Positions 1-64,000 of a stretch of 64,000 bases of DNA are shown piece by piece; positions within the stretch are counted from its first letter, which is position 1; the number at the start of each line of letters is the position of its first letter. Source of the stretch: Marinobacter algicola DG893 (GTDB lineage Bacteria > Pseudomonadota > Gammaproteobacteria > Pseudomonadales > Oleiphilaceae); the NCBI RefSeq assembly GCF_000170835.1, contig NZ_ABCP01000007.1, positions 1-64,000 on the forward strand, read 5' to 3'. The notes beneath the pieces were generated by a model. The model saw nothing but the letters and a program-made list of their open reading frames with translations. It made no database searches and was not told where the DNA came from. The position numbers and the translations under genes are program-made.

Positions 1-52
1 CGGCCTCGTGACCGCTCCGCAGCCAGAAGGCTACGGAACAGAACTGCCAGCG

Positions 53-1738
53 CTAAAGAAGCAGGGAGCGAATATCCCCCAACAACTGACTCAACACGGA
101 TGTAAAACGGGCCGCATCCGCCCCGTTCACCGCCCGGTGATCATAGGACAGCGAGAGCGGCAACATCAGCCTCGGCTGGAAATCCTTGCCATCCCAGACC
201 GGCTTCATCGCCGCCTTGGACACACCAAGTATCGCCACCTCCGGCGTATTCACGATCGGCGTAAACGCCGTGCCGCCGATACCCCCCAGACTGGTGATGG
301 TAAAGCAGGCGCCCTGCATCTCAGCAGGTTTGAGCTGCTTGTCCCGCGCCTTCTGCGCCAGGTCCGCGCTCTCCGCCGCCAGCTCCCAGAGGCCCTTCTT
401 GTCGACATCCTTGATCACCGGCACCATCAGCCCGTGAGGCGTGTCCACCGCAATCCCAATGTGAATGTACTGCTTGCGGATCACTTCCTTGCGGTCCATA
501 TCCAGAGACACATTGAACTGGGGCAACTCCGCCAGCGCCGTGGCGCAGGCCTTCAGCAGGAACGGAAGCGGTGTCATCTTCACACCTTTCTTCTCGCCGG
601 CTGCCTTCTGGGCCTTGCGGAAGTCTTCCATGTCGGTGATATCCGCATCCTCGAACTGGGTGACGTGGGGCACGTTCAGCCAACTGCGCTGCATATTGTT
701 CGCCGTGGCGAACATCATGCGTGACATGGATTCACGCTCAATTTCACCAAACTGACTGAAGTCCGGCAGTTTCACGCCTGGAATACCGGCGCCACCGCCG
801 CCAGCCACTGTGCTGCCCTGCTGCGTCTGCTGCAGCTGGCTTTTCACGTAGGCCTGGACATCGTCCTTCAGGATGCGACTCTTCGGGCCGGAACCCTTGA
901 TGCGAGTCAGATCCGCGCCGAATTCACGGGCCAGCTTACGCACCGCTGGGCCCGCATGAACCTTGGCACCCGGTGCCGGTGGCTCGTAGGTTGCCGAGGA
1001 CTGTTCCGGCTTCGGTTCGGAAGGCTTGCTTTTCGATTCAGGCTCACCTTCCTGCTTTTCCTTGCCGGAAGACTCAGACGCCTCGGACGACGCGTCCTCT
1101 TCGCCTTCGTCACCACCCTCTTCCACTATGGTCATTTCAACCAGATCGAGACCTTCGGAGATCTTGTCGCCCTCAGACACCAGAATCTTGCCGATCTTGC
1201 CGGCATAGGGAGACGGAATCTCCATGGTGGCCTTGTCGGACTCCACGGTCACCAGCGCATCGTCCGCCTCAACCTCGTCGCCTTCGCTGACGTTGATCTC
1301 GATCACCGGCACATTGTCGAAGCCGTCCAGCGCGGGCACCTTCACGGTTTCCTTACGGGAACCGCCGGATTTCTTCGGTGCCGGCTTTTTCTCTTCAGAC
1401 TTGGCTTCCTTGTCGTCCGACTTGGCTTCCGCCTCGTCTTTCTCATCGGACTTGGCGTCTTCGCCAGAATCCTTGTCGTCATCCGAGCCACCAGTGTCGC
1501 CACTGGCTTCCATCATGCCAACGACATCGCCTTCCTTGACCTTGTCACCCACTTTGACGGTAATCTTGGTGATTTTTCCGGCACCCGGTGACGGCAGTTC
1601 TACCGATGCCTTGTCGGACTCCACCGTCAGTATCGGATCTTCTTCTTCAACCGAATCTCCCTTACTGACGAGCACTTCGATAACCTCGACCTCGTCTGCA
1701 CCGCCGAGATCCGGAACCTTGATTTCCTGTTCACTCAT
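53..1738 (-). CDS. aceF: Pyruvate dehydrogenase E2, dihydrolipoamide acetyltransferase
   Basis: Core subunit of the cytoplasmic pyruvate dehydrogenase complex; it passes the acetyl group from E1-bound ThDP to CoA. Visible domains in the 561-residue protein: lipoyl domain 1 (about 3-75, lipoyl Lys43 in VESDKASVE), a very acidic Glu/Asp/Lys/Ser linker, lipoyl domain 2 (about 131-205, Lys169 in VESDKATME), a second charged linker, a peripheral-subunit-binding domain (about 260-297) and the catalytic domain ending with DHRAVNG (His about 534). Two lipoyl domains rather than the three of E. coli is a common variant. It follows aceE by 10 bp in the same direction, so the two are co-transcribed. No terminator is evident in the 52 bp downstream inside the window. 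Confidence 0.97.
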   Translation of the reverse strand: MSEQEIKVPDLGGADEVEVIEVLVSKGDSVEEEDPILTVESDKASVELPSPGAGKITKITVKVGDKVKEGDVVGMMEASGDTGGSDDDKDSGEDAKSDEKDEAEAKSDDKEAKSEEKKPAPKKSGGSRKETVKVPALDGFDNVPVIEINVSEGDEVEADDALVTVESDKATMEIPSPYAGKIGKILVSEGDKISEGLDLVEMTIVEEGGDEGEEDASSEASESSGKEKQEGEPESKSKPSEPKPEQSSATYEPPAPGAKVHAGPAVRKLAREFGADLTRIKGSGPKSRILKDDVQAYVKSQLQQTQQGSTVAGGGGAGIPGVKLPDFSQFGEIERESMSRMMFATANNMQRSWLNVPHVTQFEDADITDMEDFRKAQKAAGEKKGVKMTPLPFLLKACATALAELPQFNVSLDMDRKEVIRKQYIHIGIAVDTPHGLMVPVIKDVDKKGLWELAAESADLAQKARDKQLKPAEMQGACFTITSLGGIGGTAFTPIVNTPEVAILGVSKAAMKPVWDGKDFQPRLMLPLSLSYDHRAVNGADAARFTSVLSQLLGDIRSLLL

Positions 1739-1748
1739 GGCGGTCTCC

Positions 1749-4427
1749 TTAGCTCAGCACCGGGTTCGTTTTGTTGCGATCGATTCCGTACTTGCGCATA
1801 GCGTCGAGAACCACGTCATTCTTGACTTCACCGTCCCGCGCCAGGGCTGCCAACGCAGTCACCGCCACGTAGTAACGATCCACCTCGAAGTGACTCCGCA
1901 ACTTCTCGCGGGTATCACTGCGGCCGAAGCCGTCGGTGCCCAGGGTCAGGTAGGTTTTCGGAATGTACGCCCGCACCTGTTCAGACAACAGCTTGATGTA
2001 GTCGGTGGACGAAACCACCGGCCCCTGCTGCTTCTCCAGGCATTGAGTGATGTACGACTTCTTGGGCGTATCGTCCGGGTGCAGGCGATTCCAGCGTTCA
2101 ATGTGCAGGCCGTCACGGGCCAGTTCGTTGAAGCTGGTCACGCTCCAGATATCAGAGGCAACACCAAAGTCTTCTTTCAGCAGTTCCGCCGCCGCACGCA
2201 CCTCATTAAGGATGGCACCGGAGCCCATCAGCTGAACCCGTGGGGTTTTCTTACGACCCTTGGTTTCAACGGAATCCAGCAGGTACATACCCTTGATGAT
2301 GCCTTCTTCCACTTTCTTGCCGTCCTTGCCTTCCGGCATGGCGGGCTGCTCGTAGTTTTCATTTTCGATGGTCAGGTAGTAGAAGACGTTCTGGTTGTCT
2401 TCGAACATTTCCTTGATGCCATGCTGCACCACCACGGCCATCTCGTAACCGTAGGCGGGGTCATATGCCTTACAGCTGGGGATGGTCTGCGCCAGGATGT
2501 GGCTGTGGCCGTCCTGATGCTGCAGGCCTTCACCGTTGAGCGTGGTACGCCCGGCAGTACCGCCCACCAGGAAACCGCGGGCCTGAATGTCACCCGACGC
2601 CCAGGCCAGATCGCCCACACGCTGGAAGCCAAACATGGAGTAGAAAATATAGAACGGTATCAGCGGGAAGTTGTTGGTGCTGTAGGAGGTCGCCGCCGCC
2701 ATCCAGGCTGCCATGGAACCATCTTCGTTGATCCCCTCTTCAAGCACCTGACCTTTCTTGTCTTCCTTGTAGTACATGATCTGGTCACGGTCTTCCGGCA
2801 CGTATTTTTGACCTTCGGACGTGTAGATACCCAACTGTCGGAACATGCCTTCCATACCAAAGGTACGGGCCTCGTCGGGCACGATCGGAACAATTCGCTT
2901 ACCGATACGTTTGTCCTTGGTCAAAGCCGTCAGCAATCGAACAAACGCCATGGTGGTGGAAATTTCACGACCGTTAGAGCCTTCCAACAAATTCTTGAAG
3001 GTATCCAGTGGCGGTGTCTGCAATGGCTGACAGTCCTTGCGACGCTTGGGGTAGAAACCGCCAAGTTCCTGCCGGCGCTTGTTCATGTAGACGATTTCCG
3101 GGCTGTCCGGCGCCGGACGGTAATAGGGTACGTCTTTGAGCTCTTCGTCCTTCAGCGGCACAGCAAAGCGGTCACGGAACGCTTTCAGTTGCTCGATATC
3201 GAGTTTCTTGAGCGAGTGCGCCGTGTTCTGCGCTTCGCCGGCGTTACCAAAGCCATAACCTTTGATGGTATGGGCCAGAATCACCGTCGGCCGCCCACCG
3301 TTGTTATGGATAGCGTGATGATAGGCCGCATAGACCTTGTAAGGATCATGGCCGCCGCGATTCAGCTTGTTGATGTCCTCGTCGGTGAGGTTATCCACCA
3401 TCTTGGACAACTCCGGGTATTTGCCGAAGAAGTGCTTACGGGTATAGGCCGGGCCGTTGCTCTTGAAGTTCTGCAGGTCGCCGTCAACGGCTTCGTCCAT
3501 GACGCGCTGCATCAGGCCGTCCTGATCCTTCTCGAACAGCGGATCCCACATGCGGCCCCAGACCACTTTCAGTACGTTCCAGCCAGCTCCCCGGAAGACG
3601 CCTTCCAGTTCCTGGATGATCTTGCCGTTACCACGCACAGGGCCGTCGAGACGCTGCAGGTTACAGTTAACCACGAAAATCAGGTTGCTGAGGTTTTCAC
3701 GGCCAGCCACAGAGATGGAACCCAGGGTTTCCGGCTCGTCGCACTCGCCATCACCAACAAAGCACCAGACCTTGCGGTCCCCCATGTCGATCAGCTCGCG
3801 GCTGTGCAGGTACTTCATCACGTGGGCCTGATAAATGGCCTGAATCGGCCCGAGGCCCATGGACACCGTTGGGAACTGCCAGTAATCCGGCATCAGCCAG
3901 GGGTGGGGGTAGGATGACAGGCCGTCGCCGTCAACCTCTTCCCGGTACTTGTCCAACTGATCTTCGTCAAAACGCCCTTCCAGGTAGGAACGGGCATAAA
4001 TGCCGGGAGAGGAGTGGCCCTGGAAATACACCAGATCCGATTCACGCTTCTCGTCACCGCCGTGGAAGAAGTAGTTGAAGCCAACATCGTACAAGGTGGC
4101 CGCCGAGGAGAAGGATGACACGTGCCCCCCCAGATCACCCGGGCGCTGATTGGCCCGCAGCACCATGGCCATGGCGTTCCAACGGATCAACGAGCGAATA
4201 CGGCGCTCCATGAACAGGTCCCCCGGCATTCGGGCTTCCTGGGTCACCGGAATGGAATTGCGGAAGGGCGTGGTAATGGAGTAGGGCAACTCAGTGCCGT
4301 CGCGGCTGGCTCGTTCGGAGAGCCTTTCGAGAATGTACTTGGCGCGATCAACGCCCTCCTGTTCGATCAGAGACTCCAGCGCATCCAGCCATTCGCTGGT
4401 CTCTATGGGATCATCGTCCTGGTACAT
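1749..4427 (-). CDS. aceE: Pyruvate dehydrogenase E1 component
   Basis: Homodimeric-type E1 of pyruvate dehydrogenase: ThDP-dependent decarboxylation of pyruvate and reductive acetylation of the E2 lipoyl group. The 892-residue length and the ThDP signature GDGECDEPE, followed about 25 residues later by NLIFVVNCN, fit the family. I chose the ATG at 4427 (MYQDDDPIETSEW) because GGGGAGG lies 4 nt upstream; an in-frame start six codons earlier has no ribosome site. First gene of aceEF. The 519-bp divergent region before it probably holds its promoter. No pdhR-like regulator gene is next to it. Confidence 0.97.
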   Translation of the reverse strand: MYQDDDPIETSEWLDALESLIEQEGVDRAKYILERLSERASRDGTELPYSITTPFRNSIPVTQEARMPGDLFMERRIRSLIRWNAMAMVLRANQRPGDLGGHVSSFSSAATLYDVGFNYFFHGGDEKRESDLVYFQGHSSPGIYARSYLEGRFDEDQLDKYREEVDGDGLSSYPHPWLMPDYWQFPTVSMGLGPIQAIYQAHVMKYLHSRELIDMGDRKVWCFVGDGECDEPETLGSISVAGRENLSNLIFVVNCNLQRLDGPVRGNGKIIQELEGVFRGAGWNVLKVVWGRMWDPLFEKDQDGLMQRVMDEAVDGDLQNFKSNGPAYTRKHFFGKYPELSKMVDNLTDEDINKLNRGGHDPYKVYAAYHHAIHNNGGRPTVILAHTIKGYGFGNAGEAQNTAHSLKKLDIEQLKAFRDRFAVPLKDEELKDVPYYRPAPDSPEIVYMNKRRQELGGFYPKRRKDCQPLQTPPLDTFKNLLEGSNGREISTTMAFVRLLTALTKDKRIGKRIVPIVPDEARTFGMEGMFRQLGIYTSEGQKYVPEDRDQIMYYKEDKKGQVLEEGINEDGSMAAWMAAATSYSTNNFPLIPFYIFYSMFGFQRVGDLAWASGDIQARGFLVGGTAGRTTLNGEGLQHQDGHSHILAQTIPSCKAYDPAYGYEMAVVVQHGIKEMFEDNQNVFYYLTIENENYEQPAMPEGKDGKKVEEGIIKGMYLLDSVETKGRKKTPRVQLMGSGAILNEVRAAAELLKEDFGVASDIWSVTSFNELARDGLHIERWNRLHPDDTPKKSYITQCLEKQQGPVVSSTDYIKLLSEQVRAYIPKTYLTLGTDGFGRSDTREKLRSHFEVDRYYVAVTALAALARDGEVKNDVVLDAMRKYGIDRNKTNPVLS

Positions 4428-4946
4428 CAAACCTCCCCTTGGCATTAAAAAGTGCAGAGCGCGCCACGATCAGCAGCTGAGCGCCTTGCAATATCGATAA
4501 GCTGCGATGAAATGCAGAGCGTTTTATTATGGGTATCTGCCTGCCCGTTACCTTGAACAAGCATAGAACACGATCGCCAGTTTTACTGCGTGAAGCGCCC
4601 TGGGTCACTTGGCTTTCGGTCAGGCGAATTCAGGTAGCACTCACACACCGGCACAAACCACACCGACGATTAAGTAGTATTTTTACTACATTTCGGTATG
4701 AAAATTCAATTTTTGAGGAAAAATTACCATAGCCTGTCGGACTATTTCGGTTACTTACGTAAGAATGGCGCCTTTTTCTCTCCCAAACAAGCATATTCAG
4801 ACCAAGGTCGTAGGTTTCCTACCAATTTGATTAGACCTGAAAATACTTTTAGATTTATGTATACTCGCCTGCCCGTTTTTTGACCAGCGGAGTGGTGGCA
4901 ACGTCCACCCCTCCAGACTATGGCTCACAACCAAAGAGGGCGATCT
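4428..4946. other. Divergent intergenic region aceE / kamA-like gene
   Basis: About 519 bp without a convincing gene; AT-rich in its right half (4670-4870). It must hold the promoters of aceE (-) and the radical SAM gene (+), but I could not fix either confidently: a TATACT at 4860-4865 has no well-spaced -35. Two palindromes are visible: GTAGTA-TTTT-TACTAC (4674-4689) and CTTACGTAAG (4754-4763). Either could be an operator. Confidence 0.5.
4674..4689. promoter_or_regulatory. Inverted repeat, candidate operator
   Basis: Perfect 6-bp inverted repeat GTAGTA-TTTT-TACTAC in the AT-rich part of the aceE/kamA-like divergent region, about 250 bp from either start. Size and symmetry suit a dimeric repressor site; no regulator can be assigned from sequence alone. 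Confidence 0.3.
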
Positions 4947-6311
4947 ATGAACTCCATCGTCACGTTCCCGAACCGGATTCCAACCGCCGAGTTCGAAGAG
5001 CGGCGTTTCAAGGTCTACACAGACCGCCAGCTCGATAAAATTGACGTTATCCAGAATCTCCCTGAAGAGACCCTGTTTGAAATGAAGGTGGTAGCCAGCG
5101 TGCTGCCCTTCCGAGTTAACGAATACGTGATCAATGAGCTGATCGACTGGAACAAAGTGCCGAACGACCCACTTTACCAGTTGGTGTTTCCCCAGAAGGG
5201 CATGCTGAAGGACGAGCATTACGAGCGCATGGCAAAGATGCATCGTGAAGGCGCGGAGAAGAAAGAAATACAGGCCGTGGCGAAAGAAATTCGCGACGAG
5301 CTGAACCCGCACCCGGCCGGCCAGATGGAAATGAACATGCCGGAACTGAACGGCGAAGTTCTGGACGGCGTTCAGCACAAATACCGTGAAACCGTTCTGT
5401 TCTTCCCGGCCCAGGGCCAGACTTGCCACTCCTACTGCACCTTCTGCTTCCGCTGGGCTCAGTTCGTGGGCGACAAGGACCTGAAAATGGCCAGCACCGA
5501 AGCGGAAAAGCTTCACGGCTACCTGCAGGAGCATACCGAAGTCAGCGATCTGCTGGTCACCGGTGGCGACCCCATGGTGATGAAAACCAAGAATCTGGTT
5601 CAGTACCTGGAGCCTCTTCTGCAGCCGGAGTTTGATCACATCCAGACCATCCGCATCGGCACCAAGGCCCTGACCTTCTGGCCATACCGTTTTGTGACCG
5701 ACAAGGACGCAGACGAACTGATTGATCTGTTTGCCCGCCTTGTAGACGCCGGTAAGCACGTGGCGATCATGGCGCACTACAACCACTGGCAGGAAATCAC
5801 CACTGATATCGCGGAAGAAGCCATCCGCCGCCTGCGTGCCACCGGTGCCGAAATCCGCGCTCAGGGCCCTTTGATCAAGCATGTGAATGACAATGCCGAC
5901 GACTGGGCGAAACTGTGGGACAAGGAAGTACAGCTGGGCATCATCCCCTACTACATGTTTGTAGAGCGGGACACCGGCGCCAAGAACTACTTCGAAGTGC
6001 CGCTGGTAGAAGCCTTTAACATCTATCGCGAAGCCATCAAGCAGGTTTCAGGCCTGGCTCGCACCGCCCGCGGCCCATCAATGAGTGCTGGCCCCGGCAA
6101 GGTTGAGGTACAGGGCATCACCGAGATCAACGGCGAGAAAGTGTTCGTGCTCCGGTTTATCCAGGCCCGCAACCCGGATTGGGTACAGCGCCCGTTCTTT
6201 GCCAAGTACAGCGAAACAGCCACGTGGCTGCATGAGCTGGAACCGGCCCTTGGGGAGGAGAAGTTCTTCTTTGAGGATGAGTATGAAGAGATGAAGAAGG
6301 GTAACGGCTAA
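4947..6311 (+). CDS. KamA-family radical SAM protein (lysine 2,3-aminomutase-like)
   Basis: Radical SAM, PLP-dependent aminomutase family. The iron-sulfur motif CHSYCTFCF gives Cys160, Cys164 and Cys167, and AGPGK near residue 385 matches the PLP-lysine region of lysine 2,3-aminomutases. At 454 residues it is nearer to KamA (about 416) than to the shorter EF-P modifying enzyme EpmB (about 340). I chose ATG 4947 because AAAGAGGG lies 6 nt upstream; the in-frame ATG at 4920 has no ribosome site. It stands alone, with no epmA, efp or lysine-fermentation genes nearby, so its substrate is open: beta-lysine formation (for example as a compatible-solute precursor) is possible but inferred. Confidence 0.85.
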   Translation: MNSIVTFPNRIPTAEFEERRFKVYTDRQLDKIDVIQNLPEETLFEMKVVASVLPFRVNEYVINELIDWNKVPNDPLYQLVFPQKGMLKDEHYERMAKMHREGAEKKEIQAVAKEIRDELNPHPAGQMEMNMPELNGEVLDGVQHKYRETVLFFPAQGQTCHSYCTFCFRWAQFVGDKDLKMASTEAEKLHGYLQEHTEVSDLLVTGGDPMVMKTKNLVQYLEPLLQPEFDHIQTIRIGTKALTFWPYRFVTDKDADELIDLFARLVDAGKHVAIMAHYNHWQEITTDIAEEAIRRLRATGAEIRAQGPLIKHVNDNADDWAKLWDKEVQLGIIPYYMFVERDTGAKNYFEVPLVEAFNIYREAIKQVSGLARTARGPSMSAGPGKVEVQGITEINGEKVFVLRFIQARNPDWVQRPFFAKYSETATWLHELEPALGEEKFFFEDEYEEMKKGNG

Positions 6312-6329
6312 CACCTTTCTGTCACCGAA

Positions 6330-6357
6330 CCAAGGCGTCGCCGTGCCGGCGCCTTGG
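6330..6357 (+). terminator. Hairpin after the KamA-like gene
   Basis: CCAAGGCG (6330-6337) pairs with CGCCTTGG (6350-6357) starting 19 bp after the stop codon. There is no clear T-tract, so it may be a weak terminator or an mRNA 3' stabiliser. Confidence 0.4.
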
Positions 6358-6502
6358 ATATAAACCATTACCCTCTCCCCGCACCTTCATAACCCTGCAC
6401 TACCTTCGAACTCCGAATTACCCCCATATGAGGGCGTTTTCCTGACAAGCCCGATGCTAGTCTCAAGCCTCACCAAACTGACTGTTTGTTTAGGAGTCTT
6501 CA

Positions 6503-8482
6503 GTGAAAAAAATAAACCACATTGCATTTGCAAGCGCTCTTTCCTCCTCACTCCTGCTCGCCGGTTGCGGCGGGTCATCGAGTAACAGCGATGCATCAGA
6601 GAGCAGCAACACTTCCGACGTTTCAATTTCTGGTACTGCCTCGGCGCCCGCTGCAACAGTTGCATTCGAGATCCCACCCAGCGCCATCGAATTCGCCCTG
6701 AATTTCTTTATTTCACCGGTCGCAGCCGCCGTCACAGGCCTGGACCCGATTGAAGGTGCGACGGTTGAACTGATCCGTGTAGATAACGAAGGAAAGCAGG
6801 TTGGCGAGGTGCTGGCAACGTCCGTGACCTCAATCACCGGCGACTACGAACTTACGTTACCTCAGAACGTCAACCTGGCCGGAAACCTGATTGTTCGGAT
6901 CACTGGGCAGAACGACACCGCCCTTCGAGCACAAGTGGTGGACCAAGACGTTGATATCTCGCCGGTTTCCGAGTTCGTACTCCGAAAATTCATCAGCCAG
7001 GGCGCCGAACTCGACCAGTTAGTGGTGACCGACGTTGTAAAACTTGAAAGCAGCGTCGAAGAATTTGACCTCTCACTGTCTGGCTCGGCAAACCTTGAGC
7101 AGGCCTTTGCTACACTGGAAAACGCTATTGGTGATTTCGTCGAGAACGAAGTGGCAGTTGCCAAATCCGACAAAGGCGATGGCTCTGGCATCACCGGCAA
7201 CTATCGCAGCGCTGCCTTCTCCTTTGCTCTACACGACAGCGAAAGCAACGACATTGGCACTTATGCCAACGATCTGTGGGCCAGTACTTTCAGCTTCGCC
7301 AACAACGGAAATGGCAACATCTCGGTGACCCATATCGCGGAAGATAGCGCCTATGGTAGCCTGACCGGCTCGGCACTGAACCAGAGCAGCGTCTATTACG
7401 AAGTTGGCTCGGAAGACATTGACGAAGGTTTTCCAGCAACCCTCACTGACAACGGCATCCTGTCGATCTCCGGCGAATTCGAGGAGGAAATCAGTGGTGA
7501 CCATGGTTGGCGCTATCCCGCCCATACCTACAACTTGCAGCAAGTAACAGATACCGGCCTCTTCTTCGTCCTATCCAATGAAGCAGCTGTGCGCTATGCA
7601 ACTGTCGACACAAACAGTGATGGCGAAAAAGATGCCGTCGACCCCCAACAGAAAACGGGTGACGAAGTATTTCGTTCACTTGAGGTGTTCAGCCGTCAAC
7701 CCGAGGCCTTCCAGAACTCGGATCTGACCGGAACCTTTGGGCGGGTATATATTGAATCCTGGATAGCCGGGGGAGTCACTGAACTGGCAACGGAAACCAA
7801 CATTCTCAGTTTCAACGGCGATGGCACTTACGACTACGGCCAGGTCAGCGGTCACCAGATTGGCCTGGAGTCCTCCGGCCCCACCTACAGCGTTCTGTCT
7901 GAATCTCCGGAGGCTGACCAGCCCATGGTGATCGCCACAAACGGCGACATAGCCTCAGCCGGCGGCGAGCCCGCGGACGGCTTCATCAACGACACGTTTA
8001 ACTTCATGGCGTTTGCCGAGGCCGAGGGCGACCAGTACAACGCGGAGACCAGCAAAACCCTGCTGGTCAAGCTACCAGAAACAGCACCGACGGTTACCGG
8101 CAACCAGTACCGCATGCTTCTGACGTCCATGAAGCTGGGCAGTGGTGAAGACTTTCTGATGTCCTCCAGTAAGTTCAACACCTTCCTCACAATGACATCA
8201 GAAACGACCGGCGCCATCGACGGTGCGTTTTTCGAAGTTCGAAAGTCCGGCCTGGCCGGCGACATCGAAGTCACCACAGATACCGTCGAAACGCAGGCAG
8301 CCGTGTCTCTCGGCGGCGCCGGAAAGACCTCAATAACGATTGCCGGCAGTGATGGAACCACCCTTCTGGACGGCTTCTTCAATGAAGAAGCAAGTCTCGG
8401 CATTTTCACCCTGAAGTGGCAGGAAACCAACGAAGACCCGGATGAACTTGGCCTGGCCGTTCTGATCAAAACCAGTGAATGA
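6503..8482 (+). CDS. Putative large lipoprotein, function unknown
   Basis: 659 residues. The N terminus is a lipoprotein signal (MKKINHIAFASALSSSLLLAGC), with lipidation expected at Cys22, then a Gly/Ser/Asn-rich tether. A segment at roughly 75-140 (the ...EGATVELIRVDN...GDYELTLP... stretch) looks like a carboxypeptidase-regulatory/SdrD B-like beta-sandwich. The rest is Asp/Glu-rich, mostly beta, with no catalytic motif I recognise. A DxDxDG-like run (DTNSDGEKDAVDP) may bind calcium. Monocistronic, between hairpins at 6330 and 8490. Probably an exported surface or outer-membrane lipoprotein; I do not assign a role. Confidence 0.75.
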   Translation: MKKINHIAFASALSSSLLLAGCGGSSSNSDASESSNTSDVSISGTASAPAATVAFEIPPSAIEFALNFFISPVAAAVTGLDPIEGATVELIRVDNEGKQVGEVLATSVTSITGDYELTLPQNVNLAGNLIVRITGQNDTALRAQVVDQDVDISPVSEFVLRKFISQGAELDQLVVTDVVKLESSVEEFDLSLSGSANLEQAFATLENAIGDFVENEVAVAKSDKGDGSGITGNYRSAAFSFALHDSESNDIGTYANDLWASTFSFANNGNGNISVTHIAEDSAYGSLTGSALNQSSVYYEVGSEDIDEGFPATLTDNGILSISGEFEEEISGDHGWRYPAHTYNLQQVTDTGLFFVLSNEAAVRYATVDTNSDGEKDAVDPQQKTGDEVFRSLEVFSRQPEAFQNSDLTGTFGRVYIESWIAGGVTELATETNILSFNGDGTYDYGQVSGHQIGLESSGPTYSVLSESPEADQPMVIATNGDIASAGGEPADGFINDTFNFMAFAEAEGDQYNAETSKTLLVKLPETAPTVTGNQYRMLLTSMKLGSGEDFLMSSSKFNTFLTMTSETTGAIDGAFFEVRKSGLAGDIEVTTDTVETQAAVSLGGAGKTSITIAGSDGTTLLDGFFNEEASLGIFTLKWQETNEDPDELGLAVLIKTSE

Positions 8483-8489
8483 TCGGAAG

Positions 8490-8523
8490 CTGGTGCGGTG
8501 CGGGTTTTTCCTGCCCGCACCAG
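8490..8523. terminator. Hairpin between convergent genes
   Basis: CTGGTGCGG (8490-8498) pairs with CCGCACCAG (8515-8523), enclosing a T-run, just after the lipoprotein stop and before the end of the convergent luxR-type gene. Likely serves as terminator in one or both directions. Confidence 0.5.
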
Positions 8524-8546
8524 CGGCTCCAGTCCCCCCGCTCACC

Positions 8547-9692
8547 TTACCGCAGCAGCGATGACAGAATAGTGCTGATGAGCTGGCCCTGCCGACTCTG
8601 CCCGGTTTTCAGAAAAACCTGCTTCAGATAGCTTCGGACCGTTGCCTCGCTTTTATGGCGCCGGTGCGCGATATCCTTCAAGCTCATGCCTGTAATCAGA
8701 TCCTTGCACAACTGGGCTTCCGCTCCGGTCAGCGAGAAATACTGCCGAATAGTCGCCTCATCAGGTAGCGCTCTCGACTCTGCATCGATCACCGTTACCA
8801 GCACACCGCCTGTCAGGAACTCGCTGTGCTCAAGAGGGCGCAGGCTCATCAGCAGAGGCGCTCTCTCTGGCCTAGGTATAACGAGCGTTTCCGGCTCATA
8901 GGTACGTCCTTCCAGATCCGCACGGGCAACTCGGGTAATCGTTCGAAAGAAGGTTTTCTGGGCAACGTCGTCACCGAACGTGAAGCGTTGCTGCCGCAAC
9001 ATGATGGTTCGGTCCGTAGCCAGAAACGCCTCCCCCCTTTGATTCGATACCATCAGGCGCCCACGACTGTTCAGAACAAACGCAGCGTCCGACACTAGCT
9101 CAATAAACGTCGACAACGCCTTTTCGGAATGTGGGTTCTGATGAAAGGTTTCCGCCAGGCTGACGGACTGACGGATAAAGGGGATCAGACGATCCATCGC
9201 CTCAAGTTCGGAGGGAAGATAGCCCCCCTGAGCGACTGTGCGCTGCACAGTCAGCATTACGATGTGTGTGTCTGAGGCATCGACAACCAGCCATGCCGAA
9301 TCGAGCATGCTGTGATCCGACTCCCAGCGGTCGTACTGATCACCCGGAGGGCCGTCTTCAATAAGGGGCAGAGCCGAGTGGAAAGTGCCGGGAGCCTGGG
9401 TAATGGCGACGTTGGTCACGGCGTCATGGGCAATCATGTTGTTATCCAGATACCACCCAATGAACTCATCGGATAAACCGGCATACCAGATATGCTCAAT
9501 CGCTCTCGGCGCTCTGCGTACAAACGAGAGCTGGGCCGCACAACCATTTACAGAGACCATCAGCATCGCCAGGAAATCATGAAATCCGGTCTGATTCTGC
9601 AGTGATTGATAAAGGCAGTGAATCAGATCAGCTTCATTTGCTAGAAACGTGTCTGCCGCTGACGTTCTTTCTCGCTGTTGAAGGGGCATCAA
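8547..9692 (-). CDS. LuxR-family transcriptional regulator
   Basis: 381 residues. The C-terminal 65 residues form a LuxR/NarL helix-turn-helix (FSLTGAEAQLCKDLITG then MSLKDIAHRRHKSEATVRSYL). The long N-terminal part (about 300 residues) looks like a PAS/GAF-type sensory region, without the acyl-homoserine-lactone-binding pattern or a receiver aspartate context. The family binds DNA as a dimer; ligand and targets are unknown. It reads away from cnoX and converges on the large lipoprotein gene, which could be a target, but nothing in the sequence proves that. ATGs at 9692 and 9689 are both possible. Confidence 0.85.
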   Translation of the reverse strand: MMPLQQRERTSAADTFLANEADLIHCLYQSLQNQTGFHDFLAMLMVSVNGCAAQLSFVRRAPRAIEHIWYAGLSDEFIGWYLDNNMIAHDAVTNVAITQAPGTFHSALPLIEDGPPGDQYDRWESDHSMLDSAWLVVDASDTHIVMLTVQRTVAQGGYLPSELEAMDRLIPFIRQSVSLAETFHQNPHSEKALSTFIELVSDAAFVLNSRGRLMVSNQRGEAFLATDRTIMLRQQRFTFGDDVAQKTFFRTITRVARADLEGRTYEPETLVIPRPERAPLLMSLRPLEHSEFLTGGVLVTVIDAESRALPDEATIRQYFSLTGAEAQLCKDLITGMSLKDIAHRRHKSEATVRSYLKQVFLKTGQSRQGQLISTILSSLLR

Positions 9693-9844
9693 GCTTTCCT
9701 GCTTTCTCCGTTGGTAGGATTGTTCCGGTCAAACCGGCAACAATCACTATAGGAAGATCACAGAAAAATGTGTAGCAAAAAGGGGCGCTCCATCCTGGAA
9801 GGGGAACGGTTTCACAACCGATACCCGCGTCCGGAATGGCCGCA

Positions 9845-10714
9845 TCAGTGCATCAACGTATACAGCTTACGCCGATAGGTACGCACATCCGGGTTGTTAT
9901 TTCCCAGCTTGTCGAACAGCTCAATCAACGTGGTCTTCGCCACCTCATCCTTATACTTACTGTCCACACGCATGAGGCGAATCAGCAATTCCATCGCTTC
10001 GGCGTTGTTTTCCTGAAGGATGTGATGCAGCGCCAGCAGGTGCAGGGCATTAGGATCTTTCGGATCTTTATCCAGTGCATCTTCCAGTTCGTGGATGGGG
10101 GGCAATTCGGCTGAGGCCTTGAGGAATTTCAGCCGGGCCGCCAGCTGCTTGGCCTGGTGCTGCATCTTTTCTTCCGGCGGCAGGCTTTCCAGTACCTGTT
10201 CAGCGGTTTCCAGATCACCCAGTTCCGCCTTCAGTTGCGCGAGGTCAATCAGCACCTTCAGATCATCCGGGTTACTCCGGTTCATCTCGGTTAGCACGGC
10301 CAGTGCAGCTTCCACATCACCTTCTTCCCAAAGTCGATGAGCTTTATCGTAAGGGGCCTCCTCGTCTTCCGGTATCTCAATGTGCTTGTCGAGGACCTTG
10401 CGGATCTCGCTCTCCTGCAATGCACCATTGAAGCCATCCACTGCCTGGCCATCTTTCACAAGGATCACAGTAGGCAGGCTGCGCACGCCCAGGCTACCCG
10501 TCAGTTGCTGCTGTTCGTCGGCGTTGACCTTGGCCAGCATAAAGCCGCCCTTGTACTCATCTGCCAGCTTTTCCAGCAGCGGCATCAATTGCTTACAGGG
10601 GGCACACCACTCCGCCCAGACATCGATCAATACGGGCGTTTTAGAGGATGCTTCCATCACATCCTGCTGGAAGTTGTCCATGGTGGCTTCAAAAATGTAA
10701 GGCGAGTTGCTCAT
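9845..10714 (-). CDS. cnoX: Thioredoxin-fold chaperedoxin CnoX (YbbN-like)
   Basis: 289 residues: an N-terminal thioredoxin domain with WCAPC (Cys37, Cys40) followed by a C-terminal TPR-like helical region (about 120-289). This is the CnoX/YbbN layout, a holdase that protects proteins from oxidative (chlorine) stress. The intact CxxC is notable because E. coli YbbN has SxxC. I start at ATG 10714 (MSNSPYIFEATMDNF), which has AGGTG upstream; longer in-frame extensions lack a site. Divergent from the lon gene 181 bp or more away; both are protein quality-control genes. Confidence 0.88.
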   Translation of the reverse strand: MSNSPYIFEATMDNFQQDVMEASSKTPVLIDVWAEWCAPCKQLMPLLEKLADEYKGGFMLAKVNADEQQQLTGSLGVRSLPTVILVKDGQAVDGFNGALQESEIRKVLDKHIEIPEDEEAPYDKAHRLWEEGDVEAALAVLTEMNRSNPDDLKVLIDLAQLKAELGDLETAEQVLESLPPEEKMQHQAKQLAARLKFLKASAELPPIHELEDALDKDPKDPNALHLLALHHILQENNAEAMELLIRLMRVDSKYKDEVAKTTLIELFDKLGNNNPDVRTYRRKLYTLMH

Positions 10715-10925
10715 GGATGGCACCTGAAAGTAATTTCCTGAAATGTCATAACGGATTGTTGTTGGAAGTGGGGGCTGAGAGCCCGAATTCAAGGTTTTGC
10801 CGTCGGCTCTGTTCGCTGGCAGTAAATACCGGCACCTACCTTGAAATAATCCCCGTTGCCGTTACATAGGCAATAGGACCGGAGCGACTGCCCGGATGAA
10901 ATCCCCTGGAGGATGCGTATACGGC

Positions 10926-13376
10926 ATGAACGACGACAACCGCAACGACTCTTTTGAGGCTCCCGAAGAAGACCTGACCGAGTACATCGGCAAGGACGAG
11001 AACAGCAAAAGCCTGGTACTGCCGAAACAGCAGATGCCACGCCGCATGTACGTGTTACCGGTGTCGAACAGGCCTTTCTTCCCGGCCCAGGTGCAGCCGA
11101 TTGTGGTTAACCAGAACCCCTGGCAGGAAACCCTCAAGCGTGTAGGCGAAACCGACCACAAGGTGCTAGGTATATGCTTTGTGGAAGACAGCGATCCTGA
11201 GCAAGGCATTCCCGGCAGCGAGGAACTGGAAACCGTGGGCTGCGCCGTGCGCGTCCATCACGCCCAGGGCGAAAGCGGCAAAGTCCAGTTCATTGCCCAG
11301 GGACTGCAGCGTTTTCGCATTACCCAATGGCTTCGCCGCCGGCCGCCCTACCTGGTGGAAGTAGAATACCCTGAAGAACCGGAAGAAGCCGCAGACGAAC
11401 TGAAAGCCTATACCCTCGCCATCATCAGTTCCATCAAGGAGCTGCTGCGCACCAACCCGCTTTATGGCGAAGAAGTGAAACAGTACCTCTCCCGATTCGG
11501 ACCGGATGACAGCTCTCCCCTGGCGGATTTTGGCGCCTCCATGACCAGCGCTCCCGGCCAGGAATTGCAGGAAGTACTTGATACCGTGCCGCTGCTCAGG
11601 CGTATGGAAAAAGTACTCCTGCTGATGGCGAAAGAACAGGAAGTGGCCCGCCTGCAAAGTGAAATCAGCGAAGAAGTGAACGAGAAGGTGCAAAAACACC
11701 AGCGTGAGTTCTTCCTGAAGGAACAGCTCAAGGTCATCCAGCGCGAACTGGGTATGGCCAAGGACGACAAAACCGCCGATGCCGAGCGCTTCCGCGAGCG
11801 CATGGCAAGCCTGAATCCGCCGGAACAGGTTCAGGAACGCTTTGACGACGAACTTCAGAAACTGCAGGTGCTGGAGCAGGGTTCACCGGAATACGGCGTT
11901 ACCCGCAATTACCTGGACTGGCTGACCCAGGTGCCCTGGGGCGTGACGTCGGAGGACCATTTCGATCTGGCCGGCGCTCGCCGCATTCTGGACCGTGACC
12001 ACGACGGACTCGACGACGTGAAAGACCGTATCGTCGAGTTCCTGGCCGAAGGCACCTTCAAGGGCGAAGTCAGCGGCTCCATTCTCTTGCTGGTCGGTCC
12101 GCCTGGCGTGGGCAAAACCTCCATCGGTCATTCCGTCGCCGATGCCCTCGGCCGCGAGTTCTATCGATTCAGCGTGGGCGGCATGCGTGATGAAGCCGAA
12201 ATCAAGGGACACCGCCGCACTTATATCGGCGCCATGCCTGGCAAATTCGTGCAGGCATTGAAAGACTCGAAGGTGTCCAACCCGGTGATCATGCTGGACG
12301 AGATCGACAAGATCGGCGCCTCCTTCCAGGGCGACCCGGCCTCCGCCTTGCTGGAAACCCTGGACCCGGAACAGAACCGGGAATTCCTGGACCACTACCT
12401 GGACGTACGCATGGACCTGTCCAAGGTCCTGTTCATCTGCACCGCCAACCAACTCGACACCATTCCCCGGCCACTGCTGGACCGCATGGACGTCATCCGG
12501 CTATCCGGCTACATCACTGAGGAAAAGCTCGACATCGCCAAGCATCACCTGATGCCGCGGTTACTAAAACGAGCCGGCCTGCTGAAAAAGCAGATGAACA
12601 TTACCGACGCCGCCATCAAACAGATCATCGAAGGCTACGCCCGTGAAGCGGGCGTCCGCAGCCTGGAAAAATTGCTGCACAAAGTCATCCGCAAGGGCAT
12701 TGTGCGGTTGCTGGAAAACCCAGATGAACCCGTGAAAGTCGGCGTCTCCGACCTGCAAACCTACTTGGGGCAGCCGGCCTTCCGCAAAGAGAAATCCCTG
12801 AAAGGCACCGGCGTGGTCACCGGCCTGGCCTGGACCGCCATGGGCGGCGCCACCCTGAGCATCGAAGCCTCACGCATCCACAGCAGCCAGCGTGGCTTCA
12901 AACTCACCGGGCAACTGGGCGACGTCATGAAAGAGTCCGCCGAAATCGCCTACAGCTTCGTCTCTTCGAACCTCAAGCGATTCAAGGGCGACCCGACCTT
13001 CTTCGACAAATCCTTCGTGCACCTGCACGTTCCCGAAGGCGCCACCCCCAAAGACGGCCCAAGCGCGGGCGTCACTATGGCCACCGCCCTGCTGTCCATC
13101 GCCCGCCGCGAATCGCCACAGCAGAACCTCGCCATGACCGGCGAACTGACGCTCACCGGCCAGGTACTACCCGTGGGCGGCATCCGCGAAAAAGTCATCG
13201 CTGCCCGTCGCCAGAAAATCACCAACCTGATTCTGCCGGAGGCAAACCGGGGGGATTATAAAGAGCTACCGGAATACCTCAAAGAAGGCCTGACGGTGAA
13301 TTTTGCGAAGCATTACAACGACGTGTTTCAGGTGTGTTTCGGGAACAAACCCCGCAAGGGATCAAGCGTCCACTAA
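10926..13376 (+). CDS. lon: ATP-dependent Lon-type serine protease (endopeptidase La)
   Basis: AAA+ protease degrading misfolded and regulatory proteins. In the 816-residue protein: N-terminal substrate-binding domain, coiled coil, Walker A GPPGVGKT (Lys397), Walker B MLDEID, and a C-terminal protease domain with catalytic Ser713 (KDGPSAGVT) and Lys756 (GGIREK), the Ser-Lys dyad at the usual 43-residue spacing. The start is uncertain: ATG 10926 (MNDDN) gives a typical acidic N terminus with GGAGG 13 nt upstream; ATG 10896 adds ten residues. It is not beside clpX or hupB, the usual neighbours of housekeeping lon, so it may be a second Lon. Confidence 0.93.
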
Positions 13377-13462
13377 TATTACTGGTCTGACCACTGCGGG
13401 GCTGCCTTGACGCCTATGCAGCCGTTGTCTTTACTCGCTTTGACATGAGCAAAAACCGAGCA

Positions 13463-13484
13463 CCGGTGACCCGAGGGTCACCGG
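13463..13484. repeat. Perfect inverted repeat between lon and dehydrogenase gene
   Basis: CCGGTGACCC-GA-GGGTCACCGG, a 10-bp perfect stem about 87 bp after lon and 37 bp before the next gene. It lacks a T-tract. It could be a rho-independent-like end for lon, or an operator for the dehydrogenase-cytochrome pair. Confidence 0.5.
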
Positions 13485-13520
13485 CTTCCGACTCGCTGAG
13501 TCAAAGGGAGTGGCAAAACA

Positions 13521-14786
13521 ATGAACAAGAACAACTCAATCCTGTGCGTGGCTGTGGGCCTTGCTTTCATCCCCTTCGCTCACAGCCAATCTGACGACAC
13601 TCTCAAAAAGCTTGGCAACTTCCAGACCACCGGGAAAGCCGAGTTCACTGTGATCGACCAGAAAAGCGACAGCGCCGACGCTATTCGCAAGACCCTGCAG
13701 AAAATAACACTTCCCGAGGGGTTTGAAATAAGCCTCTACGCGCTCGTTCCCGACGCGCGACACATGGCGGTTGGCCCCCAGGGTGTTGTTACCTTTGTCG
13801 GAACCCGTAAAACCGAAGTCTGGGCAATGACCGACCGGGATAAAGACCGCGTGGCCGATGAAGTAAAGAATTTCGCACCGTCGCTGGCCAAGTCCGTCCC
13901 CAACGGTCCCTGTTTTTCGCCGTCGGGTGTACTCTACATTGCAGAACAGAACCGGGTCCTGGCGTATCCGGCCGCGGAGTTCTTCTTTGAGGGGGGCGAT
14001 GTAGTCGCCTCAGAGGTGATCCCAGGGGGCGAGTTGATCCCTGAGCAGTTCGTCAGTTACAACCACACCGCCCGGGTCTGCGACATTGGCCCGGACGGGA
14101 AGCTCTACATCTCGCTCGGACAACCCTACAATGTTGCGCCGAAAGAACACTTGGACACGTTCAGTGAGTGGGGCATTGGCGGGATTATCCGGGTTAATCA
14201 GGACGGCAGCGGACGTGAAATCTACACACGTGGTGTCCGCAACTCTGTAGGGCAGGACTTTAACCCCAATACCGGCGAACTGTGGTTTACGGACAATCAG
14301 GTCGATGGCATGGGCGACGATATCCCACCTGGAGAAATCAATCGCCAGACCGCCATGGGCCAGCATTTTGGCCATCCCTGGTACGGAGGCGGTGATGTTC
14401 GTACCAACGAATACAAAGGCGAGGAAGTGCCGGTAGAAGTGGTGTTCCCAGTCTCTGAGACGACGGCACATGCGGCCAATCTGGGCATGATGTTTTACAC
14501 CGGAAACATGTTTCCGAAGCAATATCAGGGCGGAATTTTCTCAGCGCAACATGGCTCCTGGAACAGGACCGTTCCGGTCGGAGCACGGGTCATGTTCACG
14601 CCGGTGGACGCCGAAGGCAATATTAGTGGCGAAACGATTCCTTTCGCCGAAGGGTGGCTGGATGAAAACGGTGAATACCTCGGCCGGCCGGTTGATGTGG
14701 CCCAGTTGAAAGATGGCTCACTGCTGGTCTCGGATGATTTGGCCGGGGCTGTATACAGAATCGCGTACACAGGTTCCGGCTCATGA
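13521..14786 (+). CDS. PQQ-dependent sugar (sorbosone-type) dehydrogenase, periplasmic
   Basis: 421 residues with an N-terminal signal peptide (cleavage likely after AHS, about residue 22). The rest matches the soluble six-bladed beta-propeller dehydrogenases of the sorbosone/aldose type, including LPEGFEISLYA, DRDKDRVADEV, SYNHTARVCDIGPDGKLYIS, the blade with NPNTGELWFTDNQVDGMGDD, and the late AQHGSWNR stretch. Such enzymes use PQQ in the periplasm to oxidise aldehydes or sugars. The next gene overlaps by 4 bp (ATGA) and encodes a small cytochrome c, the likely electron acceptor. Substrate not determinable; no pqq biosynthesis genes are in the window. Preceded by AAAGGGAG 7 nt from a clear ATG. 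Confidence 0.85.
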   Translation: MNKNNSILCVAVGLAFIPFAHSQSDDTLKKLGNFQTTGKAEFTVIDQKSDSADAIRKTLQKITLPEGFEISLYALVPDARHMAVGPQGVVTFVGTRKTEVWAMTDRDKDRVADEVKNFAPSLAKSVPNGPCFSPSGVLYIAEQNRVLAYPAAEFFFEGGDVVASEVIPGGELIPEQFVSYNHTARVCDIGPDGKLYISLGQPYNVAPKEHLDTFSEWGIGGIIRVNQDGSGREIYTRGVRNSVGQDFNPNTGELWFTDNQVDGMGDDIPPGEINRQTAMGQHFGHPWYGGGDVRTNEYKGEEVPVEVVFPVSETTAHAANLGMMFYTGNMFPKQYQGGIFSAQHGSWNRTVPVGARVMFTPVDAEGNISGETIPFAEGWLDENGEYLGRPVDVAQLKDGSLLVSDDLAGAVYRIAYTGSGS

Positions 14787-15172
14787 TTCCCAAAACAGGT
14801 GGGGATCCTCCGGCTCTCCGGAAAAATCATGCGGCAAGAAAAGTCAGAGCCGCCTATTCAACAATAGCGGTTCTGGCATCTTTTCTTGCGATGAGCCCAG
14901 TGGCCCAGGGCGCAGACCCTGCCGAGGGGCGGAAACTCGCAGCCCAGTGCAAGACCTGCCACGGCCTGGACGGGATAGCGAAGATCCCAGTCGCACCCAA
15001 CCTTGCGGGCGAAAGTCAGATTTATATTGAAAAACAACTCAAAGCTTTTCGCAGTGGCAAACGGGAGCACGAGATGATGTCTTTGGTCGCCAAGAACCTG
15101 ACGAACCAACAGATTTCTGATCTGGCGGCTTGGTACCAATCCATTGAGATCATCGCAAAAATGCCGGAATAA
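14783..15172 (+). CDS. Periplasmic c-type cytochrome (class I)
   Basis: 129 residues. N-terminal signal segment (about 21-43, ending VAQGA), then a single heme site CKTCHG (Cys56, Cys59, His60) and a probable axial Met at 98/99 (HEMM). Typical short class I cytochrome c of the kind encoded beside dehydrogenases. Its ATG overlaps the dehydrogenase stop as ATGA, implying translational coupling and joint function as electron acceptor. The unusually long hydrophilic lead before the signal core (MIPKTGGDPPALRKNHAARK) suggests the true start could be slightly later, but no better start is visible. Confidence 0.85.
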   Translation: MIPKTGGDPPALRKNHAARKVRAAYSTIAVLASFLAMSPVAQGADPAEGRKLAAQCKTCHGLDGIAKIPVAPNLAGESQIYIEKQLKAFRSGKREHEMMSLVAKNLTNQQISDLAAWYQSIEIIAKMPE

Positions 15173-15195
15173 TCCTTGAAGCCGGTGCCATCACC

Positions 15196-15696
15196 TCAGG
15201 ACTTGTCATCGGCCTTCCAGCCATCATCCTTTAGCACCGAGCCCACCGTGAGCATCGGTGCAGCATCGATATCGTCAGCGTCCATCATATTGGCCACCCG
15301 CTGCAACGAAGCCAGAATCATGGTCTGCTCCCACTCCGCCAGGCTCTGGAACTTCCGTGTGAAGTCTTCCTGAAGCGGGTTCGGTGCCCGCGAGAGAATT
15401 TCCGCACCCTCACTCGTCAGATGCGCATGAACCTTGCGTTTGTCCTGGGTGCTGCGAACACGGTAAACCAGCTTACGATGCTCCAGCCGATCAAGAATCG
15501 TGGTCACGGTTGCCTGGCTCAGACTCACCTTGTCGGCAATGGTGCCGATGGTCACCTCTCCCAGATCACGAATGCTGCGCATAATCAGCAATTGTGGCCC
15601 AGTCAGACCCGCATGCTTGCTAAGGCGTTTGGAATGCAGGTCAGTCGCTCGAATCACCCGACGCAACGCCACCAAAACCTCTTCGTAATTGTTCAA
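15196..15696 (-). CDS. MarR-family transcriptional regulator
   Basis: 166 residues with the winged-helix pattern of MarR proteins: GEVTIGTIADKVSLSQATVTT as helix-turn-helix and RVRSTQDKRKVHAHLTSEG as the wing with its DxRxxxxxLT-like signature. Dimerisation helices flank both ends. The N terminus (VALRRVIRATDLHSKRLSK) recalls ectoine-operon regulators of the EctR type, but no ectABC genes are in the window, so that remains a guess from memory. It converges on the cytochrome gene (23 bp apart) and diverges from the TPR protein gene, sharing a 207-bp intergenic region with it. Confidence 0.88.
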   Translation of the reverse strand: MNNYEEVLVALRRVIRATDLHSKRLSKHAGLTGPQLLIMRSIRDLGEVTIGTIADKVSLSQATVTTILDRLEHRKLVYRVRSTQDKRKVHAHLTSEGAEILSRAPNPLQEDFTRKFQSLAEWEQTMILASLQRVANMMDADDIDAAPMLTVGSVLKDDGWKADDKS

Positions 15697-15903
15697 CGCA
15701 CCACTCCGCTTAGATTTGACGAATTGTTTATAACACTAAGTATTAGAGGTCTTTGCTCCCGATATTGCAAGTACTAGCACTCCCTCCCATCTGAGCGTAT
15801 TGCACTGACCTGCCAGCCCTTTTAAGAATTTCCGCATTTTTTCCGCCAACCACTATGCTAAGGTCACCCCCTTGTTGAATTTCCGCAAAACGGATACGGC
15901 CCA

Positions 15904-16854
15904 ATGAACACCCAAGCACACAACTTGCTCCCGCTACGCTCTCTCTGGAAGCGCCTGACAACCGTCCTCGCTTCATGCCTGATCGCACTGCTACTCAGTT
16001 CTGCCACCATGGCCCAGGAGCCCGGCGAGAACCTTACCGCCGAGGATGTGCAGCAGCGAATCGACACCGCGGAAAAACCCATGTACACGCCATTTGTTGA
16101 GCTGTACCTGCTGGAGGAAACCAAAGCACTGCGCAAGGAAATGATGAACACCCGCGCCGAGCTGATCGAGAAGGTTGTGGACAAGGAACTCTCGGTGGCT
16201 GACAAGACCATGTCTTACGCCACCGACACCGTTACCTACTTCTTCTACCTGATTGCGGGCGCCACCTCCATTCTCGTGGTCATTGGCTGGAATTCGATTC
16301 GCGACATGCGAAACCAGCTCACCAGCCTTGCCGAGAAGCGGGTCAACGAACTGGTCGTTGAATATGAAAAGCGCCTGGAGTTCATCGAAGATCAGTTAAG
16401 GCAGAAATCCGACATCATTCATCAGAACCAGGCCGAGATCGAACGCACCAACGAGGTGCACTCCCTTTGGCTGAAGGCCAGCCAGGAAACCTCCCAACAG
16501 AACAAGATTTCTGCCTACGATACCATCCTCGATCTTCGGCCTGACGACGTGGAAGCACTGAGTTACAAGGCCGATGCGGTGCTGGAAATGCAGGAGCCCC
16601 TGTGGGCCATCAGTCTTTGCCAGCGCGCCTTGAAACTGGCCCCTGAGAACGGCCATGCGCACTATCAGCTGGCCTGCGCCTATGCCGAGATCGGTCGTTG
16701 GGACGATGCCGTGACGACGCTGCAAAAGGCGATTAATATCTCAGAAGCGTACAAGGACGACGCGTCCGTCGATCCCAGCTTTGAACAGCTAAGGGATCAC
16801 GACAGTTTCCGGAAACTGATTTTTACGGACGACGGAGACCAGCCTGACGCCTGA
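15904..16854 (+). CDS. TPR-containing membrane protein, unknown function
   Basis: 316 residues: signal peptide (about 1-38, cleavage after TMA), a helical region, a transmembrane segment (about 113-133, YFFYLIAGATSILVVIG), a coiled coil (about 135-190) and C-terminal TPR repeats (about 195-300, e.g. DVEALSYKADAVLEMQEPLWAISLCQRALKLAP). The layout suggests an inner-membrane scaffold with cytoplasmic TPRs. No enzyme motif. It stands alone, divergent from the marR gene and followed by the leucine transporter promoter region, so partners cannot be inferred. Confidence 0.75.
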   Translation: MNTQAHNLLPLRSLWKRLTTVLASCLIALLLSSATMAQEPGENLTAEDVQQRIDTAEKPMYTPFVELYLLEETKALRKEMMNTRAELIEKVVDKELSVADKTMSYATDTVTYFFYLIAGATSILVVIGWNSIRDMRNQLTSLAEKRVNELVVEYEKRLEFIEDQLRQKSDIIHQNQAEIERTNEVHSLWLKASQETSQQNKISAYDTILDLRPDDVEALSYKADAVLEMQEPLWAISLCQRALKLAPENGHAHYQLACAYAEIGRWDDAVTTLQKAINISEAYKDDASVDPSFEQLRDHDSFRKLIFTDDGDQPDA

Positions 16855-16938
16855 CGCGACAGTCAGGCACGCTCTTTGCTCGTCTTAATGTCGGAAAAAA
16901 ACCGTCGACGTTCCGGCACATTCACTGACGCTGTCCGC

Positions 16939-16967
16939 TTGACAAGGTGGCAGGTGTGGTGTTTGTT
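16939..16967 (+). promoter_or_regulatory. Candidate sigma-70 promoter for the branched-chain amino acid SBP gene
   Basis: A perfect -35 TTGACA (16939-16944) with, 17 bp later, a weak -10 TTTGTT (16962-16967), 52 bp before the SBP start codon. The poor -10 hints that an activator is needed. Confidence 0.4.
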
Positions 16968-17018
16968 TACATCGCTGAGAACATAAGAAAAACCCTGACA
17001 CAAAACAGGACAGACCCA

Positions 17019-18131
17019 ATGAGAACACCAGTCAAGAAACTCGTATCCGCTGTAGCAACCTCTATTGCCGTGATGGGCGCCGGCCAAGTGGCCGCCGACA
17101 TCAAAATCGGTATCGCGGGGCCCATGACCGGCCCTGTCGCCCAGTACGGTGATATGCAATTCTCCGGCGCCCGCATGGCGATCGAACAGATCAATGCCAA
17201 TGGCGGCGTCATGGGAGAAAAACTCGTCGGTGTTGAACAGGACGACGTTTGTGACCCCAAGCAGGCCGTGACCGTTGCCAACAACATGGTGAACGAAGGC
17301 GTGCGTTTCGTAGTTGGGCACCTGTGCTCCAGTTCAACTCAGCCGGCGTCCGACATCTACGAGGATGAAGGCATCCTGATGGTGACGCCAGCCTCCACCA
17401 GCCCGGACATTACCGAGCGTGGTTATGAGCTGGTTTTCCGTACCATCGGCCTGGACAGCATGCAGGGCCCCGTGGCCGCCAACTACCTGATCAGCCAGAA
17501 GCCGGAGCGCGTTGCCGTTATTCACGACAAGCAGCAGTACGGTGAAGGCATCGCAACTGCCGTACGCGACACCCTCAAAGAAGGCGGTGTTGAAGTGGCC
17601 ATGTTCGAAGGTATTACCGCCGGCGCCAAGGACTTCTCGTCACTGGTCACCAAACTCAGGCAGGCCGACGTGGACTACGTTTACTATGGCGGCTACCACC
17701 CTGAACTGGGCCTGATTCTGCGCCAGGCTCGCCAGGCTGATCTGGACGCCACCTTCATGGGCCCGGAAGGCGTCGGTAACAAAGACATCAATACCATCGC
17801 CGGCGATGCGGCCGAAGGCCTGCTGGTTACACTGCCGCCGAGCTTCGACGAGAAAGACGAAAACCAGGAACTGGTTCAGGCCTTTGAAGAAAAAGGCGAA
17901 GACCCATCCGGTCCTTTCGTACTGACGTCCTACACCGCCGTTCAACTGATTGCCGACGGCATTGAAGCCGCCGAATCAACCGACCCGTTCGATGTTGCCG
18001 AAGCGCTGCGTGCAGGCACATTCCAGACGCCAATCGGTACCGTTGAGTACGACAGCAAAGGCGATATGGAGTCGTTTGAGTTTGTTGTGTACGAATGGCA
18101 TTCAGATGGCAGCAAAACTCCGGTAAACTAA
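17019..18131 (+). CDS. Branched-chain amino acid ABC transporter, periplasmic binding protein
   Basis: LivJ/LivK/BraC-type solute-binding protein: catches leucine, isoleucine or valine in the periplasm for LivHMGF. 370 residues with a signal peptide (MRTPVKKLVSAVATSIAVMG...VAA, mature at about Asp26). The type I SBP pattern is clear: IKIGIAGPMTGPVAQYG, a conserved LCSSSTQPAS ligand loop, and FRTIGLDSMQGPVAANY. I use ATG 17019 with AGGA 8 nt upstream; the 24-codon upstream extension has no site and would bury the signal peptide. First gene of the transporter cluster, separated from livH by a hairpin terminator, which fits the excess of SBP over permease usual for these systems. Confidence 0.93.
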   Translation: MRTPVKKLVSAVATSIAVMGAGQVAADIKIGIAGPMTGPVAQYGDMQFSGARMAIEQINANGGVMGEKLVGVEQDDVCDPKQAVTVANNMVNEGVRFVVGHLCSSSTQPASDIYEDEGILMVTPASTSPDITERGYELVFRTIGLDSMQGPVAANYLISQKPERVAVIHDKQQYGEGIATAVRDTLKEGGVEVAMFEGITAGAKDFSSLVTKLRQADVDYVYYGGYHPELGLILRQARQADLDATFMGPEGVGNKDINTIAGDAAEGLLVTLPPSFDEKDENQELVQAFEEKGEDPSGPFVLTSYTAVQLIADGIEAAESTDPFDVAEALRAGTFQTPIGTVEYDSKGDMESFEFVVYEWHSDGSKTPVN

Positions 18132-18164
18132 GCCGCAATCGTTAACAAACGGTAATTTTGAGAG

Positions 18165-18199
18165 CACCTTCTCACCGCGATCCGGGAGAAGGTGTTTTT
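18165..18199 (+). terminator. Terminator/attenuator between SBP gene and livH
   Basis: CACCTTCTC (18165-18173), 12-nt loop, GAGAAGGTG (18186-18194), then TTTTT. A standard rho-independent hairpin 34 bp after the SBP stop. Partial read-through would give high SBP and lower permease expression. Confidence 0.75.
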
Positions 18200-18289
18200 C
18201 TAGGCCCCTGTTGATCCTGTATCCAGTACGCCCGGTACCCCGGGTACCTGCATGCAGCGGAGGGGGCAGGCTATCGGAGTCCCACACAG

Positions 18290-19213
18290 ATGCAAGACCT
18301 CCTGTATTTTATCCAGCAGCTCATTAACGGGCTGACGATCGGGAGCACCTACGCCCTGATCGCCATCGGTTACACGATGGTTTACGGCATCATTGGCATG
18401 ATCAACTTTGCCCATGGTGAAATTTATATGATCGGTGCCTACACGGCGCTTATCGCCATTACCGGCCTTGCCGCACTGGGCATCGCCTGGTTGCCGCTGA
18501 TACTGATCGTGGCGCTGGTCTGCGCGATGATTGTATCCAGCTCCATGGGCTGGGCGGTGGAACGGGTGGCTTACCGCCCTGTGCGAGGAAAGCATCGCCT
18601 GATTCCGCTGATCTCTGCCATTGGCATGTCCATCTTCCTCCAGAACTACGTTCACCTCGCCCAGGGGTCGCGCAACATCGGCTTCCCTGCGCTGATTGAG
18701 GGCGGCTTTCGTTTTGGTGCCGAAGACTCATTCCAGACTTCAATTACCTACATGCAGATCACCATTTTCGCAACCACATTGGTTTGCATGACGATTCTCT
18801 CCCTGTTTATTTCCCGCTCCCGCATCGGCCGCGCCTGTCGCGCCGTTTCCCAGGATCTTGGCATGGCCAACCTTCTGGGCATCGACACCAATCGCATTAT
18901 CTCGGCAACGTTCGTCATCGGCGCCGCACTCGCGGCAGTCGCGGGCCTGCTTCTGGGGATGTACTACGGCTCTATCGACCCGCTGTTCGGGTTTATTGCG
19001 GGACTGAAGGCGTTCACGGCGGCAGTACTCGGAGGCATCGGAAGCATTCCCGGTGCCATGCTGGGCGGGCTTATTCTCGGCGTCGCCGAAAGCATGACCT
19101 CCGGTTACCTCAGCGGCGAATACAAGGACGTTGTGTCCTTTGGACTACTGATCCTGATCCTGCTGTTCAAACCCACCGGCCTGCTTGGCAAACCGGAGGT
19201 TGAAAAGATCTGA
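18290..19213 (+). CDS. livH: Branched-chain amino acid ABC transporter permease LivH
   Basis: Inner-membrane permease subunit; 307 residues, mostly hydrophobic with about eight membrane segments. It opens with the family-typical [43 protein letters not shown] and contains the late [22 protein letters not shown] loop that contacts the ATPases. It pairs with LivM. The stop overlaps the livM start by one base, so translation is coupled. GGAG lies 10 nt before the ATG. Confidence 0.95.
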
Positions 19214-20484
19214 TGGCTGCTCATAACCTGAAACACGCGCTGTTTTGCGCCATTGTCACCCTGATCATTTCGTACCCCATTCTGGGATTTAACCTGGCCA
19301 GTGAAGGCACTACGGTTACCCTTGAAGGGGCCAAAACCTCGACCATCGTCGGCGTGCTGCTGGCAGCGGTTGTCGTCTTCCTGTTCCAGTTGTTCCGGGA
19401 CAACCTGATGGGGTCGCTGCGGCAACTGCCCGCCGTAAACCCGCTGGCCAACCGCAAGCCAATGGAGCAGAGCAAGCGGCTGAAACTGGAATCGACCCTG
19501 CTCACATTGATGATCATAGGCGCTCTCGTCTGGCCGTTTATCGCCTCCCGTGGCGCGGTGGATCTGTCTACCCTGGTACTCATCTACATCATGCTGGCCT
19601 TGGGCCTGAATGTGGTGGTCGGCCTGGCCGGCCTGCTGGATCTGGGCTACGTCGCTTTCTACGCTGTAGGGGCATACACCTTTGCCCTGCTGTCGCAGTA
19701 TTACGGCGTTTCATTCTGGTTCGCCCTGCCGATCGGTGCCCTGCTAGCAGCCCTGTTCGGATTGGTCCTCGGCTTTCCGGTATTGCGATTGCGCGGGGAT
19801 TACCTGGCCATCGTCACACTCGGTTTTGGGGAAATCATCCGCATCCTGCTGAACAACATGACCAATCTGACGGGCGGCCCCAATGGTATCGGCGGCATTC
19901 CCGACCCTACCCTGTTCGGCATGGAGTTCGGTCGTCGGGTGAAGGAGGAAGGCAATACGTCGTTCCATGAAACCTTCGGCATTGCCTACAGCGGTGAGCA
20001 TAAGGTGATTTTCCTGTACCTGATTGCTCTGGTACTGGCCGTCATCACTGCTATCGCTATCCGTCGCCTGATGCGTATGCCGGTAGGCCGTGCTTGGGAA
20101 GCCCTCCGCGAAGATGAGATTGCGGCTAAATCCCTGGGGTTGAACCGGACTGCGGTCAAGCTTTCCGCCTTTACCATCGGCGCTTTCTTCGCCGGCTTTG
20201 CCGGTACGGTGTTCGCCTCCAAGCAGGGCTTTATCAGCCCGGAATCCTTTGTGTTCCTGGAATCGGCCATCATTCTGGCGATTGTGGTACTGGGTGGCAT
20301 GGGCTCCCAGATGGGGGTTATTCTCGCCGCAATCGCGGTCACTATACTGCCGGAACTGGCGCGGGAGTTCTCCGAGTACCGGATGCTGATCTTCGGCGCG
20401 GCCATGGTGTTGATGATGGTCTGGCGCCCGCAAGGCCTGCTGCCCATGCGACGCATCCACATTGAACTGAAAAAGCAGGAGTGA
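19213..20484 (+). CDS. livM: Branched-chain amino acid ABC transporter permease LivM
   Basis: Second permease subunit; 423 residues. An N-terminal extension of about 90 residues with two extra membrane segments precedes the conserved core that begins near [35 protein letters not shown]. The EAA-like loop includes [20 protein letters not shown], the coupling site for LivG/LivF. The extension is usual in the long LivM subtype of gammaproteobacteria. Start ATG overlaps the livH stop (TGATG). livG follows after 6 bp. Confidence 0.95.
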
Positions 20485-20490
20485 CGGATA

Positions 20491-21246
20491 ATGCTTGAAG
20501 TACAGAATCTGTCGATGCGCTTTGGCGGGCTCCTGGCGGTGGATCAGGTGTCGCTGGACGTACGGGAACATGAGATTGTGGCGATCATCGGCCCCAACGG
20601 AGCCGGCAAAACCACGGTGTTTAACTGCATGAGCGGTTTCTACAAACCTACTGGTGGCAAGATCCTGTTCAAGGGAGGCGAAATCCAGGGGAAGCCGGAC
20701 TATAAGATTTCCCGTCTTGGCTTGGTCAGAACCTTTCAGCACGTGCGGCTGTTCAGCCGTATGACGGTGGTTGAGAACCTGCTGGTGGCGCAACATCGCC
20801 ACCTCAACACCAATCTGCTCTCCGGCATACTGAATACGCCGAACTATCGGGAGAAAGAGCAAAAGTCGCTGGACCGGGCCGCGTATTGGCTGGACCGGGT
20901 GGGACTGACAGATATGGCGAATCGGGAAGCCGGAAACCTGGCCTACGGCCAGCAGCGCCGTCTTGAGATCGCCCGCTGCATGGTGACCGAGCCCAAGCTA
21001 CTGATGCTGGATGAACCCGCTGCCGGCCTGAACCCGGCCGAAACCAAAGACCTGAACCAATTGATCATCAGCCTCAAGGAAGACTACAACGTGTCTGTGG
21101 TGCTGATTGAGCACGACATGAGCCTGGTGATGGATATCTCCGACCGCATCAATGTGATCAACCAGGGGCGCCCCCTGGCCAGCGGCACACCGGATGAGAT
21201 TCGCCGCAACGATGATGTTATCAAAGCCTATCTGGGTGAGGCCTGA
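20491..21246 (+). CDS. livG: Branched-chain amino acid ABC transporter ATPase LivG
   Basis: Cytoplasmic ATP-binding subunit; 251 residues. Walker A GPNGAGKTT (about 33-41), signature region LAYGQQRRLEIAR, Walker B LLMLDEPAAGLNP, and switch His in VVLIEHDMSLVM. The NLLVAQHRHLNTNLL insert before the signature is typical of LivG rather than LivF. Lies between livM and livF with 6- and 9-bp gaps, so one transcript. Confidence 0.95.
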   Translation: MLEVQNLSMRFGGLLAVDQVSLDVREHEIVAIIGPNGAGKTTVFNCMSGFYKPTGGKILFKGGEIQGKPDYKISRLGLVRTFQHVRLFSRMTVVENLLVAQHRHLNTNLLSGILNTPNYREKEQKSLDRAAYWLDRVGLTDMANREAGNLAYGQQRRLEIARCMVTEPKLLMLDEPAAGLNPAETKDLNQLIISLKEDYNVSVVLIEHDMSLVMDISDRINVINQGRPLASGTPDEIRRNDDVIKAYLGEA

Positions 21247-21255
21247 GGAAAAACC

Positions 21256-21957
21256 ATGCTTGTACTAGAAGACGTCCATACCCATTACGGCAAGATTGAG
21301 GCACTTCACGGTGTCTCTGTCGAAGTAAAGAAAGGTGAGATTGTGTCGCTGATCGGTGCCAATGGCGCCGGCAAGACCACGCTGCTGATGACCGTCTGCG
21401 GGAATCCCCAGGCCACATCCGGCCGAGTGATTCTCCAGGGACGGGATATCACCCGTGACCTCACCTCAAACATCATGCGCTCGGGCATTGCTATCGTACC
21501 GGAAGGCAGGCGCGTATTTTCCGGCCTGACGGTTGAAGAAAATCTCCACATGGGCGGTTTTTTCAACACCAAATCGGAAATCCGCAAAAGCCAGGACCAC
21601 GTCTACGAGCTGTTTCCACGCCTGAAGGAACGTGAGCATCAGCGTGCCGGCACCATGTCTGGTGGCGAGCAGCAGATGCTGGCCATCGGGCGGGCGCTGA
21701 TGAGCAAACCGAACATGATCATCCTGGACGAACCTTCCCTTGGGCTGGCGCCACTGGTGATCAAACAGATCTTTGAAATCATCGGAAAGCTGCGTGAGGA
21801 AGGGATTACGGTGTTCCTGGTGGAACAGAATGCGCATCAGGCGCTGAACCTGGCGGACAGAGGCTACGTTCTGGAAACCGGACGCATCCGCCTGCACGAT
21901 ACCGGGAAAAACCTGCTGGCCAACCCGGACGTTCAGAATGCCTACCTCGGTGGTTGA
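21256..21957 (+). CDS. livF: Branched-chain amino acid ABC transporter ATPase LivF
   Basis: Second ATPase subunit; 233 residues. Walker A GANGAGKTT (about 34-42), signature MSGGEQQMLAIGRALM, Walker B IILDEPSLGLAP, and a switch region FLVEQN with Gln in place of the usual His-Asp, as normal for LivF. It ends 40 bp before a strong bidirectional terminator, so the transporter operon ends here. Confidence 0.95.
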   Translation: MLVLEDVHTHYGKIEALHGVSVEVKKGEIVSLIGANGAGKTTLLMTVCGNPQATSGRVILQGRDITRDLTSNIMRSGIAIVPEGRRVFSGLTVEENLHMGGFFNTKSEIRKSQDHVYELFPRLKEREHQRAGTMSGGEQQMLAIGRALMSKPNMIILDEPSLGLAPLVIKQIFEIIGKLREEGITVFLVEQNAHQALNLADRGYVLETGRIRLHDTGKNLLANPDVQNAYLGG

Positions 21958-21997
21958 TGAGATAGCCACCCAACGCTAGAACGGCGTACCTAAACGC

Positions 21998-22035
21998 AAA
22001 AAAGCCGGAACATGGTGTCATGTTCCGGCTTTTTT
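21998..22035. terminator. Bidirectional rho-independent terminator
   Basis: A 17-bp perfect stem: AAAAAAGCCGGAACATG (21998-22014), loop GTGT, then the complement ending TTTTTT (22035). It serves both livF (+) and the convergent lipoprotein gene (-). Confidence 0.92.
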
Positions 22036-22060
22036 GTAACACCTGGCATTAAGCAAACAC

Positions 22061-22501
22061 TTACTTAACGCTTTTGATGGTGCCCTTGTAACCTTCAACA
22101 GTGACGTTGATGGTTGCAAACACCACGTAATCGTCCTTCTGGACGGTGTAACGCGGAGCAACAATCACGTCAGCGCCGGATTCCTGAATCGCGTTGTAGG
22201 CAGCTGCTGCCTTGACGGACTCAACCGGGTTCGGCAGCGCGAAAGGCAGAACACTTCCACCGCTACCACCGGCAGAGTAGGCAACGCCATCAGCGTATTC
22301 AGTTTCAGCACCCAGGGTGAAGAACAGAACCTTGGTTGCAGAGGATTGACCGGTAATTTTCTCGCCTACTTCGATGTCAGCCTTGACGTCGGTAGCAACG
22401 GAGCCGGACAGCGGCAGGGAAGGAGCGCTGGTGTTCAGTGAGGAACAGCCAGTCAGTGCGCCGGCAAGAATCAGTGATGATGCGACAAGAACTTTTTTCA
22501 A
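22061..22501 (-). CDS. Small lipoprotein, unknown function
   Basis: 146 residues. Lipoprotein signal MKKVLVASSLILAGALTGC, lipidation at about Cys19, then Ser. The mature part has a Gly-rich loop (YSAGGSGGS) and the stretch VESVKAAAAYNAIQESGADVIVAPRYTVQ, which recalls small TRL-like or YajG-like beta lipoproteins; I do not recognise a defined function. No Asp at position +2, so outer-membrane sorting is expected. Monocistronic, ending at the shared terminator. Confidence 0.75.
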   Translation of the reverse strand: MKKVLVASSLILAGALTGCSSLNTSAPSLPLSGSVATDVKADIEVGEKITGQSSATKVLFFTLGAETEYADGVAYSAGGSGGSVLPFALPNPVESVKAAAAYNAIQESGADVIVAPRYTVQKDDYVVFATINVTVEGYKGTIKSVK

Positions 22502-22828
22502 AACTCAATCTCCATGTGTTGTGTACAAGCCTTCATGGCCGCGCGCACTATACCCAAACAAACGCTATATAACAAGATCATCATAAAAGAACATTTTTTA
22601 GCCGATTTAGAAATATGAACACGTGATCACACTTTTGACTTTGCGGGCCAAATCAATCACTCAGCGCCTTTGTAATTTGCCTTCCTGAGATTTCAACTAT
22701 ACTCAGAGTCAACGGTCGACCTGTCTCCACGGGAAATCAGTCAGGGCCGTTAGCGCGCCGGCCCCGGGACCCTCTCAGGCGGGCATGGCGCGTTTGCGAC
22801 GACAGCTAAACCAAACAAGGAGTGGATA
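22502..22828. other. Divergent intergenic region, lipoprotein / DUF3015 genes
   Basis: About 327 bp with no gene seen. It is AT-rich next to the lipoprotein start and GC-rich near the DUF3015 start. A TATACT at 22698-22703 has a TTGCCT only 15 bp upstream, too short for a confident promoter call. A possible 5'-leader stem for the DUF3015 mRNA is CGCGCC (22754-22759) with GGCGCG (22787-22792). Confidence 0.45.
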
Positions 22829-23293
22829 ATGAAAAAACTCATCGCAGGTGCACTGCTCATGGGTGCTTCTACCCTAGCCTTCGCTCAGCCTGGTTGCGGC
22901 GTGGGTGCAATGATCTGGAAAGGACAGTCAGGCATCGCCCCCCACGTTCTGGCGGCAACCACCAACGGTACTTTCGGTAACCAGACGTTTGGTATGACCA
23001 CCGGTACCCTGGGTTGCCAGACCAACCAGTCCGTGCAATCCATGGCCATGTACATGGACAGCAACATCGATAAGGTAGCCCGCGACATGTCCCGTGGCTC
23101 CGGCGAGAATCTGGACACCCTGGCCGTACTGCTGGGTGTGGACGAGGCGGATCGCGACTCTTTCCGCAAAGTTCTGCAGGATAATTTCGCCACCATCTTC
23201 CCATCGTCCGACACCACCTCTGGCGAGGCTGTCGATGCCATCGTAGCCCTGCTGGAGCAGAATGATACGCTGAGCAAGTACGTAGCCGCCTGA
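22829..23293 (+). CDS. DUF3015 family periplasmic protein
   Basis: 154 residues, signal peptide MKKLIAGALLMGASTLAFA then a mature start near QPGCGVGAMIWKG. This opening, the repeated TTNGTFGNQTFGMTTGTLGC pattern and the downstream helices are the hallmark of DUF3015. Two cysteines near the mature N terminus may form a disulfide. No function is established for the family. AAGGAG lies 7 nt upstream of the ATG. It may be co-transcribed with the DUF4105 gene, 98 bp downstream, with which it is often neighbouring (from memory). Confidence 0.85.
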   Translation: MKKLIAGALLMGASTLAFAQPGCGVGAMIWKGQSGIAPHVLAATTNGTFGNQTFGMTTGTLGCQTNQSVQSMAMYMDSNIDKVARDMSRGSGENLDTLAVLLGVDEADRDSFRKVLQDNFATIFPSSDTTSGEAVDAIVALLEQNDTLSKYVAA

Positions 23294-23391
23294 TCTTCGG
23301 GCGCGAAAAAAAAGGAGTTTGCGCGCCATGGACGGCGCAACGAATTTCTCACCATCCACCTGTCGCCTAACCCGGAATTGACTGACCATCC

Positions 23392-25257
23392 ATGCGCACT
23401 TCGCTTCGGTTCGCGCTGGCCCTTATCTGGCTGGCATCCTGTCTTAATGCATTTGCCTCATCGCTCCCCGACACCGGAAACCTGCATCTGAATCCTGCGT
23501 GGCTGACCCTGCTCCATTACCAACCCGATCGCTTTGGCGACGGCTACACCGGTCAGGCGGACGACGATGCCTTCTATCTCAGCGACAACGGCAAAACCTC
23601 ACCAAAGGCGGAGTTGGAAGCCACACTCACGGCCATCACCCAACCCGGAGGCGGAAATGAGCACGCGCGCTGCCGCTTCCCGGCACGGGACCGCTGGCTG
23701 AGGACGCAACTGGACCTGCCGGGGCACCCCGTAAACTGCCCCGCTTTCGAGGAATGGACCGACGAGTTGAATACTGAAACCGTGACCCTGGTGTTCGCCG
23801 CGTCGTATCTGAACAGCCCATCGTCCATGTTTGGTCACACGTTCCTACGCCTCGACCCACCCCGGGAAGACGAAGAAACGAACCTGATCCTGGCCAACAC
23901 CATTTCCTATGCCGCCGATGCAGCTGCACACGACAGCGAAATCCTGTTTGCCTACAAAGGCATTTTCGGTGGCTACCCGGGCATTACCTCTATCCAGCCC
24001 TACTACGAAAAAATTCGCCTCTATTCCGACATTGAGCACCGGGACCTGTGGGAGTACACCCTCAACCTCACCCAGGCGGAAGTGGACATGATGCTCGCCC
24101 ATACCTGGGAGATACGCGACCGCAACTTCGATTACTACTTTTTTGACGAAAACTGCGCCTACCGCCTGCTGGCCCTGATCGACGTCGCCCGACCCGGCAC
24201 CGACCTGCTGGGGGAAGTTGGCACCCATGCCATTCCCTCGGACACGGTGCGATGGGCTGTCGACAAGGGGCTTGTCGACTCCGTCTACTACCGCCCCTCA
24301 GCAGCCACCAACGTCAGCCACCGCATCGACGCCCTGTCGGACGATCATCAGACACTCGCCGCCGCCATCGCCAACGGGTATGTGGATGCCGATGCGCCCG
24401 AGGTACAAGCGTTAAGCGATGAGCCGCGTGCGAGGGTGCTGGACGCCACCTACGACTATGTTCGCTACCAAAGCGAAGCCGAGGGCTGGCCCAGGGAACA
24501 CGCAGCCCCACTCTCCCATGACCTGCTAAGGGAACGCAGCGAGATCCGCGGGGTCGCAATACAGGACGGCCCCCCGGAGCCTGCCATCCGGGACGACCAG
24601 GGCCATGACACCTTTCGCGCCAGCGTCAGCGGCGGGCGCATGGGTGACCGCAACTTTAGCGAACTCACGTTACGCCCCGCCTACCACGATGTACTTGACC
24701 CTCCCGCAGGCTACCGTGGCGGAGCACAACTCCAATTCCTGCGCCTGGACGCCCGCCTTTACACGGACAACGACGAAGTACAGGTTGAACAACTGACCGG
24801 CGTGGAAATCCGCTCCCTCTCGCCGCGCAACCAGTTCTTCTCGCCACTGTCCTGGCAAGTCGGCTTCGGCGGCCGCCGCACTGACACCGAAACCAACCGC
24901 GTATTCACCCCCTACCTCGAGGGCGGTGCCGGTGGAAGCTGGCGACTGACAACCGGCACCCAGGCCTTCGCCATGGCCACCGCCGACCTGGAAATCGACA
25001 ACGACCTGCGCAGCGGTTACGACGCTGCGCCCGGCGCCGATCTGGGCATACTCCACCAAAACAACCAGTTCAGCCTTCTGGGTGGCGTGAAAACCAAGGC
25101 CTGGATCGTCAGCAACCAACACCGCCAGGACCAAGCCTACCTGGAAGGCAACTGGCACCTCGGACGGGACTTCAGCCTGTTCGGAAAATTCAGCCGTGAA
25201 GACCACTACGACAGGTACCGCAGCACATGGCAACTCGGACTCCACGCCTACTTCTGA
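23392..25257 (+). CDS. DUF4105 (Lnb-like) exported protein
   Basis: 621 residues with a signal peptide (about 1-24, ...CLNAFASSLP). The central part carries the DUF4105 pattern: CRFPARDRWL, FAASYLNSPSSMFGHTFLRLD, a run of conserved aromatic residues, and FDYYFFDENCAYRLL. DUF4105 is related to a lacto-N-biosidase-associated domain; Cys and His residues in these motifs suggest a papain/NlpC-like fold, but activity is unproven. The C-terminal 200 residues look like alternating beta strands ending in Phe (LGLHAYF), suggesting an outer-membrane barrel. Its last 31 bp overlap the next gene. Confidence 0.82.
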   Translation: MRTSLRFALALIWLASCLNAFASSLPDTGNLHLNPAWLTLLHYQPDRFGDGYTGQADDDAFYLSDNGKTSPKAELEATLTAITQPGGGNEHARCRFPARDRWLRTQLDLPGHPVNCPAFEEWTDELNTETVTLVFAASYLNSPSSMFGHTFLRLDPPREDEETNLILANTISYAADAAAHDSEILFAYKGIFGGYPGITSIQPYYEKIRLYSDIEHRDLWEYTLNLTQAEVDMMLAHTWEIRDRNFDYYFFDENCAYRLLALIDVARPGTDLLGEVGTHAIPSDTVRWAVDKGLVDSVYYRPSAATNVSHRIDALSDDHQTLAAAIANGYVDADAPEVQALSDEPRARVLDATYDYVRYQSEAEGWPREHAAPLSHDLLRERSEIRGVAIQDGPPEPAIRDDQGHDTFRASVSGGRMGDRNFSELTLRPAYHDVLDPPAGYRGGAQLQFLRLDARLYTDNDEVQVEQLTGVEIRSLSPRNQFFSPLSWQVGFGGRRTDTETNRVFTPYLEGGAGGSWRLTTGTQAFAMATADLEIDNDLRSGYDAAPGADLGILHQNNQFSLLGGVKTKAWIVSNQHRQDQAYLEGNWHLGRDFSLFGKFSREDHYDRYRSTWQLGLHAYF

Positions 25258-26096
25258 CAACTCTGAGAACACTGGCCAGCCTCATCGCCGCGTTTACCCT
25301 GCTGCTGCAGACCGGCTGCAGCAGCGTGTTCTTCTACCCAGACCAGGTTACCTACATCACCCCGGACCGACTGAACCTGGACTACGAAGATGTGTTCGTG
25401 GAAACCCCGGACGGCGAAACCCTCCACGGCTGGTGGCTCCCCGCCAATTCCGAACCGAAGGGGACTGTTTACTTCCTTCACGGCAACGCCCAGAACATCA
25501 GCAGCCACATCATGAATGTCGCCTGGCTGCCTGAGAAGCGCTACAACGTCTTCCTGATCGACTACCGGGGATATGGGCGCTCTACCGGCGCACCGGACAT
25601 AGAAGGCACCCTGCACGACGCAGAGACCGGTCTTCGGTGGCTGGTTGGACAACAGGACGTCGAAAACCGCCCCCTGTTCCTACTTGGCCAGAGCCTCGGC
25701 GGCGCACTGGGAACCGCCCTTGCGAGCGAATGGGTTCAACGCAATGAACAACCACCTCTTGATGGCGTCATCCTCGACGGCACCTTCTCCGGCTTCCGCG
25801 CCATCGCCCGTGAAAAACTCGGCGACTTCTGGCTCACCTGGCCGCTGCAGGTTCCATTGAGCTGGACGATCACTGACGAATACGAAGCTCACGAACGCAT
25901 CGGTGATATCAGCCCGGTTCCAGTGATGGTGATTCACAGTGTTCGGGACGGAATCATCCCGTTTCATCATGGGGAGCGATTATATGAAGCGGCGGCGGAA
26001 CCAAAATCGTTTTTGCAAACGGATACGCCCCACGCCTCAACATTTGTGATTCCGGGGTATCAGGAGGAAGTTCTGGAATTCATGGAAGGCGAGTAA
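25227..26096 (+). CDS. Alpha/beta-hydrolase lipoprotein
   Basis: 289 residues. An N-terminal lipoprotein signal ends in LLLQTGC (Cys about 31). The hydrolase core has the oxyanion region YFLHGNAQN, nucleophile elbow GQSLGG (Ser156), a likely acid in the VRDGIIPFHHGE strand, and a late His in DTPHAS. It resembles the YfhR/BEM46-like hydrolases; substrate unknown. The ATG lies inside the DUF4105 gene (31-bp overlap, different frame); no later ATG, GTG or TTG precedes the signal core, so the overlap is probably real and implies coupled translation. Confidence 0.88.
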   Translation: MATRTPRLLLTTLRTLASLIAAFTLLLQTGCSSVFFYPDQVTYITPDRLNLDYEDVFVETPDGETLHGWWLPANSEPKGTVYFLHGNAQNISSHIMNVAWLPEKRYNVFLIDYRGYGRSTGAPDIEGTLHDAETGLRWLVGQQDVENRPLFLLGQSLGGALGTALASEWVQRNEQPPLDGVILDGTFSGFRAIAREKLGDFWLTWPLQVPLSWTITDEYEAHERIGDISPVPVMVIHSVRDGIIPFHHGERLYEAAAEPKSFLQTDTPHASTFVIPGYQEEVLEFMEGE

Positions 26097-26105
26097 ACAG
26101 CCTGG

Positions 26106-26217
26106 GCGTCCGTCGCAGACAGGCTTTCAAAACCGTGGAGCGCCAGGGATGGCGCGACCGAGCCCTACAGGGACGTATTTACGTGGCGTGTTTTGAAAGC
26201 CTGTCTGCGACGGGCGC
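26106..26217. repeat. 112-bp palindromic intergenic element
   Basis: Near-perfect outer arms: 24 identical bases CCGTCGCAGACAGGC... (26110-26133) against their complement (26190-26213), extended by GCG/CGC at both ends. The interior holds smaller hairpins in series: GCGCCA-GGGA-TGGCGC (26140-26155), CCCT-ACA-GGG-type (about 26163-26172) and ACGT-ATTT-ACGT (26173-26184). It encodes nothing. It looks like a mobile palindromic or REP-like element. Confidence 0.75.
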
Positions 26218-26243
26218 TTCACAAGGATCGAAGGCCTGAAAAT

Positions 26244-26280
26244 AAAAAACCCGCCAAACTCCGAAGAGCGGCGGGTTTTT
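26244..26280 (-). terminator. Rho-independent terminator after pnp
   Basis: AAAAACCCGCC pairs with GGCGGGTTTTT (26270-26280), with A/T tracts on both sides, 15 bp beyond the pnp stop. It ends the rimP-to-pnp block and can also act on the plus strand. Confidence 0.88.
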
Positions 26281-26294
26281 GTCAAAGACAGAGC

Positions 26295-28418
26295 TTACAG
26301 CGCGGACAGATCCGTCGGCTGCTCACCTTCCTTCACTTCCTTCATGGACAGCTTCACGCGCCCCCGGTTGTCCACATCCAGAACCTTGACCAGAACTTCC
26401 TGACCTTCGCTCAGCTCGTCAGTCACATTCTCGATACGACGCTCGGAGATCTGGGAAATGTGCACCAGACCATCCTTGCCAGGCAGGATGTTAACAAAGG
26501 CGCCAAAGTCCACAATGCGCTCAACGCGACCGCTGTAGATAGCGCCAACTTCGATTTCCGCAGTGATTTCCATCACCCGCTTCATCGCAGCATTGGCCGC
26601 ATCCTGATTGTCAGCGTAGATCTTCACGTTGCCATCATCATCCAGATCGATGGAAGCGCCGGTCTCGTCACAGATAGAGCGAATGGTGGAACCGCCCTTG
26701 CCGATAACGTCACGGATCTTCTCCGGGTTGATCTTGATGGTGGTGATGCTTGGCGCGCGGCTGGAAAGCTCTTTACGCGGCGCAGAGATAACCTTCGCCA
26801 TCTCACCCAGGATGTGCAGACGTGCTGCATTGGCCTGGTCCAGAGCAATTTCCATGATCTCGTCAGTGATGCCCTGAATCTTAATGTCCATCTGCAGCGC
26901 AGTGATACCGTCCGAGGTACCCGCAACTTTAAAGTCCATATCACCGAGGTGATCCTCATCACCCAGGATGTCGGTCAGAACCGCGAACTGGTCGCCTTCC
27001 TTGACCAGACCCATGGCGATACCGGCCACCGGCGCCTTGATGGGCACGCCCGCGTCCATCAGCGCCAGGCTGGAACCACAGACAGACGCCATGGAGCTGG
27101 AACCGTTGGATTCGGTGATTTCGGACACCGCACGGATGGTGTACGGGAATTCTTCCATGGTGGGCATAACCGCTGCCACACCACGCTTGGCCAAACGGCC
27201 GTGGCCAACTTCACGACGGCCCGGCGTACCCACACGGCCAGCTTCACCAACGGAGTACGGAGGGAAGTTGTAGTGGAACAGGAACGGGTCTTTACGCTCA
27301 CCTTCCAGGGCATCGATGATCTGCATATCACGCGCAGTACCGAGCGTGGTGGTCACGATGGCCTGGGTCTCGCCACGGGTAAACAGGGCGGAGCCGTGGG
27401 TGCTGGGCAGAACGCCAACTTCCACTTCAATGGGGCGAACGGTCTTGTTGTCACGGCCATCGATACGCGGCTTGCCATCGATAACCTGCTGGCGAACGAT
27501 GGTCTTCTCAACCTTGGCGAAATACTTCTTCACTTCGTCTTCCGCCGGCTGACCTTCTTCCTCTCCGGCCAGTTTTTCAACGGCCGCGGACTTGATCTCG
27601 CTCAAGCGGGCATAGCGCTCCATCTTGTCACGGATACCATAGGCCTGCTCGATATCGGCCGAAAAGTCAGCCTTTACAGCGTTCAGAAGCTCAGTGTTCT
27701 CTGCTTCTGGCTGCCACTCCCAACGAGGCTTGCCAACTTCAGCGGCAAATTCCTTGATCGCGGTAACCGCTGTCTGCATTTCCTGGTGCCCGAAGAGCAC
27801 GGCGCCCAGCATCTGGTCTTCTGTCAGGCCCTTGGCTTCGGATTCAACCATCAGAACCGCGTCTTCAGTACCGGCAACCACCATGTCCAGCAGGGAGGTT
27901 TCCAGTTCTTCAAAGGTCGGGTTCAGGAAGTAGCCACGCTCGTTGGTGTATGCAACGCGGGATGCACCTATAGGACCATCGAACGGGATACCGGAGATGG
28001 ACAGGGCGGCGGAAGCGGCCAGCATGGCGGCAATATCCGGATCCTGGTTCTTGCTGGAGGACATGACCGTAGTGATGACCTGGGTTTCGTTCATGAATCC
28101 CTTGGGAAACAGCGGACGAATCGGACGGTCAATCAAACGGGACGTCAGGGTTTCTTTCTCGGACGGACGGCCTTCACGCTTGAAGAAACCACCCGGGATT
28201 TTGCCCACAGCGTAGGTCTTCTCGAAGTAGTTAACGGTCAGCGGGAAAAACGGCTGGCCCGGCTTGGCTTCCTTGGCGGCAACCACCGTACCCAGTACCG
28301 AAATGTCGTCTACGGTAACCAGCACAGAACCGGTAGCCTGGCGGGCGATGCGACCAGTTTCGATGGTGACGGTCTTGCCGCCGAGTTCGAACGATTTTTT
28401 AACGGGATTAAGATCCAC
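26295..28418 (-). CDS. pnp: Polyribonucleotide nucleotidyltransferase (PNPase)
   Basis: Phosphorolytic 3'-5' exoribonuclease of the degradosome, trimeric in the cytoplasm. 707 residues with two RNase PH domains ([23 protein letters not shown]; second core [23 protein letters not shown]), a KH domain ([20 protein letters not shown]) and a C-terminal S1 domain ([23 protein letters not shown]). I start at GTG 28418 ([14 protein letters not shown]): AGGAG lies 5 nt upstream and the length then matches the family. The ATG pair at 28439/28436 lacks a site. Its 5' leader contains a long imperfect hairpin, possibly the RNase III/PNPase autoregulation site known for E. coli. Confidence 0.96.
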
Positions 28419-28540
28419 GGTAACTCCTGAATTCATCATTTCAATTGGTTGACCCGGACAACTCGCCCCTGCGAATTATCCGCTATAACTGCAACATAGT
28501 CCGAAGTGATGAACTGAAGGGTAGCCCGTCTGAAAGCTAA

Positions 28541-28603
28541 CAGGCTGTTGCAAAACCCCGGGGACAGAAGCCACTTGGCTAAACCGGGCTTTTCAACAAC
28601 CTG
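28541..28603 (-). promoter_or_regulatory. Long imperfect hairpin in the pnp leader
   Basis: 28541-28561 pairs imperfectly with 28584-28603 (CAGG-TGTTG-AAAA...-core on both sides), with an inner AGCCA-CT-TGGCT stem (28569-28580). It lies 120-185 nt upstream of the pnp start, where E. coli has the RNase III-cleaved stem of pnp autoregulation. A palindromic mobile-element remnant is the alternative. Confidence 0.45.
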
Positions 28604-28690
28604 CTATCAAATTCAGCTTTCCGTTACGACAGGGAGTTCAGTTCCTTCAGGGTTCACAGACAGACACGATGCAGGAGAGAGGCACAACCA

Positions 28691-28711
28691 GCGGGGCTAT
28701 CAAAGCCCCGC
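28691..28711 (-). terminator. Hairpin after rpsO
   Basis: GCGGGGCT (28691-28698), loop ATCAA, AGCCCCGC (28704-28711), 21 bp past the rpsO stop. There is no T-tract, so it is probably a partial terminator or mRNA stabiliser between rpsO and pnp. Confidence 0.5.
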
Positions 28712-28732
28712 CGGCCGTTAAGTACAACCGGA

Positions 28733-29002
28733 TTAGCGACGCAGGCTCAGACGCTGGATCAGGTCCAGGTAGCGGTCTGCATTCTTACGCTTCAGGTAAT
28801 CCAGCAGTTTACGACGCTGGTTAACCATCCGGATCAGACCACGGCGGGAATGGTGATCCTGCTTGTTGGTCTTGAAGTGATCCTGCAGCTTGTTGATGTT
28901 GTGGCTCAACAGTGCAACCTGAACTTCAGGAGAACCGGTATCGCCATCACCTTGCTGAAAATCCTTAACGATCTGTGCTTTCTCGTCGGCAGAAAGTGCC
29001 AT
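28733..29002 (-). CDS. rpsO: 30S ribosomal protein S15
   Basis: 89-residue S15, which binds the central domain of 16S rRNA (h20-h22 junction) and bridges to the 50S subunit. The sequence is highly typical: [53 protein letters not shown]. Start ATG 29002 has GAGGTGA 5 nt upstream; the GTG three codons earlier lies within that site and is rejected. Position between truB and pnp is the conserved order. Confidence 0.98.
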
Positions 29003-29093
29003 AAAACTCACCTCATTGTCGCGATGCTATCGAATTCGGCCGAACCACGCATCTCTACAGCCCGGCTAACTGGCAATAACCCTTAAAGGGCTA

Positions 29094-30014
29094 TCAGCCA
29101 CTCTTCACCAGACGACGAGGCACCAGTTTGGTCGCCTCCCCCTCCGGGAATCCTTCCGCCAGCCCGACAAAACGCCCGTTGCCATAAAGGCGAACGAACC
29201 CTTCCGCAGGCTGACCCGATATTCTAACTGGTTGTCCGTTCAATATCGACACCAGCGAACTGCCTTCCAGATCCCGCTCCGGGAACATGGACAGAGCAGC
29301 ATCCGGGGCCACCAGCAGGCCATCCAGACTTTCACCTTCTTCGCGCATGGACTCCAGCATTGAAACCTCACGGGCATCCGCCAGCGTGAAACCGGAGGCC
29401 ATGGTGCGGCGCAATGCCGTGACATGGGCACCGCAGCCCAATGCCTCGCCAATGTCCTCCACCAGCGAGCGAATATAGGTGCCTTTCGTGCAACTTACCG
29501 CGATATCAATCTCGGTCTCGCGCACCTCCAGCAGCGTCAGCTCGTATATGGTCACCGGGCGCGACGGACGCTCCACTTCAATACCTTCCCGCGCGTACTC
29601 ATAGAGCGGCCTGCCCTTGTGTTTTAACGCGGAATACATGGAGGGAACCTGCTGGATATCGCCACGAAAGCGCTCCAACACCGGTTCCAGAGCTTCGGCA
29701 TCGAGCCCAGGGGGCACCGGTTTCTCAGCGACCACGGCACCTTCGCTGTCCCCGGTTTCGGTGCGGACACCCAGACGAGCGGTGGCAATGTAGGCTTTGT
29801 CGCTGTCCAGCATCATCTGGGAAAACTTGGTGGCTTCACCAAAGCACAACGGCAACACACCGGTGGCCAGCGGGTCCAACGCACCGGTGTGACCGGCCTT
29901 GGCCGCCCCGAACAGGCGTTTTACCTGCTGCAGGATGCCGTTGGATGTTATGTCCATCGGCTTGTCGATCACCAGGATGCCGTTAACATCGCGGCCTTTA
30001 CGACGTCGACTCAA
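29094..30014 (-). CDS. truB: tRNA pseudouridine(55) synthase TruB
   Basis: Makes pseudouridine 55 in the T-loop of nearly all tRNAs and acts as an RNA chaperone. 306 residues: [14 protein letters not shown], the catalytic-Asp motif [14 protein letters not shown], and a C-terminal PUA-like domain ending [14 protein letters not shown]. It starts at TTG 30014, overlapping the rbfA stop as TTGA; the resulting [13 protein letters not shown] terminus aligns with that of E. coli TruB (from memory), which supports the TTG. Co-transcribed with rbfA. Confidence 0.95.
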
Positions 30015-30448
30015 GCGTTTTGCTCCGGATCATCAGACGCCCCGTCGTTGCGGGCGTCGTCCTCACGGTCAACCACTGGCTTGTCGCCAACCGCTTCCCG
30101 AATCAGGTTGTCCATGTGGCGACTGTGCCCAAGCAGCGTATCGAAATGAAAACGCAACTGGGGCGTCACCCGCAATTTCATGGCACGGCCGACCTGCCCT
30201 TTCAGGAAGCCAGCCGCTTTATTCAGCACTGTCAGGGAATCCCGCACCTGCGGCGATTCCTCGGTCAGCTCTTCGGTGGTCAGCAGCGACACGTAAACGT
30301 CTGCATAACCCAGGTCACGGCTCACCTTGACGGCATTCACCGTGACCATACCCACCCGCGGGTCCTTGACCTCCCGCTGGATGAGTTGGGCCAGCTCTCG
30401 CTGCATCTGATCGCCGATGCGATCAATCCGGCTGAACTCTCTTGGCAT
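30011..30448 (-). CDS. rbfA: 30S ribosome-binding factor RbfA
   Basis: Late 30S maturation and cold-shock factor binding near the 16S 5' helix. 145 residues with the KH-like fold sequence [20 protein letters not shown], then [24 protein letters not shown], and [27 protein letters not shown] 30448 (MPREF) has AGGA 7 nt upstream and gives the usual length; a 19-codon extension upstream has no ribosome site. 25 bp after infB; overlaps truB by 4 bp. Confidence 0.96.
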
Positions 30449-30473
30449 CAGGTTTCCTTTAATCTCAGGCGCA

Positions 30474-33020
30474 TCACGCGCCGGTGGACTCAAGCTTACG
30501 CTCAACCCGAACGCGATCGAATACCTCGATCTGGTCGCCGACTTTCACGTCGTAGCCCTTAACGCCGATACCACACTCCATACCGTTGCGGACTTCGGGT
30601 ACGTCATCCTTGAAGCGGCGCAGCGATTCCAGCTCGCCTTCAAAGATAACCACGTTGTCACGCAGGACACGGATCGGCTTGTTGCGGTAAACGTTACCCT
30701 CGGTGACCATACAGCCAGCCACCTGGCCAAACTTCGGCGAACGGAACACATCACGCACATCGGCAATGCCCACGATATCCTCGCGGAATTCCGGCGCCAG
30801 CATGCCGGTCAGAGCTGCTTTCACATCGTCAATCAGGTTGTAAATGATGCTGTAGTAGCGCAGATCCAGACCTTCCTGCTCCACCAGACGCTTGGACGCG
30901 GTGTCCGCACGTACGTTGAAGCCGAAGATAACCGCGTTGGTCGCCATGGCAAGACTGATGTCCGTCTCTGCGATACCACCAACGCCCGAGGACACGATCT
31001 TGACCTGTACTTCATCGTTGCCAAGATCCTGCAACGACTTGGTGATGGCTTCGAGGGAACCACGAACGTCGGTCTTGAGCACCACGTTGAGGGTTTTGAC
31101 CTCGTCCTTACCCATATTCTCAAACAGGTTCTCAAGCTTGGCAGCCTGCTGCCTGTGCAGACGCTGCTCCCGCTCGCGGGACTGACGGAACTCCGCCAGT
31201 TCCTTGGCTTTCTTTTCGTCGGCCACGGCAAAGAACTCATCACCAGCGTTCGGCGTGCCGTTCAAGCCCAGGATTTCCACCGGAATGGAAGGCCCGGCTT
31301 CTTTGACCTGCTTGCCGGCCTCGTCGGTCATGGCGCGAACCTTACCGAAGAAGGAACCAGCCACCACCATCTCGCCCTGACGGAGCGTGCCGTTCTGGAC
31401 CAGTACGGTGGCCACGGAACCGCGACCACGCTCAAGGCTGGATTCGACAACCACACCCTTCGCAGGGGCGTCCGGAGAGGCCTCAAGCTCAAGAATTTCG
31501 GCCTGCAGCAGCAGCGCCTCAAGCAAATCTTCAATGCCGTCACCGGTATGGGCGGATACAGGGATGAACTGAACATCACCGCCCCAGTCTTCCGGAATAA
31601 CTTCCATACCGGCCAATTCGGTCTTGATACGATCCGGGTCGGCCTCTTCCTTGTCCATCTTGTTGATGGCAACAACGATGGGAACGCCGGCGGAACGTGC
31701 GTGATCCACGGCTTCCTTGGTTTGCGGCATTACACCGTCATCGGCAGCCACCACCAGGATAACGATGTCAGTGCACTGGGCACCCCGCGCACGCATCGCC
31801 GTGAAGGCAGCGTGACCCGGAGTATCCAGGAAGGACACCATGCCATGGTCAGTTTCCACGTGGTACGCGCCGATGTGCTGGGTGATACCCCCAGACTCGC
31901 CGGACGCCACCTTAGTGCGACGAATATAGTCCAGCAGCGAGGTCTTACCATGGTCAACGTGACCCATTACGCTGACGACAGGCGCACGCTTGGTCTTTTC
32001 CTTGCCTTCAAAGGAGAATTCGCTCAGAACTTCTTCCTCGAACGCGTCTTCACTAACCGTGTTGGCTTTGTGACCGAGTTCCTCAGTCACCAGCACAGCG
32101 GTTTCCTGATCGAGAGCCTGGTTGATCGTCGCCATTACCCCCATGCCCATCAGTTTCTTGATGACGTCCGCTGACTTGACGGCCATCCGTTGGGCGAGAT
32201 CACCCACTGTGATCGTCTCGGGAATATCGACTTCTCGTACCATTGGCTTGGTCGGCCTCTCGAAAGCATGACGCTTTTCTTTGGGTTTCTTTTTCGCACG
32301 GAGCGGCTTGCGCAGCGTAGTGTCTTCTTCCTCTTCATTGATAATCAGAGGTTCTTCCACTGGACGGCTGCGGGGCCCACGGTGTCCTGCAGACTTCTTC
32401 TTGGGCTTACCTTCTTCCGGCTCGTCACCGCGCTCACGGGCCTTCTCTTTCTTCTTCTTCGGCTTGCGATCCTTCCCTTCGCCTTCTTCAGGCGGCGGAA
32501 TCGGCATGTCTTCCGGCGCGGGAACCGGTGATGGTTCCGGCTCGGCAGCCACTTCCGGCTGAGCTTTTTCTTCCTTTTTCTCCTCGACGGCCGGCTCTTC
32601 AGCCGGAGACTCGGAAACCGGCGCTTCCGTCGTGGGCGCTTCTGCAGTTTGCGCCTGCTCAGCCGCTACGGCTGTTGGCGCTTCGTCCTGCTCGGCAGCT
32701 TCTTCCTGCTTCGCCGCTTCCGGCTCGAGCTCGGCGCGCTTGATATACGTACGGCGCTTGCGAACCTCAACATTGACCGTTTTGGTACGGCCCGCTTTCA
32801 GCGTGGTTGTTGTCTTGCGCTTGAGAGTGATTTTCTTGGGCTCAGCCTCACTCTCACCGTGATTCTTTTTCAGATAGGTCAGCAACTGCTGCTTCTCATC
32901 ACTGGTAACAGAATCCCCTTCGGAGCGGGCTTTCAGGCCAGCCTCCACGATCTGTCGCAGCAAACGATCCACGGGAGCGCCTACATCTGCGGCCAGTTGT
33001 TTTACCGTTACATCAGCCAT
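30474..33020 (-). CDS. infB: Translation initiation factor IF-2
   Basis: GTPase that brings fMet-tRNA to the 30S subunit. 848 residues: N-terminal IF2-N domain ([21 protein letters not shown]), a long charged Ala/Glu/Pro/Lys linker (about 90-250), a second IF2-N module, then the G domain with GHVDHGKTS (G1), DTPGHAAF (G3) and NKMD (G4), followed by domains II-IV including the C2 fMet-binding domain. Shorter than E. coli IF-2 (890). An internal start for a shorter isoform is possible but not evident. Lies in nusA-infB-rbfA with a 17-bp gap to nusA. Confidence 0.97.
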
Positions 33021-33037
33021 ACTGGTCCTCCTCCCGA

Positions 33038-34531
33038 TTAAGCCTGGTCTTCAAACCAGGGGGCGCGTGCTGCCATAATCAACTGGCCGGCACGCTCTTC
33101 TTCCATTCCTTCAATGTCAAGCAGGTCGTCAACCGACTGCTCTGCAAGATCTTCCATGGTACGAATCCCCATACCGGCCAGTTTGAAAGCCAGGCCACGG
33201 TCCATACCGTCCATTGCGAGAAGATCTTCTGCGGGCTCAGCGCCCTCTAACGCCTCTTCACTGGCCAGGGCCTGATTCAACAGGGCGTCCTTGGCACGAC
33301 GGCGCAATTCGGTCACGGTTTCTTCATCAAAACCGTCTATGGCAAGCATCTCTTCCATGGGGATATACGCCACCTCCTCAATGGAGGTAAAGCCTTCCTC
33401 AATGAGGACGCCTGCAAATTCCTCGTCCACATCCAGATTGCCGGTGAAGTGCTCAAGCAGAGAATTATACTCCTGCTCCTGACGCTCACCCGCCTCTTCC
33501 TCAGTCATGACGTTCAGCGTCCAACCCGTAAGGTCCGTAGCCAACCGAACGTTTTGACCATTCCGGCCAATGGCCTGGGCCAGATTGTCCTCAGCTACTG
33601 CCACTTCCATGGTATGGCGATCCTCATCCATAACAATGGACGCGACTTCTGCCGGCGCCATGGCATTAATGACCAGTTGCGCGGGGTTGTCGTCCCACAG
33701 CACGATATCCACACGTTCGCCACCCAACTCGTTGGAAACCGCCTGTACTCGTGAACCACGCATGCCCACGCAGGCGCCCACCGGATCAATCCGGCGGTCG
33801 TTGGTTTTGACTGCAATCTTGGCGCGGGAACCCGGGTCCCTTGCTGCGCCACGAATTTCAATCAGCTCCTCCGCGATTTCCGGCACCTCAATACGGAACA
33901 GTTCGATCAGCATCTGCGGATCGGTACGGCTCAGAATCAGCTGCGGGCCGCGATGATCGGTACGAATTTCCTGCAGCAGAGAGCGCACACGATCACCCAT
34001 ACGGAACGTTTCACGGGGGATCAGGTGTTCACGGGGCAGCAGGGCTTCGGCATTGGCACCCAAGTCCACGATGACGTTGTCACGTGTTACTTTCTTTACG
34101 GTGCCAGAGACGAGTTCACCCACGCGATCACGGTAACTGTCGACAATCTTGGTGCGCTCGGCTTCCCGCACTTTCTGGAATATGATCTGTTTCGCTGCCT
34201 GGGCACCGATACGGCCAAAAGCAACGGATTCCACTTTCTCTTCGTGGGTATCTCCGGGCTGCAGACTCTTGTCGATGTCTTCCGCTTCCTGCATGGTCAG
34301 CTCGGTGCCCAAGGCAGGAACCGCATCGTTATCAACCACCAGCCAGCGACGGAACGTCTCATATTCGCCGGTGCGGCGATCAATGGAAACGCGGATATCC
34401 GCTTCCTCGTCGTCGTAGCGTTTTTTGGCAGCGGTGGCGAGTGCCAGCTCGATTGCTTCGAAGATCACGTCCTTCTCGACACCTTTCTCGTTCGAGACGG
34501 ATTCAACCACCAGCAAGATCTCTTTACTCAT
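33038..34531 (-). CDS. nusA: Transcription termination/antitermination factor NusA
   Basis: RNA polymerase elongation factor modulating pausing, termination and rRNA antitermination. 497 residues: N-terminal RNAP-binding domain ([21 protein letters not shown]), S1 domain ([21 protein letters not shown]), two KH domains ([40 protein letters not shown]) and two acidic C-terminal helix-hairpin-helix repeats (about 365-497), as in gammaproteobacteria. Follows rimP by 42 bp. Confidence 0.97.
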
Positions 34532-34573
34532 TGGATTGCCCTGCCCTTAAAAATAAACTTTGCGTCCACTGAC

Positions 34574-35035
34574 TTACTCAAATACCGGAACGATGTTGGC
34601 TTTCTCGATGCTATCGAATGGCAACAGGTATTCGTGATCATCAACAACCACGACAACGTCGTCTCCTTCAATGCCTTTAATCAGGCCCTGAAACTTGCGA
34701 CGCCCCTCGAATGCCATTCGTAATTTGATCTGGACCTGGTGGCCTGCGAATGCCTCATATTGCTCCAGACGGAACAACGGCCGGTCCATGCCCGGAGATG
34801 ATACCTCCAAGGTATACTCCGTCTGGATGGGGTCTTCCACATCCATTACGCCGCTGGCCTGACGACTGACTTTCTCACAGTCTTCAATGCCGATGCCGTT
34901 TTCGGCATCGTCAATAAAAATCCTCAACAGGGAATGGTGTCCCTGGGAGCGAAATTCAATGCCCCAAAACTCATAACCCAGACCTTCCACAATGGGCCTG
35001 AGCAATTCTTCCAGCTGCTTCAACTTGGCTGACAA
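34574..35035 (-). CDS. rimP: Ribosome maturation factor RimP
   Basis: Needed for 30S assembly. 153 residues from TTG 35035 ([22 protein letters not shown]), with the conserved [36 protein letters not shown] and [15 protein letters not shown]. The TTG gives the family length and has GGAG about 11 nt upstream; another TTG at 35080 would add 15 unconserved residues and runs into the upstream terminator. First gene of the rimP-nusA-infB block, which needs its own promoter or read-through from secG-tRNA-Leu. Confidence 0.92.
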
Positions 35036-35080
35036 GGTTATCCCGTCTCCGTTACTCGATTTTTCCGACCCCAAAAACAA

Positions 35081-35107
35081 AAAAAGGGCTGTTGATCAGC
35101 CCTTTTT
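35081..35107 (-). terminator. Terminator upstream of rimP
   Basis: AAAAAGGGCTG (35081-35091), loop TTGAT, CAGCCCTTTTT (35097-35107). A symmetric 11-bp stem with A/T tails. For minus-strand transcripts from secG and tRNA-Leu it is the second of two terminators in tandem before rimP. Confidence 0.8.
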
Positions 35108-35323
35108 ATGCACCAGGGCCTGATGCGCCAGGCCCCTTAATCAAAAAGCCCCTAAAAAGTGGGGCCCTTTGTTGCAAGAACTCACAGGGGAAAAGCAATC
35201 TAAACACCCCCTGCTGACAGACACCTGGCCTGCCTGGAACCGGCAGGGCAAACTGCGCCCGGAGCCCGCTCCAATATCCGCCGGAGTATAGAGACGCCGG
35301 CCTTACTGGTCAAGGACTGACCA

Positions 35324-35356
35324 AAAAAAACGGCCTGGTAAATCCAAGCCGTTTTT
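35324..35356 (-). terminator. Terminator directly after tRNA-Leu
   Basis: GAAAAACGGC-type stem: CGGCC-TGG (35331-35338) pairs with CCA-AGCCG (35344-35351), flanked by an A-run (35323-35330) that gives a long U-tract on the minus-strand RNA. It lies 10 bp past the tRNA 3' end. Confidence 0.8.
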
Positions 35357-35366
35357 CTTCTTAATA

Positions 35367-35451
35367 TGGTGCCCAGGGCCGGACTCGAACCGGCACGGCT
35401 TTCGCCACTACCCCCTCAAGATAGCGTGTCTACCAGTTCCACCACCTGGGC
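35367..35451 (-). tRNA. tRNA-Leu (GAG)
   Basis: 85-nt class II tRNA with CCA encoded (35369-35367). The acceptor stem GCCCAGG pairs with CCTGGGC; the D-arm is TGGTGGAACTGGTAGACACG; the anticodon stem-loop CTATC-TTGAGGG-GGTAG gives GAG; a long variable arm (TGGCGAAAGCC) and T-arm CCGGTTCGAGTCCGG follow. Located 7 bp after secG, the conserved gammaproteobacterial position, so co-transcribed with it. Confidence 0.97.
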
Positions 35452-35458
35452 AGCACCC

Positions 35459-35839
35459 TTACTCGAGCTCGGGGAGTTTATTCTCATCCCCGCGCCCGGC
35501 TTCGCTTTCTGTCGCTGAATCACCTTCAGCCTGCCCGGCATCCGATGCTGCCGGAGACTCCTGAACCACAGGAATACCCGCCTCACCTGCCACTTCGGCA
35601 CGCTGCTTGGCAAATACAGCCAGCGAAAAACTCGTTACAAAAAATACAATAGCCAGCAAGGTTGTGGCGCGAGTCAGAAAACTGCTGCTGCCCTCGCTGC
35701 CAAACACGGTCTGGGAGGCACCGCCACCGAATGCAGCACCGGCATTGGCACCTTTACCCTGCTGGAGCAGGACCAGCGTCACCAGCGCCACCGCAATGAG
35801 CACGTGCAGAACGACAACCAGTGTTTCGACCCAATCCAT
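35459..35839 (-). CDS. secG: Preprotein translocase subunit SecG
   Basis: Small inner-membrane subunit that helps SecYE export. 126 residues with two membrane segments (about 4-24, VETLVVVLHVLIAVALVTLVLLQ; about 54-74, TTLLAIVFFVTSFSLAVFA) and the conserved LQQGKGANAGAAFGGGASQTVFG between them. The C-terminal 50 residues are an acidic tail. Follows tpiA by 49 bp and leads directly into tRNA-Leu. Confidence 0.96.
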   Translation of the reverse strand: MDWVETLVVVLHVLIAVALVTLVLLQQGKGANAGAAFGGGASQTVFGSEGSSSFLTRATTLLAIVFFVTSFSLAVFAKQRAEVAGEAGIPVVQESPAASDAGQAEGDSATESEAGRGDENKLPELE

Positions 35840-35888
35840 AATGACTCTCTAATGACTCTTGCTAATGGCTTTCGCGAACCTTTAACGT

Positions 35889-36647
35889 TCAGGATTTGCC
35901 CGGCACCGCCCGGCAAATACTCACAAAATCGCTTGCATCCAATGACGCGCCACCAATCAACCCGCCATCGATATCCGGCTGAGCAAAAAGCGCCGCGGCA
36001 TTATCCGCTTTTACACTGCCGCCGTAAAGCAGCGACACTTCATCCGCCGGAGCCCCAAGGGACATCAACACAGCGCGGATGGCGGCATGCATGGCCTGAG
36101 CATCATCGGCGGTCGCGGTTTTACCCGTCCCTATGGCCCAAACTGGCTCATAGGCAATCACAACCTGCTGCCACAACCCATTGCCGACGTCAGCGACGGC
36201 TTTGCGGACCTGCCGGGACACGACATCTTCTGCCTTGCCCGCATCACGCTCTTCGAGGGTCTCGCCAACGCAAATGACAGCGACCAACCCGGACGCCAAG
36301 GCCTGCTCGACCTTGGTAGCAACCTGCTCATCGGTTTCGCCGAAGAGTTGCCTGCGCTCCGAATGCCCAACCAAGGTGAAGCCACAGCCGCAATCTTTTG
36401 CCATCGCTGCGGAGATTTCCCCGGTGTAGGCGCCTGAACTCCAGCACGCTACGTTCTGGACACCAACAGCCAGCTTCTTGCCTGCCTGCTCAACGACATC
36501 GTCAACAAACAGGGCGGGAGGAATAATAACAGCCTCCACACCATTATCAAACGATGCTAACTCGGACCGGACTTGACCAACCAGATTGCTCACGAGGCCT
36601 TTCGACCCGTTCATTTTCCAGTTGCCGGCGACAATCTTACGGCGCAT
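35889..36647 (-). CDS. tpiA: Triosephosphate isomerase
   Basis: Interconverts dihydroxyacetone phosphate and glyceraldehyde 3-phosphate. 252 residues with the catalytic set: Lys in GNWKMNG, His in VGHSERR, Glu in AYEPVWAIGTGKTA, and the phosphate loop YGGSVKADNA. ATG 36647 (MRRKIVAGNWKMNG) is preceded by AGGGG at 6 nt and gives the standard length; 19 upstream codons are discarded. Between glmM (75 bp upstream) and secG. Confidence 0.97.
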   Translation of the reverse strand: MRRKIVAGNWKMNGSKGLVSNLVGQVRSELASFDNGVEAVIIPPALFVDDVVEQAGKKLAVGVQNVACWSSGAYTGEISAAMAKDCGCGFTLVGHSERRQLFGETDEQVATKVEQALASGLVAVICVGETLEERDAGKAEDVVSRQVRKAVADVGNGLWQQVVIAYEPVWAIGTGKTATADDAQAMHAAIRAVLMSLGAPADEVSLLYGGSVKADNAAALFAQPDIDGGLIGGASLDASDFVSICRAVPGKS

Positions 36648-36722
36648 AAAAAACCCCTGAATCAAGGGAGGGCGAACTATACAGCAGTCTTTTACGGCAG
36701 ACAACTGCCCCTGACCACAAAA

Positions 36723-38066
36723 TCATGCCCGCGAATTCTCAACCACAACAGCCAGTTCCTCGGCAATTTTCACGATTTGTGTCTCATCTTGCCCTTCCGT
36801 CATTACCCGGATCAGAGGTTCAGTGCCCGATGCCCTCAGCAGCACGCGACCACCACCACCCAGCTTGGCCTCCGCCGATTCCACGGCTCTGACAATATCC
36901 TCGCGACCGAGGGGATCGAAACGCTGGTCGACGCGTACATTGATCATTTTCTGTGGCAGCTTGCTCATGCCCTGGCGCAAATCTGCCAGGGAACTGCCTG
37001 AACGACGAATCGCCAACAAAACCTGAAGCGCCGACACAATACCATCACCCGTGCTGGTGCAATCACGGATGACCATATGGCCGGAACCCTCTCCGCCGAG
37101 CAGCCAGCCCCGGTCGATGAGTCGCTCCATGACATAGCGGTCGCCGACTTTTGCGCGCTCGAAATCAATACCCTGCTCCCTGAGCGCCAACTCAACACCC
37201 AGATTGGTCATCAGGGTACCCACTACACCCCCCTTCAATGTACCGGCGGCATGACGTTGCGCGGCGATCACGTAGAGCAACTCGTCGCCATCGACTTCCG
37301 ACCCGTCACGATCCACCATGAGCACCCGGTCACCATCACCATCAAAAGCAATCCCGAGATCGGCCTGCTTCTCAAGAACGGCCCGGCTCAATGATTCCAT
37401 GTGGGTGGAACCAACATTGAGATTGATGTTCAAACCGTCAGGCTCGCCCCCCACCACGGAGATCTTCGCCCCCAACTCGCGAAACACCTTCGGGGCAACG
37501 TGGTAGGTAGCGCCGTGGGCACAATCCAGGACAATATGAAGCCCTTCGAGTGAAAACTCATTGGGTACCGTACTCTTACAGAACTCAACGTATCGGCCTG
37601 GGGCGTCATCAACACGAAACGCCTTGCCTAACTCTTTCGATCCGCAGACCTCAATGGGCTTATCCAGCCACTTCTCGATCTCTGTTTCCAAAGCATCATC
37701 CAGCTTGGTCCCAGCGGGGGAGAAAAACTTGATACCGTTGTCGTGGTGCGGATTGTGGGACGCACTGATGACAATACCCGCGGAGGCGCGAAAGGTTCGG
37801 GTCAAATAGGCGATGGCAGGGGTGGGCATGGGGCCCAGCAGTTTCACGTCCACTCCGGCCGCGGACAAACCTGCTTCCAGGGCGGATTCGAACATATAGC
37901 CCGAGAGACGGGTGTCTTTGCCAATCAGCACACTGTTGCGCTGCCCGTCCTGCTTGAAGGCCTGCCCTGCGGCCCAACCCAGGCGCAGCATGAACTCGGG
38001 TGTTATGGGATACTCACCCACCCGACCCCGGATACCGTCCGTACCAAAATATTTTCTGTCACTCAT
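36723..38066 (-). CDS. glmM: Phosphoglucosamine mutase
   Basis: Converts glucosamine-6-P to glucosamine-1-P for UDP-GlcNAc, peptidoglycan and LPS synthesis. 447 residues: [18 protein letters not shown] at the N terminus, the phosphoserine loop [19 protein letters not shown], the metal loop [13 protein letters not shown], the sugar-binding GEGSGHM, and the phosphate-binding [17 protein letters not shown]. Its ATG overlaps the folP stop by 4 bp (ATGA), so the two are translationally coupled. Confidence 0.97.
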
Positions 38067-38896
38067 CGTCCAGCTTCCTCCATTGCCGTCACCACTTTAA
38101 CGGCATCGACTGTTTCCCTGACATCGTGGACGCGAATGATGGATGCGCCCTTCATGGCGGATATTGTCGCGGCAGCGAGACTTGCGGGCAAGCGTTCACT
38201 GACATCACGACCGGTGATATGACCCAGCATACTCTTGCGGGACATGCCCACCAGTATTGGGTGCCCCAGCAACTGCAGTTGTTCCAGCGAGGCCAACAGC
38301 TGAAGGTTGTGCTGCGGAGACTTGCCGAAACCAAAGCCGGGGTCAAGGATGATATTGTCTGGCCGCACACCGGCTTTTTCTATCACCCGCATCCGCTCGG
38401 TGAGGAACGAACTGACCTCCCGCCGCACATTCCGGTAGCGAGGATCATCCTGCATGGTATCCGGCTCTCCCTGAATGTGCATGACACACACCGGCACGCC
38501 TGCGCTTGCCGCCACCTCGGGCGCTCCATCCCGCTGCAGCGCCCTGACGTCGTTAATCATCCCGGCACCGAGCTTCACCACCTCCGCCATAACCTGGGGA
38601 GAGCTGGTATCGACTGAAACGACAACGTCCAGATCACGGGCAATCGCCTCCACCACCGGACAAACTCTCGCTAACTCTTCCTCAACAGACACCGGAGTAG
38701 CACCTGGCCGTGTGGACTCACCCCCTACATCAATAAAAGCCGCACCGTCCGCCACCATCTCGCGAGCCCTCGCCAGGGCAATCTCGACGGTACTATACCG
38801 ACCTCCATCCGAAAAAGAGTCCGGCGTCACATTCAGGATCCCCATGACGTGGCAGCCGGACATGCCCAGAATCCTGCCCGCGAAGTTCATCTGCAT
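38063..38896 (-). CDS. folP: Dihydropteroate synthase
   Basis: Condenses p-aminobenzoate with dihydropterin pyrophosphate in folate synthesis; the sulfonamide target. 277 residues forming a TIM barrel: [32 protein letters not shown]-type [33 protein letters not shown], and a late RVHDV. I use ATG 38896 ([11 protein letters not shown]), with AAAGG 7 nt upstream; ATG 38890 is also possible. The ftsH terminator lies just upstream, so folP-glmM-tpiA may have a promoter in the short gap or depend on read-through. Confidence 0.95.
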
Positions 38897-38920
38897 AAAT
38901 AACCTTTTCTGCAACCCGCA

Positions 38921-38952
38921 AAAACAAACGCCGCCCCGTCAGGGGCGGCGTT
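38921..38952 (-). terminator. Rho-independent terminator after ftsH
   Basis: AACGCCGCCCC (38927-38937), tetraloop GTCA, GGGGCGGCGTT (38942-38952): an 11-bp stem followed on the minus-strand RNA by GUUUGUUUUUG. It lies between the ftsH end and the folP start. Confidence 0.88.
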
Positions 38953-38989
38953 CAGTCTTCAACTACATCGGTCCAGTATCCAGCCTGGC

Positions 38990-40933
38990 TCAGTGCTCAC
39001 CGGCCGGTCGACCAACACCTGGTTGGCGACCGTCGTCGGAACCCTTCGGAGCAGGCGCCTGCTCAGGCTCATCAGCCGGAACACCACCGGAGGGACCGCT
39101 ATCCCCCCAACCTTTCGGCGGACGGGGCTCACGACCTTCCATAATGTCATCAATCTGGTGACGGTCGATGGTCTCGTATTTCATCAGGGCGTCCGCCATC
39201 AGGTCGAGCTTGTCACGGTTATCGACGAGCAACTGCTTCGCCTTTTCATAACAGCTGTCAATGATGTTGCGAACTTCTTCATCGATACGCTGCGCCGTTT
39301 CAGGAGAATAGACCGTCTGCGCCTGGCCGGCAGACCGGCCAAGGAAAGGCTCTTCGCTGTCGGTATCGTACTGCAGTGGGCCGAGCTTCTCCGACAGCCC
39401 CCAGCGCGTCACCATATTGCGCGCCAGGCTGGTTGCCCGCTCGATATCGTTGGAAGCACCGGTGGTGACGCCATCGAAACCGAGGGTCAGTTCTTCTGCA
39501 ATACGACCACCAAACAGGCTGCAGATCGAACTGATCAGGAAGCGCTTGCTGTGGCTGTACTTGTCTTCCTCTGGCAGGAACATAGTGACACCCAAGGCGC
39601 GGCCGCGAGGAATGATACTGACCTTGTAGACCGGATCATGCTCAGGCATCAGACGCCCGACAATGGCGTGACCGGACTCGTGGTATGCCGTATTACGCTT
39701 CTCTTTCTCGCTCATGACCATGGATTTGCGCTCGGCGCCCATCATGATCTTGTCTTTCGCGAGCTCAAACTCTTCCATGGAGACCAGACGCTGGTTGCGA
39801 CGGGCCGCAAACAACGCAGCTTCGTTCACCAGGTTCGCCAGGTCAGCACCCGAGAAGCCAGGCGTGCCACGGGCAATCAACACAGGCTCTACCCCATCGG
39901 CCAGGGGCACTTTTTTCATGTGTACCTTGAGAATCTGCTCACGGCCGATGATGTCCGGCAATCCGACAACGACCTGGCGGTCAAAGCGCCCCGGGCGGAG
40001 CAGAGCCGGGTCCAGCACGTCCGGACGGTTGGTGGCGGCAATCACGATAACGCCTTCATTACCCTCAAAGCCGTCCATCTCTACCAGCAGCTGGTTCAGT
40101 GTCTGCTCACGCTCGTCGTGACCGCCACCCATGCCAGCGCCGCGATGGCGGCCAACGGCATCGATCTCGTCGATGAAGATGATACAGGGGCTCTGCTTCT
40201 TGGCCTGCTCGAACATGTCACGGACACGGGAGGCACCCACACCTACGAACATCTCCACGAAGTCCGAACCGGAGATTGAGAAGAATGGCACCTTGGCCTC
40301 ACCGGCAATCGCCTTGGCGAGCAGGGTCTTACCGGTACCCGGCTGACCTACCATCAGTACGCCCTTGGGAATACTGCCACCAAGACGCTGGAACTTGCTG
40401 GGATCCCGCAGGAAATCCACCAGCTCCTTGACGTCTTCCTTGGCCTCGTCGACACCGGCAACGTCACCAAAGGTGGTTTTGATCTGATCCTCGCTCATCA
40501 GGCGGGCTTTACTCTTGCCAAAGGACATGGGTCCTTTGCCACCGCCACCGCCCTGCATCTGCCGCATAAAGAATACGAACAGCGCGATAATGATAAGGAT
40601 GGGGAAGGCAGCCACCAACAACTGAGTCCAGAGGCTTTGACGCTCCGGCTCCTTACCGATGACTTCCACATTGTTGGCCAGCAGATCGTCCATCAGCTTG
40701 TTGTCGGACACCTGAGGGCGGATGGTCTGGAACTGGGAGCCGTCACCACGGGTACCCTGAACCTGCAGACCGTCAATGGTGACCTGACGGACCTGTCCGT
40801 CCTGCACCATTTCCACAAACTGCGAATAATTGACCTGTTGTCCGCTGGTGGTGGGCGTGAAATTCTGAAACACCATCAGCAGTACGGCGGCTATAATCAG
40901 CCAGAGAACCAGATTTTTTGCCATATCGTTCAA
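38990..40933 (-). CDS. ftsH: ATP-dependent zinc metalloprotease FtsH
   Basis: Hexameric inner-membrane AAA+ protease for membrane-protein quality control, and in E. coli for sigma-32 and LpxC turnover. 647 residues: TM1 (about 7-24), a periplasmic domain, TM2 (about 103-122), Walker A GQPGTGKT, Walker [12 protein letters not shown], arginine-finger region [19 protein letters not shown], and zinc site HESGH. TTG 40933 has AGGTGA 6 nt upstream; ATG 40924 (MAKNLVLWL) is 15 nt away from it, so I prefer the TTG. It follows rlmE by 152 bp. Confidence 0.96.
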
Positions 40934-41085
40934 GGATCGTCACCTGTGAATTGAAGGATCGCCCCGTCAGGAGAAAGCCTTTTCGGACACCTTACACCAA
41001 TTGTACGCCCGTCCACCAGAATCGGCCTATCCGTATCGACCACTGCGGGGGTGTCAATCCCACGGTCATTCCGTTCCGGAGCGGG

Positions 41086-41706
41086 TCAGCCCTTAAATCC
41101 CTTGCACACCTGATAAATCTCCCTGGATCTTGCACGGGAGGAGTCAGGCTTCCTGCTGACAACGGTGCCAAAACTTTTACGCATTTCAGCCAGCAGGGCA
41201 TCAAATCCCTCTCCCTGAAATACTTTGGCGACAAACACGCCACCGGGCTTCAGGACTTGCTGCGCCATATCCAGCGCCAGCTCCACCAAACCCATGGCGT
41301 TAGGAATATCCACTGCCGCCATACCACTCATATTGGGTGCCATATCCGAAATTACAACGTCAGCGCGGCGATCACCCAGTAAATCCAGCAATTCATCCAG
41401 CACTGACTGCTCGGTAAAATCGCCCTGGACGAACGCCACACCTGCAATCGGGCTCATTTCAAGAATGTCGCTGGCAACCACCACGCCGTTGTCACCGACC
41501 CGTTCTATCGCCACCTGTGACCATCCGCCAGGCGCGGCACCCAAATCAACAACGGTCTGCCCGGGGCGGAACAGGCGATCCTTATTGTCGAGCTCGATCA
41601 GCTTATAGCTGGCCCGCGAACGATAGCCGTCTTCCCGGGACTTTTTGACCCAGACATCATCAAAATGTTCCTTCAGCCAGCGGTCACTGGTTTTCGAGCG
41701 AGCCAA
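41086..41706 (-). CDS. rlmE: 23S rRNA (uridine-2'-O) methyltransferase RlmE
   Basis: Methylates U2552 of 23S rRNA in the late 50S A-loop; heat-shock gene in E. coli. 206 residues with SAM motif [16 protein letters not shown], the catalytic K-D-K-E pattern (Lys in SRASYKL, Asp in [10 protein letters not shown], Lys in FVAKVFQG) and C-terminal [13 protein letters not shown]. It starts at TTG 41706 with GGAGG 6 nt upstream; [15 protein letters not shown] is the conserved N terminus. Divergent from yhbY, the usual arrangement. Confidence 0.95.
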
Positions 41707-41870
41707 AACCTACCTCCATAAAGCGCTCCAATTGGGCCTCCGATCATATGGGTACGTGGTAACGGCGATTTCACCGGCCGATTGATCTGATACAATCCCG
41801 CGATTATACGGAATTGGCGAGCGTTTCGCCGCTGACGTTTTATTAATCGCACCCATAAAGAGATCACATA

Positions 41871-42182
41871 ATGAGTCTTTCGCCGGAACAGCGCCGGGAA
41901 TACCGGGGCATCGCCCACAACCTGAAGCCCGTTATCATTGTCGGCGACAAGGGCCTGACCGAAGGGCTTCAGGAGGAACTCGAGCGGGCCCTGAACGACC
42001 ACGAGCTGATCAAGATCAAGGTTGCCAGCCAGGACCGCGAAACCCGCCAGGAAGCCGTTGCCGCCCTGTGCGAAGCCTCCGGTGCGGAGCTGGTGCAGAC
42101 TATCGGCAAGATCGCCGTGATCCTGCGCCGGGCGAAAAAGCCCAACCCCAAGCTGTCCAACCTGCTGCGCCAGAAACACTGA
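41871..42182 (+). CDS. yhbY: Ribosome assembly RNA-binding protein YhbY
   Basis: 103-residue single CRM domain that binds pre-50S particles. The family core is clear: LSPEQRREYRGIAHNLKPVIIVGDKGLTEGL, EELERALNDHELIKIKVA, and IGKIAVILRRAKKPNPKLSN; the GDKG loop replaces the usual GxxG with the same glycines. Divergent from rlmE and followed by a strong terminator, so monocistronic. Confidence 0.95.
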   Translation: MSLSPEQRREYRGIAHNLKPVIIVGDKGLTEGLQEELERALNDHELIKIKVASQDRETRQEAVAALCEASGAELVQTIGKIAVILRRAKKPNPKLSNLLRQKH

Positions 42183-42212
42183 CGCTGTCAGCACGCCAGA
42201 GCCACACAATGT

Positions 42213-42245
42213 AAAAAGCCGGCTGTTGTTCGCAGCCGGCTTTTT
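42213..42245. terminator. Bidirectional terminator yhbY / greA
   Basis: AAAAAGCCGGCTG (42213-42225), loop TTGTTCG, CAGCCGGCTTTTT (42233-42245). A perfect 13-bp stem with A/T tails between convergent genes. Confidence 0.92.
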
Positions 42246-42272
42246 GTTTGCAGAATTCGCACCCGACGAATG

Positions 42273-42752
42273 TCAGATGTGCTCTACCTGCTCGATTTCA
42301 TACTCAACGGTGCCCGAAGGCACACGCACGGCAACCACGTCACCCTCGCTTTTACCCACCAGAGCCCGCGCGATTGGCGAGGAAATGGACAGCTTTCCAG
42401 CCTTGATGTCTGCCTCATCCTCACCAACGATCTGGTAGCTGACCTGCTCGTCGGTATCGACATTGAGCAGTTGCACCGTGGTGCCGAAGATCACCTTACC
42501 GGTGTTTTCGATGGTGTTGACGTCGATCACCTGGGCTGCTGACAGCTTGCCTTCGATTTCCTGGATACGCCCTTCGATAAAGCTCTGCTGCTCCCGAGCG
42601 GCGTGGTATTCCGCGTTCTCTTTCAGGTCGCCGTGTTCGCGGGCATCGGAAATAGCCGCGATCACCCGGGGACGATCTTCGGACTTCAGTTTCTGAAGCT
42701 CCTCACGTAGGCGGATTTCACCCGCCTTTGTCATGGGTACTCTGTCAGCCAT
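42273..42752 (-). CDS. greA: Transcript cleavage factor GreA
   Basis: Enters the RNA polymerase secondary channel and stimulates cleavage of backtracked RNA. 159 residues: N-terminal coiled coil with the acidic tip [22 protein letters not shown] (Asp and Glu at the tip of the coil) and a C-terminal FKBP-like domain ([17 protein letters not shown] ... [18 protein letters not shown]). Four bp after carB, so it is the last gene of the carAB-greA run. Confidence 0.97.
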
Positions 42753-42756
42753 AGTC

Positions 42757-45700
42757 TTACTTTCCTGCGTGTAGATCCTGGAGGCGGCGCACAGTGCGCT
42801 CGGGGCCGAACTTGATGGCCCTGCAGAAGGCTTCGCCGCCCGCCAGTGTCGTTGTGTAGGTTACCTTGGTCTGCAGGGCCGACTGGCGAATCTGTGCCGA
42901 GTCGGAAATCGCCTTGCGACCTTCGGTGGTGTTAATAATCAGCTGCACCTGACCATTCTTAATCGCGTCCACGATATGCGGACGACCTTCACGAACCTTG
43001 TTTACCCGGTCAACGGTGAGCCCGGCCTGCTTCAGCGCCTTGGCGGTACCGGTGGTGGCAATCACCTTGAAACCGGCGTCAATCAGATCCTGTGCCACCT
43101 TCGCGGCCCCGGGCTTGTCGACGTCCCGCACAGACATGAAAGCCGTGCCCTTGGCCGGCAGGCGCTCACCAGAGGCCAGGGCTGCCTTGGCAAAGGCTTC
43201 GTCGAAGCTGTCACCAATACCCATCACCTCACCGGTGGATTTCATTTCCGGCCCCAGGATCGGGTCCACCGCCGGGAACTTGTTGAACGGGAACACCGAT
43301 TCCTTGACGGAATAGTAAGTCGGTACAATTTCCTGGGTGAAGCCCTGCTCCGCCAGTGACGTGCCAGCCATGCAACGGGCCGCCACTTTGGCCAGTGAAA
43401 CACCGATGGCCTTGGACACAAACGGCACGGTACGGGACGCCCGCGGGTTGACCTCGATCACGTAGATCTGACCACCCTGCCAGGCCAACTGGACGTTCAT
43501 CAGGCCGATGACATCCAGTTCAATGGCCATCTTGCGTACCGCCTCGCGCATCTCATCCTGCACATCTTTCGGCAGGGTGTAGGGCGGAAGGGAACAGGCG
43601 GAGTCACCGGAGTGCACGCCGGCCTGCTCAATGTGCTGCATGATACCGCCGATCACCACGTCCTTGCCGTCACTGATGGCGTCAATGTCCACCTCAATAG
43701 CGGCATTGAGGAAGTGATCCAGCAGCACCGGGCTGTCGTTGGAAACCAGCACCGCATTGCGCATGTAGCGAACCAGCTCTTCCTCGTCATAGACGATTTC
43801 CATGGCACGGCCACCCAGCACGTAGGAGGGGCGCACCACCAACGGGTAACCGATCTCGCGAGCCGCCAGAATGCCTTCTTCATGACTGCGCACGGTGGCG
43901 TTTTCCGGCTGGATCAGGCCAAGGCGGCCGATCATCTGCTGGAAACGCTCCCGGTCTTCGGCGCGGTCGATGGCGTCCGGGCTGGTACCGATAATAGGCA
44001 CGCCCGCCGCTTCCAGGCCTCGGGCCAGTTTCAGCGGGGTTTGGCCACCGTACTGGACAATCACACCCTTGGGTTTTTCGACGTGGATAATTTCCAGCAC
44101 GTCTTCCAGGGTTATTGGCTCGAAATAGAGTCGGTCCGAGGTATCGTAGTCAGTGGAAACGGTTTCCGGGTTACAGTTGATCATAATGGTTTCATAACCG
44201 TCGTCGCGCATCGCGAGGGCGGCGTGAACACAGCAGTAATCAAACTCAATACCCTGACCGATGCGGTTGGGACCACCGCCGATCACCACAATCTTCTCGC
44301 GACCAGAGACATCCGCCTCGCACTCTTCCTCATAAGAGGAATACATATAGGCCGTCGAGGACGCGAATTCAGCCGCACAGGTGTCCACCCGCTTGTAAAC
44401 CGGGCGGATGTCCAGATCATGACGCAGCTTACGCAAGCTGACTTCGGAAATACTCAGGAGCTTGGCCAGGCGCGCATCGGAGAACCCTTTGCGCTTGAGA
44501 CGGAACAATGTGTCGCGATCAATATCCGCCTTGCCGGCGGATTTGAGGGCAGCCTCTTCCTTGATCAGGTCTTCGATCTGTACCAGATACCAGGGGTCTA
44601 CATGCGTGTTGTTGAACACTTCCTCCACGGTCATTCCGGCACGGAAGGCATCGCCGATGTACCACAGGCGCTCGGCGCCGGGAACGTTCAGTTCCTGGGT
44701 CAGGGTTTCCTGGCCGTCGGTGGTGTTCAGATCGACCTTCTCTTCAAATCCGTCGGAGCCCACTTCCAGGCCACGCATGGCTTTCTGCAGGGACTCCTGG
44801 AAGGTACGGCCGATGGCCATCACTTCACCCACGGATTTCATCTGGGTGGTCAGGCGCGCATCAGCCTGGGGGAACTTCTCGAAAGTGAAGCGCGGAATCT
44901 TGGTGACCACATAGTCGATGCTGGGCTCGAACGAGGCCGGAGTGACGCCACCGGTGATTTCGTTGCGCAGCTCATCAAGGGTGTAACCCACCGCCAGCTT
45001 GGCGGCCACCTTGGCAATCGGGAAACCCGTTGCCTTGGACGCCAGCGCCGAAGAACGCGACACACGGGGATTCATCTCGATGACAACGACACGGCCGTTG
45101 TCCGGATTCACGCCGAATTGCACGTTGGAACCGCCGGTTTCCACACCGATCTCACGCAGCACCGCCAGAGAGGCGTTCCGCATGATCTGATATTCCTTGT
45201 CGGTGAGGGTCTGGGCCGGCGCCACGGTAATGGAGTCACCGGTGTGGACACCCATGGCGTCAAAGTTCTCGATGGCGCAGACAATGATGCAGTTGTCGTT
45301 CTTGTCGCGGACAACTTCCATCTCATATTCTTTCCAGCCGATCAAAGACTCGTCGATCAACAATTCGTTGGTCGGCGACAGGTCCAGACCACGGGTACAG
45401 ATTTCCTCGAACTCATCGCGGTTGTAGGCAATACCGCCGCCGGAACCACCCATGGTGAAGGACGGGCGGATGATGCAGGGAAATCCGATGTCATTGGCCA
45501 CTTCCCAGGCTTCCGCCATGGAATGGGCAATCGTGGCGCGCGGGCACTCCAGGCCGATCTTCTTCATGGCCTTGTCAAAACGATCCCGGTCTTCGGCCTT
45601 GTCGATGGTGTCGGCATTGGCACCGATCATTTCCACACCATGCTCGGCCAGAACACCGTGCTTCTCAAGGTCCAGAGCGCAGTTCAGGGCAGTCTGACCA

Positions 45701-45972
45701 CCCATGGTGGGCAGCAACGCGTCCGGCTGCTCTTTCTCGATGATCTTGGCAACGGTCTTCCAGGTGATGGGCTCGATGTAGGTGGCATCGGCCATTACCG
45801 GGTCGGTCATGATCGTGGCCGGGTTGGAGTTCACCAAAATAACCCGGTACCCCTCTTCACGCAGGGCCTTACAGGCCTGAGCTCCAGAGTAGTCAAACTC
45901 GCACGCCTGCCCGATCACGATGGGGCCCGCGCCCAGAATCAGAATGCTTTTAATGTCGGTACGCTTTGGCAT
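42757..45972 (-). CDS. carB: Carbamoyl-phosphate synthase large chain
   Basis: Makes carbamoyl phosphate from bicarbonate, ammonia and two ATP for arginine and pyrimidines. 1071 residues: two homologous ATP-grasp halves (first [19 protein letters not shown] near the N terminus, second [16 protein letters not shown] near residue 560), an oligomerisation domain between, and a C-terminal MGS-like allosteric domain. ATG 45972 shares its A with the carA stop (TGATG), giving tight coupling; the in-frame TTG one codon earlier is not needed. Confidence 0.98.
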
Positions 45973-47096
45973 CAACGTGCCTCCATCAGGCGGATAAATT
46001 CATCAAACAACGGCGCTACATCGTGCGGGCCGGGGCTCGCTTCCGGGTGACCCTGGAAACTGTAGGCTGGCTTGTCGGTACGGCGGATTCCCTGCAGAGA
46101 CCCATCGAACAGGGATTTGTGGGTCGCCTCCAGATTGCCCGGCAGGCTGGTTTCGTCTACCGCAAACCCGTGGTTCTGACTGGTGATCATCACGGTACCG
46201 TCGGCGATGTTCTGTACCGGATGGTTGGCACCATGGTGGCCATGCCCCATTTTGATGGATTTGGCCCCACTGGCCAGGGCCAGCAACTGATGGCCAAGGC
46301 AGATGCCAAAGACGGGAATATCGGTCTCCAGCACATCTCGAATGGCGCTGATGGCGTAGTCACAAGGCTCTGGGTCGCCGGGGCCGTTGGATAGGAAAAC
46401 ACCATCCGGATTCATCGCCAGCACATCGGCAGCCGGGGTCTGGGCTGGTACAACGGTGATGTCGCAGCCGCGACTGGCCAGCATACGCAGGATATTGAGT
46501 TTCACACCGTAGTCCCAGGCGACAACCTTGAACTTCGATTCAGTGCGCTCGCCATAGCCACTTTCGATATCCCACTCGCTCTGGCTCCAGGTCCAGGCTT
46601 TCTCCGAGGTAACCTCCTTCGCCAGATCCATGCCTTTCAGGCCGGGAAAAGCGTTGGCCAGCTCCAGGGCGCGCTCGGCCGTGGCGTCTGCGCCGGCAAC
46701 CACGGCGCCATTCTGGGAGCCCTTGTCCCGAAGGATTCGGGTCAGGCGACGGGTATCGATGTCGGCAATGCCGACGATGTTGTTGTCACGCAGGTAGTCC
46801 TGTAGCGAGCCAGTGCTGCGCCAGTTACTCACCAGCAGGGGCAGATCACGGATAATCAGGCCGGCGGCCTGGACGCGATCAGATTCGATGTCTTCTTCGT
46901 TCACACCGGTGCTGCCGATGTGGGGGTATGTAAGGGTGACAATCTGGCGGGAGTAGGACGGGTCGGTCAGAATTTCCTGATAACCGGTCATGGCGGTGTT
47001 GAACACCACCTCTCCGCTGGTTTCCCCTTCAGCGCCAATGGCGGTGCCGTAAAACAGGCTTCCGTCTGCGAGTGCAAGGATGGCAGGTATACTCAA
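45972..47096 (-). CDS. carA: Carbamoyl-phosphate synthase small chain (glutamine amidotransferase)
   Basis: Hydrolyses glutamine and channels ammonia to CarB. 374 residues: small-chain N-terminal domain ([38 protein letters not shown]) and a class I amidotransferase with nucleophile Cys in [14 protein letters not shown] and His/Glu in [12 protein letters not shown] prefer TTG 47096 ([12 protein letters not shown]), which has GAGG 9 nt upstream and matches family starts; ATG 47111 has no ribosome site. A terminator lies 70 bp upstream, so carAB has its own promoter or an attenuation control. Confidence 0.95.
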
Positions 47097-47165
47097 GGCT
47101 TGTATCCTCATCGAGTGGCGTACAGGTTCGTCACGAACAGGAACGCAAGCGCAAATTCAGGTCGC

Positions 47166-47203
47166 AAAAAAGCGAGAGGGAGTTGAACTCCGTCCCGCTT
47201 TTT
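47166..47203 (-). terminator. Terminator between dapB and carA
   Basis: AAAAAGCG (47167-47174) pairs with CGCTTTTT (47196-47203); inside, GAGTT-G-AACTC adds a second stem. A/T tails on both sides. On minus-strand transcripts this ends dapB about 70 bp before carA; attenuation of carAB is possible. Confidence 0.78.
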
Positions 47204-47297
47204 CTGTTGAGCGTTGTCAAAGCTACGCTTGGTGCAGTTAAACCGCCTTATTGTACGAAATATGGCAGTTTGTGTCCACGCGAAATCTTGCTCGTCG

Positions 47298-49237
<1,940 letters not shown>

Positions 49238-49263
49238 GCTCTAAAACCCTGTTGGTAAAACGA

Positions 49264-49293
49264 GGAAAACGCGGGAGAGCTCCCGCGTTTTCC
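49264..49293 (-). terminator. Hairpin between dnaK and dnaJ
   Basis: GGAAAACGCGGGA (49264-49276), loop GAGC, TCCCGCGTTTTCC (49281-49293): a perfect 13-bp stem in the 78-bp dnaK-dnaJ gap. Partial termination or mRNA processing here would keep DnaK in excess of DnaJ. Confidence 0.7.
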
Positions 49294-49315
49294 AACTGCC
49301 TGATGATCTTAAGCT

Positions 49316-51241
49316 TTATCGCTTGTCGTCGTCTTTGACTTCTTCAAACTCGGCATCAACGGCGTCGTCACTGGAACCGGACTGGGCGGCTTCTTCGCCC
49401 CCGGCCTGCTGCGCCTGCTCTGCCTGATCCGCATACATCTTCTGGGCCATTTCAGAAGACGCTTCCGTCAGCTTCTGAGTCTTGGCCTCGATGTCGTCCT
49501 TGTCGGAACCAGCCAGGGCTTCTTCCAGCTCCTTGATCGCAGCTTCGATAGACTCTTTCTCGCTGTCAGACACCTTGTCACCAGCATCGGCCAGAGTCTT
49601 GCGCACGGTGTGAACCATGGCGTCGCCCTGGTTACGGGCCTGGACCAGCTCTTCGAACTTGCGATCCTCGTCGGCGTTGGCTTCCGCGTCCTGAACCATC
49701 TTCTCGATTTCGTCGTCGTTCAGGCCTGAAGACGCCTTGATGACGATCGACTGCTCTTTGCCAGTCGCCTTGTCTTTGGCCGACACGTTCAGGATACCGT
49801 TGGCATCGATGTCGAAGGTAACTTCAATCTGCGGCGTGCCACGGGGCGCCGGCGGAATGTCCGCCAGGTCGAAGCGACCCAGTGATTTGTTCTGTGTCGC
49901 CTGCTTCCGCTCACCCTGGACCACGTGAATGGTCACGGCGGTCTGGTTGTCATCCGCGGTAGAGAACGTCTGCGACTTCTTGGTCGGGATGGTGGTGTTC
50001 TTGTCGATCAGCGGTGTCGCCACGCCACCCATGGTCTCGATACCCAGGGTCAGCGGGGTAACATCCAGCAACAGAACGTCTTTCACGTCACCGGAGAGCA
50101 CAGCCGCCTGGATGGCAGCACCCATGGCTACGGCTTCGTCCGGGTTCACGTCCTTACGTGCTTCCTTACCGAAGAAGTTCTTCACTTTTTCCTGAACCAT
50201 CGGCATGCGGGTCTGACCACCGACCAGGATGACTTCGTCGATTTCACCAATCTTGGCGCCGGAATCTTCCAGCGCGGTGCGGCAAGGTGCAAGGCTGCGC
50301 TCAACCAGCTCTTCAACCAGTGACTCCAGCTTGGCGCGGGTCACTTTCACGTTCATGTGCTTGGGACCGCTGGCATCCGCCGTTACGTATGGCAGGTTCA
50401 CGTCGGTCTGCTGGCTGCTGGACAACTCGATCTTGGCCTTCTCGGCGGCTTCTTTCAGGCGCTGCATGGCCAGTGAGTCGCCGCGCAGGTCGATACCACT
50501 GTCTTTCTTGAACTGATCGGCAAGGTATTCGATCAGCTTCATATCAAAGTCTTCACCACCCAGGAAGGTGTCGCCGTTGGTGGCCAGCACTTCAAACTGG
50601 TGCTCACCGTCAACATCGGCAATCTCGATGATGGAGATATCGAAGGTACCACCGCCCAGGTCGTAAACGGCGACAGTGCGATCACCGCTCTTCTTGTCGA
50701 GACCGTAGGCCAACGCAGCAGCAGTCGGCTCGTTGATGATCCGCTTCACGTCCAGACCAGCGATCTTGCCGGCGTCTTTGGTGGCCTGACGCTGGCTGTC
50801 GTTGAAGTAGGCCGGCACGGTGATAACGGCTTCAGTTACCTTCTCGCCCAGATAGTCTTCCGCGGTTTTCTTCATCTTCTTGATGACTTCCGCAGACACC
50901 TGTGGCGGCGCCATCTTTTCGCCTTTAACTTCCACCCACGCATCGCCATTATCAGCCTTGGCGATTTTGTACGGCACCATCTTGATGTCTTTCTGAACCA
51001 CGTCATCTTCGAAACGACGACCGATCAGACGCTTGATGGCATAGAGGGTGTTGTTCGGGTTGGTGACCGCCTGGCGCTTGGCAGACTGGCCTACCAGCGT
51101 TTCGCCATCTTCGGTATACGCAATGATGGAAGGCGTGGTGCGGTCGCCCTCTGCGTTCTCGATAACCTTGACCTTGTCACCATCCATGATGGCAACACAG
51201 GAGTTTGTGGTTCCCAGGTCGATACCAATAATTTTACTCAT
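49316..51241 (-). CDS. dnaK: Molecular chaperone DnaK (Hsp70)
   Basis: ATP-dependent chaperone; 641 residues. ATPase domain with [17 protein letters not shown], the Thr-containing [31 protein letters not shown] and [15 protein letters not shown]; the linker [19 protein letters not shown]; a substrate-binding domain; and a C-terminal lid ending in the conserved acidic [11 protein letters not shown]. Follows grpE by 110 bp; a weaker sigma-32-like promoter lies in that gap. Confidence 0.98.
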
Positions 51242-51328
51242 GCAATTGCTCCAATTCGGTTGTTCAATTCAGTTCCGGCTGCCTTAAAAGTTGCCCCGGA
51301 GTCCCGGTGCGCCGCCTGTTTACTGGCT

Positions 51329-51355
51329 ATATTGGCGCGTTAATCTACTTTTCAA
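51329..51355 (-). promoter_or_regulatory. Candidate sigma-32 promoter for dnaK
   Basis: On the minus strand TTGAAA (51355-51350), 13-bp spacer, GCCAATAT (51336-51329): 6 of 8 positions of CCCCATAT and the same spacing as the stronger grpE site. Its -35 overlaps the grpE stop codon. Confidence 0.5.
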
Positions 51356-51957
51356 GCCTGCTCGTCGATTTTTGGTGCGTCCTCGGCCTTGGCAACCACC
51401 ACCATCGCGGGACGAACAAGGCGATCGTTCAGGGTGTAGCCCTTCTGGACCACAGCCACGACACTGTTGGGCTCGGCATCAGGTGCCGGCACCATGGACA
51501 TAGCCTCGTGCTGCTGGGGGTCAAACGGCTCACCCACAGGGTTAAGCTGAACCACATTGAACTTGCCGAGACTACCCATGAACAGATTGAGGGTCATCTC
51601 GACCCCTTCGCGTATCGAGGCCACCAGCTCGCCAGCGTTTTCATGCCCCTCAGTGCTTTCAACCGCCTTTTCCAGGCTGTCAGCGACCGGCAGGAGCTCC
51701 TTCACAAACTTCTCCAGCGCGAATTTGTGGGCTTTCTCCACATCGATCTCAGCGCGGCGGCGAACATTCTGCATCTCCGCCTGGGAACGCAACATCTGCT
51801 CCTGAAACTCTTGCGCCTGGGCCTTCAGGACCTCAATTTCGCTTTCCGGGCCGGCTTCGGCACTGTCTTCCGTCGCCGTTTCTTCTTCGGGAGCGGCTTC
51901 CGCAGTGTCTTTCAACTCTTCTTCCACCTGCTCGTTACGATTCTCGTCAGCGCTCAT
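51352..51957 (-). CDS. grpE: Nucleotide exchange factor GrpE
   Basis: Homodimer that releases ADP from DnaK and senses temperature. 201 residues: a disordered acidic N terminus (about 1-45), a long coiled coil ([37 protein letters not shown]) and a C-terminal beta domain with [21 protein letters not shown] and [25 protein letters not shown]. First gene of grpE-dnaK-dnaJ-dapB; a near-consensus heat-shock promoter stands about 95 bp upstream. Confidence 0.97.
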
Positions 51958-52052
51958 GACTACTCCTGCTTAATCGTCGGCGGCCAGACGACCGGCCGGT
52001 TAACGTTTGGTTTCCGACCGCCAGAGGCCGGAAAAAACATGTTTGCGAACGG

Positions 52053-52079
52053 ATATGGGGCCCGTATCGAATGTTTCAA
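52053..52079 (-). promoter_or_regulatory. Sigma-32 (RpoH) heat-shock promoter of grpE
   Basis: On the minus strand TTGAAA (52079-52074), 13-bp spacer, CCCCATAT (52060-52053). Close match to the sigma-32 consensus (CTTGAAA, 11-15 bp, CCCCATnT), about 95 bp before the grpE start. Confidence 0.85.
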
Positions 52080-52121
52080 CCGTTGCGCACCGCATTCATT
52101 CACAAATTCGCCAGGCGATGT

Positions 52122-52150
52122 TTGCAAACTGGAAAAACCCTGTATATATT
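52122..52150 (+). promoter_or_regulatory. Sigma-70 promoter of recN
   Basis: TTGCAA (52122-52127), 17-bp spacer, TATATT (52145-52150). The -10 lies inside the first LexA box, so repressor binding would block polymerase. Confidence 0.75.
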
Positions 52151-52155
52151 TACAG
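52140..52155 (+). promoter_or_regulatory. LexA (SOS) box 1
   Basis: CTGTATATATTTACAG, a perfect CTGT-N8-ACAG match with an AT-rich core, overlapping the recN -10. Confidence 0.92.
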
Positions 52156-52158
52156 TCA

Positions 52159-52174
52159 CTGTATGTAATCACAG
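52159..52174 (+). promoter_or_regulatory. LexA (SOS) box 2
   Basis: CTGTATGTAATCACAG, again CTGT-N8-ACAG, centre-to-centre 19 bp from box 1, covering the expected transcription start. Tandem boxes imply tight repression of recN. Confidence 0.88.
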
Positions 52175-52203
52175 TATTCAGGAATCGAGCGGAGGACCTC
52201 TGC

Positions 52204-53883
52204 ATGCTCACACAGCTCACCGTTTCCAATTACGCCATTGCCGAGCGGGTCGAACTTCAGTTTGGAAAGGGCATGACGGCACTGACCGGAGAAACCGGTG
52301 CCGGCAAATCCATTGTCCTGGACGCCCTTGGCCTTGCCATGGGGGGGCGCGCCGACGCTGGCGCCGTACGCCATGGCGCCAAACGCGCCGACATCACCGC
52401 GACCTTCGACGTATCCCGCATTGCCGAAGCCCGACAATGGCTGGAAAACCATGAGCTCGATGATGACCACGAATGCATTTTGCGACGGGTAATCAGCAAG
52501 GACGGCCGCTCTCGCGCCTACATCAACGGCCAGCCCTGCCCCCTTGCTCACCTGAAGGATCTGGGTAGCGCCCTGATGGACATCCACAGCCAGCATCAGC
52601 ACCAGTCGCTACTGCGCAAGGAGACCCACCGCAAACTGCTGGATGAGTTCGCTGGCGCAGAAGCGCTGGGAGAACAAACCAGGGACGCCTGGAAGGCCTG
52701 GCACAAAACCCGCCAGCGACTGACTGAACGCCAGCAGAATGCCGATGAGGCAGAGGCCCGCCTGCAGTTGCTGCGCTACCAGGTAGAAGAACTGGACCGC
52801 CTGGCGTTGGAAGACGGAGAGCAGGCAGAGCTGGAGAAGGAGCAGGAACAGCTCAGCCATGCCGACACGGTACTGCATAACAGCCATCAGGCTACCCTGC
52901 TGTGCACGGAAGATGAGAATAGTGCGGCGGATCTGGTACGCCAGGCATTACAGCAACTGGAACAGCTGCCGGTGGAGGTTCCGGCACTGGCGGAAACCAT
53001 CCAGATGCTGAATGAAGCCCAGATTCAAATCACCGAGGCCGGCGACAACCTGCGCCACTTTGTGGAAGATTACGACGCCGATCCAGCCCGGCTGGCCGAA
53101 GTGGAAGAACGTCTGAGTGCCATTTACCAGATGGCCCGCAAGCACCGCATCACACCGGAGACTCTCCCGGAATTCCACCAGAGCCTCAGTGCCGAACTGG
53201 CCTCCCTGGACGACGGCGAAGGCAGTGTTGAGAAACTGGAAGCGGAACTGGAAGAACAGCGAAGTCACTTCAATACACTGGCGACCGAGCTGTCGAACGC
53301 TCGCCAACAGGCTGCTGCCAACCTTGATCAGCGCATCGCGGAGGAGCTCGCCCAACTGAGCATGCCAGCGGTTCAGTTTGTCACTCATCTGAGCCGAAAC
53401 AAGGGCGACGAGCCTGCACCCCATGGCCTGGAAGACATTGAATTCCTGGTCAGCGCCAACCCGGGCCAACCAGCACGCCCTCTAGCCAAGGTGGCCTCGG
53501 GCGGCGAACTCTCACGCATCAGCCTGGCCATTCAGGTGGTGGTTGCCCAGACCTCCACCACACCAACACTGGTCTTTGATGAAGTGGATGTGGGCATTGG
53601 TGGCGGAACCGCCGAAGTGGTTGGCCGCCTGCTTCGCAGCCTGGGCAGCAATGGACAGGTTCTGTGCGTCACGCATCTTGCCCAGGTTGCAGCCCAGTGC
53701 CATCAGCACCTGTTCGTCAGCAAGTTTACGGAATCAGACGCCACTTACTCGAAGATTGAGTCACTGGACGACAATGGCAGAGTCAGCGAAGTGGCAAGAA
53801 TGCTCGGCGGCGTGGATATGACCGAACACACCATTGCCCACGCCCACGAAATGTTCACCAAAGGCCAGGCAACGCACCACTGA
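52204..53883 (+). CDS. recN: DNA repair protein RecN
   Basis: SMC-like ATPase for double-strand-break repair, strongly SOS-induced. 559 residues: Walker A GETGAGKS (Lys35), a long central coiled coil (about 150-370), signature LAKVASGGELSRISLAIQVV, Walker B TLVFDEVDVGIGG and the late VLCVTHLAQVAAQC. ATG 52204 has GGAGG 8 nt upstream; the frame stays open for 299 codons further upstream but that part lies opposite grpE and is not coding. Preceded by a sigma-70 promoter with two LexA boxes. Confidence 0.97.
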   Translation: MLTQLTVSNYAIAERVELQFGKGMTALTGETGAGKSIVLDALGLAMGGRADAGAVRHGAKRADITATFDVSRIAEARQWLENHELDDDHECILRRVISKDGRSRAYINGQPCPLAHLKDLGSALMDIHSQHQHQSLLRKETHRKLLDEFAGAEALGEQTRDAWKAWHKTRQRLTERQQNADEAEARLQLLRYQVEELDRLALEDGEQAELEKEQEQLSHADTVLHNSHQATLLCTEDENSAADLVRQALQQLEQLPVEVPALAETIQMLNEAQIQITEAGDNLRHFVEDYDADPARLAEVEERLSAIYQMARKHRITPETLPEFHQSLSAELASLDDGEGSVEKLEAELEEQRSHFNTLATELSNARQQAAANLDQRIAEELAQLSMPAVQFVTHLSRNKGDEPAPHGLEDIEFLVSANPGQPARPLAKVASGGELSRISLAIQVVVAQTSTTPTLVFDEVDVGIGGGTAEVVGRLLRSLGSNGQVLCVTHLAQVAAQCHQHLFVSKFTESDATYSKIESLDDNGRVSEVARMLGGVDMTEHTIAHAHEMFTKGQATHH

Positions 53884-53930
53884 ACAGTTTGAAAGGTAAG
53901 CGTATTCCCCTCTCGATCCTGAGAGTTGTT

Positions 53931-53964
53931 GGGGCGGGCTAAAACCCCGCCCCCTTTTTTCTTT
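53931..53964 (+). terminator. Rho-independent terminator after recN
   Basis: GGGGCGGG (53931-53938), loop with CTAAAACC, CCGCCCC (to 53953), then TTTTTTCTTTTT. Strong plus-strand terminator 47 bp after recN. Confidence 0.88.
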
Positions 53965-53973
53965 TTGCCCGGA

Positions 53974-53997
53974 CAAATCCTGAATGATCAGGATTTG
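53974..53997 (-). terminator. Hairpin at the 3' end of fur
   Basis: CAAATCCTGA (53974-53983), loop ATGA, TCAGGATTTG (53988-53997). The stem includes the fur stop codon. The following minus-strand bases are not T-rich until about 10 nt on, so termination is plausible but weak. Confidence 0.5.
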
Positions 53998-54398
53998 AGG
54001 GGTTTGACGTAAAGAATCAGGCTGTGATCGACAATTTCATAGCCTCGTTCTTTGGCAATCTTTTGCTGCCGCTCTTCGATCACCTCATCGACGAACTCAA
54101 TGACCTCACCGGTCTGTGTGCAGACCATGTGATCATGATGATCGTCGCCGGCCATCTCAAATACGGCGTGCCCACCCTCGAAGTTGTGGCGCAGAACCAG
54201 GCCAGCTGCCTCAAACTGAGTCAGCACCCGGTAGACGGTTGCCAGGCCCACGTCATCACCCTGTTCGAGGAGCTTTTTGTACACATCCTCGGCGCTGAGG
54301 TGATGCTCCTCGGAATTCTCCAGGATATTGAAGATCTTCACTCTTGGCAGAGTGACTTTAAGACCGACTTTTCGTAATTCGGTGTTTTCGGATGACAT
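53988..54398 (-). CDS. fur: Ferric uptake regulator Fur
   Basis: Iron-responsive dimeric repressor. 136 residues: winged helix (LRKVGLKVTLPRVKIFNIL; HLSAEDVYKKLLEQGDDVGLATVYRVL) and metal-binding dimerisation domain (HHDHMVCTQTGEVIEFVDEVIEERQQ). Only one Cys remains in that region (no CxxC), as in pseudomonad Fur proteins. ATG 54398 (MSSENTELRKVGLK) gives the normal length; 18 codons upstream are dropped. Divergent from bamE, the conserved pairing. Confidence 0.97.
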   Translation of the reverse strand: MSSENTELRKVGLKVTLPRVKIFNILENSEEHHLSAEDVYKKLLEQGDDVGLATVYRVLTQFEAAGLVLRHNFEGGHAVFEMAGDDHHDHMVCTQTGEVIEFVDEVIEERQQKIAKERGYEIVDHSLILYVKPLKS

Positions 54399-54520
54399 GT
54401 TACGATTCACTCTTTGGTGTGCCTCACGGCTTCCGGTATGATGAAGCCGCATGTTAACGGTCAGACCGTGTCACACCTGCCCCTGGCAGGCGATTTCAAG
54501 ATAGAGGATTTCCCCCGGCG

Positions 54521-54847
54521 ATGCAAAAGCTCACAGCTCTCATTCTAACTCTCATCATGGCTGGCTGTGTTTTCCCAGGCGTATACAAGATCAACGTACA
54601 ACAGGGGAACATACTGACCGACGAAGAGCTGACATCACTGGCCGAGGGCATGTCCCGCAGCCAGGTCCACTCCTTGCTGGGAACGCCGCTGATGACAAAC
54701 CCCGCCGATCCGTCGCGGGAATACTACGTGTACACCTTCCAGCGCAGTGGTGGCGACATCAAAGAACAACGGGTCATCGTCTACTACGATAACGACCAGT
54801 ATTCCCATTACGAAGCCCAACTATTGGAAGAAACGCCCGCCTACTGA
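54521..54847 (+). CDS. bamE: Outer membrane assembly lipoprotein BamE
   Basis: Non-essential partner of the BamABCDE machine that folds outer-membrane proteins. 108 residues: lipoprotein signal MQKLTALILTLIMAGC (Cys16), then the SmpA/OmlA core: YKINVQQGNILTDEELTSLAEGMSRSQVHSLLGTPL and YYVYTFQRSG. Divergent from fur as in pseudomonads, and convergent with rnfH 8 bp away with no room for a terminator between them. Confidence 0.95.
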   Translation: MQKLTALILTLIMAGCVFPGVYKINVQQGNILTDEELTSLAEGMSRSQVHSLLGTPLMTNPADPSREYYVYTFQRSGGDIKEQRVIVYYDNDQYSHYEAQLLEETPAY

Positions 54848-54855
54848 GCCCGACC

Positions 54856-55137
54856 TCAGCCCTTCTTCTTTGCCCGGTTGAGCCGGGCTTGCTTGGGATC
54901 GATCTGTAGCGGCCGGTAAACTTCAACCCGGTCGCCGTCCCGTAATTCGTGGGCAGAGGGGTTCTTGATCACCTTGCCGAAGATCCCCATATCGTCACTT
55001 TCCGGGTCGACCTCAGGAAATATGGCGACAATGCCGGAGCGCTTCACAGCCTCCACAGCGGTGGTGCCCTCTTCAACACTCAAGCTGATGATTTCCTGCC
55101 TGTCCGGCCGGGCAAAGGCCACCTCTACTCGAATCAT
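54856..55137 (-). CDS. rnfH: RnfH-family ubiquitin-like protein
   Basis: 93 residues of the beta-grasp RnfH family: VEVAFARPDRQEIISLSVEEGTTAVEAVKRSGI, and the loop DMGIFGKVIKNPSAHELRDGDRVEVYRPL. Exact function unknown; the family is always found next to ratA. Two bp after ratA, so co-expressed. The C-terminal basic tail (RLNRAKKKG) is usual. Confidence 0.93.
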   Translation of the reverse strand: MIRVEVAFARPDRQEIISLSVEEGTTAVEAVKRSGIVAIFPEVDPESDDMGIFGKVIKNPSAHELRDGDRVEVYRPLQIDPKQARLNRAKKKG

Positions 55138-55139
55138 TG

Positions 55140-55580
55140 TTATCCCCCGAGATAGACTTGGTCTGCGCGGCGGCAGAACGCATCCACCATGGTATTCGCA
55201 GCCTGATTGAAGACTGGCCCAAACGTCATCCTCGACAAGGATCCGGAAAACTCGAATTCCAGCGTAAGAATCACCTTGCAGGCGTTATTCTGCAGCGGCT
55301 TGAACTGCCAACGACCGCTAAGGTTGCGGAAAGGGCCATCCACCAGACTCATTTCAATGGTATGCGGCAGATACAGCTGGTTGCGCGTGGTCAGCCGGTG
55401 ACGGATACCACCTTTGGCAATGTCCATGGACGCCATGATTTCGTGATCTGTCTGCTCGTGCACCTTGCTGGCCGAACACCAGGGAAGAAAGTCGGGGTAG
55501 CTGGCAACATCGTTGACCAGGTGGAACATGCGTTCCGCCGAGTGCATGACCAGCGCGGTCTTGTCGATCTGATGGGGCAT
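55140..55580 (-). CDS. ratA: RatA / coenzyme Q-binding START-domain protein
   Basis: 146-residue polyketide-cyclase/START-fold protein: MPHQIDKTALVMHSAERMFHLVNDVASYPDFLPWCSASKVHE and LTLEFEFSGSLSRMTFGPVFNQAANTMVDAFCRRA. In E. coli the gene was described as a toxin that blocks 70S association; the mitochondrial homologue Coq10 binds ubiquinone, and that role seems as likely here. Paired with rnfH and divergent (across the transporter) from smpB, the conserved smpB-ratA-rnfH neighbourhood. Confidence 0.92.
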   Translation of the reverse strand: MPHQIDKTALVMHSAERMFHLVNDVASYPDFLPWCSASKVHEQTDHEIMASMDIAKGGIRHRLTTRNQLYLPHTIEMSLVDGPFRNLSGRWQFKPLQNNACKVILTLEFEFSGSLSRMTFGPVFNQAANTMVDAFCRRADQVYLGG

Positions 55581-55661
55581 TGGAACCGGACGTCCTGCTT
55601 GCGAATACTTTTGAGTTGATGACCCTGCAAAGGGGATTCCCCTTTAACCGGGACGCCAATA

Positions 55662-57269
55662 TCAGACGCTATGATAAAGGATATCACCGCTGTTGGGGTC
55701 ACTTTCCTGCCTGGCCGGACCATTCTTACCGCTCTCCTCTCCTGGCCTGGCCTCTGTATTGCCCCCCCTGTCGGCATCATCGGCCTCATTGTTGATATCG
55801 TCCGGATCCGGCGCAGCGGGCGTCATTGAACTTGGCGCCAACTCAGCGGAAGGTTCGCACCACAAGCCGTTGCTACCGCTATTGCACAAAGCCACCAGCG
55901 ACGTGGCGGTGTACTGCAGGCCGATATACGCCACCACCAACGGCAAAATCAAACGCATCACCCAGAACCATATACGGCCAATCAGACGTGGCGCCTTTCC
56001 CAGTATGGTGAAGGTCAGATTGCGGGTCAGGTACCAGCCCGCGAAGACAGAAATCAGGATACTCACCAGCGGAATCAGAAAGCCACCCGTGATCAGCTCG
56101 AGCCAGCGGAACAAGGTACCCCCGGCGAAACGTTCATCGGACCATAGATTGAAGGACAGCAACGACCCAAGCCCCGCCAGCCAGACCGAACCACCCATCA
56201 GGAAGGCAGATAAGCCCCTTGGTGCGCCTGTCCACTCCTGAAACCAACCGACCACCGGCTCAAGCAACGAAAGAGACGTCGTCCACACAATCATGACGAT
56301 GACCAGGAACACAGCCGCCACCAGAAACTGACTGCCCGGCAGATCCGCCAGGGCCACCGGCAACGACAGGAACAGTAGCCCGAACCCACGCTCGCCTTCC
56401 ATGGAATGGCCATCAGGCGCCAACGAATAAATCGCCAACCCGGCCCCGATGGCGATCAGGGTATCCATCAACACCACAGCCAGCACAGAACGCTTAAGAC
56501 GAGTGTCTGCGGGTGTATAGGCACCGAACAGGGTCCACACGCCCATACCGAGCCCAAGAGTGAAAAACGCGTGAAACAACGCTGCCCGCAAACTGTCCAG
56601 GGTCACATCGGCGGGGCGGAAATCCAGCATAAAGTCCGACGCGCTGCGAAAATCCCCGCTCCAGGCGGCAAGACCGCAGAGCGCCAGCAAAATCAGCATC
56701 ATCGCCGGGGCCACCACCCGCACCGCACGCTCTACACCGTCCACCACACCCTGCATCGATACCCACACCACCAGCAACAGGAAGAACCCGTGCCAGCCCA
56801 TGAATACGCGATAGTCCCGAGAGTCTGACACCAGTGTCGAGAGGATACCTGCAGCTTCGGCTTCCCCGGCACCAATAAACCGCCCCATCGCACCATAGAA
56901 CACATAGGCCAGAGCGATGGCACCGAAAACAGCCGTAAAGGAAAGCACCAGAAAAGCCGCCAGCACACCCAGCCGGCCAGCCCACATCCACGCCCGAGAC
57001 CGACGCGCACTGCGAACAAAACCATCCATCGCCAGCACCAATCCGTGGCGGGCATATCTTCCCATAGCGGACTCGGTCACCATCAACGGCAGGGTCACCA
57101 ACAACAGGCACGCCAGGTACAGCAATATGAACAACCCGCCGCCATGCTGGCCAGCCAGGTAGGGGAACTGCCACACGTTCGCCAGACCAAAGGTTGCCCC
57201 GGTCGCGGCCCAGAAAAAAGTGGTTGGCCGGGTCCAGGACCCGATTGGTGTTTCGTATGGAGTAGGCAT
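55662..57269 (-). CDS. Neurotransmitter:sodium symporter (SNF) family transporter
   Basis: 535 residues, about 11-12 membrane segments. The opening WTRPTTFFWAATGATFGLANVWQFPYLAGQHGGG carries the LeuT-type sodium and substrate site of TM1; TM6 and TM8 regions (AALFHAFFTLGLGMGVWTLFGAYTP) also fit. Likely imports an amino acid with sodium; the substrate is not determinable. The hydrophilic C-terminal tail of about 60 residues (Asp/Glu/Asn-rich) is long. ATG 57269 (MPTPYETPIGSW) has GGGA at 5 nt; a start 18 codons earlier lacks a site. It separates smpB from ratA, which are usually adjacent. Confidence 0.9.
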   Translation of the reverse strand: MPTPYETPIGSWTRPTTFFWAATGATFGLANVWQFPYLAGQHGGGLFILLYLACLLLVTLPLMVTESAMGRYARHGLVLAMDGFVRSARRSRAWMWAGRLGVLAAFLVLSFTAVFGAIALAYVFYGAMGRFIGAGEAEAAGILSTLVSDSRDYRVFMGWHGFFLLLVVWVSMQGVVDGVERAVRVVAPAMMLILLALCGLAAWSGDFRSASDFMLDFRPADVTLDSLRAALFHAFFTLGLGMGVWTLFGAYTPADTRLKRSVLAVVLMDTLIAIGAGLAIYSLAPDGHSMEGERGFGLLFLSLPVALADLPGSQFLVAAVFLVIVMIVWTTSLSLLEPVVGWFQEWTGAPRGLSAFLMGGSVWLAGLGSLLSFNLWSDERFAGGTLFRWLELITGGFLIPLVSILISVFAGWYLTRNLTFTILGKAPRLIGRIWFWVMRLILPLVVAYIGLQYTATSLVALCNSGSNGLWCEPSAELAPSSMTPAAPDPDDINNEADDADRGGNTEARPGEESGKNGPARQESDPNSGDILYHSV

Positions 57270-57449
57270 TCCATTCCCTGACGACTTCTCAGCGCACATT
57301 GTAGCGGAGGAATCGCAACCCATACGACCATCGACTCAGTCAATCGCGCCGATTTCGTGACCAGTCTGGCACTCCTAGGCTACAATGCGCGCTTTTCCGG
57401 CACGATTACGCACGGTAAATTTTTCTGTCCGACTCCGGATCAACGATTC

Positions 57450-57929
57450 ATGAGCAAGAAGAAACCCGGCGCACCGAGCGCCACCATTGCCCTAAACAAA
57501 AAGGCAAAACACGAATATCACATCGAGGAACGCTTTGAGGCGGGCCTGGCCCTGCTCGGTTGGGAAGTAAAATCCATCCGTGCCGGCAAGGCGCAGCTCA
57601 CCGACGCCTACGTGCTGCTAAAGGACGGAGAGGCTTGGCTGCTGGGATCTCACATTATCCCTCTAACCGCCGCTTCAACCCACGTTATCGCGGACCCGAC
57701 CCGAACACGCAAATTGCTACTGCACGCCAAGGAAATTGCCAAAATCGTTGGCAAGGTTAACCAGGCGGGCCACACCTGCATCCCCCTGGCCATGTACTGG
57801 AAGAAGAACAAGGTGAAGTGCGAAATTGCCCTGGTGAAAGGCAAGAAACTCTTCGACAAACGCGCCACCGAGAAAGAACGGGACTGGAACCGCCAGAAAC
57901 AACGCATCCTCCGCGAAACCAACGTCTGA
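57450..57929 (+). CDS. smpB: SsrA-binding protein SmpB
   Basis: Binds tmRNA and positions it in stalled ribosomes for trans-translation. 159 residues: [65 protein letters not shown] and a basic C-terminal tail. ATG 57450 ([10 protein letters not shown]) gives the family length; 31 upstream in-frame codons are dropped. Its RNA partner ssrA lies 1.7 kb downstream on the same strand, with the acyltransferase gene between. Confidence 0.97.
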
Positions 57930-58092
57930 TCCGCTGGCCGGGCCCCGCGCCCGGCATCCTCTCCCCGCAACTTATGTCGCATCTGCATCCTCTTTTAGCC
58001 CCTCCCTGATCGGCCTATACTCGATCCTTTACCCCAATCCGCAAACGGACAGCGGCTACCCAGGGACAGACGGGAACCAAAGGGAGCAAGTG

Positions 58093-59511
58093 ATGACACG
58101 CCGACAAACACCCATGTCCGCAGTAGATCGCTCGTGGCTACGCATGGAATGCCCCGAGAACCCCATGATGATTTCAGCGGTGCTGGTGTTTGATCAGCCC
58201 ATCGCCCTCAAGCGCCTCAAACGTACGCTCGACGAACGCTTTCTCACCTTCCGGCGCTTTCGACAGCGCGTCGTCACCGAAGGTGACCGCGCGTACTGGC
58301 AGGACGACCCGCTCTTTCATATCGACAACCATATTCATGTTCTTGCCTTGCCCGGCGATGGTGGCAAACAGGAACTGCAAACACTGACCAGCGACCTGAC
58401 CAGTACCTCACTGGATTTCCGGCGCCCGCTCTGGCAAATCCACTACATCGAGAACTATCAGGGTGGCTGCGCCCTTCTGGTTCGCATCCATCACTGCATT
58501 GCCGACGGCATTTCACTGGTGCGTGTGCTGCTCTCACTGACCGACAATTCACCGGAACCAAGGCTCAGCCGTGTATCAACATCCAGCCATACCAAGTCCC
58601 ACGCGCCTCAGGGCCTACGCCAGCTCGCCAGCCGGGCTTTGCACAATGGACAAACCGCCATCGACCAGGCAGGGCTGTTTCTCAAGTCCATCCGCAACGA
58701 CCCGGGCTACCCGTTCAAACTGGCCACCACCGCTGGCAACATCACCGTTGACCTGCTCAAGCTCGGCCTGGCCCCAGCGGAACCAGACACCTGCCTGAAA
58801 ACACCCCTGAGCGGTCGCAAGCATGTCGCCTGGGCCGATCCCCTAAGCCTGGCCGAAGTAAAGGTATGTGCCAGGGCTCTGCGCGGCACTGCCAACGATG
58901 TGCTGTTGTGTGCCGCAGCCGGGGCCTTACAAAGGCACTTTATCGCCACGGGAGAAGCCACACCGGAGTGCGGCATTCGCGTGGCCGTGCCGTTCAACCT
59001 GCGCCCGATGCGGCAACCCATCGAAACCCTGGGCAATCAGTTCGGGCTGGTACTGGTCACCCTGCCCGTGGAAGAAACCGACCCGATCATGCGGTTCCGC
59101 CAGGTTCAGGAAAACATGAACCGCCTCAAACGCTCCTACCAGGCCCAGGTAACCTACAGCCTGCTGGATCTGTTCGGGCGCGGCCCGGATGTCCTTGAGC
59201 GACGGGCTCTCTCCATGCTCAGCAACAAAGCCTCTGCGGTACTCACTAACGTGCCGGGCCCAAAAAAACCTGTATATTTGGCGGGAGCAAAGCTCACCCA
59301 ACCCATGTTCTGGGTGCCCCAGAGCGGCAATATCGGCATCGGTTTGAGCATTTTCAGCTACGCCGGCACGGTGCAGTTTGGCATCACCATCGACAAGAAC
59401 ATCAAGGCCGACCCCGCAAACGTGATGGGGCATTTTCGCGAAAGCTTTGCCGAACTCCTGGACGCTGCGTTGCACAACAACGAACAGAACACCGCCCGGG
59501 CCGCCAGTTGA
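58093..59511 (+). CDS. Wax ester synthase / diacylglycerol acyltransferase (WS/DGAT)
   Basis: Transfers acyl-CoA chains to fatty alcohols (wax esters) or diacylglycerol, making neutral storage lipid at the membrane. 472 residues with the active-site motif HHCIADG (His133, His134, Asp138), the PLW motif at about 112-114, and the late NVPGPKKPVYLAGA stretch typical of the family. AGGGAG lies 6 nt before ATG 58093. These enzymes are characteristic of hydrocarbon-degrading Marinobacter, which carry several copies. Which alcohol or acyl chain it prefers cannot be read from sequence. Confidence 0.92.
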   Translation: MTRRQTPMSAVDRSWLRMECPENPMMISAVLVFDQPIALKRLKRTLDERFLTFRRFRQRVVTEGDRAYWQDDPLFHIDNHIHVLALPGDGGKQELQTLTSDLTSTSLDFRRPLWQIHYIENYQGGCALLVRIHHCIADGISLVRVLLSLTDNSPEPRLSRVSTSSHTKSHAPQGLRQLASRALHNGQTAIDQAGLFLKSIRNDPGYPFKLATTAGNITVDLLKLGLAPAEPDTCLKTPLSGRKHVAWADPLSLAEVKVCARALRGTANDVLLCAAAGALQRHFIATGEATPECGIRVAVPFNLRPMRQPIETLGNQFGLVLVTLPVEETDPIMRFRQVQENMNRLKRSYQAQVTYSLLDLFGRGPDVLERRALSMLSNKASAVLTNVPGPKKPVYLAGAKLTQPMFWVPQSGNIGIGLSIFSYAGTVQFGITIDKNIKADPANVMGHFRESFAELLDAALHNNEQNTARAAS

Positions 59512-59558
59512 TAGGTACAACTGACCACCTGACACCACAAAACAAAACCAGGAAAACC

Positions 59559-59588
59559 TTGAAGTTGGCGGAACCAGCCACATATACT
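59559..59588 (+). promoter_or_regulatory. Sigma-70 promoter of ssrA
   Basis: TTGAAG (59559-59564), 18-bp spacer, TATACT (59583-59588), eight bases before the mature tmRNA 5' end at 59597. Confidence 0.75.
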
Positions 59589-59596
59589 GTCGGTAA

Positions 59597-59961
59597 GGGG
59601 ACGACATGGCTTCGACGCCGGTGGCGAACCCTTGGGTGCATGTCGAGATGGCAGCCAATCTCGTTAATCCAAAGCTGCAACGCAATAGTCGCAAACGACG
59701 AAAACTACGCACTAGCAGCGTAAGCTGCTAGTCGTCCTGACCGGGTCGCCCGTAGCCCGGAAGCAACATCTCAGGACGTCATCGCTTACGGGATGCTCCG
59801 TTTTCCAGAGTTCACTGGCTAACGGCTAAGATTTAAAGAACTCGGTTCTTGCACCCTGGCTCTCGGGTCGCTTGAACTTAAATCAATAGAGAGACGCTAA
59901 ACATGTAGACCTCAAGGCTGAGTACTGGCGGACGCGGGTTCAATTCCCGCCGTCTCCACCA
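59597..59961 (+). ncRNA. ssrA: Transfer-messenger RNA (tmRNA)
   Basis: 365 nt. The 5' GGGGACG pairs with 3' CGTCTCC followed by A-CCA (59958-59961), forming the tRNA-like acceptor; the T-arm GCGGGTTCAATTCCCGC is intact. The tag frame starts at GCA 59691 and reads ANDENYALAA, stop TAA at 59721-59723, preceded by the conserved AATAGTC resume region. Together with SmpB it rescues stalled ribosomes and marks products for ClpXP. The 3' end is the attachment site of the island that follows; the gene remains whole. Confidence 0.97.
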
Positions 59962-59976
59962 AATGCTTTACTGTCA

Positions 59977-60035
59977 ATGAGTTAGCACACCAAGGCCAGT
60001 TTGGTACATCAATCTGGTACAAGGTCCTAACTCAT
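59977..60035. promoter_or_regulatory. Inverted and direct repeats before the integrase gene
   Basis: ATGAGTTAG (59977-59985) is an inverted copy of CTAACTCAT (60027-60035), which includes the integrase start codon. Between them TGGTACA occurs twice (60002-60008 and 60015-60021). These may be arm-type integrase or excisionase sites, or an autoregulatory operator. Confidence 0.45.
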
Positions 60036-61662
60036 GGCAGCCTCCCAACTCTCTTCTTACGTACTTCAACGACCCTCAGGCTTTTACTTCCGCAAGGCAG
60101 TTCCTTATCCTTGGCGCGCAATCTTGGGCAGAGAAATCAAGCGCCCGTTGCACGTAGATAGTCAACAATCCGCGATCAGAACAGCTCGTTCTCTTGAGGC
60201 TCGTCTGCGAAGAATGCTGAGCCCTGCAACACTCAGGAGTCTCCAATTGTCACTCAGCCATAACCAAATCAAGACTCTGGTTAAAAACTGGATTACGAGA
60301 GAGCTAGAAGAGTTCGAGAATGACCTCATTTCAACTGGGGCAATGACTCGCGATGATCTCGTCGACGCACTCGACAACCAAGGCAACTTCCTGATCGAAG
60401 CTCGTGAGAGGTTAGGATACCGTGACACCCAAAGAGCCAGAGAAAAGGCTCAAGAGGCCCTCAGAGCAGAGAGCATGGACCTATCCCACGCCACAGAGCC
60501 TCAGGTCTTGAACGCTTTCCTGCATGGGGAGGTCGAGCTGTGTGAGTTATCCGAGAAGCTTCTACGCTCTGGAACAACAGGAGGGGAGATTAAACGAGTT
60601 GGTCCAATTGAAGATCAAGTCTTCGATACAAAACCAACCATGGAACGTATCGCTACCCAATCGTTGCCCGAACTTATTTCACGCTTCATGAATGAACAAA
60701 GGGCAGAGCTACGGGACAGAACCATTCGAGAGTATGAGACATCTCTGAACGTGCTGAATGAGCTCTGGGACTATGGGCCGTTAACATCAATTTCCCGCGA
60801 CACCGCCATACAGCTTCGAGACTCTATCCTTGAGTATCCAGTGAACCGACTAAAGGGCCGGAACGCTCAGCTCAGCATCACAGAAATCAAAAAGAAAGAC
60901 TGGAAGCCAATCAGTAAGACTACGGCAAACAAGCACTACACCCGCTGGTCACACTTCATGTCCTGGTGTGTCGAGTGCGAGATCATCACCAAGAATCATC
61001 TTCAAGGTAAAGCACCCAAGGCCTCTCGAAGCACCCGACGCTCTTGGGAACCCCAGGAACTAAGCAAACTCTTTGGACACCTCGCTAATCAAACATATAG
61101 AGAAAGTCAGTCATGGAAGTATTGGTTACCCGTCTTGGGTCTTTCAACAGGCGCTCGCATTGAAGAGCTGTGTGGCATCGAAAGCCGAGACGTAAAGACT
61201 GATGGATCGAACCATTGGTACTTAAATATTGTTGATAGTGAAGTCAGAAGACTGAAAAACGAGACCAGTATCCGCAAGGTTCCCATACATGAGCAGGTCA
61301 TAGAGCTAGGTTTCTTGGAATTTGCCCAGAGGAGGCACGAGGGGCTCTTGTTCCCAGAGCTTGAGCAATATTCCTCAGACTCTCTTAGCCATGAGCCCTC
61401 CAAGTGGTTCGGTCGCCTGAAGTCAAAACTCGGCTTTGGGAGAGAACTCGTGTTCCACTCTTTTCGCCACCTCGTCCGAGAGCTGCTGCATGAGGCGAAT
61501 ACCCCCGACTCCTGCATTAAGGAAATCCTTGGCCACGACCAGAATGACGTCACATTCGGCACTTACGGAAAGATTAAACCAGACACTCTAAAGCGGCATA
61601 TCGACGCGCTACCTTTGGAGCCGTACCTAGCCGAAACAAGGGGTTATCAATCGCGGAGTTGA
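60034..61662 (+). CDS. Tyrosine-type site-specific integrase
   Basis: 542 residues: an N-terminal arm-binding-like region (SSYVLQRPSGFYFRKAVPYPWRAILGREIKRPLHVDS, the opening seen in integrases with a DUF6538-type N terminus), a SAM-like core-binding domain (about 215-310), and a catalytic domain with the R-H-R-H-Y set: Arg375 (STGARIEEL), His475 and Arg478 (HSFRH), His501 (GHDQND) and Tyr511. It appears intact. Its position, 72 bp after ssrA and reading away from it, shows which element uses this attachment site. Codon use is more AT-rich than the upstream genes. Confidence 0.93.
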   Translation: MAASQLSSYVLQRPSGFYFRKAVPYPWRAILGREIKRPLHVDSQQSAIRTARSLEARLRRMLSPATLRSLQLSLSHNQIKTLVKNWITRELEEFENDLISTGAMTRDDLVDALDNQGNFLIEARERLGYRDTQRAREKAQEALRAESMDLSHATEPQVLNAFLHGEVELCELSEKLLRSGTTGGEIKRVGPIEDQVFDTKPTMERIATQSLPELISRFMNEQRAELRDRTIREYETSLNVLNELWDYGPLTSISRDTAIQLRDSILEYPVNRLKGRNAQLSITEIKKKDWKPISKTTANKHYTRWSHFMSWCVECEIITKNHLQGKAPKASRSTRRSWEPQELSKLFGHLANQTYRESQSWKYWLPVLGLSTGARIEELCGIESRDVKTDGSNHWYLNIVDSEVRRLKNETSIRKVPIHEQVIELGFLEFAQRRHEGLLFPELEQYSSDSLSHEPSKWFGRLKSKLGFGRELVFHSFRHLVRELLHEANTPDSCIKEILGHDQNDVTFGTYGKIKPDTLKRHIDALPLEPYLAETRGYQSRS

Positions 61663-61768
61663 AATCAAAAGGACAGGGAAGGAAGAGACAAGCCCGCTAT
61701 GAGACTTGCCGATCCTATCCCCTGGGGTTCCTACAGATTAGGTGCCCCGTTATTGACGGTAGGTTATG
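61663..61768. other. Intergenic remnant between integrase and IS
   Basis: 106 bp after the integrase stop with no gene. It is probably the left part of whatever the IS inserted into; nothing recognisable. Confidence 0.4.
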
Positions 61769-61830
61769 TGACCTGCACCCAACTTTCTAATCCATCCTGA
61801 TCTTAGTAATGTTCATCACCAGAGAGGACG

Positions 61831-62100
61831 ATGAACATGAAGAAGCGATTCACCGAAGAACAGATCATTCCCATTCTCAAGGAAGCCGAGGCCGGCCTTC
61901 CGGTCAAAGAGCTGTGCCGGAAGTACAACATCTCGGATGCCACCTTCTACACCTGGCGCAAGAAGTATGGCGGCCTGGAAGTCTCAGAAGCCCGTCGCCT
62001 GAAAGCCCTTGAGGAAGAGAACGCCCGGCTCAAGAAGTTGCTGGCCGAGTCCATGCTGGATACAGAAGCCCTGAAGGCCGCCCTCAACCGAAAGTACTAA
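61831..62100 (+). CDS. IS3-family transposase OrfA
   Basis: 89 residues: a helix-turn-helix ([44 protein letters not shown]) binding the IS ends, then a leucine-zipper-like coil ([18 protein letters not shown]). Start ATG 61831; an ATG two codons later is also possible. The frame ends at TAA 62100; the orfB frame is open from before this point, so a -1 frameshift near the 3' end would make the OrfAB transposase. Confidence 0.92.
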
Positions 62101-62123
62101 CCGTCGGGAACAAGCGCGAGGCT

Positions 62124-62969
62124 GTGCGCACCATGCTGTCGGAGACGACGATATCCGAGCGCAAAGCCTGTTCACTCGTCGGGTTATCCCGCGCAACGAT
62201 GCGATATCAGTCTCAGCGCTCTCCAGAGGAGCGTGAGCTGACAGAGCGCATCAAAGCCATTGCGTTCGAGCGCCGCCGGTTCGGGTACCGGCGTGTTCAC
62301 CAGTTGCTGCGTCGTGAGGGTGCTGAGGTGAATCACAAGAAGGTTTATCGACTTTACCGAGAGGCCGGCCTGGCCGTCCGCAAACGCAAGCGCCGTAAAG
62401 GTGTGATGGTCGAACGGCAGCCATTGGTGTTGCCTGGTGCGCCGAACCACACGTGGTCCATGGACTTTGTGATGGATTCCTTGGCCAACGGCCGCAGGAT
62501 CAAATGCCTGACGATTGTGGATGACTTCACGAAGGAGTGCCTCGACATTCCCGTGGCCATGGGCATTTCAGGTGAACAGGTCGCCCGCACCTTGGATGGT
62601 ATAGCGGCCTTCCGAGGCTACCCGAAGGCCGTTAGAACCGACCAGGGGCCGGAATTCACTGGCAGAGCGCTCGATCAATGGGCATACCGCCATGGCGTTG
62701 AACTGAAGCTGATTCAGCCCGGAAAGCCGATGCAGAATGGTTACGTCGAGAGCTTTAACGGAAAATTCCGGGATGAGTGCCTGAATGAACACTGGTTCCG
62801 GGACCTTGCTCATGCCCGGGAGAAAATCAGTAACTGGCGATTGGACTACAATGAGCAGCGTCCGCATTCATCCCTGGGGTATCAGACACCCCTGGAATTT
62901 GCCTCCGCTCTCCGACTTGGAAAAACAGATTCAAAAGTAACGGACATTACTAGGGAGCAGTTGGATTAA
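62124..62969 (+). CDS. IS3-family transposase OrfB (DDE catalytic domain)
   Basis: 281 residues: an IS3 helix-turn-helix-21-like stretch ([25 protein letters not shown]), then the retroviral-integrase-like core with DDE residues in [11 protein letters not shown] (Asp), [12 protein letters not shown] (Asp) and [21 protein letters not shown] (Glu), and the IS407-typical C-terminal [21 protein letters not shown]. Intact. Its frame (-1 relative to orfA) is open across the orfA end (AAAGTACTAACCGTCGGG), so it is probably made mainly as a fusion; the ATG at 62124 may only mark an internal start. Confidence 0.92.
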
Positions 62970-62985
62970 ACACTGGGGGCAGGTC

Positions 62986-64000
62986 ATGTCCACACAGGAA
63001 AACCGAGCGAACAAATTTAGAACGGTCATATTCGGGGAGAGCATGAGTCCCGAAGCGCACTTGGTCAGAACAGCATGGTTTCGAGCAGCCATAGTAGTGC
63101 CACTTACCTTGGCCGCGATAGTGGCATGGATTTTCACTTCAGATTCCAAACTATTCTGGAGCTTCACGCCCGATGGAATGAATCATTTTCTCAATCTATT
63201 CAAGCTTCCAATTGGCATAGCCAGCCTAGCCCTACCTATAACCGCCGTTGTGGCCGCAAATCATCGATCCATGCAAACAGCAAAACAGATTCAAGAGCAG
63301 AACTCCCAGAATATTTTCTCAAATCATCTAGAACATAGGCGATTCTTCGGAAGATTTATAGAAGAGAGGAAACCGTTTGGAAATGAGAACATAGAGGTTG
63401 CCACCCTATATGAAAGACTTTTCCCGGAGGCTTCAGAAGGTAACCTGAAGCCCGATAATCCGCTGCTAGATGACATCTTCCAGAAAGTTGACGAAGCAGT
63501 ATGTGAAGCTATGGAAGCATCAATAGACGAGTTTTCGACAACGAACTTCAAGATATCGCGAAATCGGCTGCTAAAGCTGACCAAGATGGCAGCCCAGGCG
63601 GACCAAGTCATAGCGGGTTTTCTAACACCTTGGAAACGTATCGACGTGACAGACGAATCAGATGACCACCTAGGAGTTGTTGGAGAAATTAATACCAAGT
63701 ATGCCGCTGTAGCGATTGGTCTGGAAAAATGTGCCAACTTCCATAGATATCACTACGAATCCAAGAATTTTGAGAGAATTTCAATAAACTCCAAAGCGAT
63801 AACAGCTCAGTACCAAGAACTCATAAATGTACATGTTCTGTTCAAAGATCTCATGAGGATAATAAATGAATATCTGGGCGAATCAGGTTCGTTGAAAAAC
63901 CCAAATCCGAATAATAGAGAAAGGTTTCAGGAGAGGCTAAAGCAGCTGGATCATAGCATGAACATTAACAATCAAGATTTATCTCACATGGCTTTAATAC
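62986..64000 (+). CDS. Two-TM membrane protein, 5' part; possible phage-defence effector
   Basis: Open frame from ATG 62986 to the window end (338 codons, no stop). Residues about 33-51 (FRAAIVVPLTLAAIVAWIF) and 72-91 (FKLPIGIASLALPITAVVAA) are membrane segments, followed at once by NHRSMQTAKQIQEQNSQNIF and a long hydrophilic helical region. The TM2-AANHRS-QTAKQI-QN-F layout recalls, from memory only, two-TM membrane effectors in defence loci such as retron Ec48 type; unverified. The first ATG uses the last base of the IS terminal repeat, so the native start may be lost; ATG 63043 (after GGGGAG, short 3-5 nt spacing) is an alternative. GC is low. The 3' end lies outside the window. Confidence 0.7.
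   Translation, partial: MSTQENRANKFRTVIFGESMSPEAHLVRTAWFRAAIVVPLTLAAIVAWIFTSDSKLFWSFTPDGMNHFLNLFKLPIGIASLALPITAVVAANHRSMQTAKQIQEQNSQNIFSNHLEHRRFFGRFIEERKPFGNENIEVATLYERLFPEASEGNLKPDNPLLDDIFQKVDEAVCEAMEASIDEFSTTNFKISRNRLLKLTKMAAQADQVIAGFLTPWKRIDVTDESDDHLGVVGEINTKYAAVAIGLEKCANFHRYHYESKNFERISINSKAITAQYQELINVHVLFKDLMRIINEYLGESGSLKNPNPNNRERFQERLKQLDHSMNINNQDLSHMALI

Follow-up and report, generated by a model that had tools for sequence, protein, structure and literature searches.

What is the long palindrome that lies between two convergent genes in this piece of the Marinobacter algicola DG893 genome? The window, by which we mean the whole 64,000-nucleotide stretch that was analysed, holds it at 26106-26217. 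Its first base is 10 nt beyond a hydrolase gene's stop codon, and on its other side lie a terminator-shaped stem and the convergent pnp gene. A sequence-only reading called it too elaborate for a terminator and suggested either a mobile or REP-like unit, perhaps in many copies, or a structured RNA at the end of the hydrolase mRNA. We believe, with a probability of roughly 55%, that it is one copy of a repeated, dispersed, TwoAYGGAY-like RNA element that binds CsrA. The features on which the argument turns are these:

25227 to 26096, plus strand: alpha/beta hydrolase gene, upstream of the palindrome and on the same strand
26106 to 26133, plus strand: 5' arm of the long stem, pairing with 26190-26217, with changes on both sides in 19 of the 20 inner arm pairs across 55 copies
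26134 to 26160, plus strand: hairpin 1, with closing pairs, GA/GA mismatches and the stem GCGCC/GGCGC, from sequence and covariation
26145 to 26150, plus strand: hexaloop of hairpin 1, AGGGAT, closed by C-G, from sequence
26162 to 26187, plus strand: hairpin 2, with outer pairs of the GCCC/GGC type, the stem TAC/GTA and then unpaired TTTAC, from sequence and covariation (helix 5)
26169 to 26174, plus strand: hexaloop of hairpin 2, AGGGAC, closed by C-G, from sequence
26190 to 26217, plus strand: 3' arm of the long stem, pairing with 26106-26133
26243 to 26281 (about), unstranded: likely terminator common to both convergent genes, with an A-run, a CCCGCC/GGCGGG stem and a T-run, read from the sequence
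26295 to 28439, minus strand: pnp (polynucleotide phosphorylase), convergent to the hydrolase gene

The palindrome is real. Its 28-nt arms, which enclose a 56-nt core, form Watson-Crick pairs at 27 of 28 positions (96% complementary), the sole exception being a T.G (U.G in RNA), and the portion next to the core is a run of 24 perfect pairs. A 126-nt stretch that contains it has a folding energy of -79.8 kcal/mol; shuffled sequence averages -45.3 (sd 4.0), which gives a z of -8.67, and none of 200 shuffles did as well. It is right to say that this is not an intrinsic terminator. We reject that candidate: no T-run follows the 3' arm, and there is no excess of T-runs in the downstream flanks of the family (20 of 207, against 40 of 207 upstream). 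The terminator-shaped sequence at 26243-26281 is separate from the palindrome and is also present in relatives that have no element; our terminator scan made no call there because the 14-nt loop exceeds the length the scan allows. Elsewhere in the window, at 1389-1460, there are imperfect 21-nt direct repeats that bear no relation to the palindrome.

The suggestion of many copies holds. BLAST and motif searches of the same genome return related copies with the same core and quite different arms. A covariance model, R1, was built from an alignment of 55 of the 67 elements kept, weak-arm elements and five loci having been excluded beforehand; its E-values are rough, and alignment A2 was fitted to it. 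R1 finds 27 matches at E <= 0.1 in the 4.4-Mb genome, including four that are truncated where a contig ends, and the core word stands at four further contig ends. Eight contig ends of this draft (C62, C33, C78, C24, C102, C66, C101 and C71) lie inside a copy or within about 30 nt of one. Assembly apparently tends to break at the palindromes, and the count for this genome is accordingly a minimum. The single-contig relative G063 has at least 106 matches, 103 of those 106 intergenic. At least 60 of the 61 sampled genomes of the genus are positive, this one included; across the Gammaproteobacteria sampled the figure is at least 67 genomes of 369, from 60 of 272 genera. Copies per genome in the genus run from none found in G059 to at least 106 in G063, with at least 69 in several others. 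These counts are lower bounds, with stricter filters in the genus-wide and 369-genome searches and with at most 69 candidates scored per genome in the genus set, 150 in G063 and 11 in the 369-genome set. A pattern scan of named genomes gave at least 80 records among the matches listed, all of them Marinobacter, and 75 of these loci were given to R1. The palindrome at 26106-26217 belongs to this Marinobacter family, whose copies are scattered and lie mostly between genes.

The copies keep the pairing of the arms and not their sequence. The outcome named beforehand as fatal to the sequence-only reading, a single copy whose arms are not conserved in relatives, is thus not what the genomes show. 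The inner 20 arm positions are paired in 98.7% of cases over 55 copies and 99.2% over the 106 copies of G063, and in each set 19 of the 20 pairs show changes on both sides. The arms, 26-30 nt long in 89 of the 106 G063 copies, are a scaffold of free sequence in which pairing is kept. The core consists of two hairpins, 1 and 2; both end in an A-N-G-G-A-N hexaloop that a C-G pair closes, and in the core type seen at 26106-26217 hairpin 1 carries GA/GA mismatches. The 106 G063 cores contain 210 of these GGA hairpin words (C-A-N-G-G-A-N-G): exactly two in 102 cores, where their starts lie 23-25 nt apart, one in 3 and three in 1. Across copies the stems covary and the GGA loops stay constant, and loops and core are better conserved than the arms.

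The sequence-only reading had placed three small hairpins in the core. All three are in the minimum-energy fold, but comparison supports only the first. Its second and third hairpins are paired in 75.1% of cells across the 55 aligned copies, against 74.7% for shuffled columns, with covariation of 0.073 against 0.068; of the seven pairs in this test, one had been misplaced by a column and never forms. The hairpin 2 that comparison supports is TAC-AGGGAC-GTA. Its helix 5 is paired in 98.4% of cells over 106 copies, with changes on both sides at two of three pairs, and the stem alternates between TAC/GTA, CAC/GTG and CCC/GGG around a constant loop. The outer pairs (helix 4) are weaker, at 66.8% of cells in the 106 copies. 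The minimum-energy fold of the 26106-26217 copy lacks this hairpin; the energy model alone does not select it. Two copies, L166:5128-5268 and L275:5492-5664, carry an insertion of additional DNA in the region of hairpin 2, and the first of them has a third ANGGA hairpin. Outside the arms, the G063 and named copies share weakly conserved words: GACTAT about 25 nt upstream, CACC immediately downstream and AGGCTAG about 15-20 nt away. They may mark where the copied unit really ends.

Mismatches in the arms show which strand folds. Double-stranded DNA cannot distinguish G.U from A.C and a folding strand can, so an excess of one over the other means that one defined strand folds. G.U exceeds A.C by 37:7 in G063 (p = 5e-6), by 49:11 in the named Marinobacter loci, by 29:4 in the first set and by 12:1 in 16 copies from other Gammaproteobacteria; the four sets share species and orthologues. 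Arms shorter than 20 nt were excluded, which removed 2 of 106 copies in G063 and 1 of 104 distinct arm pairs (105 elements) among the named loci, and the 16 copies are drawn from 30 matches, most near-identical G137 copies being left out. Purine-purine mismatches likewise exceed pyrimidine-pyrimidine ones by 36:3 in G063. With the covariation of arms and core, this is how a structured RNA behaves, as had been suggested. Copies that lie antisense to both of their neighbours show the excess of G.U undiminished (14:2), so the folding strand seems to be the element's own and not the product of read-through from a neighbour. RNA from the element's own or pervasive transcription would do as its source, and so would a single-stranded DNA stage; strand-biased mutation may also produce the asymmetry.

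How stable is the element at one site? The orthologous gap between hydrolase and pnp was compared at 30 of 31 loci. An intact element is present at 14, in every case on the sense strand of the hydrolase; the core comes in three or more types, and the arms differ. The other 16 comprise one fragment, twelve loci without an element, which have a terminator or other repeats after the hydrolase, and three without a hydrolase match. On a pnp tree of 15 rows with an element or fragment and 12 without, presence changes eight times, at least five of them on well-supported branches, and it shows no significant clustering (the number of changes was as low in 144 of 500 shuffles). Both a single old insertion with losses and repeated arrival are therefore possible. 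Between G007 and G017, whose flanks are mostly 93-98% identical, we aligned six differences. Three 'empty' alleles retain a piece of one arm, as would be expected if a deletion had run across the palindrome; L395/L401 is fully empty, L399 at 16705 is nearly empty and L400/L409 is a decayed copy. No clean insertion site with a target-site duplication appears among the six. Copies are readily lost or decayed between close species. The distant genome G137 has copies that are nearly identical and whose arms hardly differ, set within a mosaic of further palindromes, and the unit can therefore multiply. A hairpin of that mosaic in L360-L369, GGTGCANGGATGCACC, likewise has an ANGGAT loop. Other palindromes occur as well. 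A second short repeat of the TCGGATTA...TAATCCGACCTACG type is found in gaps of this sort too, in some cases next to the element (L133, L134 and L135 in the pnp flank, L392 before 8604, and L311), and one of the GGGGACAGACTT...AAGTCTGTCCCC type is found in the pnp flank of L140 and L144, several in a row in L140.

Several other explanations of the family have to be weighed, and the placement of the copies, read with a codon-based ORF caller written for this analysis, bears on all of them. If the element were a stabiliser or processing barrier at the 3' ends of mRNAs, its long stem blocking exonucleases and its loops irrelevant, then the very stable stem and the position between stop codon and terminator at 14 of 30 hydrolase/pnp loci would be as expected. 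However, the loops and core should not then be better conserved than the arms, and copies also lie upstream of genes, antisense to them and between divergent genes. We consider this improbable. The pairs between divergent genes first suggested a cis-regulatory 5' leader, which we reject as a general rule because pairs and singletons are present in every gene configuration. Tandem singletons from two sets pooled show a weak bias, 53 sense to 31 antisense (p = 0.02); taken by itself, the named set has 19 sense and 15 antisense (p = 0.61). All 26 close pairs counted in Marinobacter are (-)(+), that is head-to-head (13 of 13, 11 of 11 and, in the DG893 genome, 2 of 2), as are three more in the G007/G017 blocks; outside the genus, L370 and L376 supply two (-)(+) pairs, and L376 and L366 each contain one pair of neighbours on the same strand. 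Independent small RNA genes arranged head-to-head with their own promoters, the element being the mature RNA, would explain such pairs and a folding-strand asymmetry that is independent of the neighbouring genes. But 207 upstream flanks show no promoter-like enrichment, the pair spacers (54-211 nt) have no obvious common promoter, and the missing T-run excess downstream counts against such genes too, so we regard this as very improbable.

A selfish palindrome of the REP/BIME kind, moving as a single-stranded DNA hairpin in which one defined strand folds at transposition and the loops are read by a mobilising protein, with CsrA binding as a by-product, is a stronger competitor, although we still find it doubtful. 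High copy number, intergenic placement, weak orientation bias, head-to-head pairs whatever the gene configuration, near-identical G137 copies in a palindrome mosaic and turnover between close species all suit it, and a folded DNA strand would fit the G.T and G.A mismatches as well. Against it, the loops fit the CsrA rule at both fixed and free positions, and there is no clean target-site duplication. A REP-like unit had been suggested from sequence, with a search for its transposase as a check, and a REP unit with its transposase is not supported: none of the eight genomes searched has an element-linked Y1 transposase. No member of the family (E <= 1e-5) was found in the DG893 genome or in its relatives G009 and G034, where all 69 scored candidates are element copies, and the seven Y1 loci in the other five genomes have no element within about 1.5 kb on each side. 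Nor is a replication-strand preference evident in G063 (52 against 45, with bins lacking a clear skew excluded).

We return to the reading of the family as a CsrA-binding RNA. PMC7652899 gives the rule as an ANGGAN hexaloop in which N is free, with one dimer bridging sites 10-63 nt apart and best above 18. The element has pair-closed ANGGAN hexaloops and two sites within 10-63 nt. All 14 elements at the hydrolase/pnp gap lying on the hydrolase sense strand, and the end-to-end alignment of the TwoAYGGAY model, for which CsrA binding has been proposed, also count in favour. CsrA is present in 312 of the 369 genomes of the class: in 62 of 67 with the element and 250 of 302 without (Fisher p = 0.06). 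When only genomes of 90% completeness or more and 5% contamination or less are counted, it is in 54 of 55 with the element and 225 of 259 others (p = 0.016), an association confounded with genome reduction and relatedness. The element-bearing genomes without a CsrA match are G078, G139, G170, G266 and G413, and only G266 is more than 90% complete (98%). These five speak against the reading, as do the weak bias in orientation to genes, the undiminished G.U excess of antisense copies, the lack of promoter-like enrichment in the 207 upstream flanks, the ready loss or decay of copies and the absence of hairpin 2 from the minimum-energy fold at 26106-26217.

We infer binding, expression and spread for this divergent, high-copy TwoAYGGAY-like element, and CsrA is its most likely partner. 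The element would be transcribed on its folding strand, at 26106-26217 within the hydrolase mRNA just before the terminator. Its RNA would present a pair of sites within the bridging range of one CsrA/RsmA dimer, and each copy might recruit or titrate CsrA. New copies would arise through duplication of the unit and would often be lost by deletion across the palindrome. A bolder version can be offered only tentatively: a mobile palindrome family might carry a CsrA-binding RNA as payload, each copy adding a two-site CsrA dock to its host RNA, the whole forming a genome-wide, evolvable CsrA sink, with the Csr network rewired by copying and palindrome deletion, the arms exchangeable and only their pairing selected. 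If the CsrA reading is true, these bacteria may have CsrA landing sites all over the genome, in a set that shifts. It is important to realize that two questions, genome-wide titration or recruitment of CsrA by dispersed repeats and the spread of such repeats as RNA-bearing or single-stranded DNA hairpins, are now directly testable, thanks to the covariation, the CsrA-type loops, the strand asymmetry and the head-to-head pairs.

How does the element compare with what is known? REP and BIME sequences are short intergenic palindromes of high copy number, found in inverted pairs, with RAYT (Y1) transposases and a conserved GTAG-type tetranucleotide at the foot of the hairpin. The element is likewise short, intergenic, palindromic and high-copy with inverted pairs, but its arms differ and yet stay paired, its loops are of CsrA type, the words conserved in its flanks are other than the GTAG type and no Y1 transposase is linked to it. 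CsrB/C and RsmX/Y/Z are few sRNA genes with multiple CsrA sites per RNA. The element shares their GGA hairpin loops; unlike them it has two sites per copy, many dispersed copies and no promoter signal. The accounts in PMC9788540 and PMC5864184 also give few sRNA genes with several sites each, and the Marinobacter element is not among the marine CsrA-titrating sRNAs described in those sections. Literature searches turned up no relevant report, whether of a high-copy palindrome linked to CsrA or of its core words. Rfam at E <= 1 over 2.5 kb returned nothing but a match to Ysr224 at chance level, which was dropped.

In architecture the element matches TwoAYGGAY (RF01731). The model is covered end to end by the 26106-26217 copy (positions 1-168 of 168) at 24.6 bits, below the gathering cut-off of 43, so the copy is a divergent relative and not a member; none of ten matches in the DG893 genome passes the cut-off, the best reaching 34.1 bits. 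In the other direction, R1 on four above-cut-off RF01731 loci gives only weak matches of 22.8 and 14.3 bits on two and no match on the other two. Both loops of the 26106-26217 copy are AGGGAY, with G where the name TwoAYGGAY has Y, and the 210 G063 loops have any of the four bases in second place. The likenesses are a long outer stem whose sequence is poorly conserved, two GGA-loop hairpins, and multiple copies mostly paired (-)(+) in above-cut-off members elsewhere in Gammaproteobacteria (six such close pairs and one same-strand, G160 C40). The 2010 discovery paper, in its entry on the motif, calls it probably RNA and probably not cis-regulatory (PMC2864571); Rfam types it as Cis-reg. Gardner and Eldai propose CsrA binding for it and mention tandem GAs and an external stem of poor conservation (PMC4333381), and it is termed relatively unexplored where PMC11661157 mentions it. 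TwoAYGGAY has had no function assigned since 2010. Its divergent, high-copy form ties the loops to the CsrA rule and adds rich covariation, strand asymmetry of mismatches and head-to-head pairing.
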